Shown here piece by piece: positions 1 through 64,000 of a stretch of DNA of 64,000 nucleotides. Under the pieces are notes generated by a model, which did not search any database, was not told the DNA's origin, and worked only from the letters and a program-made list of their open reading frames with translations. A program made the translations under genes and the position numbers. This DNA comes from Lawsonibacter asaccharolyticus (GTDB lineage: Bacteria; Bacillota; Clostridia; Oscillospirales; Oscillospiraceae): NCBI GenBank assembly GCA_003112755.1, contig BFBT01000001.1, positions 2,790,001 to 2,854,000 on the forward strand, given 5' to 3'. How positions within the stretch are numbered: the first letter of the stretch is position 1; each line of letters begins with the position of its first letter.

Positions 1-20
1 GACTTCCGGTAAGATCGCTG

Positions 21-353
21 TCACATAGACGGTTCTCTCATGCCAAAGTCTGCGGACTGTTCCGAAACCTGTTCTGGGAAACCGCTCAAAATATGCCACG
101 TACCCTGATCGTACCGGCAAAAGTCGACGGTCTGTTCCAGCAGCTCTTCCGCGGTCACCTCACGGTCATAGCCGGATATTCCGGGGTGCCCCGAAACAGA
201 GCCTCCAGCCAAAAGCGTGGCCGCCTGCGATGGATTCAGGAACACATACCCGCCGGGAGTCATAAAGTCAAAGTGGTCCGCGGGAAACTGGGTCAGCATC
301 TCCCGGATGGTCTTTTGTTCCATTTGGGCAGCATTTGTGTCACGTTCAATCAT
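21..353 (-). CDS. Hypothetical conjugative-element protein, 110 aa
   Basis: A small acidic soluble protein of unknown role, the most distal gene seen in the leftward operon. Its ATG overlaps the stop of the sortase gene by four bases, so translation is probably coupled to it. I see no signal peptide, membrane segment or cysteine cluster. The middle holds a Gly/Pro turn (FMTPGGYVFL, near residue 30) and a Glu-rich helix around residues 68-75. Short proteins like this accompany transfer genes in Firmicutes ICEs, but I cannot name a family. The gene continues the operon beyond the left edge of the window, where the core transfer genes would be expected. Confidence 0.65.
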   Translation of the reverse strand: MIERDTNAAQMEQKTIREMLTQFPADHFDFMTPGGYVFLNPSQAATLLAGGSVSGHPGISGYDREVTAEELLEQTVDFCRYDQGTWHILSGFPEQVSEQSADFGMREPSM

Positions 354-1141
354 ACGGCCACCGCCACCACTTTCCAGCGGTTGTCCCGCTGATTGCGGAC
401 ACAGGTGTACATGGTGATCTGGTCGTTGGAGGTGGGATTCAGGCCGGAGGTGTCATTCTCATTGACTTTTTCCACGGAGACCACCTCATAGGTTCTGGTC
501 CCCAGCTTGGTGGTCAGGGTGACCTTATCCCCAATCTCCAGCGTGTGGAGCTGCCCGAAGTGGTTGTTGACCCCCCGGTTGTGTGCCGCCACCGCGATGT
601 TTCCGCGCCAAATCGAGGTGTCCTCGAAGTGGCCTGCGCCCCTGAATAATGTCTTGCTGTCCGTACCCTCATAGACCTTGATTGTCAGGTCGATGGCCGG
701 GATCTTCAGGGTGGCCAGATACCCGCCCTTGTAGTAGAGGTCATCCGTCACCTCCGTGTAACGGGTAGAGGGGGCGGTCGTGTCGGGGACAGTCACGGAG
801 CCGGTGGGACTTCCGGGCGTCACGACGGCAGTTCCGCTTCCATTGACCACCGCACCGGTGGCAGGCGCGCCACCAGGAGACAGGTTGGGCGTGAGGTAGG
901 CGCCGGTATTTCTGGCGTCCATGCTGGAGGTCCCAAATCCAGGCGGAATGCGGGCAGCGTTTTTGCTGACGTCCTCATTCTTTCTGGCGCCGCCGTCCGC
1001 CGTATGAACTACCTCCACGGAAGTGGGCTTGCCGTAGTCCGGGCCATCCAGAGCTTCAATGGTATATTCTAACGCGCTGGCCGGTAGGGCCATCCCCGCG
1101 GCAAGGCAGAGGGCAAGCATGGCTGTCATGGTTCGTTTCAT
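350..1141 (-). CDS. Secreted sortase (cysteine transpeptidase)
   Basis: A sortase-family protein of 263 residues. The first 23 residues are a signal peptide (KR, hydrophobic core, ASA cleavage site). A Gly/Pro/Thr/Ser-rich linker follows to about residue 130, then the sortase beta barrel. The predicted catalytic residues are His187 (AAHNRG), Cys247 (MYTCVRNQ) and Arg255 (DNRW). Sortases cleave a C-terminal sorting signal and attach the protein to the wall or to another subunit. The ATG follows GAAGGAGG. The gene lies directly after a membrane-anchored surface protein (1159-2058), its most likely partner. The class is probably D or E; I cannot fix it by eye. Sortases of this type recur in conjugative elements, where they may help display a mating-surface protein. 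Confidence 0.85.
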   Translation of the reverse strand: MKRTMTAMLALCLAAGMALPASALEYTIEALDGPDYGKPTSVEVVHTADGGARKNEDVSKNAARIPPGFGTSSMDARNTGAYLTPNLSPGGAPATGAVVNGSGTAVVTPGSPTGSVTVPDTTAPSTRYTEVTDDLYYKGGYLATLKIPAIDLTIKVYEGTDSKTLFRGAGHFEDTSIWRGNIAVAAHNRGVNNHFGQLHTLEIGDKVTLTTKLGTRTYEVVSVEKVNENDTSGLNPTSNDQITMYTCVRNQRDNRWKVVAVAV

Positions 1142-1158
1142 GGTGTGTTTCCTCCTTC

Positions 1159-2058
1159 TCAGGCGGACTCGCCGCCATCGTCATCCGCCTCACGGCGGCG
1201 CCGGATGAAGACCGCCGCTCCGATCCCCGCACCCACCAGAGCCACAATGCCAAAGGGGACCAGGACTGCCGCCCAGTTGAATTGGGCGGGGAGCTGGTCC
1301 TCCGGGGCTGTCACAGGCTGGAGGGGCGTCCCCTCGAAGATAGCCACATACCGTGTCCGGTTCAGGGCGATCCGGCTGACCGTCCCGGTGTAGTCCGCCG
1401 TTACCGTATAGCCCTTGACGTAGCTGCTGGTGGCGGAGCCGGTATAGGTGGCCACCGCGGTGAAACGGTCCCCCAGAGCGTAGCCGTCTGAGGTGGCGGT
1501 ATTGTCTGTCTGCCAGTCGATATCCTTGAGCGTCAGAGTCTTTCCATTCTCCTCAATCGTCTTGGGGATGTACTGCGTATCCTGGCCCGCGAGATTGGGA
1601 TAGGACCGGGTGGCGCTGATCTCTTTCGTAGAGCTTCCATACCCGGCCACCTCCACCCGGACGGTGTCCAGTTGGAGCGTCAGGGTGCCCATGAGTCCGT
1701 CATCGGTGACGAATTCACGCTCCTGGGGGAGCAGGGCGAGTACCGAGGCCATGTCCTTGTTCTTACTGGGGAGAGAGACGGTCTCTGTATGCTGCCGCTC
1801 CTCATGCTCGGGGAGGTCCTGCTTAAGCAGGTCCGTGAGCGTATAGCGGAAGCCGTCCTGCTCAAAGTCGGACCGGGGGATGCCGGCAGGATCCTCCTCC
1901 GGGGCCAGATCATAGATCTTCTTCAGTTCCGTGCCATCCTCGCTCCGGGTCACCGAGGTTGGATAGCAGACCGCCGCGGTCTCGGCGGCAAGGGCGCTGA
2001 CTGGCAGGGCCAGGGTCAGCATCAGCGCCGCAGCGCAAAGGCTGAATACTCGTTTCAT
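1159..2058 (-). CDS. Membrane-anchored surface protein next to sortase
   Basis: A 299-residue exported protein. It has a signal peptide (residues 1-24, ending ALAAE), a beta-rich extracellular region with no family I recognise, one C-terminal transmembrane helix (about 263-284) and a positively charged tail (RRRRE). This resembles a sortase substrate: ectodomain, hydrophobic helix, basic tail. However, no LPxTG is visible; the nearest phrase is QLPAQF about 15 residues before the helix, so it may simply be membrane anchored. The ATG is preceded by TAGGAGGCGG. The sortase gene follows 17 bases after its stop, implying co-expression. Confidence 0.75.
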   Translation of the reverse strand: MKRVFSLCAAALMLTLALPVSALAAETAAVCYPTSVTRSEDGTELKKIYDLAPEEDPAGIPRSDFEQDGFRYTLTDLLKQDLPEHEERQHTETVSLPSKNKDMASVLALLPQEREFVTDDGLMGTLTLQLDTVRVEVAGYGSSTKEISATRSYPNLAGQDTQYIPKTIEENGKTLTLKDIDWQTDNTATSDGYALGDRFTAVATYTGSATSSYVKGYTVTADYTGTVSRIALNRTRYVAIFEGTPLQPVTAPEDQLPAQFNWAAVLVPFGIVALVGAGIGAAVFIRRRREADDDGGESA

Positions 2059-2076
2059 GGGTAACCGCCTCCTATC

Positions 2077-2454
2077 TTACATGCTTTCGCTGGTCTGGCC
2101 GTTATCCTGGGCAGACTCAGCCTGATGTTCCTGCTGGCGCTGGGGGAGTCGATACAGGGCCTGCTCATAGGCGTCCAGCACCGCCTGACGGAACTGCTGG
2201 CGGAACTCCCTCTCGCTGGGAAAGCAGGCGTCCCGGTATCCGCCGCCTGTCCGGTAATCCGGCATGGAAATGAAGGGACCGTTTCCCACGTCCACCACCT
2301 TCAGGCCCCGGATGGTGAAACAGCCGTTCAGATTGGCGGAGGCTTCCGCCAGGACCGGGCCGGAGGTATGGATCGCGTAGATGCGTACATTTACCTGTGT
2401 GGGCAGGGCCTGATGTTCCTCCCGAGCGGAAATGATAGTGTTTTCTTCGTTCAT
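2077..2454 (-). CDS. SpoVG-family protein
   Basis: A 125-residue protein whose first 90 residues match the SpoVG family. The SpoVG landmarks are present: a start strand (VNVRIYAIH), the ISMPDYRT box that corresponds to the conserved IAMPSRRT, and the CFP/REF segment after it. SpoVG proteins are small site-specific nucleic-acid binding regulators; chromosomal copies affect septation and sporulation. Divergent copies are common in Firmicutes conjugative elements, where they probably regulate element genes. The C-terminal 30 residues are Gln/Glu-rich and probably disordered. The ATG follows AAAGGAG. It sits between a surface protein and an unknown protein in the same operon. Confidence 0.85.
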   Translation of the reverse strand: MNEENTIISAREEHQALPTQVNVRIYAIHTSGPVLAEASANLNGCFTIRGLKVVDVGNGPFISMPDYRTGGGYRDACFPSEREFRQQFRQAVLDAYEQALYRLPQRQQEHQAESAQDNGQTSESM

Positions 2455-2469
2455 GGCAACGATTCTCCT

Positions 2470-3102
2470 TTAAAGTTTATTCCGGCAGGCGTACTGTTTC
2501 GCGCGCCGTTCCAGTCGTCTGTATGCCCAGGGGGTGACCTCCTGGGGCCTGAGCTGGCCGTCCGCAGCCACGGCGTCCACCAGATACATCAGGACCAGTG
2601 GGTACCGATAGTCCCGGATGTCGGACGCAGACCGCCGCTCCAGCTCCTCCGGTGTGAGCCAGCCATCGCCGGCCACGCGCACCTGCCTGACCGCGCTGGC
2701 GCCATCCGGCAGGCGGACATCCTCCAGATGCTCCGGCAACAGCTCCGGGGCGGGAACGATTCGGTTGTGATCCAGGCAGTACCGGATGTCCAGATGGGCA
2801 ACGACGGTTCGGACTGTCTCGACCGCCCGCGGCTCGGCCCTCCAGAGTGGCTGGACGATGCCGTCCGTCAAGAGGACGTCATGGCCTCTCCTGCCGCCGG
2901 GAAACAGAGGCAGGCAGCGGACCAGCTGCAGGACCTGCATGCCATTGGATAGTCCAAACTCTTTCACTCTGTCATTGGGCAAACTGTGGTAATGCTCCAG
3001 CGCGTCCCGCCAGTTCAGGAACTGGGACAGCCGCCAGCCGGTCACGCCTCTGGGGTCATGGCCCAGCCGGAGATCGTCAATGGTATAATAAGAAAGCCTC
3101 AT
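2470..3102 (-). CDS. Hypothetical ICE protein (YYTIDD-type), 210 aa
   Basis: A soluble protein of unknown function. It starts MRLSYYTIDDLRLGHDP and continues with a segment describing a small alpha/beta fold (VLQLVRCLPLFP). I chose the ATG at 3102 because GAGGAG lies ten bases upstream; an in-frame GTG at 3120 overlaps the preceding stop. Proteins beginning with this YYTIDD phrase are common next to DUF3849 in gut Firmicutes ICEs. The C-terminal 60 residues (LTPEELERRSASDIRDY) look helical. No catalytic motif is visible. Confidence 0.7.
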   Translation of the reverse strand: MRLSYYTIDDLRLGHDPRGVTGWRLSQFLNWRDALEHYHSLPNDRVKEFGLSNGMQVLQLVRCLPLFPGGRRGHDVLLTDGIVQPLWRAEPRAVETVRTVVAHLDIRYCLDHNRIVPAPELLPEHLEDVRLPDGASAVRQVRVAGDGWLTPEELERRSASDIRDYRYPLVLMYLVDAVAADGQLRPQEVTPWAYRRLERRAKQYACRNKL

Positions 3103-3116
3103 GCTCTGTTCACTCC

Positions 3117-3860
3117 TCACTTCATCGTCATCCCGTCCATAGCCGGATGCTCACTTTGCGTCTGGTCTATATCTTTTAACTCCGCCAGCTTCTCCGCAGC
3201 CCAGTCCGGCAGGAATTCATCCTTCAGCACCCCTATAAAATCCGCCCGGTTCCAGCGGGTCATCTCCCCATCGCCCAGGCAGGTACAGCGAATGGAGCGC
3301 CCAATGGCGTGGGGACTGCACCCAAAGCCGTCATGGGCGTACCAGAGCATGGCGCGTTCATTCCAATAGGACTCTTTCAGGACGTCAGGGGAGAGGACCA
3401 GCACCTTGCCCTCGTAGTCCAGCCGTTCAAAGGAATCTGGCCTGCACTGGCTGGGGCTAAACAGTCCTAACGCCTGATATGCCCGGCGGTACTGATCTAC
3501 CACTCGGTCCACCACCGCTGGATGCCCCGTCACGATAAATTCCATGGTGTTCCGCTTGTCCGGGGGAATATATGTCTGACTTGCCCAGCTCTGGTTCTGA
3601 CCACTGATCCGGCTGTCCCCGTCTAACTGCTGGACGGTATTGGCCAGCACCCAGGCTGTCCGCTTATATCCGAAGTTTTGAAGGACGCTTTGCAGACAAT
3701 TCTCCTCCAGAAACGCCCCATGGTGATGATTCCGGATTGCCCGCTCTATGGCTTTTTTGCAGGCGATGTTGGCCTGGTGGCTGGCCCGCCAGAGCGCCAA
3801 TTCCCCCCGGTCTTGAGCCTCACCCGCGGAATAGGGATAGAGATATGTCTCAGTTTCCAT
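3117..3860 (-). CDS. DUF3849 domain protein
   Basis: A 247-residue protein matching DUF3849. The N-terminus reads YLYPYSAGEAQDRGELALWRAS and continues NIACKKAIERAI, the phrases typical of that family; function is unknown. The second half (from about residue 105) carries conserved-looking Trp/Tyr/Cys positions (WYAHDGFGCSPHAIGRSIRC) that could belong to a separate domain. I prefer the start at 3860 because GGGAG sits nine bases before this ATG; an earlier ATG at 3869 is possible. It overlaps the AbrB-like gene upstream by 11 bases, so the two are translationally coupled. Confidence 0.75.
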   Translation of the reverse strand: METETYLYPYSAGEAQDRGELALWRASHQANIACKKAIERAIRNHHHGAFLEENCLQSVLQNFGYKRTAWVLANTVQQLDGDSRISGQNQSWASQTYIPPDKRNTMEFIVTGHPAVVDRVVDQYRRAYQALGLFSPSQCRPDSFERLDYEGKVLVLSPDVLKESYWNERAMLWYAHDGFGCSPHAIGRSIRCTCLGDGEMTRWNRADFIGVLKDEFLPDWAAEKLAELKDIDQTQSEHPAMDGMTMK

Positions 3861-4347
3861 ACACAACATCTCCCAGGATCAGCCGCTCCTCCAATTCTCC
3901 GACACAGATCTCAGCGTCCCTGAACATCTCCAGCACCTCCTCCGGCACATCCCGCAGGTCGTGATCGTAGTCCGCTTCGGAGATGGTCACCGTGTGTTCA
4001 TCCTCGTCCACGCTGGCGCACAGCTTGGCTTTTTCCGGGATGCCGGCCTCCTCCCGCAAGTAGTCCGGCAGGTCCACTTCGTCCCCGCTCTCAAAGGGGC
4101 ACTCTCCGTCACAGCCATCGCAGTGGCCGCATACTCTTGCCAGATGGACATGCAGGTCCGTGGCCAGCTGCTGGAGGGATCTGGCGGCGCGGAGCAGCTC
4201 CATGGCGGTCATGCGCTGCTTGAGCACCACCAGCGTGTCCTCCGAGGCGTGGAGCTCCACCTTGCCGCCGCTCTCAAAGCCAGAGAGCTTCATGGCCGCC
4301 GCAGGGATCTGGAGGCCCTTGGAAGTGGTTTCTTTTACAAATTTCAT
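3850..4347 (-). CDS. AbrB/SpoVT-like protein with Cys cluster
   Basis: A 165-residue protein. The N-terminal 50 residues look like an AbrB/MazE-type swapped-hairpin DNA-binding domain (GLQIPAAAMKLSGFESGGKVELHASEDTLVVLK). A cysteine cluster follows, CGHCDGCDGEC at about residues 73-83, that could bind zinc. The rest is strongly acidic (EDEHTVTISEADYDHDLRD). A regulatory role is inferred from the N-terminal fold. Its ATG (SD AAGGAG) lies inside the 3' end of the dam-like gene, giving an out-of-frame overlap of 74 bases, unusually long for this operon. Confidence 0.65.
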   Translation of the reverse strand: MKFVKETTSKGLQIPAAAMKLSGFESGGKVELHASEDTLVVLKQRMTAMELLRAARSLQQLATDLHVHLARVCGHCDGCDGECPFESGDEVDLPDYLREEAGIPEKAKLCASVDEDEHTVTISEADYDHDLRDVPEEVLEMFRDAEICVGELEERLILGDVVYGN

Positions 4348-5185
4348 GGTCAGTCTCCTTTATATCAAAATCAAACAGATTCAGCTGGACCGAGGACCGT
4401 TCCCGCTCATGCAGGTCGTAGTTGGCGATGAACAGCTCGGCAAACTGGCAGTTGGGGTCGTACCGCTGTCGGATGTTGTTCAGCCGGGTCACCGGCTCGA
4501 TCTGAATGCCGGGGGCGTCGTACAGCTCCCGGATAAATGGATCATCATTATAAGACAGCAGGAATTTTCCCTGAATGGACATCAGAGCATCCCGCAGACG
4601 GATGTGGTCTTTCTCTGTGAAGCCGTCCTCTCCGATATTTGAGTAGTAGCCTTCCGTGCAGTGGTAGGGCGGATCGCAGTAGAACAGGCTCTCCGGCCGG
4701 TCGTAGTGCCGGATGAGCTTCTCAAAGTCCTTGTTCTCAATGACCACTCTGGCCAGACGGCGGTGGGCCTGCTCAATGAGCGGGAAATCCGCCCACAGAT
4801 CGTGGGGCTGATTGCCGAAGCTTGTGAGGGCGGAGGCGTAGCTCTGGCGGATGATCTGGTAAAACCACGCCGCCCGCTGGACCGATGTGGTCCGCTTGCG
4901 CCGTAGGGCCAGCCGTGCGCGGTCAAAGTCCTCCCGCGCGTTCAGTACGTACCGCAGGGAGCCCATGAGCAGGTCCGGCTTCTCCCGCACACAGCGGTAC
5001 AGATTGGTCAGCAGGCCGTTGAAGTCGTTATAGACCTCAAAGTCGTTACCGGGATTCTTATGGAACAGCACCCAGCCGCCTCCGCCGAAGACCTCAATAT
5101 ACCGCTCATAGTAGAGGGGAAACCGCCTGACCACCTCCTCCCGGAGCGCCTTCTTGCCGCCCACCCAGCTCATAAAGCTGTTCAA
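4274..5185 (-). CDS. DNA adenine methylase, D12 class (Dam-like)
   Basis: A 303-residue N6-adenine DNA methyltransferase. It has the class alpha order: the AdoMet-binding FGGGG motif at residues 33-37, a target-recognition region in the middle, and the catalytic DPPY at 171-174. It starts MNSFMSWVGGKK, the usual N-terminus of element-borne Dam enzymes. The start codon is TTG at 5185 (GGGGGTGA upstream), overlapping the stop of the previous gene. No partner endonuclease is next to it, so it is an orphan methylase. In a conjugative element it probably protects incoming DNA from restriction or times element expression, fitting the ArdA-like genes nearby. Confidence 0.9.
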   Translation of the reverse strand: MNSFMSWVGGKKALREEVVRRFPLYYERYIEVFGGGGWVLFHKNPGNDFEVYNDFNGLLTNLYRCVREKPDLLMGSLRYVLNAREDFDRARLALRRKRTTSVQRAAWFYQIIRQSYASALTSFGNQPHDLWADFPLIEQAHRRLARVVIENKDFEKLIRHYDRPESLFYCDPPYHCTEGYYSNIGEDGFTEKDHIRLRDALMSIQGKFLLSYNDDPFIRELYDAPGIQIEPVTRLNNIRQRYDPNCQFAELFIANYDLHERERSSVQLNLFDFDIKETDHEICKRNHFQGPPDPCGGHEALWL

Positions 5186-5514
5186 GAGCCATCACCCCCT
5201 TCCAGTGGGAGGCGGGTCTGGGCGGTGTCGAACACATCCAGCGACCGGGTCAGCCCACGGATCGCCGCGGCAATGCCGCCGATTCGGTTGGTCAGGTGGG
5301 CGATGGTGGCCCGTACCTCCTGCTCCGTGGCAGCGTAGAAGTAGCCGCTGCCGTTGCTGGCGATGGGAACGCTCTCACGCCGCAGGGCGTTGACCGTGTC
5401 CCGAAGCTCCTTTCCCTTGACGCCAAAGGCACACTCCAGCTCTCGGCTGGTGGCGGCGTTGGAGGCGCCCGAATGGTAACGCTCCAGATGCTCTGCCAGC
5501 CGTTCCTTCTCCAT
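5182..5514 (-). CDS. Hypothetical protein with winged-helix-like N-terminus, 110 aa
   Basis: A small protein beginning MEKERLAEHLERYHSGASNA. Residues 18-60 read like a winged helix (ATSRELECAFGVKGKELRDTVNALRRESVPI) and residues 70-97 like a helix (TIAHLTNRIGGIAAAIRGL). The start at 5514 is set by AAAGGAG five bases upstream; longer in-frame versions would translate through a terminator hairpin. It is the first gene after that terminator (5554-5597) and heads the operon that includes the adenine methylase, so a regulatory role is plausible but unproven. Confidence 0.7.
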   Translation of the reverse strand: MEKERLAEHLERYHSGASNAATSRELECAFGVKGKELRDTVNALRRESVPIASNGSGYFYAATEQEVRATIAHLTNRIGGIAAAIRGLTRSLDVFDTAQTRLPLEGGDGS

Positions 5515-5553
5515 GCTCGCTCCTTTCCGGGGCTGTCTTCCCGAAAATGGGCT

Positions 5554-5597
5554 CAAAAAAAGAAGGGGCCGTCGTCCCCATCGGGAAAACGGCCCCT
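5554..5597 (-). terminator. Terminator/attenuator between ArdA-like operon and methylase operon
   Basis: On the minus strand a nine-base stem AGGGGCCGT/ACGGCCCCT is followed by CTTTTTTT. It ends the ArdA-like transcript (stop at 5615) and lies only 40 bases before the next start codon, so it could also work as an attenuator for the downstream operon. Confidence 0.7.
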
Positions 5598-5614
5598 ATG
5601 TGTTAATAAATTGG

Positions 5615-6709
5615 TTACTGCTGTTCCATGCTCAGCCCCGCCTCCTCCGGGGTGCTCCAGTCACGGAGAAATTCCAGGTTATTTCTGGTGATGTAGGCGC
5701 TTTCGTCGGCGGTCAGGACATAGCCCGCCTCCTCCAGCAGATCCGCCCCATAGCCATCTAAGTCGATGCAGCCGGAGTCCAGCAGTTCTTCAGATACCCC
5801 CGCCTCCAGCAGCTTCCGCCTGCCGAAGTCCTTCAGACTATCGCAGGGGACCCACTCATAGCAGAGCAGGTTCTGGCTGATATCCAGGGCAAGGCGGAGG
5901 TTACGGCAGTTTTCGAATTCCAGCGCCGCGGCAAAGCGGTCCATAAAGCGGGGCATTCCCTGGCCCTGCTCATCCAGAACATAGCCCAGATCGCTCCCGT
6001 CATTGACCAGTTCCAAGGCGCTGTCATACTGCTCCATCAGATTTCCCAGCTCCGGCAGGCTGCACCGGACATCCAGCAGCATACAGTTTTCCAGGCTTCT
6101 GGTTTTCAACTCATCCAAAGCCAGTGCCACCTCATCAGGCCGGTCGGTCATGGCGGAGTAATCCGGCAGACGGAGCCACACCCCCTCCGGCACCGCCGAA
6201 GAAGCCAGCTTCACTTTCATACTCCAACCGTCATCCTCTGGGATGAGTCCCTGGCCGGTGTAGCGAGGTGCGGAGGGGTGTTCGGGGTACTCCACATAGC
6301 AGTTTCCTACGAACAGGCCGGGGTGCCGATCCTCATAGCGGCGGCCCAACGCCTCCAAATCCGCGTAGTACATGGCGCGTTCCGGCAGACGGGCTTCGTG
6401 CTGAAGGTAGAAGCTCCCCAGCTGCGCGTAGCTCCCCGCGGGGAAGCAGACCTGGTAGTCCTCCAGCGACAGCAGGCAGTTGACTGCGTCCACGGCTACC
6501 TTCGGGTCCATGTGTAAAATGGCGGTTTGCAGTTCCCAGCCGGTCTTGCCCGCCAACTCCTCCAGCTTCCCGGTCCGCAGGATCGCCGCGGACAGTTGGT
6601 ACTGTTCCTTAACAGAGAGCGTGTCAAGGCGCTCCATGATCCACCGCTGTTCCTGTTCCATGAGCGGAAGGCTCATCAGGAGATCCCGCTTTTTCTGGAT
6701 GTCCATCAT
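5615..6709 (-). CDS. ArdA-like antirestriction protein (paralogue 1)
   Basis: A 364-residue acidic protein. It has the layout of element-borne ArdA-like proteins: an N-terminal helical segment (residues 1-70) of the form seen in the other paralogues here, a variable middle, and a C-terminal ArdA-type unit. The C-terminal unit shows YGADLLEEAGYVLTADESAYITRN, close to the YIDYxxYGxD...G.fis.hG end of ArdA. ArdA mimics DNA and inhibits type I restriction enzymes; whether this long variant does so is inference. It is coupled to the gene upstream by an overlap at 6706-6709 and is followed by a terminator. Confidence 0.6.
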   Translation of the reverse strand: MMDIQKKRDLLMSLPLMEQEQRWIMERLDTLSVKEQYQLSAAILRTGKLEELAGKTGWELQTAILHMDPKVAVDAVNCLLSLEDYQVCFPAGSYAQLGSFYLQHEARLPERAMYYADLEALGRRYEDRHPGLFVGNCYVEYPEHPSAPRYTGQGLIPEDDGWSMKVKLASSAVPEGVWLRLPDYSAMTDRPDEVALALDELKTRSLENCMLLDVRCSLPELGNLMEQYDSALELVNDGSDLGYVLDEQGQGMPRFMDRFAAALEFENCRNLRLALDISQNLLCYEWVPCDSLKDFGRRKLLEAGVSEELLDSGCIDLDGYGADLLEEAGYVLTADESAYITRNNLEFLRDWSTPEEAGLSMEQQ

Positions 6710-7275
6710 ATCATCTCCATTCCTTGCTTTTCGGCCTGCTTCGGCTCAACAATAGAGAAGCTGCTCCACCGCCCGCAGTGCGGACAGGCCACTGTCCCAG
6801 TACAGGCGCCATCGATCTGTTCCTGCGTCACCTCACCCGGTTTTCCGCAGCACTCGTTGATTACAGTGACGAGATTGGCGTGTTCCAGCACCTCCGGCCG
6901 GTATTCCCGGTTAAACGGGATGAAGTTGACCCAGCGGGGGTTATCAAAGATGCGGCTGATATGGAGCTGTAGGGCCTTGTGCCGCACAGTTCGGGCGAAA
7001 TCCTTGGCGTAGTTGTGCCGGCTCTCCCAGTCGGTCAGCGCCTCCAGAAGCTTCTGCTCCCCAGCCTTTTGGATGAGGGCTTCCGCCGCCTGGTACCACA
7101 CGCCCTTCTCGATCTCACCCAAGCTTGTCTGTACGCCAATCCAGGCGCTGTATTGCTTATCCCGGCCGGCGCCGGTACTGGTTGGGTGGAACACACCATA
7201 CCGCCATCGGATGTCCTCAAAGCTCAGGTGTTCCATGTCAATCTCACTCAAAGAGTTGATTTGACCGTTTCGCAA
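6706..7275 (-). CDS. Hypothetical ICE protein with C-terminal zinc-knuckle-like motif
   Basis: A 189-residue protein of unknown role. It starts at TTG 7275 with GGAGGG six bases before it. The middle is helical (ALIQKAGEQKLLEALTDWESRHNYAKDFARTV). Near the C-terminus CCGKPGEV and CPHCGRW provide three or four cysteines that may bind a metal. It overlaps the ArdA-like gene downstream by four bases. I cannot assign a family. Confidence 0.6.
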   Translation of the reverse strand: MRNGQINSLSEIDMEHLSFEDIRWRYGVFHPTSTGAGRDKQYSAWIGVQTSLGEIEKGVWYQAAEALIQKAGEQKLLEALTDWESRHNYAKDFARTVRHKALQLHISRIFDNPRWVNFIPFNREYRPEVLEHANLVTVINECCGKPGEVTQEQIDGACTGTVACPHCGRWSSFSIVEPKQAEKQGMEMI

Positions 7276-7306
7276 TACAATCCCTCCATTTTTGTGCGCT
7301 TATGGC

Positions 7307-8563
7307 TTACATCCCCGTCATCTGGGGACCAGCGAATTCTTCCCTCTGCGGCTTTCCGGTGAAGACTGGAAGCGGCTGTCCGTCTGTTCTGCGGATCAGG
7401 CCATACTCGGTGATCGCTCCGTTTCCCTCCTTCAGCATAGTCCTGCCAATTTGGGCGGCCTGGGGCGTCTGGAACAGTTCAGACGGCAGATTCGGGTATT
7501 TCTCCCGCGCCATCAGCTCCGCGTAGTCCCAGGTTTCCGCCACCTCGGGGAGCAGTTCATACTGCTCTGCCTCCTCCAGAAGCTGGGCGGCGTCCCCCAG
7601 GCTGGGCTGGCCGCTGGCCGCCAGGAGGGCCTTGTATCGGATAAATTCCGCCTCACCCCAGGAGCGCTTTTTCTGGGCAAGCTGCTTGGCAAACTCGTTG
7701 ACCTGCGTCAAGCCGCCGTCCTCCAGAGTTTCGTTGATGGCGTCCTGAAGGGAGGGGATGAGGCACTCTGTGCAGTGGAACGCACACTCCTCCACGGAAA
7801 CGGCGTCCACCGATTCCACCGCCTGCCAGACGCCCTTGTCTATCGCGGGGAGGTTCAGGATAGCGGTCTTATCATTGTCGTACTGTGGATTGTTGAAGAA
7901 ACCCTTGCGGACCTCCAGCACCACTGGGGCCCCGGACCGCTGGAAATAAGCTGTTTCTCCCAACCGATATGCATAGACGGGTCTGATTTCCCCGTCCAGC
8001 TCCGCGTAGCCCCGGCTGGTAAATACGCCTTCGTGGTCCTTCCTGTGCTGTTCGCCCAGCAACTTCAGCAGACTGGCTCGGAATTCGCTGTCTTCCCCTG
8101 TGGTATCCAGCAAGGCCATGGCCTCCTTGGAGAGCATCTCGTTCTCATACAGAAACGCCCCAAGCTCCTGAAGGTTGGAAACTTGAGGTGCCAGACAGCA
8201 GGCATCGGTATTGTAGGTCAGATTGATGAGGTGCTCCAGAGAGACAGAACCCCTGTGACGGCTCCACTCCATTGCCAGCAGAGTCTCCATCCCTGTGTTT
8301 TCCTCCGGGGTCAATAAGGCCAGCCGCTGAGCTAGCAGATTCAGGTCATATAGATTGACGTTCCTGCCAATCATGCCACGTTGAAGCCCGTCATACCCAA
8401 CATAGAGAAGTTCATTGCCGCAGGATCGGCCATCCTTGATCCGGGCCTTTTGCAAGGCGTCATGGAACTCCGACCAAGTGGCCGGCATCCGCAGGGAGAC
8501 GGCTGTTTCATAGCCCTTGGGGCCGTTGTTGCGGATTTCCACCTCGAATATCGTTTTAGCCAA
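7307..8563 (-). CDS. ArdA-like antirestriction protein (paralogue 2)
   Basis: The longest of the four ArdA-like paralogues, 418 residues and acidic. It shares the architecture of the copies at 11470 and 12579: an N-terminal strand set ([31 protein letters not shown]), then a segment like [25 protein letters not shown] and a unit of about 40 residues starting [17 protein letters not shown]. The C-terminal unit ([26 protein letters not shown]) parallels the ArdA end domain. The start is TTG at 8563 behind GGAGGA, overlapping the DUF4314 gene by eight bases. It probably inhibits host restriction by DNA mimicry; this is inferred from the family. Confidence 0.6.
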
Positions 8564-9542
8564 AGATCATTCCTCCATGCTTGGGCTGAAAGTTTTCCTG
8601 ATATTGGGCAGGATCTGCGCCAGGAACACCCCATCCCGCAAGGCTCCCGATTTCCATAGCCTGTCGCTGGATGGGACTGACGCCCAGGTTTTCATTCAGC
8701 TCGTCTGCCAGTTCCACATTTCGCTCCCTATCGCCGGCATCCCAGTCCGAGGGATAGTAGCCGCTCTCGCCCCGCTTGATGCAGATAAGCTGGCCGGTGG
8801 AGGCAAGGGTCGAGAAGCACAGCTCCGGCAGGCCCTCGGCCACCTTGGGGGCAAATCGTTCTTGCTCAGTCTGGATGCTCCAATCATCGGGCTGCCACAG
8901 GTGGACATATAGCTCGCCGCCGTCCACGTCAATGGGGCGATGCTCTAAGCACTCGCCCCATCCATCGGACGCCTGTCCGGTGACATATTCTTTGAGTGTA
9001 TCCAGTTCTTCGGGAGAGAGGGGGCCTGCCACACGGCATTCCACCACACCCCAGAGCCGGCCATTCCGTTCCTCTGCGGTAAAGACCGCCGACTGAACCT
9101 TTTCGTTTACAGCATCATCCTCGCCATACCAGTGCATGAGGCCGCGCTTGGACTCCTCCGGTACACGATTTTTTACCAGGGCTGTCAGGACGCCCCCCTC
9201 ATGATCCAGGAGCGTGCGGCCGTCCCACTCCTCGCTGTCCTCCGACATGTCCCCCCACTCGTCCCGGCCATAGAAATCAGCGGTGAGCGGCATGTACAGT
9301 TTCATGATGGTTGGCTCAGGCGGCAGGACAGTGAAGCTGTCCTCTCCAATGATCAGGGCCAGACCGCTGCCATTGTCCCATTTCACATGGAATTGCCCAG
9401 CGTCATCGATGTTTTCCAGTGTGCCCATGGTACCGGACGGCACTGGGTGGTAGGGGTCTTTCATCTCTCTAAGCTTGATCCGGCTCCCTGCGGGGTACTG
9501 TTCCCGCAGAAAGGCCAGCCATTCTCTCGGCGGCGTGTTCAT
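8556..9542 (-). CDS. DUF4314 domain protein
   Basis: A 328-residue protein. Residues 10-72 match DUF4314, a small SH3-like barrel ([25 protein letters not shown]... [20 protein letters not shown]). The remaining 250 residues form an acidic domain I do not recognise; it contains several Trp/Asp-rich phrases ([18 protein letters not shown]). The ATG at 9542 overlaps the preceding stop and has GGGAGGA upstream. DUF4314 proteins are nearly confined to Firmicutes conjugative elements; no function is established. Confidence 0.75.
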
Positions 9543-10561
9543 AGCGAAATTCCTCCCATTGTCATGCCCTCCTGGGGCGCATTTTTATAATCCTCCAGCG
9601 GGCGGGGATTCTCCTCGCCGTAGAGGCCGTACAGGATATCGTCCGCCTGTTTGCGGACAGCGGGATCATCCGTCAGCGTTTCATACCGGAATCCGGTAGC
9701 GGGATGGTTCGGCAGCTCCTCCCGGATGCACTGGAGGTACGCCTCTGCGTCCGTATATTCGACCTGCTCGCCGCTGGCATAGGTCACACGACCTATCACC
9801 GCAGGCTGTTCCGCCAGATTCTGCCGCTGGACACGGAGGTCGAAGGCCGTCAGATATGCCTGATAGTCGCCGGGAACAGGGTTGCATCGCAGACAGTAGC
9901 GGTAATTCTCCGTCTCTACGATATAGCCATAGTTGGCCGGCCAGCCGCCCACCTCTCCGCCATGGCCCCAACAATACTTGGTCATGCTGGCCAGATCTTT
10001 CAATACACTGGTTCGCAGCTCGTCCACGACCTCTTGTAACTCAGCCTTGAACTCAGGACTGTTCAGTTCCTCGGGACCTCGGGGCCACCAGGTGTGCCAG
10101 AACTCTTGTCCCCGGTGGCCGAAGTCCATTCGGACATGTCCAATGCAGCCAAGCCTCTGGTCCTCCTCCGGCGTCATGGCATAAAAAAGGGCCGCTTCAT
10201 CGAAAGAAGCAGCCTTGATGGCAAATTTTCTATCGTCCTGGGGATATTCCAAAGAATGTTCTTCACAAAACTGTTCCAGTGTCATTTCCTCGCCCAACAG
10301 GTGGAACGCACTGTTGACCCGACGTGAAGCCGTTTCCTTCCGCTTGAGGGGGGTGGGGGAGAGTACCGTGCCGGCATGATACCTGGCGGTTTTGTCCACC
10401 AGGCTGATCTTTACGTTGGGGGACTGCCGCGTGCCCCGCAGGTCATAGCAGTACCAGTCCTTGGGGATCGTATCCCGCTGGATCAGCCAATTGGTAAACA
10501 GCACAGGGTTCCCAAACAGCTCGGCATGTTGCATGAAGTCCGTTCTGATGTTGATGCTCAT
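9539..10561 (-). CDS. Large ICE protein with C-terminal LPD28-like domain
   Basis: A 340-residue protein starting [19 protein letters not shown]. The start at 10561 is fixed by GGAGGTGAT. Residues 60-190 form an uncharacterised region with the phrase [22 protein letters not shown]. The segment around residues 275-325 ([43 protein letters not shown]) matches my memory of the polyvalent-protein domain LPD28. Such domains occur in large element proteins that enter the recipient with the DNA. Function unknown. Confidence 0.6.
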
Positions 10562-10632
10562 AGGATCACCTCCAATTTTATAGCAACAACAATTACCACA
10601 AGTCACTGGGAAAGTCTACTATTTTTCGGTAT

Positions 10633-11400
10633 CTACATAGAAATCTCCATTCCCTGTCCCTGCTCCTGCTCCGGCAGCTGGGAGAGACCCATGAGGTGTT
10701 CCGGGTCCACGATCACTTCCTCCTCGTTCCTGCCCAGGAATACGGCATAGATGTTCTCTTTTTTGACCTGCGCCTCATATACCGTGCCATTTTGACCAAA
10801 TCGATGAGCAAACCACTCAGCAACCTCACGGTTCAACGTCCACGACAGTGCCTTGACATTTTGAGCGTTGTAGGAGGTCACGCCGCGGTAGACCGTTACC
10901 ACATCGTCCAGGCTCTGGAACAGCCCACGCTCCTCCTCATCCATCAGCATCTGAGGGTCGATGGAGCGGAACATGGCCAGCAGGCTCCTTTTGCTGAGAT
11001 TCGGGTCATCGTTGGGGGACTCTGTGCTGATCCACGCATACGAGAGAAACAGGGCCGCGTCCTGCTCGCACAAATACGGCGCCGCCAATTTCAAGTAACC
11101 CAACCGATACGGCTTGGTGACCAGCAGGAGCAGCCCCGCGGTAGTCTCCGCTTCATTGATCTGCTGCCTCACGTTTTCCCTCCAGGAGTGGAGCGCGCCG
11201 GGATCATCCAGCAGATTTCCAGCCGACAAGCTGCCGTCCTCATTGCGGATACCGACCAGTCCGCTGTCAGTAAAAGGGTGCTTGACAACCAGCGGCGACA
11301 GTTTCGTGGGCTGGATATCGAACCACAGCAGTGTGTGAGCCAGCGTCTTCAGGGTGGCAAGGTTGGTCTCCGCGGGCCACCTCCGTTTCTTCCCGCTCAT
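10633..11400 (-). CDS. Putative ADP-ribosyltransferase-fold protein
   Basis: A 255-residue protein. The first 165 residues are uncharacterised. The C-terminal region has the spaced motifs of an R-S-E mono-ADP-ribosyltransferase: VYRG (Arg172), LSWT (Ser186) leading into a helix REVAEWFAHRFG, then GRNEEEVIVDP with Glu226-x-Glu228. In that enzyme class Arg and Ser hold NAD and the ExE motif catalyses transfer of ADP-ribose to a target. The match is by motif order and spacing only. Phage and element ARTs modify host proteins during takeover, and an antidefence role would fit the neighbouring ArdA-like and methylase genes. The ATG is preceded by AAGGGGG. Confidence 0.6.
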   Translation of the reverse strand: MSGKKRRWPAETNLATLKTLAHTLLWFDIQPTKLSPLVVKHPFTDSGLVGIRNEDGSLSAGNLLDDPGALHSWRENVRQQINEAETTAGLLLLVTKPYRLGYLKLAAPYLCEQDAALFLSYAWISTESPNDDPNLSKRSLLAMFRSIDPQMLMDEEERGLFQSLDDVVTVYRGVTSYNAQNVKALSWTLNREVAEWFAHRFGQNGTVYEAQVKKENIYAVFLGRNEEEVIVDPEHLMGLSQLPEQEQGQGMEISM

Positions 11401-11469
11401 CCCACACCCCCTTGGCGGCGGTTGAAATACTCACAGCCGGTATTTTTCTTTCCCATGGCCGCACCCCGC

Positions 11470-12582
11470 TCAGAACACCTGCTGGAGCGGCGTCTGGCCG
11501 TCAAAAGGGCTGCTCAGGCGGCGCACCAGGCCAAACTCCGTCTGACGGACGCCGTCCTCTTTCATGGAGTCCTCACCAAACTGCTCGAAATCCATATAGC
11601 CGTCTATGACGCTGATTAGCTCTTCATCCGCTCCGATACGCCGGAGTACAGACTGTCCGTATTCATAGCTTCCCTCGGTGATCCGCTCATAGTCGTCCAA
11701 CTCCAGAGCAAGGCGCAGGGCGCCAGGGAAGTCCGCTGGCGGCTCTACCGACAGGACCGCCAGGTATTTCAGCAGGTCGCCGTCTGGCATCTCCCGGATC
11801 GTCCGCGCCAGTTCGTTGGCGCTCTCCACGCTGACACAGTTCATAGGGAGGAGGCCGGCCAGAGGCTCCATCTCACACTTGGTCTGGTAGATGGCAGCCT
11901 GGGCAAAGTCCTCGATCCCAAGGCTCCGCTTTGTCATATCCAGCTGGAGCTCCTCCGCTGGGAGATCCAGGCGGTATCTGATCTGGCCGTGGAGCAGATA
12001 AAGCTCAAAAATGGATTTACTCTCCTGCACTTGCTGCTGTCCATCTTCCCGCCGCATCACATAGCCACTGACAGTATAGGCGCCGCCGTGGCCGGCAAAA
12101 TACTCCGCGCCGATTTTGGCAAAGTCCAAATACGGCCACGCTTCTTCGGGAAACCGCCGGTCGCCATGGAGCTGGCCGGCAACAACGACATATCTGCCCA
12201 GTTCCTCATCGTACCGCACATTGGGGACGAACGTGTACGCCTCCAACGAGTCTGAGACGCGGAGCACATCATCCAGGCTGCTAACGCTCTCCGCGTCCAA
12301 AGCCCCGGAGAAGATATCCCGCTGCTGTTCGTCCATGCCGTCGATTTTCTCCGCCAGCCGGTTCAGCTTGTCAAAGGCGTCCGGATCGGTGAGATCGGCG
12401 CCTTTGAGGTGCTTGGCGAGGCTGGGGACGCCGCTGTCCACCCCGATGATCTGGACTTCTCCGGCATAGCGGCTGGCCGCGTCCAGCGCGGCAAACACTT
12501 CGTCCACCTCGCCAGGGGTGGTAGGGAGCCGAAGAGGGACGCTCTCATAGTTGCCCCCGCGGGCCAGATTTAATGTGATCAT
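11470..12582 (-). CDS. ArdA-like antirestriction protein (paralogue 3, two ArdA-type units)
   Basis: A 370-residue acidic protein carrying two ArdA-type units. The first is around residues 100-175 (LEAYTFVPNVRYDEELGRYVV... DFAKIGAEYFAGHGGAYTVSGYV). The second is near the C-terminus (YGQSVLRRIGADEELISVIDGYMDFEQFGED followed by TEFGLVRR), corresponding to the end of ArdA where the Tyr-rich dimer surface lies. Its ATG overlaps the stop of paralogue 4 by four bases. A role in blocking type I restriction is inferred from the family. Confidence 0.65.
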   Translation of the reverse strand: MITLNLARGGNYESVPLRLPTTPGEVDEVFAALDAASRYAGEVQIIGVDSGVPSLAKHLKGADLTDPDAFDKLNRLAEKIDGMDEQQRDIFSGALDAESVSSLDDVLRVSDSLEAYTFVPNVRYDEELGRYVVVAGQLHGDRRFPEEAWPYLDFAKIGAEYFAGHGGAYTVSGYVMRREDGQQQVQESKSIFELYLLHGQIRYRLDLPAEELQLDMTKRSLGIEDFAQAAIYQTKCEMEPLAGLLPMNCVSVESANELARTIREMPDGDLLKYLAVLSVEPPADFPGALRLALELDDYERITEGSYEYGQSVLRRIGADEELISVIDGYMDFEQFGEDSMKEDGVRQTEFGLVRRLSSPFDGQTPLQQVF

Positions 12583-13778
12583 GTAAGTCCTCCCATCTGC
12601 GGCCCCTGTTCCATCCGCTCTGCCGGAATATTCCGGGCCATGATCTCATTCATTTCCGGCTTTGTTCCCAGATAGGCTACATAGCCCCGGTCCCCGAAGA
12701 GGCCGCCTTCCTCCCGGACTCGGCGCTCTCCGTAGCTCTGGTAGTCGATGTAGTCCTCCAGATTTGGGTCCACCTCAAAATGGCCGGACTCCCGAATGAT
12801 ATACCGCCCATATTCCTCCGCGGTGCTGATGTCCGGTACCACCGTGAACTCATGGAGATTCTCCGCCAGGGACAGGACCTCCTCCGGCGTCTGGGGCCAG
12901 GCTGTGTCGAAGACAGTATGAAACTTCTCCAATACCTGCCCATCGAACGCTTGGAGGTATCTGGTCAGCGCGTTCAAGGTATCCAGATGCTCATTTAGCG
13001 GGCATTCGTGCCCAAATACACCCCTAACTGTGTCGCTGACCTCGGCAAGTTTCAGCGTTGCTGTACATTGTTCCGGCCTGTCTACGCCCAGCCGCCGCAC
13101 AGCACGGCTGATTTTGCTCTCCGCGCAGGGAAAATAAAGCATTTCCTGTTGTTCCGGGCGTCCATCCGCAGAAAGCATGACAGAGACCGTGCAGCGTGTG
13201 TAGTAATACTCCGGGAGGTGGCGCCCGTCATAGTCTTGTGACAGCCTCATGCAGTTGTCATACACTACGCCATAGGGGGTGATGACTCCATCTCCGCTCT
13301 CTATCAGGAGCAGGGCGGTTTCAGTCCCGTCCAGGTTGTCCAGTTCCTCCATTCTGGCGCTTCCGCCATTTAGGGTCATGTAGTGGTTTCGTCCAATACT
13401 CTCCAGGTCGGAAAAATCCGTGATGACCGTGACCTCCTGACAGGAGAAGGTCAGGTTGATGAGGTCGACGATATTGGAATAGTCATAGCTGACAGCCGCA
13501 CTTTGGAACTGTGCCAGCTCCTGGTCCGTGAAGCTGTCCAGCCGCTTGGCCAGATAGTCCAGCTCATCCAGATTGACCCTGCTCCCCTCCAGCCGCTTCA
13601 GGATGGGCGGCCCCTCTTGAATCTCCTGTACCTTGCAGTCACGGTTGACGGCATTTCCAATCTCCAGCGCCTCCAGCAGCTCCAGACAGTGGCCGTATTC
13701 CTCCTCCGGGATGGGGAAGGGGATGGTCGCCTCTCCGTATTCCGGGTGGGCGGCGTTGCGCAGCACAGCCTGTATCAT
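12579..13778 (-). CDS. ArdA-like antirestriction protein (paralogue 4)
   Basis: A 399-residue protein and the clearest ArdA relative here. Its C-terminal section reads VPDISTAEEYGRYIIRESG, then LEDYIDYQSYGERRVREEGG and FGDRGYVAYLG. This aligns with the end of Tn916 ArdA (YIEETG, YIDYQAYG, FISTNHG) as I remember it. The N-terminal half repeats the architecture of the other paralogues (LDELDYLAKRLDSFTDQELAQFQSAAV). ArdA proteins bind type I restriction enzymes as DNA mimics during conjugation. The ATG has GGAGGG upstream, and overlaps the next gene upstream by four bases. Confidence 0.7.
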   Translation of the reverse strand: MIQAVLRNAAHPEYGEATIPFPIPEEEYGHCLELLEALEIGNAVNRDCKVQEIQEGPPILKRLEGSRVNLDELDYLAKRLDSFTDQELAQFQSAAVSYDYSNIVDLINLTFSCQEVTVITDFSDLESIGRNHYMTLNGGSARMEELDNLDGTETALLLIESGDGVITPYGVVYDNCMRLSQDYDGRHLPEYYYTRCTVSVMLSADGRPEQQEMLYFPCAESKISRAVRRLGVDRPEQCTATLKLAEVSDTVRGVFGHECPLNEHLDTLNALTRYLQAFDGQVLEKFHTVFDTAWPQTPEEVLSLAENLHEFTVVPDISTAEEYGRYIIRESGHFEVDPNLEDYIDYQSYGERRVREEGGLFGDRGYVAYLGTKPEMNEIMARNIPAERMEQGPQMGGLT

Positions 13779-14479
13779 GCTCTGCCCTCCAGTCTGTCAA
13801 AGACCAGCATGGCCCTGCCGTAGTGGGCGATCAGAGCGGCATTCAGGATCAACTCCAAAGTCTTGTCCTCCACCAGCTTCCGGTCGCACAGCTCCGGAAT
13901 GGTAACGGTCCTCTGGCTCTGCCAGATCCCCTTTGCGGCCTGGAACAGCACATACTCCTGCTCGCTGAGGGTCCGCACGGTGCTCCAGCTCCTGATGTCA
14001 ATGCCCCAGAGATCAAATACGCGGGGGATGGCGCAGCGTCGGAGTGTTTCCGTTGCGGTCAGCAGGTACATCGCCGCCAGTGCCCGGTGATCGCTCCAGC
14101 GTCTGGCCAGGAATAGGGTGTAAAGAGCCAGCCGGCTGGCATGGCCGTGGTCATAGTAGGCGATGGCCCGCTTGCCATGGAGGAGTTCCCGGATCCGCTC
14201 ACCGAGTTCTGTTTCCCGCCACTTCCGGTAAAACTCGGCGGCCAGGGAGGCGTAGGTGACGGCTCCGGCCTCCACGCGCTCCTCCAGCCACGGGCAGACC
14301 TCCTCCGTACAGCCGCCGCGCCGGTACTCCGTACAGTGCTTGCACACTACGTCCTCCGGCCGGTAGCGGAACCGGCAGAGGATGGTTTGCCCTCCTCCGC
14401 GGGGAGAGAAATAAGGCGGCGTCATCATCTGCCGCTCCAGTCCAGCCAGGGGAGTGTCCTTGAGAAAGTATTTTGTCAT
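13775..14479 (-). CDS. Hypothetical ICE protein with N-terminal Cys cluster
   Basis: A 234-residue protein that heads the operon containing ArdA-like paralogues 4 and 3. It starts MTKYFLKDTPLAGLERQMM. A cysteine group CKHCTEYRRGGCTEEVCPWLEER (around 46-68, split here only by family memory) suggests a zinc site; the rest is helical (YTLFLARRWSDHRALAAMYLLTATETL). The start at 14479 is chosen from GGAAAGGA upstream; an in-frame ATG 48 bases earlier lies inside the leader repeat. Proteins with this start recur beside ArdA in gut ICEs; no function is known. Confidence 0.65.
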   Translation of the reverse strand: MTKYFLKDTPLAGLERQMMTPPYFSPRGGGQTILCRFRYRPEDVVCKHCTEYRRGGCTEEVCPWLEERVEAGAVTYASLAAEFYRKWRETELGERIRELLHGKRAIAYYDHGHASRLALYTLFLARRWSDHRALAAMYLLTATETLRRCAIPRVFDLWGIDIRSWSTVRTLSEQEYVLFQAAKGIWQSQRTVTIPELCDRKLVEDKTLELILNAALIAHYGRAMLVFDRLEGRA

Positions 14480-14513
14480 GCTGATGTCCTTTCCGGACCG
14501 AGCAGCGATCCCG

Positions 14514-14600
14514 AAAAAGGGCGCCAAAAAAGGCCGGTCCCCGTTGCGGGATCACGGCCTCGTCCTTTTGATTTACATACAGTTACCTGGCGCCCTTTTT
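14514..14600. repeat. Inverted pair of the AAAAAGGGCGC leader motif enclosing a terminator
   Basis: AAAAAGGGCGC at 14514-14524 and its inverse GCGCCCTTTTT at 14590-14600 (extended match GAAAAAGGGCGCCA/TGGCGCCCTTTTTG). They enclose the terminator hairpin at 14526-14560. On the minus-strand transcript the two arms can pair, giving a nested structure just before the start at 14479. The same motif recurs at 16.7, 16.9, 17.7 and 17.8 kb. Confidence 0.65.
14526..14560 (-). terminator. Leader terminator upstream of the ArdA-like operon
   Basis: The minus-strand stem AGGCCG...CGGCCT with inner GATCCC/GGGAC pairing is followed by TTTTTT, about 45 bases before the next start codon. It has the same placement as the hairpin at 5554-5597. 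Confidence 0.55.
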
Positions 14601-14607
14601 GAATTGG

Positions 14608-14654
14608 GCAGATAAATAACCCCGGTGTGGTCGTTTTGACCAATCACACCGGGG
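14608..14654 (-). terminator. Terminator of the YolD/Y-polymerase operon
   Basis: A perfect ten-base stem CCCCGGTGTG/CACACCGGGG with a 15-base loop, followed on the minus strand by TTATTTAT. It lies 60 bases after the YolD stop. Confidence 0.6.
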
Positions 14655-14712
14655 CCATTTTCCTATTGGTTTATTTTCCGAGCTGAGCCCTTTATCTGCG
14701 GCACAGAGCCGC

Positions 14713-15144
14713 TTAAAGGTCGGAAGTGACGTCAGAGCTGCGATACTCGTCGATGCTGATGATATCGTCCAGGGGGACCGTTGTTTTGTCCTCCATGACC
14801 AGAGCACGCTCAACCTCATCGAGCCGCTTCAATTGTCCGGTCGTTGTAACATAGCGCCCACCATCTTTTTTTCCGTCAGGCTGGAACCATGTCACCGCCA
14901 CATACGGATGTTCACCAATCCGATCCATCAGCATCTGCTGTTTGAGGTCCAGAGTCGCTTTCACATCCTCATCCAACTCTATGCGCTGCTCTGTCAAACG
15001 GGCAGTTTCCGCGATTGCGGCGCTATGGCCGCTCAAAGCCGCAAAAGGGGCAAACTGGGCGGCACGGTCCGAGAGGGACATCCGGGGATGACGCCTGGAG
15101 GTGGGGGGCGGCAGGTTCAGCATATCGTCGTAGGGTCCCGTCAT
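14713..15144 (-). CDS. YolD-like protein
   Basis: A 143-residue member of the YolD-like family. Evidence is the N-terminal box SDRAAQFAPFAALSGHSAAIAE and the C-terminal phrase VPLDDIISIDEY, both typical. YolD proteins usually sit beside a UvrX/UmuC-type polymerase and may do the job of UmuD. Here the gene overlaps the Y-family polymerase by four bases (ATGA), and GGAGGA precedes its ATG. A terminator follows. Confidence 0.85.
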   Translation of the reverse strand: MTGPYDDMLNLPPPTSRRHPRMSLSDRAAQFAPFAALSGHSAAIAETARLTEQRIELDEDVKATLDLKQQMLMDRIGEHPYVAVTWFQPDGKKDGGRYVTTTGQLKRLDEVERALVMEDKTTVPLDDIISIDEYRSSDVTSDL

Positions 15145-16655
15145 GCCTGATGTCCTCCTATGGTTTCATTTCGTTCCTTTGCGGTAGCGCCATCCTCCAG
15201 ATTCATGCCTTTAAGAATGGCGTTCTTCCCATATTTCTTCTTTATATCCAGCATGGCCTCCTGGATCCTCCGCTCCCGCGCATGGGCGGCGCTCGCCTTT
15301 TCCTTTTGTTTTTCTCTGTCCGCATAGTCAGTGAAAAGATCCATCTGTTCATACCCATCATCCATGGGAACATCTGATTCATCCAACAGGCGGTTGGCGC
15401 TGATGCTCAGCCGGCGGATCAGCAGGTCCCGATCCACAATCCGGTCATAGAGGCTGCAAACCGCTCTCAGCAGATCGTTGGCGGAGGAGGTGTAGTCAAA
15501 GTTTGCTGTGCCGACCGCGTGCTTGGGGATCCTCCGCCCGTAGCGGTCGGTGGTCACCGGCCCCTGATAGCGATAATTTTCCACGGAGAGATTCTCAATA
15601 TCATAGCCGACTGTGAGTACCAGCTGATTAGTGGTCAGTCCCTTATCCACCAGGTCCAAGGCCAGAGCGTCCGCCATCTCCCGCACGACCAGTCTGGCTT
15701 TCTCAAACGTATAGGGGCACTGGAGCACTTGGCCGGAGACGATACTTTTATGCTCCGGCTTATACGCTTTTACATCTGCGATGGTACAAGGCTCCCATCC
15801 CCATGCGTGATCAATGAGCAGTTCGGCGTTGACGCCAAATAGTTTGTACAGCTGCTCTTCGTTATGGTAGTCTGTCGGTTTTCCTATGGAGCAGCGGGCG
15901 ATGTCGCCCATCGTATATAGGCCGCAGCCCTCCAGCTTTGCCGCATATCCTTTGCCGACCCGCCAGAAATCAGTGAGCGGGCGATGGCTCCACAAGAGAC
16001 GCCGATATGTCATCTCGTTCAGCTTGGCTATACGCACTCCGTCTTTATCCGCATGAACATGCTTCGCTACAATGTCCATGGACACCTTGGCCAGATACAG
16101 GTTCGTGCCCATTCCCGCCGCGGCGGTGATACCAGTAGTTTTCAAAATATCCAGGATGATGGTCCGGGTCAGTTCCCGTGCTGTCATCTTGTAGGTATCC
16201 AGGTAATTGGTAATGTCCATGAACACCTCATCAATGCTGTATGGATAGATGTCCTCCGGGGCAATGTATTTCAGATACACCTGATAGATCCGCGTGCTCC
16301 AATCGATATAGTGGGCCATCCGGGGCGGGGCCACAATGTAGTCCAGCTCCAGTGACGGATCCCGCCGCACCTCCGGGTCATTCCAGGAGGAACCGCTGAA
16401 CTGATGTCCGGGCGCATTCCGTCTGCGCTGGGCGTTGACCTCGGCTACCCGCTGTACCACCTCGAAAAGCCGGGCCCGTCCGGAGATCCCATAGGCTTTC
16501 AACGAGGGAGTAACCGCCAGACAGATCGTCTTTTCCGTGCGCCGCTTGTCCGCTACCACCAGATTGGTGGTCATGGGATCCAGCCCCCGCTCCACACATT
16601 CCACCGAGGCATAGAAGCTTTTCAAATCACAGCAAACATAGGTCCGTTCTTTCAT
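15141..16655 (-). CDS. Y-family (error-prone) DNA polymerase, UvrX/UmuC type
   Basis: A 504-residue translesion polymerase. Catalytic acidic residues are Asp10 in the motif CCDLKSFYASVE and Asp142/Glu143 in YSIDEVFMD. The little-finger domain is toward residues 330-430 (VGTANFDYTSSANDLLRAV). The start at 16655 follows GGAAG; a longer reading frame upstream runs through the leader. Paired with YolD this is the standard UvrX-YolD cassette of Firmicutes mobile elements, thought to help replicate damaged single-stranded DNA during or after transfer. An extended -10-like TATAAT lies about 150 bases upstream (16801-16806). Confidence 0.9.
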   Translation of the reverse strand: MKERTYVCCDLKSFYASVECVERGLDPMTTNLVVADKRRTEKTICLAVTPSLKAYGISGRARLFEVVQRVAEVNAQRRRNAPGHQFSGSSWNDPEVRRDPSLELDYIVAPPRMAHYIDWSTRIYQVYLKYIAPEDIYPYSIDEVFMDITNYLDTYKMTARELTRTIILDILKTTGITAAAGMGTNLYLAKVSMDIVAKHVHADKDGVRIAKLNEMTYRRLLWSHRPLTDFWRVGKGYAAKLEGCGLYTMGDIARCSIGKPTDYHNEEQLYKLFGVNAELLIDHAWGWEPCTIADVKAYKPEHKSIVSGQVLQCPYTFEKARLVVREMADALALDLVDKGLTTNQLVLTVGYDIENLSVENYRYQGPVTTDRYGRRIPKHAVGTANFDYTSSANDLLRAVCSLYDRIVDRDLLIRRLSISANRLLDESDVPMDDGYEQMDLFTDYADREKQKEKASAAHARERRIQEAMLDIKKKYGKNAILKGMNLEDGATAKERNETIGGHQA

Positions 16656-16735
16656 GCCCCAGTCACTTCCTTTCAAGTCCTGATATAGTGTGTGTCCTGT
16701 GATGGCCGCCCATTCTATCCACCTGACCGTGGGCA

Positions 16736-16746
16736 GCGCCCTTTTT
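16736..16746 (-). repeat. AAAAAGGGCGC leader motif, copy in polymerase leader
   Basis: One copy, on the minus strand, about 80 bases upstream of the polymerase start and downstream of the TATAAT at 16801-16806. It is inside the presumed 5' untranslated region. Confidence 0.5.
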
Positions 16747-16895
16747 GCGGAGCTTTCCCGGTTTGCATGAGGCATCCGCTGGACTTGGGGGATACCATTG
16801 ATTATAGCACAAATGTTTCATTAGTTCTATGGGAAAATATATCCCGCAGATGACAATAACAATTGCTCCGGTTCTTTTTCGTGTTTCCACTTTTA

Positions 16896-16906
16896 GCGCC
16901 CTTTTT
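16896..16906 (-). repeat. AAAAAGGGCGC motif, copy after the 16931 gene
   Basis: One copy, 25 bases beyond the stop of the gene at 16931-17644, in the non-coding stretch (16656-16930) that otherwise holds only the polymerase promoter region. Confidence 0.5.
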
Positions 16907-16930
16907 GAACGGTACAGGAGAAGGCCCGAT

Positions 16931-17644
16931 CTACATTTGCATTGTCACGTCCGGTTGTTCCTCCTCTGCCATTGTCTCCAGTTCTCTTTCGTTGGACTGG
17001 CTGACCAGTTCCGCCAGATCTGGTACCGCGGACCTGATCTGCTCTGCCACACCCTCCAGCAGCCTCAGCCGTTCCGGAGTGATGGGATATACGCACTCCA
17101 ATGTTTCGCGGACACAGCGGTAGACCTCGGCAAGCTGCTCATTGGTAAACAGACGGTGCTGATTCATGAGGCCGGAGCGGACACAGAAGTCTTGTTTTGC
17201 GGACAGGTACCCATTGGGGCCGCTTCCGGGGGCATAGTAATGGCCTTGCCACAGCCCGGTTCGACCGTAGCTCCACTCCCATGTGACAAACTCAACTCCG
17301 TATCTGCCGGGGTGACCGGCAAGCACAGCGCCGTTAAACTCCGCCAGAAGCTTATAGTTCTCGCCCAATCCATTTGCTTTCAGGTCTGGGGCCTGCTCGA
17401 TGAGTGTCATGTACTCCCTGACCACACTGGCAATATTTGTGACCCAGCCTCGAGCCACTTCTGCTACCGGGTCTGTAGTATCATCCGTTCGGAAGCGGAT
17501 GTCGCCACTCTCGGTGACTTGGCACAGTCTGCGGTCATTCCATTCGATTGGCAGGAGACCATCCTCCACAGGCTGTACGCTGTAATCGGCTTTCTGGAGA
17601 GCAAGTTTAAGTTCCGCAAAATAGGTGTGCTGGGTGTTGTCCAT
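16931..17644 (-). CDS. Hypothetical ICE protein, 237 aa
   Basis: A soluble acidic protein of unknown function, first gene of the leftward conjugative-element block. The middle is Gly/Trp/Tyr-rich (VTWEWSYGRTGLWQGHYYAPG) and the C-terminal 90 residues are helical (LFTNEQLAEVYRCVRETLECVYPI). Start at 17644: AAAGGA is positioned upstream, just after a copy of AAAAAGGGCGC. Similar proteins occur at the same place in related elements; no family assigned. Confidence 0.65.
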   Translation of the reverse strand: MDNTQHTYFAELKLALQKADYSVQPVEDGLLPIEWNDRRLCQVTESGDIRFRTDDTTDPVAEVARGWVTNIASVVREYMTLIEQAPDLKANGLGENYKLLAEFNGAVLAGHPGRYGVEFVTWEWSYGRTGLWQGHYYAPGSGPNGYLSAKQDFCVRSGLMNQHRLFTNEQLAEVYRCVRETLECVYPITPERLRLLEGVAEQIRSAVPDLAELVSQSNERELETMAEEEQPDVTMQM

Positions 17645-17670
17645 TCTGATTCCGTCCTTTCCTGGGCTTA

Positions 17671-17804
17671 GCGCCCTTTTTCATTTGCGCCGGAAAACGA
17701 AGAACCCCGGCCTGTTGATTTTCTGATACCAACAAACCGGGGCTCTATTTTTCGTATATAATTTTTCTGTTCTCGAGCGCCCTTTTTGGCTTGAAAAAGG
17801 GCGC
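17671..17804. repeat. Cluster of AAAAAGGGCGC motifs in leader
   Basis: Minus-strand copies at 17671-17681 and 17777-17787, and an opposite copy at 17794-17804. The last two form a perfect 11-base stem with a 6-base loop. A terminator hairpin (17702-17750) lies between the first two copies. This is the same arrangement (motif, terminator, motif, ribosome site) as at 14.5 kb. Confidence 0.6.
17702..17750. terminator. Leader hairpin upstream of the 16931 gene
   Basis: Stem CCCCGG plus TGTTG pairing with CAACA plus CCGGGG, with T-rich sequence on both sides (CTATTTTT on the plus strand, TTCTTCGTTTT on the minus). Confidence 0.5.
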
Positions 17805-18346
17805 CCGTTGTTACCTTGAGTTCCAAAAAGTCTAAATCCAGAGTTCAAGTCCATTCGGTTTAAAAATTTCCTGTTTGGCATCTTTTTTTGAACTTCAGAA
17901 ATTTTGAAAATAAAAAAGCCGCAACACCTTGGCACAGTAGACTTACAGCCCACTATATCCAAATTGTTGCGGCTTTTTGGGCAGTATTTCCATTCGGGCG
18001 GCCGCCGCCCTGGATCACAAGAATGCTTTTTTTCACAGCAATCCCCCCCCCAACCATTTTCCACACCATGTTGAGAGCAGGAATATATCTCATCACAGTA
18101 CCGTTTCTGAATAGTATGATTATAATTCTTGGTCATTGTACCATTAACCCCTTGTCTAAAATATTCACTTTAATTAAAGTGATGTCTTCTGTAATATGGC
18201 TAAGGGTTTGCGAGGATAGGCAGGGAATAGGAACAGTAGTTACTGCAAATTCTGTGAGGAAAATGTAAACAAGAAGAAAACTGGCCAGAATAAGAGAGTG
18301 TTCATTCCTTTCCTTTGTCATCCAGCCAAATTGATCAGCTCGTCCA
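17805..18346. other. Non-coding, AT-richer gap at the end of the conjugative block
   Basis: About 540 bases with no convincing gene. It contains a long-loop inverted repeat, AAAAAGCCGCAACA at 17913-17926 against TGTTGCGGCTTTTT at 17965-17978, which could be a two-way terminator or part of an element end. A C-run lies near 18045. Short reading frames across it have biased, low-complexity translations. It separates the leftward ICE operons from the LysR gene. Confidence 0.5.
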
Positions 18347-19240
18347 TTATTTTAAGCACCGTTCCCGGAGACGGTTTAGAAATGCCTCCGCCGCCGCTGA
18401 AAAGACCTGATATTTTTTCCACACCACATCCAGCCCGGACTCCAGTGGTGGCTCCAGAGGGAGAAAGCACAGAAGGCTGTCCTCAGAGGTGTCCACCAGC
18501 TTGTCTAAGCTGACCACATAGCCGAGCCCCTGCTTGGCCATGACTGAGGCATTGTAGCAGAGGTTGAAGGTTGTGACGATATTGAGGTCATTCCACGCCG
18601 CCCCGAACCACCTTGCCAGTTCATTGGACTCAGCCCGCTCCTCCAGCGCCTGCCGGGAGAAGATCAGGGGCACGTCCACCAAGTCTTCCACCCGGACGCA
18701 GGACTTTGTCGCCAGCGGGGCGTCCCGCCGCAGAATCACCCCCCAGGTGTCCTTGGCCGGGAGGCTGAGATAGTCGTATTTGGCGATATCCGTGGGCTGG
18801 ATCAGCAGGCCAAAGTCCAATAGGCCCTTATCCAGCCGTTCCGTCACATCCTGGGCGTTGCCGCTGAACAGGTGGTAGCGGATGCCGGGGTGCTCCTCCT
18901 GCAGCTCCCGGCAGACGGTGGCGATCAGGTTCATGGCGTCCGTCTCTCCGCCGCCGATGTAGATGTCGCCGGACAGGTCACCCTTCATGGCCCGGAACGC
19001 ATCCTCCGTCTTGTCCGCCATAGCCACGATCTCCTCCGCACGCTTGCGCAGGAGCATCCCTTCAGCAGTCAGGGTGACCCGGTGACTGCCACGCACCAAC
19101 AGTTTTTGTCCCAGTTCCTCCTCCAGATCCCGGATCTGCCGGGACAGGGTGGGCTGCGTCATGTGAAGATAATTTGCCGCTGCCGTGATGTTCTCCTCCC
19201 GGGCAATCGCCAGAAAATACCGTAGAACCCGCAGTTCCAT
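18347..19240 (-). CDS. LysR-family transcriptional regulator
   Basis: A 297-residue LysR regulator. The winged HTH is at residues 1-60 (MELRVLRYFLAIAREENITAAANYLHMTQPTLSRQIRDLE), followed by a linker helix and a periplasmic-binding-like effector domain. It is transcribed away from the small protein, hydrolase and aldo/keto reductase genes (19405-22523), the usual arrangement for a LysR activator and its target operon. The effector is unknown; a carbonyl or phenolic metabolite would suit the target enzymes. Confidence 0.9.
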   Translation of the reverse strand: MELRVLRYFLAIAREENITAAANYLHMTQPTLSRQIRDLEEELGQKLLVRGSHRVTLTAEGMLLRKRAEEIVAMADKTEDAFRAMKGDLSGDIYIGGGETDAMNLIATVCRELQEEHPGIRYHLFSGNAQDVTERLDKGLLDFGLLIQPTDIAKYDYLSLPAKDTWGVILRRDAPLATKSCVRVEDLVDVPLIFSRQALEERAESNELARWFGAAWNDLNIVTTFNLCYNASVMAKQGLGYVVSLDKLVDTSEDSLLCFLPLEPPLESGLDVVWKKYQVFSAAAEAFLNRLRERCLK

Positions 19241-19331
19241 TGCCTTCTTCCGCCCTTCTTCCCGTTGTTGTGAGAATCATAGCGCATCCTCAAATACCTG
19301 TCAAGCATTTCATGATATGGAAACAAGGCAT

Positions 19332-19360
19332 TTGCTATTTGTGGAGCTACCGTTTATCAT
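19332..19360 (+). promoter_or_regulatory. Possible promoter of the hydrolase/AKR operon
   Basis: TTGCTA and TATCAT separated by 17 bases, 45 bases before the ATG at 19405 and within the LysR divergent region. The match is moderate. Confidence 0.4.
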
Positions 19361-19404
19361 AGTTTCTGAACAAAAGAGCGATCACAAAGAAAAGAGGGAT
19401 TTTG

Positions 19405-19641
19405 ATGGAACCAACTCCGACGGCAGATCAGCTTCTGCTCCGCAACTTGAAAGACGCTGGCTGTACGAAAGCAGACATCCAGGAGTTTTTCCGTCTTGGA
19501 CAGGAGGGCAGACAACAGGAACAGCTACGGCTTCTGGCTACGCACCGAGCAACACTGTTGGACCGGCTCCATGTCAGCCAACGGCAGATCGACTGTCTGG
19601 ATTACCTGGTCTATCAAATGAACTATGGACACAAATATTAA
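19405..19641 (+). CDS. Small conserved-type protein, 78 aa
   Basis: A 78-residue helical protein, MEPTPTADQLLLRNLKDAG at the start and QIDCLDYLVYQMNY near the end. Its pattern (DAGCTKADIQEFFRLGQEGR, EQLRLLATHRATLLDRLH) is that of a small two-helix protein often found beside MerR- or LysR-controlled enzymes in Clostridia. The ATG has AGAGGG seven bases upstream. It lies just before the hydrolase gene, 28 bases apart, in the same operon. Function unknown. Confidence 0.65.
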   Translation: MEPTPTADQLLLRNLKDAGCTKADIQEFFRLGQEGRQQEQLRLLATHRATLLDRLHVSQRQIDCLDYLVYQMNYGHKY

Positions 19642-19669
19642 ATTCACAGATTTAATGGAGGTTTTCAGC

Positions 19670-20659
19670 ATGGAAGAAAAATTGACACTGACGCAGGCTT
19701 GGGATAAGACCTTCCCCCAGAGTGAGAAAGTGGAGCACAGCAAGGTGACCTTCCACAACCGTTACGGCATCACCTTGGCGGCGGATGTCTACAAACCCAA
19801 GGACGCGGATGGCAAGCTGGCGGCCATCGCCGTGTGCGGACCCTTCGGGGCGGTGAAGGAACAGGCGTCCGGCCTGTACGCCCAGACCATGGCGGAGCGG
19901 GGCTTCCTCACCATGGCATTTGACCCGTCCTTTACGGGCGAGAGCGGCGGCCAGCCCCGCTATATGGCCTCCCCAGACATCAACACCGAGGACTTCCAGG
20001 CGGCGGTGGACTACCTCTCCCTGCGGGAGGATGTGGATGCGGAGAAGATCGGCATCATCGGCATCTGCGGCTGGGGCGGTATGGCCCTAAACGCAGCGGC
20101 CTTGGATACCCGCATCAAAGCGACGGTGGCCTCCACCATGTACGATATGGCCCGGGTGAATGCCAACGGCTACTTCGACGCCGAGAACAGCGAGTCCGCC
20201 CGATATGAGAAGAAAAAAGCCCTCAACGCCCAGCGGATCGAGGACTACAAAATCGGCTCCTACGCTCTGGGCGGCGGTGTGGCGGCGGAGGTGCCGGAGG
20301 ACGCCCCCTTCTATGTGAAGGACTACCACGACTACTACAAAACTCCCCGGGGCTATCACCCCCGCTCTCTGAACTCCAACGGCGGCTGGAATGTGACCGG
20401 CACCATGTCTTTTATAAATCAGCCTATCCTGCGCTACAGCAACGAGATCCGCTCCGCCGTCCTTATCATCCATGGCGAGAAGGCCCACTCCTGCTACTTC
20501 AGTCGGGACGCCTATGCCGCCATGATGGAGAGCAACCCCAATCCGGAGAATAAGGAGTTGCTCATTATCCCCGGTGCGGTGCATACCGACCTGTACGACA
20601 AGCTGGATGTGATCCCATTTGACAAGATGGAGGATTTCTTCCGCAAGGCCATGGCGTAA
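19670..20659 (+). CDS. Alpha/beta hydrolase with Cys nucleophile
   Basis: A 329-residue alpha/beta hydrolase. The nucleophile elbow reads GICGWGG with Cys133 where most relatives have Ser. A late His sits in PGAVHTDLYDK (about residue 308). The core strands AAIAVCGPFGAV and GFLTMAFDPSFTG are also family-like; the family includes dienelactone-hydrolase-like and YcjY-type proteins, where G-x-C-x-G elbows occur. The start at 19670 is fixed by GGAGG eight bases upstream. Substrate unknown, perhaps an ester or lactone whose product feeds the reductases downstream. Confidence 0.8.
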   Translation: MEEKLTLTQAWDKTFPQSEKVEHSKVTFHNRYGITLAADVYKPKDADGKLAAIAVCGPFGAVKEQASGLYAQTMAERGFLTMAFDPSFTGESGGQPRYMASPDINTEDFQAAVDYLSLREDVDAEKIGIIGICGWGGMALNAAALDTRIKATVASTMYDMARVNANGYFDAENSESARYEKKKALNAQRIEDYKIGSYALGGGVAAEVPEDAPFYVKDYHDYYKTPRGYHPRSLNSNGGWNVTGTMSFINQPILRYSNEIRSAVLIIHGEKAHSCYFSRDAYAAMMESNPNPENKELLIIPGAVHTDLYDKLDVIPFDKMEDFFRKAMA

Positions 20660-20713
20660 GCAGGCGGGTCAAGCCTTTTCCATGAAATCTACGGCAAAGG
20701 AGCGCCCACGAAA

Positions 20714-21700
20714 ATGACGCAGACGGTTCTGGCCTGGGTGATGACCTTTCTGATGCTGACCTCCTGCGGCACACAGCCTTCACCCGAGCAGCCGGACACA
20801 AACGAAACGGATGGTTCGATCCAGGCGGAACAAGATACCGCGGTCTCTTCCGATTCCGGTGGCCCAGAGGCAAGTAAGCCCGGATACACCTTTGATTTTG
20901 AAACTTGGACCGTGACCTTGAACAACGGCTATGAGATGCCCATTGCGGGCCTTGGCACCTACGCCCTCTCCGACGAGGAGTGCTATAACTCTGTGGCGGC
21001 GCTGCTGGAGGTCGGCGGACGGCTCATTGACACCGCCTCCTACTACGGAAACGAGGAGGCCGTGGGCCGGGCCATCCGGGACAGCGGGGTGCCCCGGGAA
21101 GAGATCTTTGTCACCACGAAGCTCTATCCCACGGAGTTTGACGACCCTGAGGGCGCCATCGAGGGCTGCCTGGAACGGCTGGAGATCGGTTACATCGACC
21201 TGATGCTCCTGCACCACCCAGGTACCGGGGATGTGGAGGCGTACCACGCCATGGAGCAGGCGGTGGCGGATGGGAAGATCCATTCCATCGGCCTGTCCAA
21301 CTGGTACATCGAGGAGCTGGAGGTGTTCCTGCCCCAGGTGAACATCACCCCGGCTGTGGTGCAGAATGAGATCCACCCCTACTATCAGGAGCAGGAGGTG
21401 GTACTCTACATCCAATCCTTGGGGATTGTGGTGAACGGTTACTCCCCCTTCGGCGGACGGGGCCACACCAGTGAGCTGTTTGCCGACCCGGTCATCTCGA
21501 AGATCGCTGAGACCCACGGGGTCACCTCCGCCCAAGTGATCCTGCGCTGGAATATCCAGCGGGGCGTGGTAGTGAACCCCGGCTCCAGCAATCCGGACCA
21601 CATTCAGGAGAACCTGGATGTCTTTGGTTTTACCCTGACCAGCGAGGAGATGGAACAGATTGCCTCGCTGGAGAGAGGAGAAAAACATGAGTGGTATTGA
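20714..21700 (+). CDS. Aldo/keto reductase with lipoprotein signal
   Basis: A 328-residue aldo/keto reductase fused to a lipoprotein signal peptide. Residues 1-18 end in the lipobox LTSC (Cys18), then an acidic Ser/Thr/Glu spacer runs to about residue 58. The AKR barrel follows with the catalytic set in order: Asp and Tyr in DTASYYGNE, Lys in TTKLYP and His in LLHHPG; the cofactor phosphate site is near NPGSSNPDHI. AKRs are normally cytoplasmic NAD(P)H enzymes, so an exported anchored copy is unusual. It overlaps the cytoplasmic paralogue downstream by 14 bases. Confidence 0.85.
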   Translation: MTQTVLAWVMTFLMLTSCGTQPSPEQPDTNETDGSIQAEQDTAVSSDSGGPEASKPGYTFDFETWTVTLNNGYEMPIAGLGTYALSDEECYNSVAALLEVGGRLIDTASYYGNEEAVGRAIRDSGVPREEIFVTTKLYPTEFDDPEGAIEGCLERLEIGYIDLMLLHHPGTGDVEAYHAMEQAVADGKIHSIGLSNWYIEELEVFLPQVNITPAVVQNEIHPYYQEQEVVLYIQSLGIVVNGYSPFGGRGHTSELFADPVISKIAETHGVTSAQVILRWNIQRGVVVNPGSSNPDHIQENLDVFGFTLTSEEMEQIASLERGEKHEWY

Positions 21701-22523
21701 TTTAAGCAACGGCCGCAATGGAAAGGCCCCGGTAATGAAACTCTCCAGCGGGTATGATTTGCCGGTGGTGGGCCTGGGCACCTACGCCCTCCACGGGAGC
21801 ACCTGCGTGAACGCGGTGCGGACGGCCCTGGAGAGCGGCTATCGCCTCATCGACACTGCCTCCTTCTACGGCAACGAGCAGGAGGTAGGCGAGGGTGTCC
21901 GAGCCTCCGACGTATCGAGAGAGGAAATCGTGGTGCAGACCAAGCTCTATCCCAATGAGTACGGCCACGCAACTCAAGCCATTGACGAGTGTCTGCACAA
22001 GCTGGACATCGGCTATATCGACATCCTGCTCCTGCATCACCCGGCTTCCGATGATGTGGCCGCCTACCGAACTATTGAGCAGGCCATCCGGGATGGGAAA
22101 GTTCGCTCCGCAGGCATCTCCTGCTATTACATCCGGGAACTGGACGCCTTTCTGCCGAAGGTGGAGGTAGAACCGGTGCTGGTTCAGAACGAGATCCATC
22201 CCTACTACCAGGACAGCCCGGTGGTGGAGCATATCCAGAGCAAAGGCATCGTGGTCCAGGGCTGGTATCCTCTGGGCGGCCGGGGCTACACCAAACCAAT
22301 GCTGGGCAATTCAGTTCTCCGAGAGATCGCGGCGGCCCATGGGAAGTCTGTAGCTCAGGTAATCCTGCGGTGGAACCTGCAGAAGGGTGTGGCAGTTATC
22401 CCCGGTTCCAGCAACCCGGAGCATATTCGGGAGAACATCTCCATCTTTGATTTTGTACTATCCCAGGAAGAGATGGCACGAATCGCCGCGCTCAACGAGA
22501 ACGAAAAGCACGACTGGTATTAA
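21687..22523 (+). CDS. Aldo/keto reductase (cytoplasmic paralogue)
   Basis: A 278-residue aldo/keto reductase without a signal peptide, strongly similar to the gene before it (both have the DTAS(Y/F)YGNE, TKLYP, LLHHP, NEIHPYYQ and PGSSNP blocks). The start at 21687 is set by GAGAGGAG seven bases before the ATG and lies inside the end of the preceding gene. It probably reduces a sugar or keto compound with NADPH. The pair looks like a tandem duplication in which one copy acquired or kept an export signal. Confidence 0.9.
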   Translation: MSGIDLSNGRNGKAPVMKLSSGYDLPVVGLGTYALHGSTCVNAVRTALESGYRLIDTASFYGNEQEVGEGVRASDVSREEIVVQTKLYPNEYGHATQAIDECLHKLDIGYIDILLLHHPASDDVAAYRTIEQAIRDGKVRSAGISCYYIRELDAFLPKVEVEPVLVQNEIHPYYQDSPVVEHIQSKGIVVQGWYPLGGRGYTKPMLGNSVLREIAAAHGKSVAQVILRWNLQKGVAVIPGSSNPEHIRENISIFDFVLSQEEMARIAALNENEKHDWY

Positions 22524-22640
22524 GAGCATCATAAATACAACCCTGCTTGTTATTCGGTGTATCCGCTGTCTATCTATGGTGCATTATATGATATAAGTAT
22601 TTATGCGGAAATTACTGATTTTACTTTATAGAAATAAAAC

Positions 22641-22677
22641 TGCCGCAGGGCAAGCCATCTTGACTTGTCCTGCGGCA
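22641..22677 (-). terminator. Terminator of flavin reductase gene
   Basis: Fourteen-base stem TGCCGCAGG(G/A)CAAG against CTTGTCCTGCGGCA with a 9-base loop, followed on the minus strand by GTTTTATTT. It serves the minus-strand gene ending at 22689 and may also end the plus-strand AKR transcript. Confidence 0.75.
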
Positions 22678-22688
22678 TAGAATTATAT

Positions 22689-23255
22689 TCATTTTTTCAG
22701 TTTCAGGCCATCCTTAAACGCTTCCCCGACGCGCTCAGTCACTTTATAGTAGCCGTGCGTATAGGGGTCAAATGCAATCGCATTTACCAGCGACATATTG
22801 AGTTTCCCGTCCACCATGACGCTTTCATCCGCTGTGACATTGACGACTTTTCCAATGACGCCACAACCGTATTGATTGTCCTGGTATTCAATAAACTGAC
22901 ATTCCAGACAGAGTGGGAATTCATTGATGACCGGCGCATCTACCATTTCAGCCTTGCTGGCACTCAGGCCGCTCCGGGCAAATTTATCCGCCGCGCGATT
23001 GCCGGATTCAACGCCGAAATAATCGGCCTCTACCACATGGGCGGCATCGGCAATGCTGACGGTAAATGCGCCTCTTGCTTTGATATTCTGCACGGTTTTG
23101 TGGCTCTCTGTCAAATTGAGGGCCACCGTATCTCTTTCCTGCATGGTGCCCCACGCGGCGTTCATGACATTCACGCTGCCGTCCTCATTATAGGTTGCGA
23201 CCATTAGAACCGGCATCGGGAAAATTCCTTCTGTGATCTTCAGCTTTGTTCTCAT
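22689..23255 (-). CDS. Flavin reductase family protein (FMN-binding split barrel)
   Basis: A 188-residue flavin-reductase-like protein. It begins with the usual PMPVLMVATYNEDGSVNVMNAAWGT strand-turn and has the NLTESHKTVQNIKARGAFTVSI block that forms the FMN phosphate site. Family members bind FMN and act as NAD(P)H:flavin reductases or electron carriers. It is divergent from an HxlR regulator, a common pairing in which HxlR represses a redox enzyme in response to electrophiles. A good sigma-A-type promoter lies 60 bases upstream. Confidence 0.88.
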   Translation of the reverse strand: MRTKLKITEGIFPMPVLMVATYNEDGSVNVMNAAWGTMQERDTVALNLTESHKTVQNIKARGAFTVSIADAAHVVEADYFGVESGNRAADKFARSGLSASKAEMVDAPVINEFPLCLECQFIEYQDNQYGCGVIGKVVNVTADESVMVDGKLNMSLVNAIAFDPYTHGYYKVTERVGEAFKDGLKLKK

Positions 23256-23308
23256 AACGAATTACACTCCTCATAAACAGATTGACGGGACACGATGTTC
23301 TGTTTACA

Positions 23309-23336
23309 ATTATATGTGCGCAGGAACAAAAATCAA
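23309..23336 (-). promoter_or_regulatory. Promoter of the flavin reductase gene, with overlapping dyad
   Basis: Minus-strand TTGATT and TATAAT separated by 16 bases. Just upstream an imperfect dyad GTACTGT...ACAGATAC (23337-23360) sits between the two divergent genes and is a candidate HxlR operator. Confidence 0.55.
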
Positions 23337-23378
23337 GTACTGTCAATTAAAACAGATACTATCTGCGAGGAAAGCATA

Positions 23379-23720
23379 ATGATTCAGAATTATATCAAGA
23401 ATGCCAATTTTGAGGACACTGGATTTCACTATACCCTATCACTTATTTCCGGCAAACACAAGATGGTCATTTTGTATTGCCTGATGGAGTTCCATGTCGT
23501 GCGGTTTAATGAACTGAAAAGATATTTGAAAAATATATCCGACAAAACGCTCAGTACCAATCTAAAGGAGTTGGAAGCAGACCGTTTGATCATCCGAACG
23601 GAATATCCGCAGATCCCTCCAAAAGTGGAATACAGCCTAAGTCCCAAAGGGGAATCCCTGATGTCTGTGCTGGATCAGCTGTGTGTCTGGGGAGAGGAGC
23701 ATAAATCAGATCGTGATTGA
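23379..23720 (+). CDS. HxlR-family transcriptional regulator
   Basis: A 113-residue HxlR/DUF24 winged-helix regulator. The typical blocks are present: LISGKHKMVILYCLMEFHVVRFNELKRYL, ISDKTLSTNLKELEADRLI, then KVEYSLSPKGESL. There is no Cys in the N-terminal sensor position usual for the thiol sensors. The start at 23379 is chosen by AGGAAAG; a longer reading frame begins in the intergenic region. It is divergent from, and probably controls, the flavin reductase. Confidence 0.9.
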   Translation: MIQNYIKNANFEDTGFHYTLSLISGKHKMVILYCLMEFHVVRFNELKRYLKNISDKTLSTNLKELEADRLIIRTEYPQIPPKVEYSLSPKGESLMSVLDQLCVWGEEHKSDRD

Positions 23721-23736
23721 CAATCGGTTATATGCA

Positions 23737-24615
23737 TTATCTAAGAGTTTCGCTTAGAATCATTTCCTGCACGCACGCCATAAACTTCTTCACGGCGGGA
23801 GATGCGTTTTCCAAGGACAGGACCGCCATCCCCAGCTGGCGGGGCTGCGGCGGATCAAGAGGAAGCGCCTGAATGCCGCAGTGCCGGTAGCCCTGCAGAA
23901 CCAGCTGCGGGAGGATGCTGTACCCCAGCCCCTGTTCCACCAGGGAGACAATGGTATAGTCGTCGGTGGAGGAAAATCGGATCTCCGGCTCGATATTCTT
24001 GTCTCGGAAAATCTGCTGGACCTCCTGATCGAAGTGTTCCGGCAGGGCGATGAAGGGGGCCTTGTGAAACTGCGCGATGGGAAAGCTCTGCCCGGACCAG
24101 GCCCCCAATGGGAGCACCGCCATCAGCTGATCGGGAAAGAGAGGGACCCAGTCCGCCGCCAGAGTTTCCGGTCGGCGTCCGAAGGCCACATCGACGAGGC
24201 CGTTTTCCAGGCCATGGGCCAAAGACTGATCGCCGCCCTCTACCAAGTCGATCTTGACCTGCGGGTGCTGTGTCTGGAACCGTTTGAGGATCTTCGGGAG
24301 CCAGTGGACGGAGACGCTGGTAAATGTCCCCACCCGAACCGTGCCGACCGTCAGCCCCCGGATGTCTGCTGTGAGCTGGCCCAGTTGCTCATTCCAGCGG
24401 ACGATCTGCCGGATGGCCGGGATGATCCGTTTGCAGTCCTCCGTGGGCTCCACACCAGATCTGCCGCGGGCAAAGAGCGGAAATCCGAACTCTTTTTCCA
24501 GTGCCTTGACCATGTGGCTGATCCCGGACTGGGTGTAGCCCAGCTCCTCGCTGGCTTTTGTGATACTGCCGCACTCGATGACCTTCAGGAGGTGCTCCAG
24601 CCTGCTGCTGTCCAC
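23737..24615 (-). CDS. LysR-family transcriptional regulator
   Basis: A 292-residue LysR regulator. The HTH occupies residues 1-60 (LEHLLKVIECGSITKASEELGYTQSGISHMVKALEKEFG), followed by an effector domain (VRVGTFTSVSVHWLPKILKRF). It is divergent from the acetyltransferase/ProX/DUF554 operon (24817-26616), the likely target. Convergent with the HxlR gene and only 17 bases from its stop; no terminator separates them. Confidence 0.9.
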   Translation of the reverse strand: MDSSRLEHLLKVIECGSITKASEELGYTQSGISHMVKALEKEFGFPLFARGRSGVEPTEDCKRIIPAIRQIVRWNEQLGQLTADIRGLTVGTVRVGTFTSVSVHWLPKILKRFQTQHPQVKIDLVEGGDQSLAHGLENGLVDVAFGRRPETLAADWVPLFPDQLMAVLPLGAWSGQSFPIAQFHKAPFIALPEHFDQEVQQIFRDKNIEPEIRFSSTDDYTIVSLVEQGLGYSILPQLVLQGYRHCGIQALPLDPPQPRQLGMAVLSLENASPAVKKFMACVQEMILSETLR

Positions 24616-24816
24616 TGCGATCCCGCCTTTCCAAATAAGAACTATGAAGCTCTGTACTGTCCCCCATCAAAAACTTTCGTTTTACAGCCGGCTCCCAATT
24701 TGTAAAATAGACATAAGCATGAATAATGGAAGATGTGATAATAAGATAGCTGCTTCATGTTTCTGACAGTATAGCACATCTATACCAGGAAATCCATCTT
24801 GGAAAGGAAGGTTACC

Positions 24817-25431
24817 ATGCAGTACACGGAACAGGACTTTGTGGAGACCGCGCAGCCGCAGACACTGGCGCTGATCGCAAAGGCGAGGGAGTTGGCGCGG
24901 AGATACGCCCAGACGGATTACAGCGACGCGGAAGCCAAACGCTCTATTTTGACAGAACTGCTGGGAAAAATCGGCGACCGGGTGGAGATCGACGCGCCAT
25001 TCCGCTGTGACTATGGAAAAAACATTTTTATTGGCAGTGATGTGATCATCAACATGAACTGTACCTTTGTGGACAACAGCCCCATCACCATCGGCGACCG
25101 GGTGCTCATTGCCCCGAATGTACAGATCTATACCGCCGGGCACCCCATCCTGCCGCAGGAGCGGCTGGCAGCAGATTGGCTGGAAAAGGGGACTCCCTTC
25201 TTCCGCACCTATGCCAAACCCGTCCGAATTGAGGACGGCGTGTGGATCGGCGGCGGCGCGATCCTGCTCCCCGGAGTGACGGTTGGCCGCAACAGCGTCA
25301 TCGGAGCAGGCAGCGTGGTAAACCGCTCCATCCCGGAAAATTGTGTGGCTGCAGGGAATCCCTGCCGGGTGGTCCGCCGCTTCGATCCGGAGGAAACGGC
25401 GGAAAGGAGGACGAATCATGGACCGGTTTGA
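24817..25431 (+). CDS. Sugar O-acetyltransferase (left-handed beta-helix, Maa/LacA type)
   Basis: A 204-residue acetyl-CoA-dependent O-acetyltransferase of the hexapeptide family. The coils are visible from residue 55 (GDRVEIDAPFRCDYGKNIFIG, ITIGDRVLIAPNVQIYTAGHPI, VWIGGGAILLPGVTVGRNSVIGAGSVV). The catalytic His is in YTAGHP. The N-terminal helices replace the usual maltose acetyltransferase Mac domain. The start at 24817 has GGAAGG five bases upstream. It overlaps the ProX gene by 14 bases. Confidence 0.9.
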   Translation: MQYTEQDFVETAQPQTLALIAKARELARRYAQTDYSDAEAKRSILTELLGKIGDRVEIDAPFRCDYGKNIFIGSDVIINMNCTFVDNSPITIGDRVLIAPNVQIYTAGHPILPQERLAADWLEKGTPFFRTYAKPVRIEDGVWIGGGAILLPGVTVGRNSVIGAGSVVNRSIPENCVAAGNPCRVVRRFDPEETAERRTNHGPV

Positions 25432-25924
25432 GCTCACCTCGTATTTGGATCGTCAGAATATCCGCTACCGTATCACAGAGCATCCGCCGGCGGAGACCAT
25501 CGAAGCAATCGACCACTTCGGCCTGCCGGATGGCGGGTTCATTGTGAAGAACCTCTTTCTCCGGGACGACAAGAAACGGCACTACTATCTGGTGGTGGTG
25601 AAAAAGGACAAGACCGTTGATCTGAAAGGCCTGCGCGCTCTGCTTGGCAGCCGCCCCCTGAGCTTCGCGTCAGAGCAGGATCTGTTCCGCTGTCTGGGAC
25701 TGCCCAAGGGGGCAGTCACCCCGCTGGGCATCCTCAACGATGAGGAGCGCCGGGTGGAGGCGGTGATAGACGAGGAGATTTTGCGGTTTTCCGTGGTGGG
25801 CGTCCACCCCAATGAGAATACGGCCACGCTGTGGCTGGCGCCGCAGGACTTGGTGACGCTGATCGAGCAGCATGGCAATCCGGTCGCCGTCCTGAACATA
25901 CAGAGCGGGAGGAAAAACGAATGA
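25418..25924 (+). CDS. Prolyl-tRNA editing (ProX/YbaK-type) deacylase
   Basis: A 168-residue YbaK/ProX-family protein. Lys44 in the block GGFIVKNLFLRDDKK is the conserved catalytic or substrate-positioning Lys. The later phrases VVKKDKTVDLKGLRALL and HPNENTATLWL are typical. Family members hydrolyse Ala (ProXp-ala) or Cys mischarged on tRNA-Pro; this shorter form resembles Clostridial ProX homologues that work in trans. The start at 25418 has AAAGGAGG upstream. Middle gene of a three-gene coupled operon. Confidence 0.88.
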   Translation: MDRFELTSYLDRQNIRYRITEHPPAETIEAIDHFGLPDGGFIVKNLFLRDDKKRHYYLVVVKKDKTVDLKGLRALLGSRPLSFASEQDLFRCLGLPKGAVTPLGILNDEERRVEAVIDEEILRFSVVGVHPNENTATLWLAPQDLVTLIEQHGNPVAVLNIQSGRKNE

Positions 25925-26616
25925 CCTTGACTGGGGTGTGGCTCAACACGGGCGGCGTTCTGCTGGCGGGGATCTTGGGCAGTTTTATCCGTCGGGGAAT
26001 GCCAGAAAAGCTCAAGACCGCTCTGATGACAGGGCTGGGACTTTGCGTGCTGTATATCGGGATCAGCGGCGTCTCAGTGGACACGGACACGGTGATCCTG
26101 GTGCTGTCTGTCTCCCTGGGCATGGCCCTGGGGACGGCGCTGGATCTCGATGGAAAACTGAGCTGGCTGGGGGAACTGGTACAACGAAAATTTCCCCTTC
26201 GGGACAGCCAGGTGGCGGACGGCTTTGTCTCCAGCACGCTGTTTGTTTGCGTGGGAGCCATGTCCATTGTGGGCGGCATTGAGAGCGGCACCCAGGGGAC
26301 CTATGACACCTTTCTGGCCAAAACCTTCATTGACAGCCTGGTGGTCTTTGTCATGGCGGCCACCAAGGGGATCGGCTGTTGCCTTTCCGCGTTCGTGGCC
26401 CTGTTCTATCAGGCGGCCCTTACCCTGTCCGCCGGGGCGCTGGCCAAGGTCACGACGGAGTTGGTCATCAGCCAGATGTCGGAGATCGGCTCCCTGCTGA
26501 TCGTAGGGATCGCCTTGAACCTCTTGGGCATTACAAAAATCAAGGTGGCGAACTTGATCCTGTCGCCCTTTCTCCCGGTGCTGTTCTACCTGGGGGCGCT
26601 GCTATTTACCAGATAG
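25921..26616 (+). CDS. DUF554 membrane protein (YdfK-like)
   Basis: A 231-residue integral membrane protein of the DUF554 family. Six to seven hydrophobic helices are visible (TGVWLNTGGVLLAGILGSFI, LIVGIALNLLGI, LILSPFLPVLFYLGALLF). The family is presumed to transport a small solute, but its substrate is not established. The ATG overlaps the ProX stop (ATGA). The operon ends here: an unrelated truncated coding remnant follows immediately. Confidence 0.88.
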   Translation: MTLTGVWLNTGGVLLAGILGSFIRRGMPEKLKTALMTGLGLCVLYIGISGVSVDTDTVILVLSVSLGMALGTALDLDGKLSWLGELVQRKFPLRDSQVADGFVSSTLFVCVGAMSIVGGIESGTQGTYDTFLAKTFIDSLVVFVMAATKGIGCCLSAFVALFYQAALTLSAGALAKVTTELVISQMSEIGSLLIVGIALNLLGITKIKVANLILSPFLPVLFYLGALLFTR

Positions 26617-26721
26617 ATTATCAGAGAACTCCGAAAAAAGCTTGGTCAACATGGCATGGCTCATCTGATTGAAACCGCCTGGGGCGTGGGATACCAGCTT
26701 TCCCTGGCGGAAAACAGTTAG
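26617..26721 (+). pseudogene. C-terminal remnant of an OmpR-family response regulator
   Basis: Directly after the DUF554 stop, in the same frame, 34 codons read IIRELRKKLGQHGM then HLIETAWGVGYQLSLAENS and stop. This is the end of an OmpR/PhoB winged-helix effector domain (compare HIRxLRKKL...IxTVxGVGYxL). No start codon, no receiver domain and no kinase gene lie nearby, so it is the broken end of a VanR-like regulator left at the edge of the next block. Confidence 0.75.
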
Positions 26722-26839
26722 GGGTGGTGACAGGCTCAAATTCTGCGGAGGAAATTAAACAAAGAAGAGCCTTCCGCCATTTACAGAAGGCCCATGCTCC
26801 GCTATACTGAAGGCAGAAAAACAAGATGGAGGTACGGCA

Positions 26840-27490
26840 ATGGCGGGCAGGCGGATCTGCGCCGGGTACTACCGGCGGTACGACGGCAGGGTGGTCTATG
26901 TGATTTCCACGGCCACGGATGCCGACACCGGAGAGGAGACCGTCATCTGGACTGCCTATCCCTTTGCGGATGTTCCCAGGTACTTCACCTCCGGCAAAAA
27001 ATCCTTCTGCGCCTTCATGGAGGTAAATGGGGATCGGAAAGCCAAGTACGAGCGGCTGACGAATATGAGAGTCTCAGAGGCCACCATCGAGCGGCTGGAG
27101 GATGAGGGCTTCCGTGGGCCGGTGCGCAAAAGGCAGACGCGGCAACTGGAGGAAGAATACGACTCCCGCAAGTATCAGCAGTCTCTCTCCTACCTCGCAT
27201 ACGCAAAAGGCCTGTGTGAGAACTACAACTTCGACCGGAGCAAATACCGCCTCTGCGTGAAAGAAAAAAGATATGCGGCCATCACACGAAGTGACTTCGC
27301 CAAGCTGAAAGAGGATCTGCAGTTTCTGGACAACGCCCTGAAAACCGTCCTGTTGGAATATCAGGACTACTTCCGGGAACGGTTTGTGGAGGGCCTGTCT
27401 ATCCGCAAGTACGCCGAGGCCCATCAGCTCAACCGGGGCAGCGTGGACTACCTGCAAAAAAGTTTTTCTCTGCCCTGGCTCGTCTGCTGA
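26840..27490 (+). CDS. Hypothetical protein with C-terminal HTH-like helix pair
   Basis: A 216-residue protein. Residues 7-35 form a beta-rich unit (GYYRRYDGRVVYVISTATDADTGEE) that weakly recalls DUF1653. The C-terminal 25 residues (IRKYAEAHQLNRGSVDYLQKSF) look like a sigma-70 region-4-type HTH. The middle is charged and helical. Start: ATG 26840 with GGAGGT 11 bases upstream. It is followed by a strong terminator and precedes the excisionase-like gene, so a regulatory role in the element is plausible. Confidence 0.6.
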   Translation: MAGRRICAGYYRRYDGRVVYVISTATDADTGEETVIWTAYPFADVPRYFTSGKKSFCAFMEVNGDRKAKYERLTNMRVSEATIERLEDEGFRGPVRKRQTRQLEEEYDSRKYQQSLSYLAYAKGLCENYNFDRSKYRLCVKEKRYAAITRSDFAKLKEDLQFLDNALKTVLLEYQDYFRERFVEGLSIRKYAEAHQLNRGSVDYLQKSFSLPWLVC

Positions 27491-27565
27491 AGGATCGGGA
27501 CGAGGCGGAGGACAGGTGCCGACTGCGGAAACCGGCGCAAAACTGAATCAACCAAACACCGAGCG

Positions 27566-27602
27566 GAGCGCCTGCTGAAAAAGCAGGCGCTCCCGTTTTT
27601 CT
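27566..27602 (+). terminator. Terminator after the 26840 gene
   Basis: Perfect 11-base stem GAGCGCCTGCT/AGCAGGCGCTC, 5-base loop, then CCGTTTTTCTG. Confidence 0.9.
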
Positions 27603-27701
27603 GTCAATCGTATGTCAAAAAGATGTACTTTCTGCAATAGAAAGTAGAGACAACGATCAGCGAGTATGGCGAGCAAAAGAGAATGTGTCAATTCTATGTC
27701 A
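27602..27701 (+). repeat. Paired direct repeats and a dyad upstream of the excisionase-like gene
   Basis: TGTCAATCGTATGTCA at 27602-27617 and TGTCAATTCTATGTCA at 27686-27701 (14 of 16 identical), start to start 84 bases, i.e. eight helical turns. Each contains TGTCA twice, 11 bases apart. Between them TACTTTCT (27626-27633) and AGAAAGTA (27639-27646) form a perfect dyad. Candidates are binding sites for the excisionase-like protein, an integrase arm or a repressor. Confidence 0.55.
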
Positions 27702-27837
27702 CTCAAGGAATGTCCTCGGGTAAAGTAGTGGAGGGAAAAATTCAGATGAACAGATGGAAAAGAAAAAAATGCTTTTGTGAACTGCCCTGCTCAACGGGTA
27801 ATAAGGTGAGAAAAACTTTTAGAAGGAGGCCGTGATT

Positions 27838-28047
27838 ATGAAAGAATCCAGTTACAAAAGCTACGACGACTTGCCGCTGTTTCTCAATTCGTCAACGGTG
27901 GCGAAGGTGCTTGGCGTCTCTCCATCGTCAGGGTACGAGCTGATGCACGAACTGGGCTTCCCAGTGCTGCATATCGGCAACCGGATGGTGGTGCCCAAGG
28001 AACAGTTCATCCAATGGGTGAAGGAACACACGGGAGGTGACACATGA
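27838..28047 (+). CDS. Excisionase-like helix-turn-helix protein, 69 aa
   Basis: A short MerR/Xis-type DNA-binding protein. The central block LPLFLNSSTVAKVLGVSPSSGYELMHELGFP is followed by VLHIGNRMVVPKEQFIQWV, the winged-helix pattern of excisionases and HTH_17 proteins. The start at 27838 has AAGGAGG eight bases upstream. It overlaps the HTH gene downstream by four bases. Near two tyrosine integrases it may be the recombination directionality factor, though many such proteins are plain regulators. Confidence 0.8.
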   Translation: MKESSYKSYDDLPLFLNSSTVAKVLGVSPSSGYELMHELGFPVLHIGNRMVVPKEQFIQWVKEHTGGDT

Positions 28048-28451
28048 AGTACGGAAATTATCGGGACGGTTTCTTTCTGCCCAATGAGTTGTTCCAGCTG
28101 GGACTGGACTATGGAGAGTTGGCGGTCTACAGTTTTCTGAAACGGTGTGAGAACCGCAAGACACATCAGTGCTGGCCCAGCATCAAAACGATTGGACAAG
28201 CGGTGGGCATGAGCGAGAACACGGTGCGCAAGTACATCCGCCGGCTGGAGGAACGGGGCCTCATCACCACCGAACCCACCGAGGTTATCACCAAGTCCAG
28301 GGGCCGGCGTAACGGAAATCTACTGTTCACCCTCCGGCCCATCGGAGAGGTGATCGACGAACACTATGCAAGCCAGTTAGCGGAGTTGGAGCTGGCAATG
28401 GAGCGCCAGCGTGTAGCAAAACTCCTGCGGGAGCAAGAAAGCCCCGCGTGA
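28044..28451 (+). CDS. Helix-turn-helix (replication-initiator-like) protein
   Basis: A 135-residue protein with a winged HTH of the HTH_36 type seen in RepA/DnaD-like proteins of Firmicutes elements: FFLPNELFQLGLDYGELAVYSFLKR then PSIKTIGQAVGMSENTVRKYIRRLEERGLI. The C-terminal helix (YASQLAELELAMERQRVAKLLREQ) may dimerise. It is coupled to the excisionase-like gene. A regulatory role or a role in element replication is inferred. Confidence 0.8.
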   Translation: MKYGNYRDGFFLPNELFQLGLDYGELAVYSFLKRCENRKTHQCWPSIKTIGQAVGMSENTVRKYIRRLEERGLITTEPTEVITKSRGRRNGNLLFTLRPIGEVIDEHYASQLAELELAMERQRVAKLLREQESPA

Positions 28452-28910
28452 CCGCCTGTGGGCCGCTGTGTGCCCCGATTGCGGGAGGGGCAGAGCCTCG
28501 CACCTCCCCGCAGGTTCAGGCCGGTGTGGGCCGGCTGAGGGAGGCGTTGCGGCACAAGGCTTCCGGCAAACCGAGGGACGAAAGGAAAAGCAGGATAAAG
28601 GCCGGGCATGGCAAGCATCCCCGGCCGGGCCACACCGCCCCGCAACGCGGGGCGGGACAAGGGATTGCGGGATTTGGCGCGGGGATGAATGGGTGGCTGT
28701 GTGCGAGGAGACGTACACTGCTTGGGCCGTCCAACAGGCAGAAAATGCCCGTATTGCAGGGATTTCCGGGCCGTCCCCTATGGATTTGAAGTCTGCAAAT
28801 AAAAAGTCAATAGGGAAATAAAGCAAAATTGAGGAGAGAAAAAGGCCATGCCAAAAGCGGCCAGCAGGTAAAGGACGCTGGCCGGATGGTCAGGTATGTA
28901 ACAGTGCACA
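28452..28910 (+). other. GC-rich non-coding stretch with perfect inverted repeat
   Basis: About 460 bases without a gene I trust. It contains a perfect nine-base inverted repeat CCGCCCCGC-AAC-GCGGGGCGG (28635-28655) followed by GGACAAGGG, and several GGCCGG-rich direct elements. Overlapping frames have low-complexity Arg/Gly/Pro translations. The placement, between a replication-like protein and a divergent regulator in a mobile module, would suit an oriT or replication origin; nothing here proves that. Confidence 0.35.
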
Positions 28911-29324
28911 TTACTTCTGAGGCAGAATAATCGTTGCTTTAGAGAAGTTGTTCCAGTCAAGGCACTGCCCACAGCGGTCACAATAGGACTGGTATTCCCG
29001 TTCCATAGTCCTTCTACATTGCGGGCAAACAGGAAAACCCGTCACGCCAGAGAGGTATCGAAAGCAGCGGATGTGTGTAACTGGCATCGGTTCGCGGAAG
29101 GCCATCTCTCTCCAGAACTCTGAGGGGATCAACAGGTCATTTGGCGTCAGTTCAAAGCCAACGCAGAGTTTTTCCAGCGTCAGGATCGTGGGCGCAGTCT
29201 TGCCTCTGGCAATGTCGCCAAAGTACCTGGAACTGAGGTCACATCGTTCCGAGGCAGCTTCATAGCTGAGCTTTTGAGTATCACATAATTTGAGGACGGA
29301 GGTGGATAAATTGTCTAAAAACAT
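28911..29324 (-). CDS. XRE-family regulator with C-terminal zinc ribbon
   Basis: A 137-residue protein. Residues 5-65 form an XRE/Cro HTH (KLSYEAASERCDLSSRYFGDIARGKTAPTILTLEKL). The C-terminus holds two CxxC pairs (CPQC...CDRC) typical of a zinc ribbon. This fusion is common in Clostridia as a small element regulator. It is transcribed against its neighbours, and its upstream region ends at the IS110 insertion, so its native promoter may have been altered. Confidence 0.85.
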   Translation of the reverse strand: MFLDNLSTSVLKLCDTQKLSYEAASERCDLSSRYFGDIARGKTAPTILTLEKLCVGFELTPNDLLIPSEFWREMAFREPMPVTHIRCFRYLSGVTGFPVCPQCRRTMEREYQSYCDRCGQCLDWNNFSKATIILPQK

Positions 29325-29344
29325 CTTAATCGCTCTCTTTCTGT

Positions 29345-30835
29345 CATAAGATGCTTTTAGCGTATGGGCAATATGGTTCTGCTACAAGGAAGGATACTTC
29401 CTTAATTTTCCTCCAGAGATGCCAGATATTCTTTTACTCTGCCATAATAGATGCGCAGGAACTTGTTGGCGCCGGCTGTCATGTAAACCAGATAGGGTTT
29501 GCCCTCGGCTCGTTTCTTGTCCATGAAACGGTATACCGGGTCATCCTGGGGCTGTGTTTTCAGTAGGCAGTCCATAACCAGGAATAAGGCGCGGCGCAGC
29601 TCCGGCGGCCCGCTTTTGGAAACCCTTGTGCTCTTAGCCTCGTGAGTGCCGGACTGGTCAGCGCCAGGGTCAACGCCCGCAAAAGCGGTAATGGCGTTTC
29701 GGTGGGTAAACCGGGCCACATCCCCAAGCTCCGCCATAAGCTGAGGGCCGAGAGAATCGCCTACACCGTGCATGGCCATGACCACAGGGTATTCCGGGAG
29801 CTGGGCTGCCAGGGCCTGCATTTCAGCCTTGAGCCGTTCCAGAGAGGCAGAGACGGCGTTCAGCGCATCAATGGCCTGCCGGACCATGGTTTTGGTCAGA
29901 GCGTCCTTGGGGAGCATGGCAATCAGGTCCTGTGCTCCGGTGTGGACCTCAACGGCTTTGCTCTGGCTGAAGTTGTAGCCATGCCGTTTACACCACTTAC
30001 GGTAACGCTCGGCAAAGGCAGTGAGGCTCATGTTTCGCACACAGTCCACATGCCAAAAGGCCGTGGCAAAGTCCACCCACTTCTGGCTGCCGTCCTCACG
30101 GACAGGGCTGTCAAATAGGGCGTTGACGCCGGGATAGGTCTGGTCAAGAAGGGCGATGAGGTTGTTTTTCATCATCGTCTTAGTCTTAGCGTATAGACTC
30201 TGCTGCCGGTTCAGCGTTTTCAGTTGCATTCGAATCGTATCCATGGGTGTATGTTGGCGCAATTCTGCCCAGTTGTCAAGCCCATAGCGGGCAATCTTCC
30301 GGGCATCTGCCTTGTCTGTTTTCACTTTTCGCAGGGTGTTGTTCCCGTAGTCTTTGATAAGCTTCGGATTGACTGCGCTGACAAAGACGCCCTCCTCATG
30401 AAGAAAACGGGCTACCGGCTCATAGTACCGTCCGGTATGCTCCATGACTACTCGTGTCTCACCGTCCAGGCTTTTCAAGTAGTCTGCCAGCTCCTTGAGT
30501 TCACTGCCGGTGTGACCAATAGAAAATGGTTTTGCTACCACTTCTCCAAAAGGGCGGAGAACGGATACCATGCTCTTTCCTTTGGAAACATCGATCCCTG
30601 CCACATTGTTCATATTGATCGCTCCTCATCATGGATTTGTTTTGGCGACCAGCCATTCCACCATTGCCGATCCAATCTATTTGATGACACGGGCGCACCA
30701 AGGAGGTGGCTCAACCTGCATAAATCGAACGCTGCGAATGAGAGGCCGGCTGACGGACTTCGTCACGGACGCGCTGGTCCTTGGAGGTATACATCAGGCC
30801 AAGACTCTCTCATTCTAACAGCTTAGGCAACGATG
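29345..30835 (-). mobile_element. IS110-family insertion sequence (ends approximate)
   Basis: One complete-looking IS110 element, inserted between the XRE regulator and the ribbon-helix-helix genes. IS110 elements lack clear terminal inverted repeats, so the limits are estimated from neighbouring genes. The 220-base non-coding part upstream of the transposase (about 30614-30835) is where IS110 elements are known to encode a bridge RNA that selects target and donor. Confidence 0.7.
29402..30613 (-). CDS. IS110-family transposase (DEDD recombinase)
   Basis: A 403-residue transposase. The RuvC-like DEDD set is Asp8 (GIDVSKG), Glu58 (VMEHTGRYY), Asp100 and Asp103 (KTDKADA). The C-terminal Tnp20 domain shows GVGDSLGPQLMAELGD and STRVSKSGPPELRRALF, including the conserved Ser region used in strand exchange. 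The length is normal for the family and there is no frameshift, so the element may be active. Confidence 0.95.
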   Translation of the reverse strand: MNNVAGIDVSKGKSMVSVLRPFGEVVAKPFSIGHTGSELKELADYLKSLDGETRVVMEHTGRYYEPVARFLHEEGVFVSAVNPKLIKDYGNNTLRKVKTDKADARKIARYGLDNWAELRQHTPMDTIRMQLKTLNRQQSLYAKTKTMMKNNLIALLDQTYPGVNALFDSPVREDGSQKWVDFATAFWHVDCVRNMSLTAFAERYRKWCKRHGYNFSQSKAVEVHTGAQDLIAMLPKDALTKTMVRQAIDALNAVSASLERLKAEMQALAAQLPEYPVVMAMHGVGDSLGPQLMAELGDVARFTHRNAITAFAGVDPGADQSGTHEAKSTRVSKSGPPELRRALFLVMDCLLKTQPQDDPVYRFMDKKRAEGKPYLVYMTAGANKFLRIYYGRVKEYLASLEEN

Positions 30836-30901
30836 CGGAAAAAGACACGGCTGGCTGCCGTGCCTTCAACCGTAAATACATTGTAATAGGAGGTATCGCA
30901 A

Positions 30902-31348
30902 ATGAGTCAGGAGAAAAAAGAGCGGGTTGGTATTTTGATGCCGCCCAGCCAGGTGGCGGAGATCGACGCCCTCTACCCGCTGTACGGACACGCCAGCCGG
31001 AGCGACTTCGTCTGCAAGGCGGTGGAGTTTTATACTGGTTTTCTCCAGCAAGGCAGCAGTGAGTTTTATATGAACAAGACCACCCTCGCGTTCCTGGAGG
31101 AACAGTTGGGCAGGCTGGAGAACCGCATCTGCCGCCAGCTCTTTCGGATGTGCGTGGAGCAGGAAATGGCCTGTCACATGTTCGCCAGCCAGTGCCTGGG
31201 AGAGCCGAAGGAGACGCTGGAGGAGCTGCGGAAGACCTGCGTCCGGGCCGTGAAGCGAACCACCGGCAGCATCCGCTACGACAGAATCTACGCCTACCAG
31301 CGGGGCGGTCTGGAGCCGGAGGAGGATGAAGATGGAGAAGAAAACTGA
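30902..31348 (+). CDS. Ribbon-helix-helix-like protein 1
   Basis: A 148-residue protein starting with a ribbon-helix-helix-like segment (RVGILMPPSQVAEIDALYPLYGHASRSDFVCKAVEFY), as in CopG/MetJ-type DNA-binding proteins. The remaining 100 residues are helical and Cys-containing (FRMCVEQEMACHMFASQCLGEP). It overlaps the second RHH gene by 17 bases. Both lie immediately upstream of the integrases and may control them or help recombination. SD AGGAGGT. Confidence 0.7.
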   Translation: MSQEKKERVGILMPPSQVAEIDALYPLYGHASRSDFVCKAVEFYTGFLQQGSSEFYMNKTTLAFLEEQLGRLENRICRQLFRMCVEQEMACHMFASQCLGEPKETLEELRKTCVRAVKRTTGSIRYDRIYAYQRGGLEPEEDEDGEEN

Positions 31349-31775
31349 GAAGATCACCGTGTCCCTGCCCCCAGAAGTCATTCGTCTGGCGGATCAAAAC
31401 TGGGAGAAGTTCGGCTTCAAAAACCGCTCTGAGCTGATCGACGCCGCGATCCGGGAGTACATCAGCCGCGATCTTCTGAAGGAGTTCACCGGGGAGTTGT
31501 CCCAGTTCTATCAGAAGATCGAGCGCAGTGAGATCAAGCATCTGGAGGAACACCTGGCCAAGCTGTCCTATAAGATCGCGGTGGAGATCGCGCAGACGCA
31601 CCTGCTGATGGCCTCTATCACAGACCTCTCCAAGCGGGATACCCGTGACCTGCGGGCCAGGGCGGTGGCCCTTGTGAACGAGAGCAAGGGCTACATTTCC
31701 CTGGACACCGCCCGAAAGCACAAGGTACCGCTCCAGCTGGAGGATGATATGGAAGCGGAAGATGATGGCTGGTGA
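31332..31775 (+). CDS. Ribbon-helix-helix protein 2
   Basis: A 147-residue paralogue of the preceding protein. The RHH unit is clear: KITVSLPPEVIRLADQNWEKFGFKNRSELIDAAIREYI. A helical C-terminal domain follows with the phrase AQTHLLMASITDLSKRDTRDLRARAV. The start at 31332 has GGAGG six bases upstream; an earlier in-frame ATG (31326) abuts the same SD and is less likely. RHH proteins bind DNA as dimers. Confidence 0.75.
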   Translation: MEKKTEKITVSLPPEVIRLADQNWEKFGFKNRSELIDAAIREYISRDLLKEFTGELSQFYQKIERSEIKHLEEHLAKLSYKIAVEIAQTHLLMASITDLSKRDTRDLRARAVALVNESKGYISLDTARKHKVPLQLEDDMEAEDDGW

Positions 31776-31911
31776 GCGCAGAAATTGCGCCGCAAAAACA
31801 AAGAGAAAAGCCTCCGGAAAAATGTGAATTGTTTGATAACTCTGCCTCCTGCCGCTGGATAATTTTCTCTTTCTGCGGTATGTTGTGTTGCTACAAAGGA
31901 GGTGTATCATC

Positions 31912-33114
31912 ATGGCAAAGCGCAGGCCGTCCGGCGACGGCATGGTGCGGAAAAAGGAAGACGGCCGCTGGGAGGGCAGGATCGTGGTAGGCCATAAGCA
32001 AAACGGCGAGCCTATCTTCCGGTATGTATACGGCCGCACGCAGAAGGAGTTGCTGAGCAAACTCCACCAGAGCATCGAGACCTATCAGGATGTAGAACTG
32101 ACCGAGGACAGCCGCATGACATTGGATGAGTGGCTGGATCACTGGCTGGACGAGTACAAAGAGGGCACTATCCGCCCCAGTACCATGTACGGCTACCGGC
32201 AGTATGCCAAACACTACATCAAGCCGATCCTGGGCGATAAGGTGATCTCCCGCATCACCTCAACGGATATTCAGCGGATGTACACCAGGCTGAAGCGGGA
32301 GGGACGCGTCCACGAGCATCCGGAGTACGGACATCAGCTCTCTGACTCCATGCTCTCCCGCATCCACGCCATGCTCCACCACGCCATGAAAGATGCCCAG
32401 CGCGCGCACCTGATCGCCAGGAATCCCACAGAGGGCACAGTGGTTCCCAAGCCCAACTACCGGCCCAAGCAGATCCTGAACGAGGAGCAGCTGGACACCT
32501 TCCTGGAGGCCATCGAGCAGGATGAGGTGTGGCGGGACTTCTTCTACACCGAACTGACCACCGGCCTGCGCCGGGGTGAGATCTGCGGCCTCCAGTGGGA
32601 GGACTTCGACGAAGCGGAGGGGACCCTCAAAATCGTCCGGTCGGTCAGTTCCCGCAAAGCCGGCGCGCTGGAGATTGGAGAGACCAAAACCAACAAGGGC
32701 CGGCGTACCATCTCCCTGCCGGACAGCACAGCCCAGCGTCTGCGGGAACGCAAGAAAGCGGCCATCAGCCAGTGGATCTTCCCAACCCCACTGCACCCGG
32801 AGGAGCCGGTCAACCCCAGCTATGCCTACCACCGGTTGAAAACGATCCTGAAAAACACGGGACTGCCCAGCATCAGGTTCCACGATTTACGTCACACTTT
32901 TGCCACCCACGCCCTGGCCGGCAGCGTGGACGCCAAGACCCTCTCCGGCATCCTGGGACACACCAACGCCAGCTTCACCCTGGACACCTACACCCATGTG
33001 ACCGGCGATATGCAGAAACAGGCGGCGAACATCGTGGGGGACTTCATGACAGACATCTTGGGAGAGGAGTGGAAACCGTGGCAAGAAAGCGAAAGAACGG
33101 CGAGGGAACCGTAA
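31912..33114 (+). CDS. Tyrosine-type site-specific integrase 1
   Basis: A 400-residue tyrosine recombinase. An AP2-like arm-binding domain spans residues 8-45 (DGMVRKKEDGRWEGRIVVGHK), a SAM-like core-binding domain 65-170, and the catalytic domain 190-375. Catalytic residues: Arg220 (TGLRRGE), His324 and Arg327 (FHDLRHTF), His350 (LGHTN) and Tyr360 (LDTYTH). The start at 31912 has GGAGGT. It ends 37 bases inside integrase 2, so the pair is co-translated. Confidence 0.95.
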   Translation: MAKRRPSGDGMVRKKEDGRWEGRIVVGHKQNGEPIFRYVYGRTQKELLSKLHQSIETYQDVELTEDSRMTLDEWLDHWLDEYKEGTIRPSTMYGYRQYAKHYIKPILGDKVISRITSTDIQRMYTRLKREGRVHEHPEYGHQLSDSMLSRIHAMLHHAMKDAQRAHLIARNPTEGTVVPKPNYRPKQILNEEQLDTFLEAIEQDEVWRDFFYTELTTGLRRGEICGLQWEDFDEAEGTLKIVRSVSSRKAGALEIGETKTNKGRRTISLPDSTAQRLRERKKAAISQWIFPTPLHPEEPVNPSYAYHRLKTILKNTGLPSIRFHDLRHTFATHALAGSVDAKTLSGILGHTNASFTLDTYTHVTGDMQKQAANIVGDFMTDILGEEWKPWQESERTAREP

Positions 33115-34703
33115 GGCTTCGCAAGGACGGCCGCTGGGAGGGCCGGGTGGTCATCGGTTACGATGAAAAGAACCGTCCCAAAACCAAGAATGTCCTGGCC
33201 AAGACAAAGAGCGAATGCGTGGAGAAGCTAAAGCAGCTGCAGGAGCAGTACGCTCCACCCAAGTCGGACAAGGTCAAGCCTGACATGCCCTTCGGAGAGT
33301 GGATGGACTTCTGGTATCAGAATTACTCCAAGCCGAAGCTCCGGCCCACCACCCAGGCGGGCTATGAGAACAGGATCTACCAACACATCATCCCGGAACT
33401 GGGCAGTATTCCCCTTGACCAGCTGACGCAGAATGATTTGCAGCAGTTCTACGCCCGGCTAAAGAGGAGTGGACGCCTCCTGAATGCAGAGCACTACGGC
33501 GAGAGTCTATCTGACACTGTGGTTCGTGGGTGCCACGCCAACTGCCGGTCCGCCTTGGAAAGAGCGGTGCTGGAGGGCCTGATCCGCGTGAATCCAGCCG
33601 TCGGCTGCAAGCTGCCGCCCAAGAAGGCCCGGGAGATGCAGGTGCTGACCCGTGAGGAGATCCAGCGGTTTCTGATCCAGGCCAAGGCGGAGGGATACTT
33701 CGAGCTGTTTCTGCTGGAGCTGACCACCGGCCTGCGCCGGGGAGAACTGCTGGCCCTCCAGTGGGATGACCTGAACTTTGAAAACGGAGAGTTGAAGATT
33801 ACCAAACAGGTCTACCGTACAAAAGAGAATGGACTCCTGATCTCCCAGCCCAAGACGAAGTCCTCTATCCGCACGGTCAGCCTGCCTCCGCCGCTCCTGG
33901 CCATTCTGAAAGAGTACAGGGAGTGCGTAAATTCCCGGTGGATGTTCCCCTCGCCGGTCAAGGAAGACTCGCCGCTGGACCCGGCCTACATCAGAACACG
34001 GCTGCACCTCATTCTGGAACACGCCCAATGCAAGCAAATCAGATTTCATGATTTGCGGCACACTTTTGCAACGGTGGCCCTGGGCAGCGGGATGGATGTA
34101 AAGACCCTCTCCGCCACGCTGGGCCACGTTTCGGCGGCCACCACCCTGGACATCTACACCCACATCACCAATCCGATGCGGTCCGAGGCGGCGGCAAAGA
34201 TCGACCAGAGAATCGCAAAGGTCGACCCCAAGGAGAAAGAAATGGCGTCGAAGCAAGCATCGGAGACAGCCCCGCAGCCCTTCGTCCCCTTCATTCCCTA
34301 CAACGGCAAGATCCGAAAGCCCGGCACCGGATGTATCACCCAGATCAGCGAACACTGCTGGGAGGGGCGCTACTCTCCGGTGTGGCCGGACGGCAAGAAG
34401 CACTCCCGGAATGTGTACGCCAAAACGCGGGAGGAGTGCGAGGCCCTCCTGCCTGGGCTGATCCAGCAGATGAAAGCGGAGATCAGGGCCATCAAGGAGA
34501 GCGGAAACCTGGATGCCATCCCGGACGGGATCAGCGAAAAGAAGAAAGCAATCGCCGCCTATCTGCGAGAACATCCAGAGGTCACCAGCAAGAGCGCCAT
34601 CGCCAGGGCGGTGGGGACAGACAGAAGCACCGTGCGGAAGTATTACAATGAGATCCGAAGTGAGTTGGGGCTGAAATTAAATCAAGAAGTGTGTTACAAT
34701 TAA
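33078..34703 (+). CDS. Tyrosine-type integrase 2 with extra C-terminal arm-like domain
   Basis: A 541-residue tyrosine recombinase starting at GTG 33078 (GGAGAGGAG upstream). The first 375 residues parallel integrase 1, with catalytic Arg220, His324/Arg327, His350 and Tyr360 at the same positions. Residues 411-457 form a second arm-type unit: WEGR, then a turn, then NVYAKTREECEAL, mirroring WEGR...NVLAKTKSECVEKL at 20-50. A homeodomain-like HTH (KSAIARAVGTDRSTVRKYY) ends the protein. Paired integrases recall TnpA/TnpB of Tn554, where both recombinases are needed. The terminator at 34718 follows. Confidence 0.92.
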   Translation: MARKRKNGEGTVRLRKDGRWEGRVVIGYDEKNRPKTKNVLAKTKSECVEKLKQLQEQYAPPKSDKVKPDMPFGEWMDFWYQNYSKPKLRPTTQAGYENRIYQHIIPELGSIPLDQLTQNDLQQFYARLKRSGRLLNAEHYGESLSDTVVRGCHANCRSALERAVLEGLIRVNPAVGCKLPPKKAREMQVLTREEIQRFLIQAKAEGYFELFLLELTTGLRRGELLALQWDDLNFENGELKITKQVYRTKENGLLISQPKTKSSIRTVSLPPPLLAILKEYRECVNSRWMFPSPVKEDSPLDPAYIRTRLHLILEHAQCKQIRFHDLRHTFATVALGSGMDVKTLSATLGHVSAATTLDIYTHITNPMRSEAAAKIDQRIAKVDPKEKEMASKQASETAPQPFVPFIPYNGKIRKPGTGCITQISEHCWEGRYSPVWPDGKKHSRNVYAKTREECEALLPGLIQQMKAEIRAIKESGNLDAIPDGISEKKKAIAAYLREHPEVTSKSAIARAVGTDRSTVRKYYNEIRSELGLKLNQEVCYN

Positions 34704-34717
34704 CAAGCCCAAGTCAT

Positions 34718-34758
34718 AAAGTCGCCGCTGGATTCAATGCAACTGCGGCGGCTTTATT
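34718..34758. terminator. Shared terminator of integrase 2 and the reverse transcriptase
   Basis: Eleven-base stem AAAGTCGCCGC/GCGGCGGCTTT (one G-T pair) then ATTTTTAC on the plus strand and TATGACTT on the minus. The last codons of the reverse transcriptase lie inside it. Confidence 0.75.
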
Positions 34759-35726
34759 TTTACAGGATTATCAAAAGCGAATTTTCGAATGTGAGGATAA
34801 GCCGACTTATCAACTTGCCGGGCAGCAGTTATTAGCCCTCGCAACCGCTGGCGACTTTTAATATCAGCCGGATTATTTTGCAAATATTCGTATTCAACCA
34901 TAATCTTTTTTCGGAGCGCATTTTTGATCGTAGCCTTGCCCTCGCTATTAATTATAACCCCCGTTACTAATTTGGGATACGTTTTGGAATATCCTTTGAC
35001 CTTTTTCCGAGATACTTGGTAATTATATTTTTTGATAAGTGACAACACTGATTGTCTAAATTCTGATGAAATCTTATGTTCGCTTGAAAATATCACATCA
35101 TCTACATAGACGGTCATTGTTACATTGTTCTTGTCTGATAAAGACTGCAATTCATCAAACATTTTGTGATTAACCAAGTATGACAGGATTTGGCTTGTTG
35201 GCGCCCCGGAAATCAAATGGTTATAATATTTAACCCCTTTGTTAGCCAAGAAATCATAAACTTCCAACAGGTTGCTTTGGTTGAGCTTTTTAAGGTCAAC
35301 GGTAGTTAAATTCGTCAATATCTCAGCAACATCAGGAGAGCAACACAAATCTTCAAAGAAAAAACGGTAGACTGTTTCTCTACTGATCGAGGGGAAAAAA
35401 GCAGTCAAATCAATTTTGTATAAATTCCGCTTACTCTTACCCAAATGGAGACGAGCATTATCAGAATATGATTTTCCCTTAATACCAGAAAAAACATTAT
35501 CGGGCACTTGGATTTTTCCCAATAATGTTTTCATTCGTTTTTGCACAGTTTTCAATTCAGCCTGCGGGGGCTCAATGAGTCGAGGTTTTTTCGTTTTATC
35601 AATATAGGGACTAATCATTGAAACAACGCAGTCCTGTCTTAATAAATCACCGTTTTTAATACGTAGAACATATTTCAACATTTTTTTGGATTGAATTCCG
35701 TACAGTGGACAATCAGTATATTTCAA
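34734..35726 (-). CDS. Retron-type reverse transcriptase
   Basis: A 330-residue retron-like reverse transcriptase. Motifs in order: Asp106 (KIDLTAFFPSI), GAPTSQILSYLVN, the catalytic YVDD at 207-210, and VTG at 244-246, the tripeptide typical of retron enzymes. No maturase, endonuclease or CRISPR-linked domain is present. Retron RTs copy part of a structured RNA (msd) into branched msDNA and work with an effector against phage. The start is TTG at 35726 behind GAGGTG. The gene is markedly more AT-rich than its neighbours, so it is a recent import. Confidence 0.88.
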   Translation of the reverse strand: MKYTDCPLYGIQSKKMLKYVLRIKNGDLLRQDCVVSMISPYIDKTKKPRLIEPPQAELKTVQKRMKTLLGKIQVPDNVFSGIKGKSYSDNARLHLGKSKRNLYKIDLTAFFPSISRETVYRFFFEDLCCSPDVAEILTNLTTVDLKKLNQSNLLEVYDFLANKGVKYYNHLISGAPTSQILSYLVNHKMFDELQSLSDKNNVTMTVYVDDVIFSSEHKISSEFRQSVLSLIKKYNYQVSRKKVKGYSKTYPKLVTGVIINSEGKATIKNALRKKIMVEYEYLQNNPADIKSRQRLRGLITAARQVDKSAYPHIRKFAFDNPVKIKPPQLH

Positions 35727-35762
35727 AAGGCATTACACCTCAATTCTTAAAATGTGCTGGTG

Positions 35763-35981
35763 TTAGCTGTTGACTACTTTACCGATTATCCAACGGACAA
35801 AATCGGGAAGTAGTTCAGGGCAGCAGCAGGATACAGCCAGTACGGCTACCGCAATCAACGCAACGATAATCACGCCGATTGCGACAGCGGAGGAATGAGA
35901 GCGAGTCTCATTCAGGGAAACCTTATTATTGTCACCGTTGGTATTGATGATGACAATATTCGGCTTGTCCGCTTTCTTCAC
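35763..35981 (-). CDS. Small membrane protein upstream of the retron-like RT, 72 aa
   Basis: The sequence is soluble and polar to about residue 28 (NIVIINTNGDNNKVSLNETR), then one transmembrane helix (about 31-52, VAIGVIIVALIAVAVLAVSCCC) and a short amphipathic tail. Start at GTG 35981, eight bases after GGAGG; a GTG at 35990 overlaps the SD itself. It lies 36 bases before the RT on the same strand. By position it could be a membrane-perturbing retron effector, but I know of no characterised homologue. The SD is buried in a hairpin (35991-36050). Confidence 0.6.
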   Translation of the reverse strand: MKKADKPNIVIINTNGDNNKVSLNETRSHSSAVAIGVIIVALIAVAVLAVSCCCPELLPDFVRWIIGKVVNS

Positions 35982-35990
35982 GGAATTCAC

Positions 35991-36050
35991 CTCCTTGTTA
36001 TTATTGGCCCCAAAAACTGAGGGGACTTCCCGTCCGCCAATAACAAGGAG
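35991..36050 (-). promoter_or_regulatory. Hairpin sequestering the ribosome site of the small membrane protein
   Basis: On the minus strand CTCCTTGTTATTGGC (from 36050) pairs with GCCAATAATAACAAGGAG (to 35991), leaving a 3-base bulge and a 27-base loop. The right arm includes the AAGGAG of the membrane-protein gene, so folding should block translation until it is opened. Confidence 0.65.
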
Positions 36051-36059
36051 ATACTGCAG

Positions 36060-36339
36060 CCTTATATCCTAATTCGCACCAGCACAAATCCGACTTCCCA
36101 AACAGTTTTGTCCTGTTCAGCTTAACACCCAATCACCATACACCGCCACAACGAGACACGCATACACACTGGCTACATGGACAGCTACTGTGTCGCCGTG
36201 TCCGTGTGTCACAGTGTCGGGGTGGACGGGTGCTAATGGCACTTCTGCCGGAAAAAATGCATCTATACCCGTAGGTACGACGCCGCCCGCTTTTTTATCG
36301 CGAGCCAAACGAAGTCTGATCTGACTGCTCGTACTGACA
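36060..36339 (-). ncRNA. Candidate retron msr-msd RNA
   Basis: A 280-base leader between a strong promoter and the membrane-protein gene. It starts with small stem-loops (AGTC-AGATCA-GACT inside GAGC...GCTC), as in an msr. It then has a long imperfect hairpin whose outer arms are TTAACACCCAATCACC (36122-36137) and GGTGGACGGGTGCTAA (36221-36236), 12 of 16 positions pairing, spanning 115 bases, as in an msd. Placement upstream of the RT on the same strand also fits. I could not find a convincing a1/a2 end pair beyond TTGTC/GACAA. A short reading frame across it is probably not coding. Confidence 0.45.
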
Positions 36340-36345
36340 AGTTGC

Positions 36346-36374
36346 ATTATACCACATCTGATGGAAAATGTAAA
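36346..36374 (-). promoter_or_regulatory. Promoter of the retron-like unit
   Basis: Minus-strand TTTACA and TATAAT with a 17-base spacer. It drives the leader, the membrane protein and the RT. Confidence 0.65.
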
Positions 36375-36481
36375 ATAATAGATTGTAAATTCAACCATAT
36401 AGGACTATGGCTATTTTAAAGCTTGCCATTCTGAAGACAGGACTGAAATAGTCTCAGAAATTGCGCCGCAGTAAACAAGAC

Positions 36482-36515
36482 AAATCCCCTCTGGAGCAAG
36501 CTCCAGAGGGGATTT
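36482..36515 (-). terminator. Terminator of tRNA-Pro
   Basis: Fifteen-base perfect stem AAATCCCCTCTGGAG/CTCCAGAGGGGATTT, 4-base loop, then GTCTTGTTT on the minus strand; it begins at the tRNA 3' end. Confidence 0.75.
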
Positions 36516-36590
36516 GGTCCGAGATGGGAGACTCGAACTCCCGGCCTGATGGTCCCAAACCACCCGCGCTACCAACTGCGCTAATCCCGG
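36515..36590 (-). tRNA. tRNA-Pro (anticodon TGG), complete
   Basis: A 76-base tRNA read on the minus strand. Acceptor stem CCGGGAT/ATCTCGG, D arm GCGC-AGTTGGTA-GCGC, anticodon arm GGTGG-TTTGGGA-CCATC with anticodon TGG, T arm GGGAG-TTCGAGT-CTCCC, discriminator A and an encoded CCA. It has its own promoter (36608-36636) and terminator. It lies inside the presumed mobile element. Confidence 0.95.
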
Positions 36591-36607
36591 ATATTCGATT
36601 TTTCTGC

Positions 36608-36636
36608 ATGATACCATGCGAGGGAGGAAAAAGCAA
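36608..36636 (-). promoter_or_regulatory. Promoter of the complete tRNA-Pro
   Basis: Minus-strand TTGCTT and TATCAT with a 17-base spacer, ending 18 bases before the tRNA 5' end. The rest of 36591-36774 shows nothing else recognisable. Confidence 0.55.
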
Positions 36637-36757
36637 GTTTTTCGTGTCTGTGGGCGGCGCTGTGGTCAAACTCAGTTTTGCGGGAGTTTTTCAACCGGGG
36701 AATTTCCGCCGCAAGCTACTGTCCCAAGAACTTCCGGGATCTCGCTTTCAGAGGAAT

Positions 36758-36781
36758 GGATAGGTCATCTATCCTCCCAAA
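36758..36781. other. Probable right attachment junction in tRNA-Pro anticodon loop
   Basis: The tRNA-Pro fragment ends with its loop TTTGGGA at 36775-36781. Directly beyond it is a perfect dyad GGATAG-GTCAT-CTATCC (36758-36774) instead of the 3' half of the anticodon stem. Tyrosine recombinases often cross over in tRNA anticodon loops, and two integrase genes lie 2 kb inside. Confidence 0.5.
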
Positions 36782-36812
36782 GCAGGCGCGCTACCAACTG
36801 CGCTACACCCGG
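36775..36812 (-). pseudogene. 5' half of a second tRNA-Pro (TGG), truncated
   Basis: Minus strand CCGGGTG TA GCGC AGTTGGTA GCGC G CCTGC TTTGGGA, complete from the acceptor 5' strand through the anticodon loop, then unrelated sequence. It differs from the intact copy in the acceptor and anticodon stems, so it is a different gene and not a duplicate. Its promoter is intact. The missing 3' half is not in this window. Confidence 0.8.
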
Positions 36813-36872
36813 ATAATTTGATTTTCCTGTAAGGAGTCAGTGCTCTGCAGATAAAGACTGCTACTGTTTCAT

Positions 36873-36901
36873 AGTATAATATAAACGAGAAAAGATTGCA
36901 A
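36873..36901 (-). promoter_or_regulatory. Promoter of the truncated tRNA-Pro
   Basis: Minus-strand TTGCAA and TATACT, 17-base spacer. The palindromic TTGCAA (36896-36901) is shared with the divergent trmB promoter. Confidence 0.5.
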
Positions 36902-36924
36902 GTATTCTTTTCTTATGTTAAGAT
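36896..36924 (+). promoter_or_regulatory. Promoter of trmB
   Basis: TTGCAA and TAAGAT, 17-base spacer, 34 bases before the GTG start. Confidence 0.5.
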
Positions 36925-36957
36925 AGGGGACGACTTCCGACATGAGGTGACTGAGCT

Positions 36958-37683
36958 GTGAGAATGAGAAAAAAGCCCAATCTAATCCCACGGATGGACC
37001 GATGCCGGGACCGGATGATCCCAGATCCGGTGGAGCTGCGGGGACACTGGCGGGACCTGATGCCCCAGGCGCGGGAACTGCGGGTAGAGCTGGGATGCGG
37101 GAAGGGACGCTTTACCGCAGAGACCGCAGGGCTGGAGCCGGATGTCCTGTTCGTGGCGGTGGAGCGGGTGCCGGATGCCATGATCGTGGCGATGGAGCGG
37201 GTGGTGGAGAAAGGGCTGTCCAATGTCTTTTTTGTGGACGGGGATGCGGCTCGCCTGCGGGACTATTTTTCCCCGGGGGAGGCCGACCGGATCTACATCA
37301 ATTTCTGCGACCCATGGCCCTCCAACAAGCACGCCCGGCGGCGGCTCACCCACGAGAACTTCTTGGTGCTGTACCGGGGGGTCCTGCGGGACGGGGGACA
37401 GATCCACTTCAAGACGGACAACCGGGAGCTGTTTGAGTACTCCCTGTTCCAATTCCCCAAAGCGGGCTATGAGCTGTCTGAGGTGACCCGGGACCTGCAT
37501 GGGAACGGGGTCTGCGGGATCATGACGGATTATGAGGAGAAGTTCCATGATTTGGGGACGCCCATCAACCGCTGCGTGGGGACCAAACTGCACCTGGAGC
37601 AGGAGCCGAAGTTTCGGCCTATCGCCGGGCCCCGGGATCTGGCGCCGCAGGACGGCGGCAAGGTGCTGGCGGAGGACCGATAA
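36958..37683 (+). CDS. trmB: tRNA (guanine-46-N7)-methyltransferase
   Basis: A 241-residue TrmB that methylates G46 in the variable loop of tRNAs using S-adenosylmethionine. The start MRMRKKPNLIPRM is typical. The AdoMet motif ELGCGKG is at 44-50, the catalytic/binding block INFCDPWPSNKHARRRLT in the middle, and HFKTDNRELFEYS follows. Start GTG 36958 (AGGTG nine bases upstream) is better spaced than the ATG six bases on. It is the first chromosomal gene after the element junction and divergent from the broken tRNA. Confidence 0.95.
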   Translation: MRMRKKPNLIPRMDRCRDRMIPDPVELRGHWRDLMPQARELRVELGCGKGRFTAETAGLEPDVLFVAVERVPDAMIVAMERVVEKGLSNVFFVDGDAARLRDYFSPGEADRIYINFCDPWPSNKHARRRLTHENFLVLYRGVLRDGGQIHFKTDNRELFEYSLFQFPKAGYELSEVTRDLHGNGVCGIMTDYEEKFHDLGTPINRCVGTKLHLEQEPKFRPIAGPRDLAPQDGGKVLAEDR

Positions 37684-37689
37684 AGAAAG

Positions 37690-37727
37690 AGCAGTACCGC
37701 GGCGGCCTTTTCCGCCGCGGTACTGCT
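37690..37727. terminator. Bidirectional terminator between trmB and glyA
   Basis: Sixteen-base perfect stem AGCAGTACCGCGGCGG/CCGCCGCGGTACTGCT with a CCTTTT loop; T-rich tails on both sides. Confidence 0.85.
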
Positions 37728-37754
37728 TTCTGATAGACCGCTGTATGTCCGGCC

Positions 37755-39011
37755 TTACTGCCCCTGATAGAGCGGGTATTTCCCGGTCAGCTCCTTGACT
37801 TGGGCCCGCAGGCTGTCGATCTTGTCCTCAAAATCGGCCTGGGCGGCCTGACAGATCAGCCGGCCCACGGTCCGCATCTCTTCCTCCCGGAAGCCGCGGG
37901 AGGTAACGGCGGGGGTGCCCACCCGGATGCCGGAGGTGACGAAGGGCTTTTCCGGGTCATTGGGGATGGCGTTTTTATTGACAGTGATATATACCTCATC
38001 CAGACGATGCTCCATCTCCTTGCCGGTGAGATGGGCAGGGCGCAGGTCTACCAGCATCAGGTGGTTGTCCGTGCCGCCGGAGACCAGGTCCAGGCCGCCC
38101 TCCATAATGGACTCTGCCAGGACGGCAGCGTTTTTGACGATCTGCTGCTGATAGGCCTTAAATTCCGGCCGGAGTGCTTCGCCCAGCGCCACCGCCTTGG
38201 CGGCGATGATGTGCTCCAGGGGGCCGCCCTGGGAGCCGGGGAAGATGGCGGAGTTCAGCTTTTTGGCGATCTCCGGATCGTTGCACAGCAACATGCCGCC
38301 CCTGGGTCCGCGGAGGGTCTTGTGGGTGGTGGTGGAGACCACGTCGGCGTAGGGGATAGGGGATGGATGGAGCCCGGCGGCCACCAGGCCGGCGATGTGA
38401 GCCATGTCCACGAACAGGTAGGCCCCCACCTCGTGGGCGATCTCCGCGAAGCACTGGAAGTCAATGATACGGGGGTAAGCGGAGGCACCGGCGATGATCA
38501 TTTTGGGGCGGTGACGTCTGGCCAGATCTCGAACCTGGTCATAGTCGATGCGGTGGGTCACGGGGTCTACGCCGTAGGCCACCATTTTGTACTGCTTCCC
38601 GGAGAAGTTGACGGGGGAGCCGTGGGTCAGGTGGCCGCCATTGTCCAGGCTCATGCCCAAGACGGTGTCGCCATACTGGCAGAGGGCTTGGTAGACAGCG
38701 TAGTTTGCCTGTGCGCCGGAATGGGGCTGTACATTGGCAAAGCCGGCGCCGAAGAGCTGCCTGGCCCGCTGGATGGCGATGTCCTCCACTACATCTACGC
38801 ACTGGCAGCCGCCGTAATACCGTTTTCCGGGGTAGCCCTCCGCGTATTTGTTGGTGAGCACCGTACCGGCAGCGGCCAGCACGGCGGAGCTGACCACGTT
38901 CTCCGAGGCGATGAGTTCGATGTTCTGCTGCTGGCGGTCATATTCCGCCTGAATTGCCCTGCCGACCTCGGGGTCGGCGGCGGTGATGAAATCCATGGCT
39001 TCCTGGACCAA
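37755..39011 (-). CDS. glyA: Serine hydroxymethyltransferase
   Basis: A 418-residue PLP enzyme that converts serine and tetrahydrofolate to glycine and methylene-tetrahydrofolate. Family blocks: [12 protein letters not shown], the [13 protein letters not shown] loop, the PLP lysine in [14 protein letters not shown], and [10 protein letters not shown]. The frame is open up to a GTG at 39020, but AAAGGAG abuts that codon. The TTG at 39011 lies eight bases from the SD and gives MVQEAMDFI, so TTG is the likely start. It is transcribed toward trmB and shares a terminator with it. Confidence 0.95.
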
Positions 39012-39064
39012 TGGGAACACTCCTTTGTCAGTTGATGCCCGGCGGGGCCGGGGCCGTCTTCCCT

Positions 39065-39092
39065 ATTATAGCAGATGGGGCGGAAATTACAA
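39065..39092 (-). promoter_or_regulatory. Promoter of glyA
   Basis: Minus-strand TTGTAA and TATAAT, 16-base spacer. The rest of the 296-base gap to nth (39012-39307) shows no gene or further signal. Confidence 0.55.
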
Positions 39093-39307
39093 TGAAAATA
39101 GGGAAGAAAGGGAGAGCTTGCTTTACAAGGACCGGGGTGCTGGTGTAAGATATGGGGGAAGAAGCCCCGATGTAAAGACCAGCAGGGGAGAGGCCGTCCT
39201 GACCTTTGGCCCCTCTGACTGGGAGCGGGAGTGAGGGGCGCAGGCCCCGGATATGACAGGACAGGCCTCGCCTAAAGGGCGGAGCGGTCCGAAAGGTGTG
39301 AGACAGG

Positions 39308-39985
39308 ATGAAAACCATAGAAGAGATCTGGAGCATTGTCAATGGGCTGAAGGAGCTCTACCCGGATGGGGTCTGCTCTCTGGATTACAGAAAGGACTAT
39401 GAGCTGCTGTTCTCGGTGCGTCTGGCGGCTCAGTGCACCGATGAGCGGGTGAACAAGGTGACACCGGCCCTCTATGCCCGCTTCCCTACCCTGGAGGCGC
39501 TGGCGGAGGCGGACATCGCGGAGGTGGAGAGGTACATCCACTCCACCGGCTTTTTCCGGGCCAAGGCGAAGGACATCGTGCTGGCCTCCCAGATGCTTCT
39601 GCGGGACTACGGAGGGCGGGTGCCGGACACCATGGAGGAGCTGCTGAAGCTGCCCGGGGTGGGCCGGAAGACGGCCAACCTGATCCTGGGGGACGTGTAC
39701 CACACCCCGGGGGTGGTGGTGGCGGATACTCACTGCATCCGCATTTCCGGCCTTCTGGGCCTGACCGACGGCACCAAGGACCCGGGAAAGGTGGAGCAGC
39801 AGCTGCGGGCCATCCTGCCGCCGGAGGAGTCCAACGACTTCTGCCACCGGCTGGTGCTCCACGGGCGTGCTGTGTGCATCGCACGCCGTCCCCAGTGCCA
39901 GAGCTGCGTCCTGCGGCCCTGGTGTGACCACTTCGCAAAGAGCGGGCAGACAGCCCGGGGGACAGAAGGGAGAGAGCCAGCATGA
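39308..39985 (+). CDS. nth: Endonuclease III (DNA glycosylase/AP lyase)
   Basis: A 225-residue HhH-GPD base-excision enzyme that removes oxidised pyrimidines and nicks the abasic site. The helix-hairpin-helix is LPGVGRKTANLILG with catalytic Lys121; catalytic Asp140 is in VADTHCIRI. The 4Fe-4S cluster ligands are Cys190, 197, 200 and 206 (C-x6-C-x2-C-x5-C). Length is normal. Its stop overlaps the next start by four bases, beginning a short coupled operon. Confidence 0.95.
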   Translation: MKTIEEIWSIVNGLKELYPDGVCSLDYRKDYELLFSVRLAAQCTDERVNKVTPALYARFPTLEALAEADIAEVERYIHSTGFFRAKAKDIVLASQMLLRDYGGRVPDTMEELLKLPGVGRKTANLILGDVYHTPGVVVADTHCIRISGLLGLTDGTKDPGKVEQQLRAILPPEESNDFCHRLVLHGRAVCIARRPQCQSCVLRPWCDHFAKSGQTARGTEGREPA

Positions 39986-40377
39986 TCGCATACGGCGGAT
40001 TCGGCATGGCCAACGCCATGTTCACCATTGTCCCCATTTTTATCGGGGTTGTCTTCGTGCTGATCCTGGCGGGCATTGCAGTCCAAGCGGTCCGTGGGGC
40101 CGCCCAGTGGAAGCGGAACAACGACGCCCCGGTGCTGACAGTGGAGGCGGAGGTGGCGGCCAAGCGCATGGACGTGCGCACCTACCGCCACGGGGGGACT
40201 GAGCACAGCAGGAGACATGCCTCCAGCCGGACCTATTACTACGCCACTTTTCAGGTGGAGAGCGGGGACCGGATGGAGCTGGAAGTGCCCGACATGGAGT
40301 ACGGCCTTCTGGTGGAGGGGGACCGGGGGCGGCTGACCTTCCAGGGCACCCGCTTTCAGGGGTTCCGCCGCACATGA
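39982..40377 (+). CDS. DUF2500 membrane protein
   Basis: A 131-residue protein with one N-terminal transmembrane helix (about 13-36, FTIVPIFIGVVFVLILAGIAV). A DUF2500 beta domain follows: DAPVLTVEAEVAAKRMDV, then YYYATFQVESGDRMELEVPDMEYGLLVEGDRGRLTFQGTRF (described here in parts). The domain probably lies outside the membrane. Function is not established. It overlaps nth by ATGA. Confidence 0.85.
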   Translation: MIAYGGFGMANAMFTIVPIFIGVVFVLILAGIAVQAVRGAAQWKRNNDAPVLTVEAEVAAKRMDVRTYRHGGTEHSRRHASSRTYYYATFQVESGDRMELEVPDMEYGLLVEGDRGRLTFQGTRFQGFRRT

Positions 40378-40410
40378 GTGGAGAGACCGAATGAGGGGAG
40401 AAGCGGACCA

Positions 40411-41055
40411 GTGGAAAAAGTGAATCGCTGGATCTTTTATGTTCTGGGAATGGTGGTCCTGGCGGTGGGGATCACCCTGAACACAAAGACGGGGCTGGGG
40501 GTATCTCCCATCATCTCAGTGGCCTACTGTGTGTCCCAGATCTTTGAGCTGAATTTCGGCGACATGACCTTTGTGCTCTACGGGATCTTTGTGGTGGTGC
40601 AGCTGTTTCTCCGGGAGCGGCGGGAGCGGCTGGCCACACTGGTGCAGTTTCCCCTGAGCCTGGTGTTCAGCCGGCTGCTGAATCTGTGCAGCGCCTGCAT
40701 CCCCTATCAGGCGGCGGCCCACAGCCTGCCGGAAAATCTGGCGGTGCTGGCCCTGGCCATCGTGCTGACGGGGGTGGGGGTGGCCCTCACCGTCAACATG
40801 CAGCTGGTCCCCAACCCAGGGGACGGCATCGTCCAGGCGGTGGCCCAGAGGATGGGCCGGGATCAGGGCTTTGCCAAGAACGTATTTGATTTGGGCTGCG
40901 TGGCAGCAACGGTGTGCCTGGGCCTGCTGCTGACCGGGCGGATCGTGGGGATCGGCCTGGGCACTCTGCTGGCCATGGTGGGGGTTGGGCGGGTGATCGC
41001 CCTGGTAAACCATTGGACCAAAGCGGGCATGTGCCGGCTGGCCGGCGTAGCATAA
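40411..41055 (+). CDS. YczE/DUF6198-like integral membrane protein
   Basis: A 214-residue membrane protein with five to six helices (NRWIFYVLGMVVLAVGITLN, FVLYGIFVVVQLFL, LAVLALAIVLTGVGVALT, VAATVCLGLLLTGRIVGIGLGTLLAMVGVG). Phrases KTGLGVSPIISVAY and NPGDGIVQAVAQRMG are those of the YczE-like family. Its role is unknown; in Bacillus YczE sits near surfactin and permease genes. Start GTG 40411 has GGGGAG about ten bases upstream. Confidence 0.8.
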   Translation: MEKVNRWIFYVLGMVVLAVGITLNTKTGLGVSPIISVAYCVSQIFELNFGDMTFVLYGIFVVVQLFLRERRERLATLVQFPLSLVFSRLLNLCSACIPYQAAAHSLPENLAVLALAIVLTGVGVALTVNMQLVPNPGDGIVQAVAQRMGRDQGFAKNVFDLGCVAATVCLGLLLTGRIVGIGLGTLLAMVGVGRVIALVNHWTKAGMCRLAGVA

Positions 41056-41070
41056 ACGGGAGGACAAGAA

Positions 41071-41535
41071 ATGAGCGGAAAAGGATCAGAGGCCCGGCTG
41101 ACCCACGGCGGGGACCCGCGCTTCCGGGAGCTGGTCCGGGCGATGGACCGGGAGTATGGGGAGCGGTTTGGGGCAGCGGCCCTGAAGTGCCGGAGCTGCC
41201 ACGGCCTGGATGACATCCGGCAGGCCTGCCTGCTCCTGCGGGACGGGCAGGTGGTGGCCTGCGGTGCCTTCCGGGCGATGGAGGAGGGCACAGCGGAACT
41301 GAATTGGGTCTATGTCCGTCCAGAACACCGCCGCCGGGGGTGTGCCAGGCAGGTGGTGGAGGTGTTGGAGCTCCAGGCCCTGTTTCAGGGCTTTGGCCGC
41401 ATGGTGATGGAGATAGGCCGGGATATCCCGGAAGCGATATCCCTTTACAGAAAAATGGGATACCGGGAGATCGAGCCTTTCACCATCTTTGCGGACAACA
41501 AGGACACCCTGTGCATGGAAAAGGAGCTGCTGTGA
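41071..41535 (+). CDS. GNAT-family N-acetyltransferase
   Basis: A 154-residue acetyl-CoA-dependent acetyltransferase. The acetyl-CoA loop is VRPEHRRRGCARQVVEVLE; the preceding strand AELNWVYV and the later AISLYRKMGYREIEPF are typical of GNATs. The substrate is unknown; the C-terminal FTIFADNKDTLCMEKEL resembles small-molecule acetyltransferases. It follows the YczE-like gene by 15 bases. Confidence 0.88.
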   Translation: MSGKGSEARLTHGGDPRFRELVRAMDREYGERFGAAALKCRSCHGLDDIRQACLLLRDGQVVACGAFRAMEEGTAELNWVYVRPEHRRRGCARQVVEVLELQALFQGFGRMVMEIGRDIPEAISLYRKMGYREIEPFTIFADNKDTLCMEKELL

Positions 41536-41583
41536 GCGGCGGGTCCAGGGGCGGGCGCCCCTGGAGGGAAAGGGAGTGTTGGA

Positions 41584-42846
41584 ATGGCTTACCGGCCATT
41601 GGCAGATGAGATACGGCCCCAGACCCTGGATGAAGTGGTGGGGCAGAAACATATTTTAGGCAGGGAGGGCCTGCTCCGCCGGATCATCGAGGGGGGTGAC
41701 ATCCCCAACCTGATCTTTTATGGTCCCTCGGGTACCGGAAAGACCACGGTGGCCAACATCATCGCCCGGCGGACCAACCGGCCCCTGCACCGGCTGAACG
41801 CCACTACCGCGTCCATCAGTGACATCAAAGAGATCATCGCAGACATCGGGACCCTGATGGCCCCGGAAGGAGTTCTCCTTTACCTGGATGAGATCCAGTA
41901 TTTCAACAAGAAGCAGCAGCAGTCCCTGCTGGAGTTCATGGAGAACGGCAAGATCACCCTCATTGCCTCCACCACGGAGAACCCCTTTTTCTACGTGTTC
42001 GGGGCAGTGCTCTCCCGGTCCACCGTGTTCGAGTTCAAGCCCATCACCGCGGAGGACGCCCTGCCCGCCATCGACCGAGGGGTGTCCATCCTGGAGGGGC
42101 GCCTGGGGGGCGGATTGATGCTGGAGGAGGGGGTGCGGGAGCACATTGCTGCCTCCTGCGGCGGTGACATCCGAAAGGCCATGAACGCCCTGGAGCTGCT
42201 GGCCTCGGCGGCGAAAAGGGAGCAAGGAAAATTCCTTGTCACTTTGTCAGACGCCCAGACGGCGGCCCAGAAGTCCGCTATGCGGTATGATCGGGAGGGG
42301 GACAATCACTTTGATATTGCCTCCGCCCTGATGAAATCTATGCGAGGTTCAGACCCGGATGCGGCGGTCCATTATCTGGCCCGGCTGCTGGAGGCGGGGG
42401 ACCTGATCACGGCCATCCGCCGCATCCTCTGCTCTGCCAGTGAGGACATCGGCCTGGCCTATCCCCAGGCGGTGCCCATCGTAAAGGCCTGCGTGGACAG
42501 CGCCCTTCAGCTGGGGCTGCCTGAGGCAAGGCTGCCGCTGGCCCAGGCGGCCATCCTTCTGGCAACCGCTCCCAAGTCCAACACGGCCTGCATGGCCATT
42601 GACGCGGCTATGGCCGACGTGAAGGCAGGACTGGCGGGGGACATCCCACGGGAGCTCCAGAATGTCCATGCCGACTCGGCGGGGATGGAGCGGGAGCAGG
42701 GCTACCTCTACCCCCATAACTTCCCGGGCCACTGGGTGCGGCAGCAGTACCTGCCCAATGAGCTGAAAGACAGAAAATATTATCAGTACGGGGACAACAA
42801 GACAGAGCAGGCCGCCCGACGCTACTGGGAGGAGATCAAGAAATAG
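41584..42846 (+). CDS. rarA: Replication-associated recombination protein A (AAA+ ATPase)
   Basis: A 420-residue RarA/MgsA homologue acting at stalled replication forks. Walker A is GPSGTGKTT (47-55), Walker B LYLDEIQYF, sensor 1 ASTTENPFF, arginine finger region SRSTVFEF. The C-terminal tetramerisation domain has IRRILCSASEDIGLAYPQA and ends GYLYPHNFPGHWVRQQYLP, both characteristic. Length is normal. It ends in a strong bidirectional terminator. Confidence 0.95.
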   Translation: MAYRPLADEIRPQTLDEVVGQKHILGREGLLRRIIEGGDIPNLIFYGPSGTGKTTVANIIARRTNRPLHRLNATTASISDIKEIIADIGTLMAPEGVLLYLDEIQYFNKKQQQSLLEFMENGKITLIASTTENPFFYVFGAVLSRSTVFEFKPITAEDALPAIDRGVSILEGRLGGGLMLEEGVREHIAASCGGDIRKAMNALELLASAAKREQGKFLVTLSDAQTAAQKSAMRYDREGDNHFDIASALMKSMRGSDPDAAVHYLARLLEAGDLITAIRRILCSASEDIGLAYPQAVPIVKACVDSALQLGLPEARLPLAQAAILLATAPKSNTACMAIDAAMADVKAGLAGDIPRELQNVHADSAGMEREQGYLYPHNFPGHWVRQQYLPNELKDRKYYQYGDNKTEQAARRYWEEIKK

Positions 42847-42877
42847 GAGACCGCCCCCAGCGGGCGCTGTTGAGGCC

Positions 42878-42918
42878 AAAGGCCCCGCGGGCGGATAGCA
42901 TCCGCCCGCGGGGCCTTT
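42878..42918. terminator. Bidirectional terminator after rarA
   Basis: Nineteen-base perfect stem AAAGGCCCCGCGGGCGGAT/ATCCGCCCGCGGGGCCTTT with a three-base loop. Confidence 0.85.
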
Positions 42919-42952
42919 ACTGGAAAGGCAGGACCTTTGTCTGCCGGGAGAG

Positions 42953-43816
42953 TCAGCGGTCTGTCACCACCAGGGTCTGGATCTCGTTGGAGCCGGAGCC
43001 CCCGCTGAGGACATACAGGGTGTAGGTGGACCTGGGCGCCGCCTCCAGCTGGAGGGAGGCCAAGGCAGAGAAGGGGGGCGCCATCCCGATGAAGGCGGAG
43101 TCCATGGTTTCGATGTCCAGGTAGCTGGGCATGGGGAGAAGGTTGGTCTCCGCCAGATAGAACTGGTAGGTCCCGGGGCGGATCTGCTTGAAATAGGTGG
43201 TCTCCTTGAATTGCACGTCGGTATAGACCACCCGGCCGTCGGCCAGAAGGAGGTCCAGGGGCTGGCTGTTGTAGGCCAGGTTGCTCATCCGGAAGTTGGA
43301 CAGAGCGCCGGTGGGGGGGCAGCACACATCGGAGATGGGGACCAGGTCCAGGCCGCCGGCGGTCTGGACCACTGCTACGGTGACAGGGGCGTTGTCCTGG
43401 AAGGGCAGGGTCTTTTGCAGGTAGATGTAGCCGTCCTGGCCCGACACGGTGACGGACCGGTATCCGGAAGCCATCCGGCGGTAAGAGGAGACTGCGGTGA
43501 ACTCCAGAGAGCGAACCGCCAGCGTGCTGCCGATGAAGATGCGGAAGGGGGGATAGGAGCGGGCCGCGTTGAGAAAGCGGATGCTACTCCAACGGGGCCA
43601 GCCGGGGACCATGCCGATGCCGCCTCCTGGGGCCACGGGACCGCCCTCTCCCGGATTTGGGAGAGGGATCACCGGAGTACCCCCGATGTCGGGCGCCACA
43701 GGACCGCCCTCTCCGGGGTCAGGCAGGGGGATCACAGGGGTCTGGCCGCTGGAGGCACGGGACTGGGCGGCGTCAGGGGAGAAGGGTTCGGAAGAGAAGC
43801 AGTGGAAGGATTCCAT
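42953..43816 (-). CDS. DUF4397 domain protein with N-terminal Pro/Gly repeats
   Basis: A 287-residue protein. Residues 27-65 carry a repeat unit TPVIPLP(D/N)PGEGGPVAP twice, a flexible linker. From residue 78 a DUF4397 fold follows: IRFLNAARSYPPFRIFIGS, YRRMASGYRSVTVSG, then a second half with the same strand pattern (NFRMSNLAYNSQPLDLLLADG). DUF4397 proteins are surface or spore-coat-like beta proteins without known enzyme function. No signal peptide is seen at the N-terminus. It ends just before the rarA terminator, which serves both. Confidence 0.75.
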   Translation of the reverse strand: MESFHCFSSEPFSPDAAQSRASSGQTPVIPLPDPGEGGPVAPDIGGTPVIPLPNPGEGGPVAPGGGIGMVPGWPRWSSIRFLNAARSYPPFRIFIGSTLAVRSLEFTAVSSYRRMASGYRSVTVSGQDGYIYLQKTLPFQDNAPVTVAVVQTAGGLDLVPISDVCCPPTGALSNFRMSNLAYNSQPLDLLLADGRVVYTDVQFKETTYFKQIRPGTYQFYLAETNLLPMPSYLDIETMDSAFIGMAPPFSALASLQLEAAPRSTYTLYVLSGGSGSNEIQTLVVTDR

Positions 43817-44002
43817 ATGAAGAGCCGAACAAGCTCGGCTTTCCTCCTTTCGGTTTGGGCTGCCCTATCCTATTCCGGGGACGGGAGAGGGGTGACAGGC
43901 GTGACCGCACCCTTTTTCCGGGAAAGGGGAGGGGAAGCTGGCCGAAAGGAGCACAGGCCGGACCTGGAGGGAAAGGATACCAGGAGAGGCGCTGAAAAGC
44001 GG

Positions 44003-44036
44003 AAACCGGCGGCTGCCTATGGGCAGCCGCCGGTTT
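44003..44036. terminator. Terminator after the 44038 small gene
   Basis: Fifteen-base perfect stem AAACCGGCGGCTGCC/GGCAGCCGCCGGTTT, loop TATG, starting one base after the small-gene stop. Confidence 0.8.
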
Positions 44037-44037
44037 T

Positions 44038-44163
44038 TCACATCGCGGGGTCGGAGGACTGGCGCTGATCCCGGTCCCGGCACTGCGTGCCCTGGGCCTG
44101 GGCGCCCTTGCTGTTCTTCTTCTGCCGGGCCTGCTTTTGGTCCTGCTGGCTGTTCTTAGGCAT
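44038..44163 (-). CDS. Small Gln/Lys-rich protein, 41 aa
   Basis: A 41-residue hydrophilic peptide, MPKNSQQDQKQARQKKNS then GAQAQGTQ and ending QSSDPAM. The ATG has GAGGTGAG upstream, and a perfect terminator begins one base after the stop, so the unit has ribosome site, frame and terminator. The composition (Gln, Lys, Asn, no hydrophobic core) recalls small spore proteins or other disordered peptides of Clostridia, but I cannot assign it. Confidence 0.55.
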   Translation of the reverse strand: MPKNSQQDQKQARQKKNSKGAQAQGTQCRDRDQRQSSDPAM

Positions 44164-44239
44164 AAAATCTCACCTCAGCAGTAGTATTGCCTGGGAAAAG
44201 AGATCCATACCAGAAAAACAGACGAACTGCAAAAAAAAC

Positions 44240-46174
44240 TCAGAAGGACTTCCGGTACAGCTCGTAGCCGATCTCTTTCAGGTAGTCGGGGACGTTGCGG
44301 ACGGACATCCGGATGAACTCCTTGGTGGACTCATCCAGCTCCTGATAGGGCCGCATGTCTGGGTGGAGTTTCAGCTCGCTGTCCCGCTTGCCGTAGCGCC
44401 AGCCGTCAGCCCGCTTGTCTTTCATCCAGCGCTCGTGCTCCAGCTCAGAGAGCTGTTCCAACACTGGGCCGTAGAGATCCATGATGGTGTCCGCGGCCCC
44501 GGGAAGGACGGGGCGCAGGCCGATGCTCATGTTGAAAGACTCCAGCCGCTCCCCAAGATAGCGGATCTGGGAGCGGTGGCCCTCCTTGTAGAACTCGTCC
44601 AGGTCGCTCCAGTCCGCCATCTCCGGTTCCTGCCGCACCAGGGAGAGCTCCTTGGGGGTGGCACCCCGGGCCTGGGCGTCGGCCAGGTGCTTCTGGCGGT
44701 ACTTCTCGTGGGCAGTGAAGGCGTACTGTTCCACCGCCTCCCCCATCATCTGCTCAAAGGACAGCTTGCGCATAAAGTCCTGGACATCCACATGGATGTC
44801 CAGCTGGGCAGCCAGGGGAAGGCAGGAGGGGGTGTACCGGCTTGCGCCAGCCAGCCGGCTCATACCCAGGATAAATTCAATGGACCGGGCCCCATGGCGG
44901 TACTCCGACACCCTCAGCAGAGCGCACAGCAGGCCCCGGGAGATGTCCACCCGTCCAGTATCCGGGTGGCAGATACCCTTCACGTTTTTCAGGATCAGGC
45001 TGCGCAGCAGCATAGCACGGCGGATGATGTGCTTTTTGTCGGTAACGCAGGTGGGGTTGGGGCCCTTGATGTCCAGGATGCCTTTGAGGCGGCTGACGAA
45101 ATCGGGGCCCTTGATGGCCTGGAAGCGGTGCACGTCCTCCGGGGCCTGGGGAAGAAATTCCGAGAAGGAGGAGGCGGTGGCACCCGCAAAGACAAAGACC
45201 GCCCCCGGGATGGGCAGGGGGCTGCCGTCCAGGGTGTATTCCCCGTCCTGCATGGGGGCCAGGAAATACTTCAGCCAGCCCCGGGAGACCCCGCCCAGCT
45301 CGGAGTCAAACTCGTCGAAGAAGATCAGGGGGATCAGCCCGTCTTCATAGCGCAGAGCCTGATGGAGGGCGTGGAAGAGCTGGGGGACCGAGTCGTACTG
45401 GGACAGGTTCAGGGAGGTGATGCGGAACCTGCCCCGGCTCAGGGCGATCTGCTTGACGCCGAAGGACTTGCCGGAGCCAGGAGGTCCGAAGACGGCGATG
45501 GAGATTGGCTTGGGGGCGTCCTCCCCTGCGTCCCGGTGGTCATATGCATAGATGTACTCGTCCAGCAGGGTCTTGATGGCGTGGTAGTTCTCGATCTCCC
45601 CCAGGTCTACCGTAGACAGAACCCGGTAGCGGCAGACGGGGACATGGCGGAACAGGTGGTCCGTCCCCTCCAGCACGATGTTCTGGGCCACTGCCAGATA
45701 GCCCCCGGGCTGAGATTTGCAGAACTCGTCCAGGATGCAGAAGGGGTCGGAACCGGAGACCAGGGTCTTCAGGCTCCGGTCGGGCACCGCCACCCGGCAG
45801 ACCTCACCGTCCTGCCGGCGCTGAGCCAGGCTGCACAGGACCTGATAGAGGTCGGAGGAGTCATCCAGGGTCCGCTTCTCGCTGCGGTTGGGGGTGAAGA
45901 GCAGGGACCAGTGCCAGTCCTCCCGGATGAGGGCGCCCTCCTCGTTGAGGAGGATCACCATGTCCTTCCGGCTGCGCAGGGCCCGCAGGGCATCATTTAC
46001 CGCCAGCTGGAGGAGGAATTCATCCACGGTACGCTCGTAGGAGATCTCCCGGCTGATGGGGAAGTCCAGCTGGCGCAGGTGCTCCATGCGGAGCAGGGGC
46101 GTCTTGGAGGGGGAGAAGGCCTGGGCCAGCAGCAGGCCGGACTGATAGGGCTGATAGTAGGCTCTGGGTTTCAT
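44240..46174 (-). CDS. AAA-family ATPase with C-terminal RyR domain
   Basis: A 644-residue protein. An N-terminal 200 residues of unknown fold precede the AAA module: Walker A FGPPGSGKS (229-237), Walker B LIFFDEFD (283-290), then FVFAGATASSFSEF as sensor 1. The last 75 residues match an RyR (ryanodine-receptor repeat) domain: HERWMKDKRADGWRYGKRDSELKLHP then PYQELDESTKEF. Bacterial RyR domains are proposed to bind nucleotide-like ligands in conflict systems. The start at 46174 is set by AAAGGAG; the frame stays open much further upstream, through the gntR promoter. It stands alone. Confidence 0.82.
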   Translation of the reverse strand: MKPRAYYQPYQSGLLLAQAFSPSKTPLLRMEHLRQLDFPISREISYERTVDEFLLQLAVNDALRALRSRKDMVILLNEEGALIREDWHWSLLFTPNRSEKRTLDDSSDLYQVLCSLAQRRQDGEVCRVAVPDRSLKTLVSGSDPFCILDEFCKSQPGGYLAVAQNIVLEGTDHLFRHVPVCRYRVLSTVDLGEIENYHAIKTLLDEYIYAYDHRDAGEDAPKPISIAVFGPPGSGKSFGVKQIALSRGRFRITSLNLSQYDSVPQLFHALHQALRYEDGLIPLIFFDEFDSELGGVSRGWLKYFLAPMQDGEYTLDGSPLPIPGAVFVFAGATASSFSEFLPQAPEDVHRFQAIKGPDFVSRLKGILDIKGPNPTCVTDKKHIIRRAMLLRSLILKNVKGICHPDTGRVDISRGLLCALLRVSEYRHGARSIEFILGMSRLAGASRYTPSCLPLAAQLDIHVDVQDFMRKLSFEQMMGEAVEQYAFTAHEKYRQKHLADAQARGATPKELSLVRQEPEMADWSDLDEFYKEGHRSQIRYLGERLESFNMSIGLRPVLPGAADTIMDLYGPVLEQLSELEHERWMKDKRADGWRYGKRDSELKLHPDMRPYQELDESTKEFIRMSVRNVPDYLKEIGYELYRKSF

Positions 46175-46290
46175 GGCGGGCTCCTTTCTGAGCGGGCCGG
46201 ACTGGGACCCGGCGGCAGGTGTCTTTTCTCTATTGTAGACGCTTTTTCCGGCCTTGGCAAGAGCTGGGGATGGGAGATGAAAAGAGAAAA

Positions 46291-46322
46291 ATGTCATACA
46301 AAGAACAATAATTGTCATACAA
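46291..46322 (+). promoter_or_regulatory. Two operator copies for the FadR-type regulator
   Basis: ATGTCATACAA at 46291-46301 and TTGTCATACAA at 46312-46322, 21 bases apart (two turns). The second fits the FadR-subfamily consensus TNGTNNNACNA exactly. A third copy is at the TRAP promoter (47405-47415). Confidence 0.65.
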
Positions 46323-46335
46323 AAGAAAGAAATCC

Positions 46336-46364
46336 TTGACGTATAGGGCATCGGGTTGTAGAAT
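46336..46364 (+). promoter_or_regulatory. Promoter of the GntR-family regulator
   Basis: TTGACG and TAGAAT, 17-base spacer, 43 bases before the ATG at 46407, just downstream of the two operator copies. Confidence 0.6.
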
Positions 46365-46406
46365 AAACACAATGACATGCCCAAAAGACAGGCGGAGGTG
46401 AGGCAT

Positions 46407-47120
46407 ATGGAACCCATTTCCAGGGTCCCCATTGTCCAGCAGGTAGAGGAGAGGATCAGAGAGCTGATCCAGGAGGAGCAGTATCAGCCTGGGAAAAAGC
46501 TGCCGCCGGAGATGGAGCTGTGCCAGCGCCTGGGAGTGGGCCGTGGCACTGTGCGGGAGGCATTCCGGCTGCTCCAGGCCAAGGGTGTGGTGGAGATCAA
46601 GCCGGGACGGGGGGCCTTTGTGGCGGAGAACCCTGCAGAGCGGGATATCGGGGCCATCGACTGGCTGGTGGAGAACGAGCGGGAGCTGCGGGACTCCATC
46701 GAGATCCGCACAGCGCTGGAGCCTATGGCGGCCCGGCGGATGGCGGAGCGGTGCAACACCGAGGATATCCGCCGCCTGGAGAACATCCACCGCAGCTTCC
46801 TAAGCGCCATTCAGGAGGGGGACGCGGCTATGATCGGCCGCCTGGACGAGCAGTTCCACAGCGCCATTGTGGAGAGCAGCGGGAACGCACTGATGATCGA
46901 GATCAACAGCCATGTGTGCCAGGGAATGCAGACCTTCCGCAGCAAAACCTTCCAGGTGGAGCAGAACGTGAAGAACGCGGTCATGCCCCACAGCAATATT
47001 ATGAACGCCATCCTGGCCCGGGATGCCGCCCAGGCGGAGCGGGAGATGCGGGCCCATCTGGACAAGGTCCAGGAGGATCTGACCCAGAACATCCATGCCC
47101 CGGGACACGAGACAAAATAA
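46407..47120 (+). CDS. FadR-subfamily GntR transcriptional regulator
   Basis: A 237-residue regulator. The winged HTH is at 8-70 (PIVQQVEERIRELIQEEQYQPGKKLPPEMELCQRLGVGRGTVREAF). The all-helical FCD ligand domain follows, with putative metal-binding His in FHSAIVESSGN and HSNIMNAILARD. FCD regulators sense organic acids. The start at 46407 has GGAGGTGAGG upstream. It lies directly before the TRAP/SDR/aldolase operon and, given the shared operator, probably represses it until the sugar acid is present. Confidence 0.92.
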   Translation: MEPISRVPIVQQVEERIRELIQEEQYQPGKKLPPEMELCQRLGVGRGTVREAFRLLQAKGVVEIKPGRGAFVAENPAERDIGAIDWLVENERELRDSIEIRTALEPMAARRMAERCNTEDIRRLENIHRSFLSAIQEGDAAMIGRLDEQFHSAIVESSGNALMIEINSHVCQGMQTFRSKTFQVEQNVKNAVMPHSNIMNAILARDAAQAEREMRAHLDKVQEDLTQNIHAPGHETK

Positions 47121-47149
47121 TCGGAACTGCCCAGCCCGGCAGTTTGAGA

Positions 47150-47186
47150 CCCCCAGCCGTACTGGTGCGGCTGGGGGATTTCTTCT
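47150..47186 (+). terminator. Terminator of the gntR-type gene
   Basis: Ten-base stem CCCCCAGCCG/CGGCTGGGGG, 8-base loop, then ATTTCTTCT. Confidence 0.75.
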
Positions 47187-47368
47187 GTGTCCCGGCAGAG
47201 AAGAGGACACGGTCCGGCTCAGGCAGCGGTGTTTTGGACGTGCCAGGAAGACGGGCAGGGTCCAGGGGAAAACCGGCTTTGTACAATATGTTGAGAAATT
47301 TGAGAAAAAGAGAGAGCAGAGCGGAAATTAGCACAAAAATGAGAGAGGAATTTTGTCGGCTTTTTCCA

Positions 47369-47397
47369 TTGACATCTTAATACAGTCTTAATATACT
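47369..47397 (+). promoter_or_regulatory. Promoter of the TRAP operon
   Basis: TTGACA and TATACT with a 17-base spacer. The operator ATGTCATACAA starts eight bases downstream, where bound repressor would block initiation. Confidence 0.7.
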
Positions 47398-47404
47398 ATA
47401 GTCA

Positions 47405-47415
47405 GATGTCATACA
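47405..47415 (+). promoter_or_regulatory. FadR-type operator at the TRAP promoter
   Basis: ATGTCATACAA, identical to the copy at 46291-46301. It lies inside a larger dyad GTCAGA...TCTGAC (47401-47429). Confidence 0.65.
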
Positions 47416-47484
47416 ATCGTCCGTCTGACGAAAGGGAGGACGGTGGTATGTAGCTTCGGACACAACGATAAGGAGGATCCTGTA

Positions 47485-48555
47485 ATGAAAAAACTTGCTT
47501 CCCTTGTACTGGCCGGCGCCATGGCCTTTTCCCTGGCTGCCTGCGGAAACAACAGCACTCCTGCCGGCGGCAGCTCCGCCAATGCCGGCACCAGCACTCC
47601 AGCCGCCAGCACTCCCGCCTCCGGCGGCATCGAGCCCATTGAGCTGACCATCTATTCCCCCGGCAACGAGAACTCCGTCCCCACTAAGACAATCATTGAG
47701 TACGCCCGTCTGGTGAACGAGGCCTCTGACGGCGCCATCACCCTGGATGTCCACCACTCCAACGAGCTGGGCAGCGACGCCGAATCTATCGAGTCCACCC
47801 GCATGGGCACCATCGACCTGATCTTTGCCGGCACCTCCGGTTTTACCTCCTTCTATGAGAAAGCCAAGGTGCTGGACCTGCCCTTCCTGTTTGACAGCGC
47901 GGAGCAGGCCTATGAGGTGACCAACAGCGAGATCGGTGAGCAGATCTTCTCCGGCCTCGAGGAGTTCGGCCTGGTCTTCCTGTCCGAGGGCGATAACGGC
48001 ATGCGCCACATCTCCACCACCAACCGGCCCGTCCACACCGCCGCCGACGTGCAGGGCCTGAAGATCCGCGTGCCTGAGAGCCAGCTGTACCTGGACGTGT
48101 GGCAGGCTCTGGGCGCCACCCCCGTGGCCCTGGCTCTGCCTGAGCTGGCCCTGGCCCTGTCCAATGGCACCGCCGAGGCCCAGGATAATGCCACCTATCA
48201 CCTGGTCGCCAACGCCACTTATGACGACATCAAATACTTCTCCAACATCAACTACATGTGGATGGGCTGCACCATGGCCGCCAACGCCAACACCTGGAAC
48301 GGCCTGGACCCCGCCGTACAGGAGATCCTGAAGGAACAGGCCAAGGCAGCTGCCAAGTACAGCTTTGACACCATCGCCGCCGACAACGAGACCGCCACCA
48401 AGACTCTGCAGGACGCCGGCGTGGAGTTCGACTTCGAGCCTGATGTCCAGTCCTTCAAGGACGCGCTGGGCGGCGACGCCTACTATGATCAGTATAAGGA
48501 TGAGAGCTGGTACGACCAGGAGCTGCTGGACGCCATCCTGGCGGAGGTGCGCTGA
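47485..48555 (+). CDS. TRAP transporter substrate-binding lipoprotein, DctP family
   Basis: A 356-residue DctP-type solute receptor. Signal peptide with lipobox LAAC (Cys20), then a Gly/Ser/Thr/Ala linker, then the TRAP fold: ELTIYSPGNENSVPTK, FDSAEQAYEVTNSEIGEQI, and LKIRVPESQLYLDVWQALGATPVALALPEL with the carboxylate-binding Arg (KIRV). TRAP receptors bind organic acids such as C4-dicarboxylates or sugar acids and pass them to the membrane subunits by sodium symport. SD AAGGAGG. First gene of a catabolic operon; ligand inferred to be an acid handled by the SDR and aldolase. Confidence 0.93.
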   Translation: MKKLASLVLAGAMAFSLAACGNNSTPAGGSSANAGTSTPAASTPASGGIEPIELTIYSPGNENSVPTKTIIEYARLVNEASDGAITLDVHHSNELGSDAESIESTRMGTIDLIFAGTSGFTSFYEKAKVLDLPFLFDSAEQAYEVTNSEIGEQIFSGLEEFGLVFLSEGDNGMRHISTTNRPVHTAADVQGLKIRVPESQLYLDVWQALGATPVALALPELALALSNGTAEAQDNATYHLVANATYDDIKYFSNINYMWMGCTMAANANTWNGLDPAVQEILKEQAKAAAKYSFDTIAADNETATKTLQDAGVEFDFEPDVQSFKDALGGDAYYDQYKDESWYDQELLDAILAEVR

Positions 48556-48575
48556 TCCAAACAAAATCTGCGCTG

Positions 48576-48607
48576 ACAGCTGCATAGGCCCCTGCCTATG
48601 CAGCTGT
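48576..48607 (+). terminator. Hairpin between dctP and dctQ
   Basis: Fourteen-base perfect stem ACAGCTGCATAGGC/GCCTATGCAGCTGT then CCTTTGT. The weak T-tract suggests partial termination or mRNA stabilisation, giving more receptor than permease. Confidence 0.6.
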
Positions 48608-48630
48608 CCTTTGTAGAGGGGAGAAATCGT

Positions 48631-49134
48631 ATGAAATTGTGTAACAAGATATCCAAAGGGGTGGCCAAGGGCGCGGAAGTGATCTGCATGCTCACCATTG
48701 CGGCCCTGGTGCTGGTCATCGTGGTGGAGCTGCTCCGCCGTAACTTCCTGGGCCAGTCCTTTGGCGGGAACGTGCAGCTGTGCGGCATCCTCTTCCTGTG
48801 GATGGCCTTTATCGGTCTGATCCCCCTGTACCGGGACAGCGGCCTGATGCGCCTGGACTTCCTTGTCGCCCGCACCAAGGGCCCGGTGTACGAGGTGCTG
48901 TACTTCGCCAACAAGCTGTTCAGCCTGTTGCTGGGCGTGGTGATGGTCGTCGCCTTCGCCGCCCAGTATCCCTATGTCAGCACCCGCACCTATTCCACCT
49001 TCACTATCCCGGTGCCCTATACGGTGCAGTATTTCCCCATGTGCCTGGCTGGAGCCTATATGGCGCTGGAGTCTCTGCGGCAGATGGCGGAGCACGTGGC
49101 AGAAAAGGCCCGGGGCAGCCGGGCGCAGGTATAA
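48631..49134 (+). CDS. TRAP transporter small permease, DctQ family
   Basis: A 167-residue membrane protein with four helices (EVICMLTIAALVLVIVVELL, LFLWMAFIGLIPLY, FSLLLGVVMVVAFAAQ, YFPMCLAGAYMALESL). The conserved block RDSGLMRLDFLVARTKGP corresponds to the DctQ signature. It supports the large permease. The start at 48631 has GAGGGGAG upstream. Confidence 0.9.
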   Translation: MKLCNKISKGVAKGAEVICMLTIAALVLVIVVELLRRNFLGQSFGGNVQLCGILFLWMAFIGLIPLYRDSGLMRLDFLVARTKGPVYEVLYFANKLFSLLLGVVMVVAFAAQYPYVSTRTYSTFTIPVPYTVQYFPMCLAGAYMALESLRQMAEHVAEKARGSRAQV

Positions 49135-49149
49135 GGGAGGGACACGGAT

Positions 49150-50418
49150 ATGGTAATTTTTCTGATAGCGTTTGTGCTCCTTCTGGTCATTGGTGTCCCT
49201 ATCAGCATCTCCATCGGCGCCTCCGCCGTGCTGGGGTGCCTGTCTCTGGGGTATCCCTTGGTGGTCATCGGCCAGAAGATGGTCAGCGGCATCGACTCTT
49301 TCCTGCTGATCGCAGTGCCCCTGTTCATTCTGGCGGGCAACCTGATGAATGCAGGCAAGATCACGGAGAAGATCTTTGATACGGCCAAAGAGCTGGTGGG
49401 CTGGATCCCCGGCGGCCTGGGCCATGCCAACGTGGTGGCCAGCATCATTTTCGCCGGCATGTCCGGCTCCGCTGTGGCCGACGCCGGCGGCTTGGGCGCC
49501 ATTGAGATGGAGGCCATGAAAAAGAACGGCTATGACGAGGACTTCGCCGGCGCCGTCACCGCGGCCTCCTCCGTCATCGGACCCATCTTCCCGCCCTCCA
49601 TCCCCTTGATCATCTACGGAAGTGTGGCCAGCGTCAGTGTGGACCAGCTGTTCATGGGCGGCGTGGTGCCCGGCCTGCTGATGGGCGTACTGCTCATGGT
49701 GATGGTCCTTTACTTCGCCATCGTGCGCAGGTATGAGCGCCACCCCTTCCGCCTGCGGGCCCTGATCCGCCAGTTCCTGGGCTCCATCCCCGCCCTCATC
49801 ACCCCGGTCATCATCCTGTGTGGCTTCGTGGTGGGCTGGTTCACCCCTACAGAGGCGTCTTCCATTGCGGTTATCTACTCCCTGCTGATCGCCCTCTTCC
49901 TCTACCGGACCCTGGACTGGAAGAGCTTCAAGAAGTGCCTGAAGGACTCCGCCATCTCCTCTGCCAACACCCTGTTCATCATCGGCACCTCTACCCTGTT
50001 CACCTACGTCATGGCAATGGAGGGCATCTCCCGCCAGTTCGCTGATGTGATCCTGGGCATCAGCAGCAATCCCAACGTGGTCCTGCTGGTCATCAACGTC
50101 CTGCTGCTCGTCCTGGGCATGGTGATGGAGCCCGGCGCCATCCTGACCCTGATGCTCCCTGTGCTGCTGCCCATTGCCAACGGCCTGGGGCTGGACCTGG
50201 TCCACTTCGGCGTTATGGTGGTACTCAACCTGATGATCGGTCAGGTGACCCCGCCCTTCGGCGTGTGCCTGTTCGTCATCTCCGACGTAAACAAGCTGAA
50301 GCTGGAACGGCTGTATCGATCCATCCTGCCCTTCCTGGTCCCCTTGATTTTAACGCTGATTCTGGTAACCTATATACCGGGGATCGTTACGGCCCTGCCA
50401 AACGCCCTGCTGAGCTGA
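49150..50418 (+). CDS. TRAP transporter large permease, DctM family
   Basis: A 422-residue membrane protein with about twelve helices, the transport channel of the TRAP system. Family blocks: SGIDSFLLIAVPLFILAGNLM, GMSGSAVADAGGLGAIEMEAM, SSVIGPIFPPSIPLIIYG and NLMIGQVTPPFGVCLFV. It works as a sodium symporter with DctQ and the periplasm-facing receptor. Starts 15 bases after dctQ. Confidence 0.95.
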   Translation: MVIFLIAFVLLLVIGVPISISIGASAVLGCLSLGYPLVVIGQKMVSGIDSFLLIAVPLFILAGNLMNAGKITEKIFDTAKELVGWIPGGLGHANVVASIIFAGMSGSAVADAGGLGAIEMEAMKKNGYDEDFAGAVTAASSVIGPIFPPSIPLIIYGSVASVSVDQLFMGGVVPGLLMGVLLMVMVLYFAIVRRYERHPFRLRALIRQFLGSIPALITPVIILCGFVVGWFTPTEASSIAVIYSLLIALFLYRTLDWKSFKKCLKDSAISSANTLFIIGTSTLFTYVMAMEGISRQFADVILGISSNPNVVLLVINVLLLVLGMVMEPGAILTLMLPVLLPIANGLGLDLVHFGVMVVLNLMIGQVTPPFGVCLFVISDVNKLKLERLYRSILPFLVPLILTLILVTYIPGIVTALPNALLS

Positions 50419-50470
50419 GAACGTCCCCTGTTCCAAATCATCCAATTGTTAGAGAGGAGTACATCACATC

Positions 50471-51304
50471 ATGAGCGATCAACTGTTCAGCGTAGAAAAT
50501 AAGATCTGCATCGTCACCGGCGGCCTGGGACAGATCGGCAAGAATTTCGTCCAGGAGCTCTGGAAGCGGGGCGCCAGGGTGGCCGTGTGGGGCCGCACCG
50601 TCAACGACGAGCGCATCGCCAAGACCCTGGGGGAGGAGGCCCTGAAGACCTCCGCTCTGCGTTTTTACTCTGTGGACATCACTAAGAAGGAGGAGATGAA
50701 CGCCGCCCTGGACGACATGGAAGCGGTCTGGGGGGACGCCCCTGATGTGCTGGTGAACAACGCCGGCATCGACACTCAGCCCTCTGCGCCTCCGGAGGTG
50801 TCCGGTCCCTTTGAGAACTTCCCGGAGGAGATTTTCCGGGAAGTAGTGGATGTGAACCTGGTAGGCACCTTCCTGGCCTGCCAGGCGGTGGGCGCCCGGA
50901 TGGTCAAGGCGGGCAAGGGCGGCTCCATCATCAATGTGGGCTCCATCTATGGCATGCTCTCTCCCATCCAGGACATCTATGCCTATAAGAAGGAGATGAC
51001 CGGCGTCCCCTTCATCAAGCCGGTGGCCTACTCTGCCGCCAAGTCCGGCATCTATAACCTGACCCGCTACCTGGCCACCTACTGGGGCAAGCAGGGCATC
51101 CGGGTCAACACCCTCACCCCCGCCGGCGTGTGGCGGGACACCCAGGACGAGATATTCCAGGCCAACTTCTGCGCCCGGATGCCCATGGGCCGCATGTCTC
51201 AGGAGAATGAGTACAATGGCGCCCTGATCTTCCTGGCCTCCCAGGCGTCCTCCTTTATGACGGGTTCCAATCTGGTGATCGACGGGGGCTGGACAGCATG
51301 GTAA
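50471..51304 (+). CDS. Short-chain dehydrogenase/reductase
   Basis: A 277-residue classical SDR. Cofactor motif TGGLGQIG (16-23), structural NNAG, catalytic Ser in NVGSIYG and Tyr/Lys in AYSAAKSG. It probably oxidises or reduces a hydroxy group on the imported sugar acid, like gluconate or uronate dehydrogenases of this class. It overlaps the aldolase-type gene downstream by seven bases, so the two enzymes likely act in series. Confidence 0.93.
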   Translation: MSDQLFSVENKICIVTGGLGQIGKNFVQELWKRGARVAVWGRTVNDERIAKTLGEEALKTSALRFYSVDITKKEEMNAALDDMEAVWGDAPDVLVNNAGIDTQPSAPPEVSGPFENFPEEIFREVVDVNLVGTFLACQAVGARMVKAGKGGSIINVGSIYGMLSPIQDIYAYKKEMTGVPFIKPVAYSAAKSGIYNLTRYLATYWGKQGIRVNTLTPAGVWRDTQDEIFQANFCARMPMGRMSQENEYNGALIFLASQASSFMTGSNLVIDGGWTAW

Positions 51305-52197
51305 ACGTGAAGCCGGAGCAGTTCCAAAAGATCTGGTCGGCCCTCATCACCCCCACCAACGAGGACGAGAGCGTCAATTATGAGGCCCTGGAGCGCATCG
51401 TGGAGCTCCAGATCCAGGACGGCGCGGAGGGCTTCTACTGCTGCGGGTCCTCGGGGGAGGGGCTGCTGCTCACCCTGGAGGAGCGCAAGCAGGTGCTGGA
51501 GCACGTGCTCAAGGCGGCGGACGGGCGGGTGCCCGTTATCTCCCATGTAGGCACCATCCGCACCCGGGATGTGGTGGACCTGGCGCGGCACGCCATGTCC
51601 GCCGGGGCCCTGGCGGTGTCCATGATCCCGCCCTACTACTATAAGTTTTCCATGGACGAGATCATGGGCTACTACGAGGACGTGATCCGGGCCATCCCCG
51701 ATGTGCCCGCCATCGTCTATAACATTCCCCAGTTCACCGGAGTGGAGTTCAGCAAGGAAAACGCGGGACGGCTGCTGTCCAACGAGAACATCGTAGGCAT
51801 CAAGCACACCTCCACCAACCTGTACAGCCTGGAGCGGATGGGGCAGGCATTCCCTGGCAAGGCCCTGATCAACGGCTTTGACGAGCAGCTGCTGGGAGCT
51901 CTGGCTATGGGCTCCTGCGCCACCATCGGCACCACGGTCAACCTGTTTGCCCCCCTGTTCCACCGGGTGCGGGACGCCTTTGACCGGGGGGACATGGCCC
52001 AGGCCTACCGCTGGCAGCACGCCATCAACCTCCGGGTGGAGGAGACGGTGAAGCTGGGCATTTTCAACGCCATGAAATACGGCTGGACCCTGCGGGGGGT
52101 GGACTGCGGCTTCTGCCGCGCCCCCTTCCGGCCCCTGGACGGAGCGGCCAGGGAGAAGATGGCCCAGCTGATGGCCCTGCCCCTGGAGCCGGTATGA
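51298..52197 (+). CDS. DapA/NanA-family class I aldolase
   Basis: A 299-residue (beta/alpha)8 protein of the dihydrodipicolinate synthase/N-acetylneuraminate lyase family. Pyruvate-binding motif CGSSGEG, catalytic Tyr141 (YNIPQFTG) and Schiff-base Lys169 (GIKHTS). The Lys and Tyr contexts look more like lyases of keto-deoxy sugar acids or sialic acid than like true DapA. No nanE or nanK is nearby, so a 2-keto-3-deoxy acid aldolase role is my preferred reading. Confidence 0.9.
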   Translation: MVNVKPEQFQKIWSALITPTNEDESVNYEALERIVELQIQDGAEGFYCCGSSGEGLLLTLEERKQVLEHVLKAADGRVPVISHVGTIRTRDVVDLARHAMSAGALAVSMIPPYYYKFSMDEIMGYYEDVIRAIPDVPAIVYNIPQFTGVEFSKENAGRLLSNENIVGIKHTSTNLYSLERMGQAFPGKALINGFDEQLLGALAMGSCATIGTTVNLFAPLFHRVRDAFDRGDMAQAYRWQHAINLRVEETVKLGIFNAMKYGWTLRGVDCGFCRAPFRPLDGAAREKMAQLMALPLEPV

Positions 52198-52243
52198 GCT
52201 TCCGGCCCGTCAGATTCGTATCCTGATCGAAAAGAGAGAGACA

Positions 52244-52276
52244 GCGCCCGCCGCGGCTCCAGGCCGCGACGGGCGC
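52244..52276 (+). terminator. Terminator-like hairpin after the catabolic operon
   Basis: GCGCCCG and CCGCGGC pair with GCCGCG and CGGGCGC, one bulge. No T-run follows, so termination is uncertain. Confidence 0.35.
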
Positions 52277-52448
52277 ACAGCATTGAGGCAGCCGGACCCG
52301 CATCCCGGGAGCATGGGGGAGAAAAGTCCTTTCAGGCCGTGGAAAGAAAAGATTTTTGTGGCATCCAGGGAGATCTTGTGGTAAAATGGGGCCGGTCATT
52401 CGGTCTGGGGCTCCGGACCCAGGCTTCTGAAAAGAAAGGAAATCCCAG

Positions 52449-53417
52449 ATGATGATGAAACGATCCATATCCCTGGTCACCGCACTCTGTCTGCTGTCCC
52501 TCTGCGCCTGCGCCGCTCCTGGCGGAAGGGCGGTGTCCCCCGCGTCGGCGGACGGGGAGATGGGGAGCTCTGTGAGCTTCACGGACAGCTTGGGCAGTAC
52601 CATTACCCTGGAGGAAGCGCCCCAGCGGGTGGCAGCCCTGATCGGCAGCTACGCGGAGACCTGGGTCCTGGCAGGAGGGGAGGACACGCTGGCAGCGGTG
52701 ACCCAGGACGCCTACGATGAGCGGGGGCTGGAGCTGGGGGAGGATGTGACCAACGTGGGCTCCAACCAGACCCCGGAGCTGGAGGCGCTTTTCGCCGCCC
52801 AGCCTGACCTGGTGCTCCTGACTCCCGATCTGGACGGCCAGCTGGCGCTGGCGGAGCCCCTGGCTGCGGCCGGCATTCCCGCCGCTTGGTTCAAGGTGGA
52901 GTCCTTCTCCGACTACCTCTCCATGCTGGAGATCTGCACCCGTCTGACGGGGCGGGATGACCTGTATCAGGCCAACGGGCTGGATATCCAGGCAGAGATC
53001 GACCGGGCGCTTGCCCGTGTCCCGGAGGGAGAGCACCCCACGGTCCTGCTGCTGCGGGCCTACTCCACTGGCGTCCGGGCCAAGAACAGCGACAATATCA
53101 CCGGCGTGATGCTGAAGGATCTGGGCTGTATCAACATCGCGGACAGCGACAGCGGACTGCTGGAGGAGATCCAGATGGAGTCCATCCTGGCGGCGGACCC
53201 GGACCATATCTTCGTGACCACCATGGGCTCCAGCACGGAGAAGGCGCTGGACAGCCTGACGGAGCTGTTCCACAGCGATCCGGCTTGGGAGTCCCTTGCG
53301 GCGGTGAAAGAGGGGCGGGTCCATATCCTGGACAAGGCCCTGTTCCACTACAAGCCTAATGCGCGATGGGGAGAGAGCTATGAAGTCCTTGCCGACATCC
53401 TATACGGCGGCGCGTAA
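52449..53417 (+). CDS. ABC transporter substrate-binding lipoprotein (FecB/BtuF type)
   Basis: A 322-residue periplasmic-binding-type receptor. The signal peptide ends at a lipobox (LSLC or LCAC, Cys19 or 21). The fold is the FecB/BtuF helix-backbone type: RVAALIGSYAETWVLAGGED, LEALFAAQPDLVLLTPD, WESLAAVKEGRVHILD. These receptors bind ferric siderophores, haem or cobamides; the metal ligand cannot be told from sequence. It overlaps the permease gene by 38 bases. Confidence 0.9.
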   Translation: MMMKRSISLVTALCLLSLCACAAPGGRAVSPASADGEMGSSVSFTDSLGSTITLEEAPQRVAALIGSYAETWVLAGGEDTLAAVTQDAYDERGLELGEDVTNVGSNQTPELEALFAAQPDLVLLTPDLDGQLALAEPLAAAGIPAAWFKVESFSDYLSMLEICTRLTGRDDLYQANGLDIQAEIDRALARVPEGEHPTVLLLRAYSTGVRAKNSDNITGVMLKDLGCINIADSDSGLLEEIQMESILAADPDHIFVTTMGSSTEKALDSLTELFHSDPAWESLAAVKEGRVHILDKALFHYKPNARWGESYEVLADILYGGA

Positions 53418-54390
53418 GTGGGGGATCATCCTCCTGCTGGCTCTGGCCAGTCTGGGGGCGGCTCTGCTGAGCATGAGCTTCGGCTCCACCCAAGTCCCGT
53501 TTTCAGAGATCCTGACCGCCTTGATGGGCGGTGAGACCCAGGCATACAATATCGTGGTCTATGCCCGCCTGCCCCGCACCCTGGCGGCCCTGCTGTGCGG
53601 CAGTGCCCTGGCGGTGGGCGGGGTCATCATCCAGGGAGTGCTGGGCAACCCCCTGGCGGGGCCCAATATCATCGGGGTGAATGCCGGCGCAGGCCTGGGG
53701 GCAGTCCTCTGCACCGCCCTGATTCCGACCTCTATGACGGCGGTCCCGGTGGCAGCTTTCCTGGGGGCGCTGGGGGCGTGTATGCTGGTGTACACCCTGG
53801 CCCGGAGGACCGGGGCCAGCCGCATCACCCTGGTGCTGGCCGGGGTGGCCATCAGCAGCATGCTCTCCGCCGCCATCGACGCGGTCTCCATCCTGTTCCC
53901 GGAGGCCGCCCTGGGGGCAGGCAGCTTTATGGTGGGCCGGCTGTCTGGGGTGACAGTGGCCGCCCTGAAGGTGCCGGCCCTGCTCTCCCTCCTGGCCGGG
54001 GCGGGGGCCTTTGCCATGAGCTATGAGCTGGACCTGCTCACCCTGGGGGATGAGGTGGCCCAGTCCCTGGGGCTGTCTGCCCGGGCGGCCCGGAACCTCC
54101 TGCTTACCCTGGCGGCGGTGCTGTGCGGCGCGGCGGTGAGCTTTGCCGGGCTGGTGGGCTTCGTGGGCCTGCTGGTGCCCCACGCGGCCCGCTTCCTGGT
54201 AGGGGGGGAACACAAGTACCTGCTGGTTGCCTCCCTGTTCCTGGGGGCGGCGCTGGTGACAGTGTGTGACCTGGCGGCCCGGGTGCTGTTCGTCCCCTTT
54301 GAGCTGCCAGTGGGCATCCTGCTCTCCCTGATGGGCGGCCCCTTCTTTCTGTGGCTGCTGTTCCGGCAGAGGGGAGGGCGGCGGACATGA
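53380..54390 (+). CDS. FecCD-family ABC transporter permease
   Basis: A 336-residue permease with about ten helices. Family blocks: RLPRTLAALLCGSALAVGGVIIQGVLGNPLAGPNIIGVNAGA (in parts), TLGDEVAQSLGLSARAARN, FAGLVGFVGLLVPHAARFL. One protein forms the homodimeric channel. The start at 53380 (GGGGAGAG upstream) is inside the receptor gene. Confidence 0.95.
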   Translation: MKSLPTSYTAARKWGIILLLALASLGAALLSMSFGSTQVPFSEILTALMGGETQAYNIVVYARLPRTLAALLCGSALAVGGVIIQGVLGNPLAGPNIIGVNAGAGLGAVLCTALIPTSMTAVPVAAFLGALGACMLVYTLARRTGASRITLVLAGVAISSMLSAAIDAVSILFPEAALGAGSFMVGRLSGVTVAALKVPALLSLLAGAGAFAMSYELDLLTLGDEVAQSLGLSARAARNLLLTLAAVLCGAAVSFAGLVGFVGLLVPHAARFLVGGEHKYLLVASLFLGAALVTVCDLAARVLFVPFELPVGILLSLMGGPFFLWLLFRQRGGRRT

Positions 54391-55151
54391 TGGAGCTATG
54401 CCATATCACGGCGGGCTACGGCGGCCCGCCGGTACTGAGGGACGTATCCCTGGTCTTTGAGCCGGGGAAGGTCACCGTCCTGGCCGGGCCTAATGGCTGT
54501 GGAAAATCCACTCTCCTGCGGGTGGCGGCCCGGCTGATGGCACCGGAACGGGGAGAGGTAAGGATAGAGGGGCAGGACGTGTCCCGGCTCTCCGCCAAGC
54601 AGTTTGCCCGGTTGGCGGCGCTGCTTCCCCAGAGCCGGCCGCTGCCCGGCATCACGGCGGGGAGCCTGGTCCTCCACGGGCGCTTCCCCTATCTGGGCTA
54701 TCCCCGCCGCTACTCCAGGGAGGACCGGGAGGCGGCCCACCAAGCCATGGAGCGCACCGGTGTGGCCGGGCTGGAGGGGGTGCCCATGGCCCACCTCTCC
54801 GGTGGACAGAGACAGAAGGTTTATCTGGCCATGGCGCTGGCCCAGGACACCCCGGTGCTGCTGCTGGACGAGCCCACCACCTTTCTGGATATCGCCCACC
54901 AGCTGGAGCTGGCGGAGACCGCCCGGACGTTGGCGGAGGAGGGAAAAGCGGTGGTCATGGTCCTCCATGACCTGAACCTGGCCCTGAGCTGCGCACACCG
55001 GGTGGCGGTGCTGGAGGAGGGACAGCTGCGGCGGGTGGGTGCGCCGGAGGAGATCTACGCCTCCGGCGTGCTGGAGAAGGTATTCCAGGTCCGGGCCCAC
55101 AGCGTGGAGACGGCGAAGGGGGAGCGGCAGTACCTCTTCAGCCGGCTGTGA
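54387..55151 (+). CDS. FecE-type ABC transporter ATPase
   Basis: A 254-residue ABC ATPase. Walker A GPNGCGKST, signature LSGGQRQK, Walker B VLLLDEPTTFLD, switch His in MVLHDLN. It powers the FecCD-type permease. Start ATG 54387 overlaps the permease stop (ATGA). A bidirectional terminator follows. Confidence 0.95.
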   Translation: MMELCHITAGYGGPPVLRDVSLVFEPGKVTVLAGPNGCGKSTLLRVAARLMAPERGEVRIEGQDVSRLSAKQFARLAALLPQSRPLPGITAGSLVLHGRFPYLGYPRRYSREDREAAHQAMERTGVAGLEGVPMAHLSGGQRQKVYLAMALAQDTPVLLLDEPTTFLDIAHQLELAETARTLAEEGKAVVMVLHDLNLALSCAHRVAVLEEGQLRRVGAPEEIYASGVLEKVFQVRAHSVETAKGERQYLFSRL

Positions 55152-55191
55152 GAGCGGAGGGGGGCCACCCTGCCCGTTTCCTTGTATGATA

Positions 55192-55230
55192 AAAAGAGCC
55201 GTCCCCCTGAGATAGGGGAACGGCTCTTTT
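55192..55230. terminator. Bidirectional terminator between the ABC operon and amt
   Basis: AAAAGAGCCGT(C/T)CCCCT pairs with AGGGGAACGGCTCTTTT, T-runs on both strands. Confidence 0.88.
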
Positions 55231-55321
55231 ATGCTGATCAGCGGATCAGCCGGCTTGAGAGGGAGCCGCTGGAAGCCGCCCTATGAGAATAGCGGTGCCT
55301 GCTCCGGCGGGGAGGAGCCGT

Positions 55322-56989
55322 TCAGTTGTCGTCCTGGAGGGCATCGTAGTCCGTCTCACCGGTCCGGACCTTGACCACGTTTTCTACGTTGTACAGGAAG
55401 ATCTTTCCGTCCCCCTGATTGCCAGTGCGGAGGGCTTTTTCCGCCGCAGCCACCACCAGGGCGGGGTCCACCCTGGACACCACGATGTCCACCTGAATCT
55501 TAGGAAGCAGGTTCATGCTCATTTTGACGCCCCTGTACTGCCCCACCTTGCCCAGCTGGGTGCCGCACCCCATCACGTTGCTCACCGTCATGCCGGTGAC
55601 GCCGATGGCCGCCATGGTGTCCTTCAGGATGGAGAAGCGCTCCTCCCGACAGATGATGGTCACCTTGGTCAGCTTCCGGCCGGAGGGGTCAGGCGCAGGC
55701 CGGGATTCCAGCGCGGCCGGCACAAGTCCGGAGAGGTCCACCGGTCCGCCGGCCCCTTCTCCGCCTAGGGCGCTGGGGGCTGCGGGGCGGAAGTCGGCGT
55801 AGGCGGAGGCCAGGGCGTGCTCTGTGATGTCCAGGCCGATGATCTCATCCTCGGCGGATACCCGCAGACCGATGGTCTTGTCGATGAACTTGAACACCAG
55901 GAACATGGATACAGAGGCATAGGCGGCGATGGCAGCTACACCCATGCACTGCACCCCCAGGTGGTAGAGACCGCCGCCGTAGAGCAGCCCGCTGGAGGTG
56001 TTGAACAGGCCGTCCGCCAGGGTGCCCCAGATGCCGTTGGCACAGTGGACCGCTACAGCACCCACCGGGTCGTCCACATGGAGCTTGAAGTCCAGCAGCT
56101 CCACCACCAGCACCACCAGGATGCCATCGACTGCGCCGATGAGGATCGCGCCCAAGGCGTCTACCGTGGCACAGGGGGCGGTGATGCCCACCAGGCCAGC
56201 CAGAGAGGCGTTCAGACACATGGAGACGTCCGGCTTGCCGCTGCGCACCCAGGTGAAGACCATGCAGGTGAAGGTGGCCACGGCGGGGGCAAGGGTGGTG
56301 TTGCCCAGGATCTGGGCTAGCTGGGCGGCATCTGCGGCGGCGGCGCCGTTGAAGCCGTACCAGCAGAACCAGAGGATGAAGCACCCCAGCGCGCCCATGG
56401 TCAGGGAGTGCCCGGGGATGGCGTTGACCTGGATGCGGCCGTCCTTTTCCCGGGTGTACTTACCGATCCGGGGGCCCAGCATCCACGCGCCGATAAGGGC
56501 AGCCAGTCCGCCCACCATGTGGATCACAGAGGAGCCGGCGAAGTCCACGTAGCCGAACTGGACCAGCCAGCCCTGGCTGTTCCAGACCCACCCGGCCTCG
56601 ATGGGGTAGACCACCGCGCTGATGACGCCGGAGTACACGCAGTAGGCCAGGAATTTGGTGCGCTCCGCCATGGCGCCGGAGACGATGGTGGCCGCTGTGG
56701 CGCAGAACACCAGATGGAAAAAGAAGTTAGACCAGCCGAAGGCATAGAAGTTCGTAAACATCTGATACTCCGGCATGCCGATCAGGCCGAAGAAATAGTT
56801 CTCACTGTTCATGATGCCGTAGCCCAGCAGGATGAAGACCACCGTTCCGATGCAGAAATCCATTAGGTTCTTCATGATGATGTTGCCTGCGTTTTTTGCC
56901 CGGGTAAATCCTGTTTCAACCATTGCGAATCCGCACTGCATGAAAAAGACCAGGATTGCGCCCATGAGATACCATACCGATAAATCCAT
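55322..56989 (-). CDS. Ammonium transporter fused to a PII signal protein
   Basis: A 555-residue fusion. Residues 1-410 are an Amt/MEP ammonium channel (eleven helices; phrases GAILVFFMQCGFAMVETG, SGVISAVVYPIEAGWVW, GHSLTMGALGCFILWFCWYGFN). A linker of about 30 residues follows, then a PII (GlnB/GlnK) domain at 439-549 with T-loop GQYRG and signature TGNQGDGKIF. PII normally docks on Amt to block it; fusion makes that control intramolecular and lets the transporter act as a sensor. Start at 56989 has AAAGGAG. Next to gltBD. Confidence 0.95.
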   Translation of the reverse strand: MDLSVWYLMGAILVFFMQCGFAMVETGFTRAKNAGNIIMKNLMDFCIGTVVFILLGYGIMNSENYFFGLIGMPEYQMFTNFYAFGWSNFFFHLVFCATAATIVSGAMAERTKFLAYCVYSGVISAVVYPIEAGWVWNSQGWLVQFGYVDFAGSSVIHMVGGLAALIGAWMLGPRIGKYTREKDGRIQVNAIPGHSLTMGALGCFILWFCWYGFNGAAAADAAQLAQILGNTTLAPAVATFTCMVFTWVRSGKPDVSMCLNASLAGLVGITAPCATVDALGAILIGAVDGILVVLVVELLDFKLHVDDPVGAVAVHCANGIWGTLADGLFNTSSGLLYGGGLYHLGVQCMGVAAIAAYASVSMFLVFKFIDKTIGLRVSAEDEIIGLDITEHALASAYADFRPAAPSALGGEGAGGPVDLSGLVPAALESRPAPDPSGRKLTKVTIICREERFSILKDTMAAIGVTGMTVSNVMGCGTQLGKVGQYRGVKMSMNLLPKIQVDIVVSRVDPALVVAAAEKALRTGNQGDGKIFLYNVENVVKVRTGETDYDALQDDN

Positions 56990-57008
56990 CTTCTCTCGCT
57001 CCTTTTTA

Positions 57009-57056
57009 CACAAGGGCGTGCGGTCCGGCACCTTCGCCGTCCCGCACGCCCTTGTG
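57009..57056 (-). promoter_or_regulatory. Long hairpin just before the amt ribosome site
   Basis: Fifteen-base perfect stem CACAAGGGCGTGCGG/CCGCACGCCCTTGTG with an 18-base loop, immediately before AAAAAGGAG. No T-run on the minus strand, so it is more likely to affect translation or mRNA stability than to terminate. Confidence 0.5.
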
Positions 57057-57140
57057 CGTTTGATTTTGGTTCCTCTGCTGCAGCAAAAGAAGCAGGCGCC
57101 GCCGGGTCTGATCCCGACAGCGCCTTTGCTTGAGTGTGAG

Positions 57141-57167
57141 TTTATACCTCCGGTTTTCTCCTGTCAA
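57141..57167 (-). promoter_or_regulatory. Possible amt promoter
   Basis: Minus-strand TTGACA and TATAAA with a short 15-base spacer, about 150 bases before the amt start. Nothing else recognisable lies in 57168-57390 except AT-rich DNA. Confidence 0.4.
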
Positions 57168-57394
57168 GATGCAGGAAAAAAGTTTGTGGGAGCCAATCAA
57201 AATGCAGGGAGACAGGGCAGACCCTCTTTTCCAAGTTCAACAAATTTTTTGCGTGCCAGAGTCAGAAGGAGAGGGAAGCGTTTCTCAAAAAATAGAAAAG
57301 AAAAAGTTGAATATAAAAATTGCATAAAATAGGAGGGTGCTCCTGAGAATGGCCATATATTTGCAATAAATATAAAATATAATTTCAAAAAATA

Positions 57395-57423
57395 TTGACT
57401 TTCACGAAGTAGTGTACTATACT
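57395..57423 (+). promoter_or_regulatory. Promoter of gltBD
   Basis: TTGACT and TATACT with a 17-base spacer, 230 bases before the gltB start. Confidence 0.7.
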
Positions 57424-57429
57424 TTCGCC

Positions 57430-57628
57430 CATAGCTGAAAACAGAGGGCCTTATGTCTCTGATAGAGACATAATTTCGAGATGCCTAAACTTGAAAGAAG
57501 GATGTGAAGTTCCTGCAAAATGACTAGGCTTGGGACGGGAGCCCTGCGGTGAAAGACGGCTATGTGCGTATGGGAGAGACAGCGCAGTCTCGCGGCGGCA
57601 GTCCGGGAGTTTGACTGCCGTATTTTTG
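57430..57628 (+). ncRNA. gltB attenuator leader with possible ANTAR-type hairpin
   Basis: A structured 5' leader of about 200 bases. Elements in order: TTATGTCTC-TGATA-GAGACATAA (57451-57473); a branched part closed by GCCTA/TAGGC with inner AACTT/AAGTT; GAGAC-AGCGCA-GTCTC (57576-57591), whose six-base loop has A at position 1 and G at 4 as in ANTAR targets; then an intrinsic terminator (57596-57628). It matches no riboswitch consensus I know. Confidence 0.5.
57596..57628 (+). terminator. Attenuator terminator in the gltB leader
   Basis: Eight-base stem CGGCAGTC/GACTGCCG, 9-base loop, then TATTTTTG, 28 bases before the gltB start codon. Confidence 0.8.
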
Positions 57629-57656
57629 TAAGCTGACCTGGAAAGGAGAAATCGAG

Positions 57657-62186
<4,530 letters not shown>

Positions 62187-62201
62187 GGGGGAGAAAGTGT
62201 T

Positions 62202-63683
62202 ATGGGAAAGATCACTGGATTTCTGGAATATGACCGGCAGACTGATCCGGCGGAGCAGCCACTGGACCGCATCGAGCATTGGAAGGAGTTCCACCCCCGC
62301 CTGTCCGAGGCGGACCGCCGCCAGCAGGGGGCCCGGTGCATGGAGTGCGGTGTGCCCTTCTGCCAGTCCGGCGCCACCCTGGGCGGGATGACTTCCGGCT
62401 GCCCCCTGCACAACTTGGTGCCGGAGTGGAACGACCTGCTCTACACGGGGAACCTGCCCCAGGCGCTGGAGCGGCTGCTGAAGACCAACAATTTTCCTGA
62501 GTTTACAGGGCGGGTGTGTCCCGCCCTGTGCGAGGCCGCCTGCACCTGCGGCCTCCACGGCGACCCGGTCACCGTCCGGGAGAACGAGCTGGGCATCATC
62601 GAGGCAGCATTCGAGCGGGGCTTGGTCCAGCCTCGGCCGCCCAGAGTGCGCAGCGGCAAGCGGGTGGCGGTGGTGGGCTCCGGCCCCGCCGGACTGTCGG
62701 CGGCGGACCAGCTCAACCGCCGGGGCCACAGCGTCACCGTCTTTGAGCGGGACGACCGGGTGGGCGGACTGTTGATGTACGGCATCCCCAACATGAAGCT
62801 GGAGAAGAAGTATGTCATGCGCCGGGTGGAGCTGATGCGGGAGGAGGGCGTGTGTTTCGTCACCGGCGTAGATGTGGGCCGGGACAAGAGTGCCCAGGAG
62901 CTGCTGGACGAGTTTGATGCGGTGATCCTGTGTACCGGGGCCAAGGAGCCCCGAGATCTGGCGGTGCCCGGCCGGGAGGCCGGCGGGGTCCATTTCGCGG
63001 TGGACTATCTGGCCGCCACCACCCGCAGCCTGCTCAACTCCAAGCTGAAGGACGGCACTTATCTCAGCGCCGCAGGCAAGGACGTGGTGGTGGTAGGCGG
63101 CGGCGACACGGGCAACGACTGTGTGGGAACGGCACTGCGTCATGGCTGCCGTTCGGTGGTGCAGCTGGAGATGATGCCCAGGCTGCCCGACCAGCGGGCC
63201 GACGATAATCGCTGGCCGGAGTGGCCCCGGGTGTGTAAGACCGACTACGGCCAGGAGGAGGCCGTCGCCGTCTTCGGGCGGGACCCCCGGATCTATCAGA
63301 CCACGGTGAAGGAACTGCTGACCGACAGCGAGGGGAACCTCCGGGCGGTGAAGGTGGTCCGGCTGGAGGCGGGGACGGACAAGAAGACAGGGCGCACTGT
63401 GATGCACGAGGTAGCAGGCTCGGAGGAGGAACTGCCCTGCCAGCTGCTGCTCATCGCCGCCGGCTTCCTGGGCCCCCAGGCCTATGTTGCCGAGACCTTT
63501 GGATTGGAGCGCACCCCTCGCTCCTGTGTCAGCACCGCCCCCGGCGGATACGCCACCAATGTGCCCAAGGTGTTCGCCGCCGGAGACATGCGCAGGGGCC
63601 AGTCCCTGGTGGTCTGGGCCATCCAGGAAGGGCGCGCCGCCGCCCACGAGGTGGACACCTTTCTGATGGGGTACAGCAATTAA
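62202..63683 (+). CDS. gltD: Glutamate synthase small subunit
   Basis: A 493-residue flavoprotein that passes electrons from NAD(P)H to GltB. N-terminal 4Fe-4S cysteines (CMECGVPFC, CPLHN, CPALCEAACTC). The FAD Rossmann motif is VVGSGPAGLSAADQLNRRG, the NAD(P)H motif VVGGGDTGNDC, and the last FAD block is VFAAGDMRRGQSLVVWAI. It starts 15 bases after gltB, behind GGGGGAG. Confidence 0.96.
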   Translation: MGKITGFLEYDRQTDPAEQPLDRIEHWKEFHPRLSEADRRQQGARCMECGVPFCQSGATLGGMTSGCPLHNLVPEWNDLLYTGNLPQALERLLKTNNFPEFTGRVCPALCEAACTCGLHGDPVTVRENELGIIEAAFERGLVQPRPPRVRSGKRVAVVGSGPAGLSAADQLNRRGHSVTVFERDDRVGGLLMYGIPNMKLEKKYVMRRVELMREEGVCFVTGVDVGRDKSAQELLDEFDAVILCTGAKEPRDLAVPGREAGGVHFAVDYLAATTRSLLNSKLKDGTYLSAAGKDVVVVGGGDTGNDCVGTALRHGCRSVVQLEMMPRLPDQRADDNRWPEWPRVCKTDYGQEEAVAVFGRDPRIYQTTVKELLTDSEGNLRAVKVVRLEAGTDKKTGRTVMHEVAGSEEELPCQLLLIAAGFLGPQAYVAETFGLERTPRSCVSTAPGGYATNVPKVFAAGDMRRGQSLVVWAIQEGRAAAHEVDTFLMGYSN

Positions 63684-63803
63684 AAGCCTGACCGCAGGCG
63701 CGGTCAGCTGGGTGCCAGGGCGAGCACCCTGGCGCAGGTACGGCTCTGCCGGCCTGAGCATCTGGATCCCAGAAGGATGAGCCGCCCAGAGACGGCGGGA
63801 TAA

Positions 63804-63841
63804 AAAACGAAAGACACGCTTTTCAGCGTGTCTTTCGTTTT
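63804..63841 (+). terminator. Terminator of gltBD
   Basis: Sixteen-base perfect stem AAAACGAAAGACACGC/GCGTGTCTTTCGTTTT, TTTTCA loop. Nothing recognisable lies beyond it to the end of the window. Confidence 0.88.
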
Positions 63842-64000
63842 CAACAGCAGCTCTGAAAAAGATGCAGTGGCTGTCGGTCTGTATCAAAATCCAAATAGAA
63901 GCCCGGCGGAGCGGATTCGATTTGAAAAGGAAGAGCAAGGGGGCGGGAGGATGACGTCTTTTTTGCCTCAGGCATAAAAAGACGTGGTCACAAAGCGAAC

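Follow-up and report, generated by a model that had tools for sequence, protein, structure and literature searches.

The window analysed here, a stretch of 64 kb from a gut-type bacterium, carries on its minus strand at 34.7-36.4 kb a retron cassette of about 1.65 kb, arranged in the order promoter, msr-msd-like RNA, 72-aa membrane ORF and retron reverse transcriptase (RT). As a retron it is probably directed against viruses. The retron RNA appears to close the start signal of the peptide, which suggests a retron that behaves in part like a toxin-antitoxin switch. The cassette is best explained as a complete, horizontally moving retron belonging to a clade beside type VI, and its RNA, peptide and RT are probably made as one transcript. 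The features referred to below are, in the direction of transcription:

36346-36374, minus strand: promoter, -35 TTTACA, 17-nt spacer, TG and then -10 TATAAT (11 of 12 consensus positions)
36085-36323, minus strand: msr-msd-like ncRNA, from a1 through a2 of the closing inverted repeat (fold, z -8.0)
36311-36323, minus strand: a1, 5' arm of the inverted repeat, CAGATCAGACTTC (covariation, pairing)
36258-36306, minus strand: msr stem-loops SL1 (36285-36306) and SL2 (36259-36284) (RNAalifold consensus; covariance model R1)
36124-36234, minus strand: predicted long msd-type hairpin, probable msDNA template (fold)
36094-36099, minus strand: hexamer GGGAAG, copy 1, overlapping a2 (hexamer scan)
36085-36097, minus strand: a2, 3' arm of the inverted repeat, GAAGTCGGATTTG (covariation, pairing)
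36077-36084, minus strand: 5' arm of helix C, TGCTGGTG, at the 3' end of the RNA (covariation, RNAalifold)
35991-36050, minus strand: hairpin B, CTCCTTGTTATTGGC (36036-36050) with AATAACAAGGAG (35991-36002) and GCC (36006-36008) (covariation; covariance model R2)
36026-36031, minus strand: hexamer GGGAAG, copy 2, within the Shine-Dalgarno hairpin (hexamer scan)
35988-35995, minus strand: Shine-Dalgarno sequence AGGAGGTG of the membrane ORF, 7 nt ahead of its start (sequence)
35763-35981, minus strand: one-helix membrane protein of 72 aa, GTG start, probable effector (ORF, linkage, conservation)
35755-35762, minus strand: 3' arm of helix C, CACCAGCA, immediately past the stop codon of the membrane ORF (covariation, RNAalifold)
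34734-35726, minus strand: retron RT of 330 aa, TTG start, closest profile RT_VI (profile searches, motifs, tree)
34711-34754, minus strand: G+C-rich inverted repeat spanning the end of the RT gene, a possible terminator and cassette edge (fold)

The initial annotation had proposed a retron-like unit, with an RT bearing YVDD and VTG motifs and, directly upstream, a 72-residue one-helix membrane protein, a promoter, and a leader of small stems and a long hairpin as in msr-msd; all of this is borne out. The 330-aa ORF holds NARLH in addition to YVDD and VTG, the NAxxH, YxDD and VTG motifs of retron-class RTs, and in 12 aligned RTs these motifs do not vary at their N-A-H, V-D-D and T-G positions. 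The best profile is RT_VI at 2e-74, some 36 orders of magnitude ahead of the runner-up (2.7e-38), and it is likewise the best profile for L018, L021 and L034; 10 of the 12 PDB sequences matched are named retron RTs. In a tree of 36 RTs the 20 peptide-linked enzymes form one clade (support 98/94), the ten HTH-type enzymes form their own with moderate support (88/88, and 90% of 200 bootstrap trees), and the two are joined at 100/100 against six other retron RTs, so that the window RT falls outside the HTH-type clade, with type VI retron RTs next to it in the tree. Group II intron and DGR enzymes resemble it as bacterial RTs, and DRTs as bacterial RTs adjoining a non-coding RNA, but the profiles rule out all three assignments: retron profiles match best, and a group II RT/maturase model gives E=0.0025 only. 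A placement of the RT among group II intron or DGR families, which would have refuted the initial annotation, did not occur. Judged from these sequence comparisons the enzyme is a retron RT, and we infer that it makes msDNA.

Comparisons between loci draw on 20 distinct peptide-linked loci and on ten distinct HTH-type loci. The former set leaves out copies and near-copies (L003, L008, L013, L014, L019, L035, L050-L053, L055-L057 and L060) and L011, available for the 3' part of the RT only. The HTH-type set leaves out L032 (retained in the tree, its upstream part being cut off), L068 (where the pattern finds no HTH), L040, L042, L043, L046, L047 and L049, together with L041 (= L039), L044 and L045 (no HTH recognised), and the RT tree leaves out L048, which has stops in frame as cut. 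For the small HTH-type ORF of L038/L066 and L039/L063 the second-ranked ORF was taken, by position and likeness.

The predicted fold of the leader has an energy of -125.5 kcal/mol, where 200 dinucleotide shuffles give -90.6 +/- 5.0 and none is as stable (z -6.9). It consists of two small stems and then a long hairpin, enclosed by a 13-nt inverted repeat with 12 of 13 pairs formed. For the ncRNA proper the z-score is negative in all 20 loci, from -1.0 to -8.0 with the window at the lower end (60 shuffles each). Folded singly, 18 of the 20 loci close the inverted repeat, the exceptions being L054, which favours another fold, and L004, for which the input started inside a1. Within this helix 8 of 13 pairs have changed on both sides over the 20 loci, with 82% of cells paired, and a1 is followed by an invariant TGG, which may contain the branching guanosine that primes retron cDNA. 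The msd-type hairpin varies between loci in sequence and length, and a covariance model of the 5' msr part (R1) found only two of seven held-out divergent loci. Rfam reports a tRNA alone for the window at gathering level, with no known RNA at the cassette, and at relaxed level gives one chance match (E=1.1) over 35720-36420. A 93-aa ORF at 36117-36398, inside the ncRNA, was rejected as a gene: it has no PADLOC family, and the relatives show RNA of variable length at this place and not a conserved ORF.

The membrane ORF, for which the ORF listing also offers a 75-aa form from an upstream GTG, lies just upstream of the RT in all 20 distinct loci (RTs 45-100% identical) at a distance of 36 nt in the window and 26-37 nt overall, and is present as well in the left-out copies L003, L008, L013, L014, L019, L035 and L056. 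Between the RNA and the RT the window clade shows no HTH ORF. The closer relatives keep two parts of the peptide outside the hydrophobic stretch, one N-terminal (KK-x-D-K-P ... GDNNKV) and one C-terminal (CCPELLPDFVRW). Its dN/dS is 0.24-0.69 (11 pairs with the window), and synonymous divergence is lower than in the RT, for example 0.23 vs 1.22 between the window and L007, which may reflect constraint at the RNA level or recombination. Family searches return nothing informative for the peptide, which matches no PADLOC model at E up to 1. As no other conserved ORF is seen in the 1.65-kb unit, there is no other candidate effector in it; the peptide is presumably a membrane-disrupting effector, and the permeabilising role first suggested for it would fit.

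The peptide's ribosome-binding site is buried in RNA structure. In the window the Shine-Dalgarno hexamer has an unpaired probability of 0.007, below that of all 33 window ORFs compared (median 0.41), and six relatives show weaker burial (0.11-0.19). The stem responsible, hairpin B, was found by covariance model R2 in seven of seven held-out divergent loci. A second, long-range pairing, helix C, joins the 3' end of the RNA to the bases just past the membrane ORF. Its own-locus fit beats that of permuted loci over nine loci (p 0.0008 for stem score and 0.0018 for duplex energy, noting that the permutation tests used throughout ignore relatedness of loci); single-locus duplex tests give p 0.002-0.16, and by duplex energy some loci pair equally well or better with the 3' arm from another locus.

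Covariation supports three RNA helices, namely the closing repeat, the Shine-Dalgarno stem and helix C. Over 42 pairs in 20 sequences, 87.6% of cells are paired compared with 42-51% in six slid controls, although the structure tested was drawn from the window and is therefore favoured over these controls; cells with double changes number 51 vs 18.2 +/- 3.5 in shuffles. One of five covariation measures, the number of further pair types, is not above shuffles (39 vs 37.6, reached by 166 of 500). From an alignment of 11 loci, with no helix supplied, RNAalifold arrives at the inverted repeat, SL1, SL2, hairpin B and helix C on its own. R2, the leader model trained on 11 window-clade loci, matches the seven held-out divergent loci at the correct place, and none of the ten HTH-type or six other retron loci. 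Leader and membrane gene are both kept in all 20 distinct loci; the loss of both that would have refuted the initial annotation did not occur.

The hexamer GGGAAG occurs twice, once overlapping a2 and once within the hairpin that buries the Shine-Dalgarno sequence. In all 20 loci a hexamer, in four variants, is common to both places, where permutation gives a mean of 9.0 and none of 5000 reaches 20, with the proviso that the pattern was chosen after the copies were seen and that L015, L034 and L054 have more than one match. A further pairing, helix E, between a 5' element near a1 and the loop of the Shine-Dalgarno hairpin, gives permutation p 0.02 in ten window-clade loci. In the ten HTH-type loci the value is p 0.47, and we therefore make no claim of helix E for them.

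The promoter of the cassette, as originally annotated, is strong and is the top of ten promoter-like sites in a scan for which 4.6 were expected, and relatives also have -10-like sequences. Several plus-strand sites with 9-10 of 12 positions appear in the same scan, and as such are no evidence of function. At the other end, similarity to the relatives stops at 34733-34780 in those loci that are neither cut nor weak there, close to the G+C-rich repeat, which the terminator scan did not report. The whole unit is found in nine further loci at 76-92% DNA identity, in records from several genera, a recurrence that argues for more than chance; a tenth locus, L010, matches in two pieces at 69-77%. 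Beyond the cassette, these relatives match the window in just one more place, over 144 bases in L009 that belong to an ordinary gene. The host genome has one copy. Among 120 family genomes, the host's own included, matches to RT and peptide occur in the same five and in no others, adjoining every time.

Type VI retrons (PADLOC RT_VI plus HTH_VI) are the closest known system, sharing with the window the best RT profile, a neighbouring RT clade and the order of structured RNA, small membrane-seeking ORF, HTH where present, and RT. In many of their loci the Shine-Dalgarno sequence of the small ORF is paired and the 3' end of the RNA can pair past that ORF. The window clade differs in being without the HTH gene, in a hydrophobic one-helix peptide where all ten distinct HTH-type loci have a cationic amphipathic ORF of 47-54 aa ahead of the HTH, in an RT insert of about 25 residues relative to three aligned HTH-type RTs, and in a leader whose model, as stated above, finds no HTH-type locus. 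Helix C in the ten HTH-type loci is suggestive only: the permutation tests give p 0.03 by stem score and 0.002 by duplex energy, and single-locus p is 0.02-0.67 over 12 loci, these being the ten distinct ones plus L065 and L067. Because the small ORF recurs in all ten, type VI-like retrons may have in common a membrane-active peptide that has been overlooked. Neither the type VI relationship nor the helices burying the peptide's ribosome-binding site had been part of the initial annotation. In literature titles and abstract openings we found no one-helix peptide retron and nothing on small ORFs of type VI retrons, although an earlier description in the retron classification literature is possible.

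Two further systems invite comparison. Type IV retrons (Ec48) have a two-helix membrane effector and thus resemble the cassette in pairing a membrane protein with a retron RT; the window partner differs in having one helix and 72 aa and in lacking a PADLOC match, and the RT matches RT_VI best. In type I toxin-antitoxin systems a small membrane toxin is controlled by RNA, and the window likewise has a small hydrophobic protein with its Shine-Dalgarno sequence buried in a structured mRNA; here, unlike in those systems, the RNA element lies in cis and is itself a retron msr-msd followed by an RT.

We regard as the best reading, and as a reasonably probable one, that the retron transcript silences the peptide until infection releases it. 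The transcript together with the RT would keep synthesis of the peptide, and perhaps its activity too, at a low level; phage interference with the RT, the RNA or the msDNA would open the RNA or free the peptide, which would then depolarise the membrane and abort the infection. The duplicated GGGAAG would be the likely link, since a1 or the RT could recognise both sites. The principal competitor, which we consider rather unlikely, is a classical protein-level retron in which the peptide, produced steadily in small amounts, is neutralised by direct binding of RT-msDNA, the helices only setting the product ratio and protecting the msr-msd RNA. It would match better-known retrons, in which, according to a 2026 commentary (PMC13158370), the effector (an enzyme) is held at the protein level by RT-msDNA binding, and that precedent means that the translational lock may here only set a low dose. 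The conserved peptide ends outside the hydrophobic stretch could moreover be contact surfaces. Taken alone, protein-level neutralisation does not account for a covarying stem at the Shine-Dalgarno sequence, for helix C on either side of the ORF or for the copied hexamer.

That the peptide is instead an accessory anchor or sensor bringing the RT or msDNA to the membrane, with phage killing elsewhere or absent, would agree with its shortness and want of an informative family match; it seems improbable given that no other conserved ORF accompanies it, that HTH-type loci have a differently built, also membrane-seeking small ORF at the same position, and that a strong translational lock is odd for a simple anchor. 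Still less probable is autoregulation of the RT only, with helix C, shortly ahead of the RT Shine-Dalgarno sequence, tuning RT translation to ncRNA supply and the peptide ORF serving as a coupling leader peptide. The position of the helix C 3' arm between peptide stop and RT start would suit this, but the stem best detected in held-out loci buries the ribosome site of the peptide, not of the RT, and the amino-acid sequence of the peptide is conserved. A functionless, decayed or chance arrangement we find very hard to credit: occurrence is patchy (within the order 4 genomes in 394 have it, within the class 6 in 391, the host's own counted in both), yet dN/dS of the RT is 0.06-0.10 (six pairs with the window having defined dS), the ORFs are intact in all 20 aligned loci, and the unit has spread between genera.

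A broader version of RNA-locked release, which we put forward tentatively and think somewhat less likely than not to hold, is that type VI-like retrons in general are RNA-locked peptide toxins. Their true effector would be an overlooked small peptide acting on membranes, with its mRNA forming part of the retron transcript and silenced by it; the HTH protein of classical type VI would be a regulator without counterpart in the window clade; and through a shared motif either the a1 strand or the RT could hold the msr-msd RNA as well as the Shine-Dalgarno hairpin, so that losing RT or msDNA function would directly switch on peptide synthesis. A tiny membrane-peptide effector translationally locked by covarying helices of the retron RNA would be a new wiring from infection sensing to cell death, joining retrons to type I toxin-antitoxin logic, and the presence of such an ORF in ten HTH-type loci would alter the presumed type VI effector. 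The small size of the unit, 1.65 kb in all, makes the proposal quick to test.

Viral contigs yielded no relatives when searched with the window RT alone, and a 22-base pattern of the RNA matched none of them; searched with the RT alignment they gave 16 loci, of which four (three distinct) fall within the window clade. Among ten neighbour proteins chosen from other loci, two are defence-like through generic or partial matches only, and one, of UvrD type, is clearly like a defence protein.

The cassette reads on the minus strand in the following order, with a hairpin leader between the structured RNA and the membrane ORF:

36374–36346, minus strand: promoter
36323–36085, minus strand: structured RNA
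35981–35763, minus strand: membrane ORF (72 aa)
35726–34734, minus strand: reverse transcriptase, RT (330 aa)

Judged from the sequence, the promoter, RNA, leader, membrane ORF and RT probably make up one transcript; the cassette is single-copy in the host genome. The length of 72 residues given to the membrane protein in the initial annotation holds, with a Shine-Dalgarno sequence, AGGAGGTG, situated 7 nt upstream of the GTG at 35981, and a start codon at the equivalent position is supported in the aligned loci of relatives.

The RT is of the retron kind, as had been proposed. Its top PADLOC profile is RT_VI (2e-74; runner-up 2.7e-38), NAxxH, YVDD and VTG are all present, 10 of the 12 PDB sequences that it matches are named retron RTs (e.g. 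Kva2, Ec83, Ec86), and a group II intron model matches at E=0.0025 only. A tree of 36 RTs sets the 20 with a membrane-peptide ORF upstream (the window clade; 98/94) next to 10 RTs of type VI retrons, which have an HTH gene (HTH-type loci; 88/88), and the two together are split from six other retron RTs at 100/100; the phylogeny suggested as a check in the initial annotation places the RT in the retron tree beside the HTH-type enzymes. Aligned with three HTH-type RTs, window-clade RTs have an insert of approximately 25 residues.

Comparison of gene order in relatives, also suggested there, gives a consistent picture: in 20/20 distinct aligned loci, with RTs 45–100% identical to that of the window, an ORF of 54–73 aa with one hydrophobic helix ends 26–37 nt upstream of the RT. 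Within 120 genomes of the family, a peptide profile finds the same 5 as the RT, always adjoining the RT, and none besides. On this sequence evidence the peptide belongs with the RT. Sequence searches found 112 peptide homologues, and profile searches found no informative family match. The dN/dS values are 0.24–0.69 for the peptide (11 pairs with the window) and 0.06–0.10 for the RT (the six pairs having defined dS), and synonymous divergence is lower in the peptide ORF than in the RT, which may reflect either constraint at the RNA level or recombination.

The structured RNA folds with a stability far above that of shuffled sequences (z -6.9). Common to the loci is an inverted repeat, with 5' and 3' arms a1 and a2. 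Inside it are two small stem-loops plus a long hairpin that differs widely in sequence and length among loci, and the repeat closes in 18/20 single-sequence folds. As modelled, this is the layout of an msr-msd, in agreement with the leader fold first noticed. The Shine-Dalgarno sequence is part of the 3' strand of hairpin B, which is situated between a2 and the peptide, and a further helix (helix C) is formed by the RNA 3' end, TGCTGGTG, which is complementary to CACCAGCA immediately 3' of the peptide stop codon.

Covariation argues for these helices. In the 20-sequence alignment the named pairs are formed in 87.6% of cells, as against 42–51% with the partner shifted by 1–3 columns, and two-sided changes occur at 20 pairs and in 51 cells compared with 10.7 and 18.2 in shuffles, although further pair types do not exceed shuffles (39 versus 37.6). 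RNAalifold, given an 11-locus alignment with no helix supplied, recovers a1/a2, both stem-loops, hairpin B and helix C. The strands of helix C change together in the relatives L059 (TGCTGAGG with CCTCAGCA) and L018 (GAGTTGAC with GTCAACTC) and, judged by eye, in L021; across nine loci own-locus pairing exceeds that of permuted loci (p 0.0008 and 0.0018 by two scores), with single-locus tests giving p 0.002 to 0.16. The covariance-model search proposed earlier was more successful for the leader than for the 5' msr part. The leader model, built from 11 loci, detects 7/7 divergent held-out loci (with L036 and L037 a closely similar pair) with E 0.03 to 1e-14 and one match each at the correct place, and matches 0/10 HTH-type and 0/6 other retron loci, whereas the msr-part model detects 2/7. 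The leader model also matches the window and four near-copies of training loci, as expected, and has one extra window match at chance level (E=2.4).

The Shine-Dalgarno hexamer of the window peptide has an unpaired probability of 0.007 in a local fold, lower than in all 33 Shine-Dalgarno-bearing window ORFs compared (median 0.41); in the other 19 loci the value is 0.004–0.19. The sequence GGGAAG, which overlaps a2, recurs within hairpin B, and a hexamer common to both places is seen in 20/20 loci in four variants (GGGAAG, GGGATG, GGGGAG, GGGAGA). Permuted loci share a mean of 9.0 and 0/5000 reach 20, for a pattern picked post hoc and with kinship uncorrected. Because the first copy is a pairing partner of a1, the second could take its place (p 0.02, 10 loci), or the RT could recognise both.

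By its RT, ncRNA-repeat and linkage features the cassette is a retron, and sequence comparison establishes, in our view, which parts it has, that they are linked and that the helices are conserved. Its anatomy fits a retron with a membrane-acting peptide partner and a transcript that closes the peptide's ribosome site. In such a system the cassette would synthesize msDNA from a branching base, with the long hairpin as candidate template, the peptide would be toxic and released by a trigger, and the copied hexamer would link the RT or a1 to the Shine-Dalgarno lock. The main alternative is neutralisation of the peptide at the protein level through RT-msDNA, the mechanism that the commentary PMC13158370 describes for Eco8, Ec86 and Ec83. 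Transmembrane proteins already figure in that commentary among the retron effectors awaiting characterisation, which means that a membrane effector is not in itself a novelty. The likeness of the cassette to type I toxin-antitoxin pairs lies only in its RNA-closed membrane peptide. Among the papers listed by literature searches there is no such system, and an earlier description is possible in the classification of retron types.

We leave the cassette out of type VI on two grounds: it lacks the HTH protein that defines this type, and its RT is a neighbour of the HTH-type group rather than a member of it. All 10/10 distinct HTH-type loci with upstream sequence (L020, L030, L031, L033, L038/L066, L039/L063, L048, L061, L062, L064) have a cationic amphipathic ORF of 47–54 aa, 31–66 nt upstream of the HTH gene, between it and the ncRNA. 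Some records annotate this ORF as a hypothetical protein and others omit it (plasmid gene tables being incomplete), and the one such ORF tested has no PADLOC model. Its Shine-Dalgarno region, often held in a hairpin, is mostly paired in 8/12 runs (unpaired probability 0.10–0.31), with a value of 0.39 in one and 0.60–0.62 (open) in three, and bases after the small ORF tend to be complementary to the RNA 3' end (permutation p 0.03 and 0.002). Two viral contigs (L044, L045) encode RTs approximately 30–33% identical to window-clade RTs, preceded by a different Lys/Arg-rich ORF of 75 aa whose C-terminal half is hydrophobic; no HTH is recognised there, and the ORF is possibly a third partner type.

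The RT is 65–95% identical in ten relatives, and an eleventh locus has only its last third. The records of the ten are mostly titled Clostridia or Oscillospiraceae, with one Erysipelotrichaceae, and include Merdimmobilis hominis, Clostridium methylpentosum, Faecalibacterium hattorii and Pseudoflavonifractor. In 8/10 (L001, L002, L004–L009) DNA similarity runs from 36342–36410 down to 34733–34780 and then ends; in L003 it begins farther out, at 36516, and ends with the contig, and L010 matches in two weaker pieces. As similarity is confined to approximately 1.65 kb, the cassette looks like a moving block of that size. Occurrence is sparse, at 4/394 genomes of the order, 6/391 of the class and, with an alignment as query, 5/120 of the family (own genome counted in each); more distant relatives occur in further genomes and viral contigs. 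The same retron clade is borne by contigs classed as viral (L034–L037), so phages or prophages may be additional carriers.

Facing the retron are two tandem tyrosine integrase genes (Phage_integrase and SAM-like domains; 31885–34703, plus strand), with two small ORFs ahead of them, one of which gives a sub-threshold ribbon-helix-helix match; this stretch looks like an integrative island ending at the retron. A 403-aa ORF at 29402–30613 (minus strand) is a candidate IS110-type transposase. A tRNA-Pro (TGG) gene is located at 36515–36590 (minus strand), approximately 140 bp upstream of the retron promoter. Among 19 relatives scanned, L059 has tRNA-Pro (TGG) approximately 340 bp upstream of the cassette, L017 and L018 have tRNA-Leu less than 400 bp from the RT end, and 13 have none within the flank scanned. 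A part-tRNA-like stretch, GCGCTACCAACTGCGCTACACCCGGAT, at approximately 36760–36815, where ARAGORN finds no gene, is perhaps an attachment-site remnant. Elsewhere, cassette neighbours (L001:6264–8465, minus strand; L002:6087–7061, plus strand) include a UvrD-type helicase, with matches to GajB/DRT-helicase models, and a protein with an FRG domain; such surroundings would fit a defence neighbourhood in some hosts.
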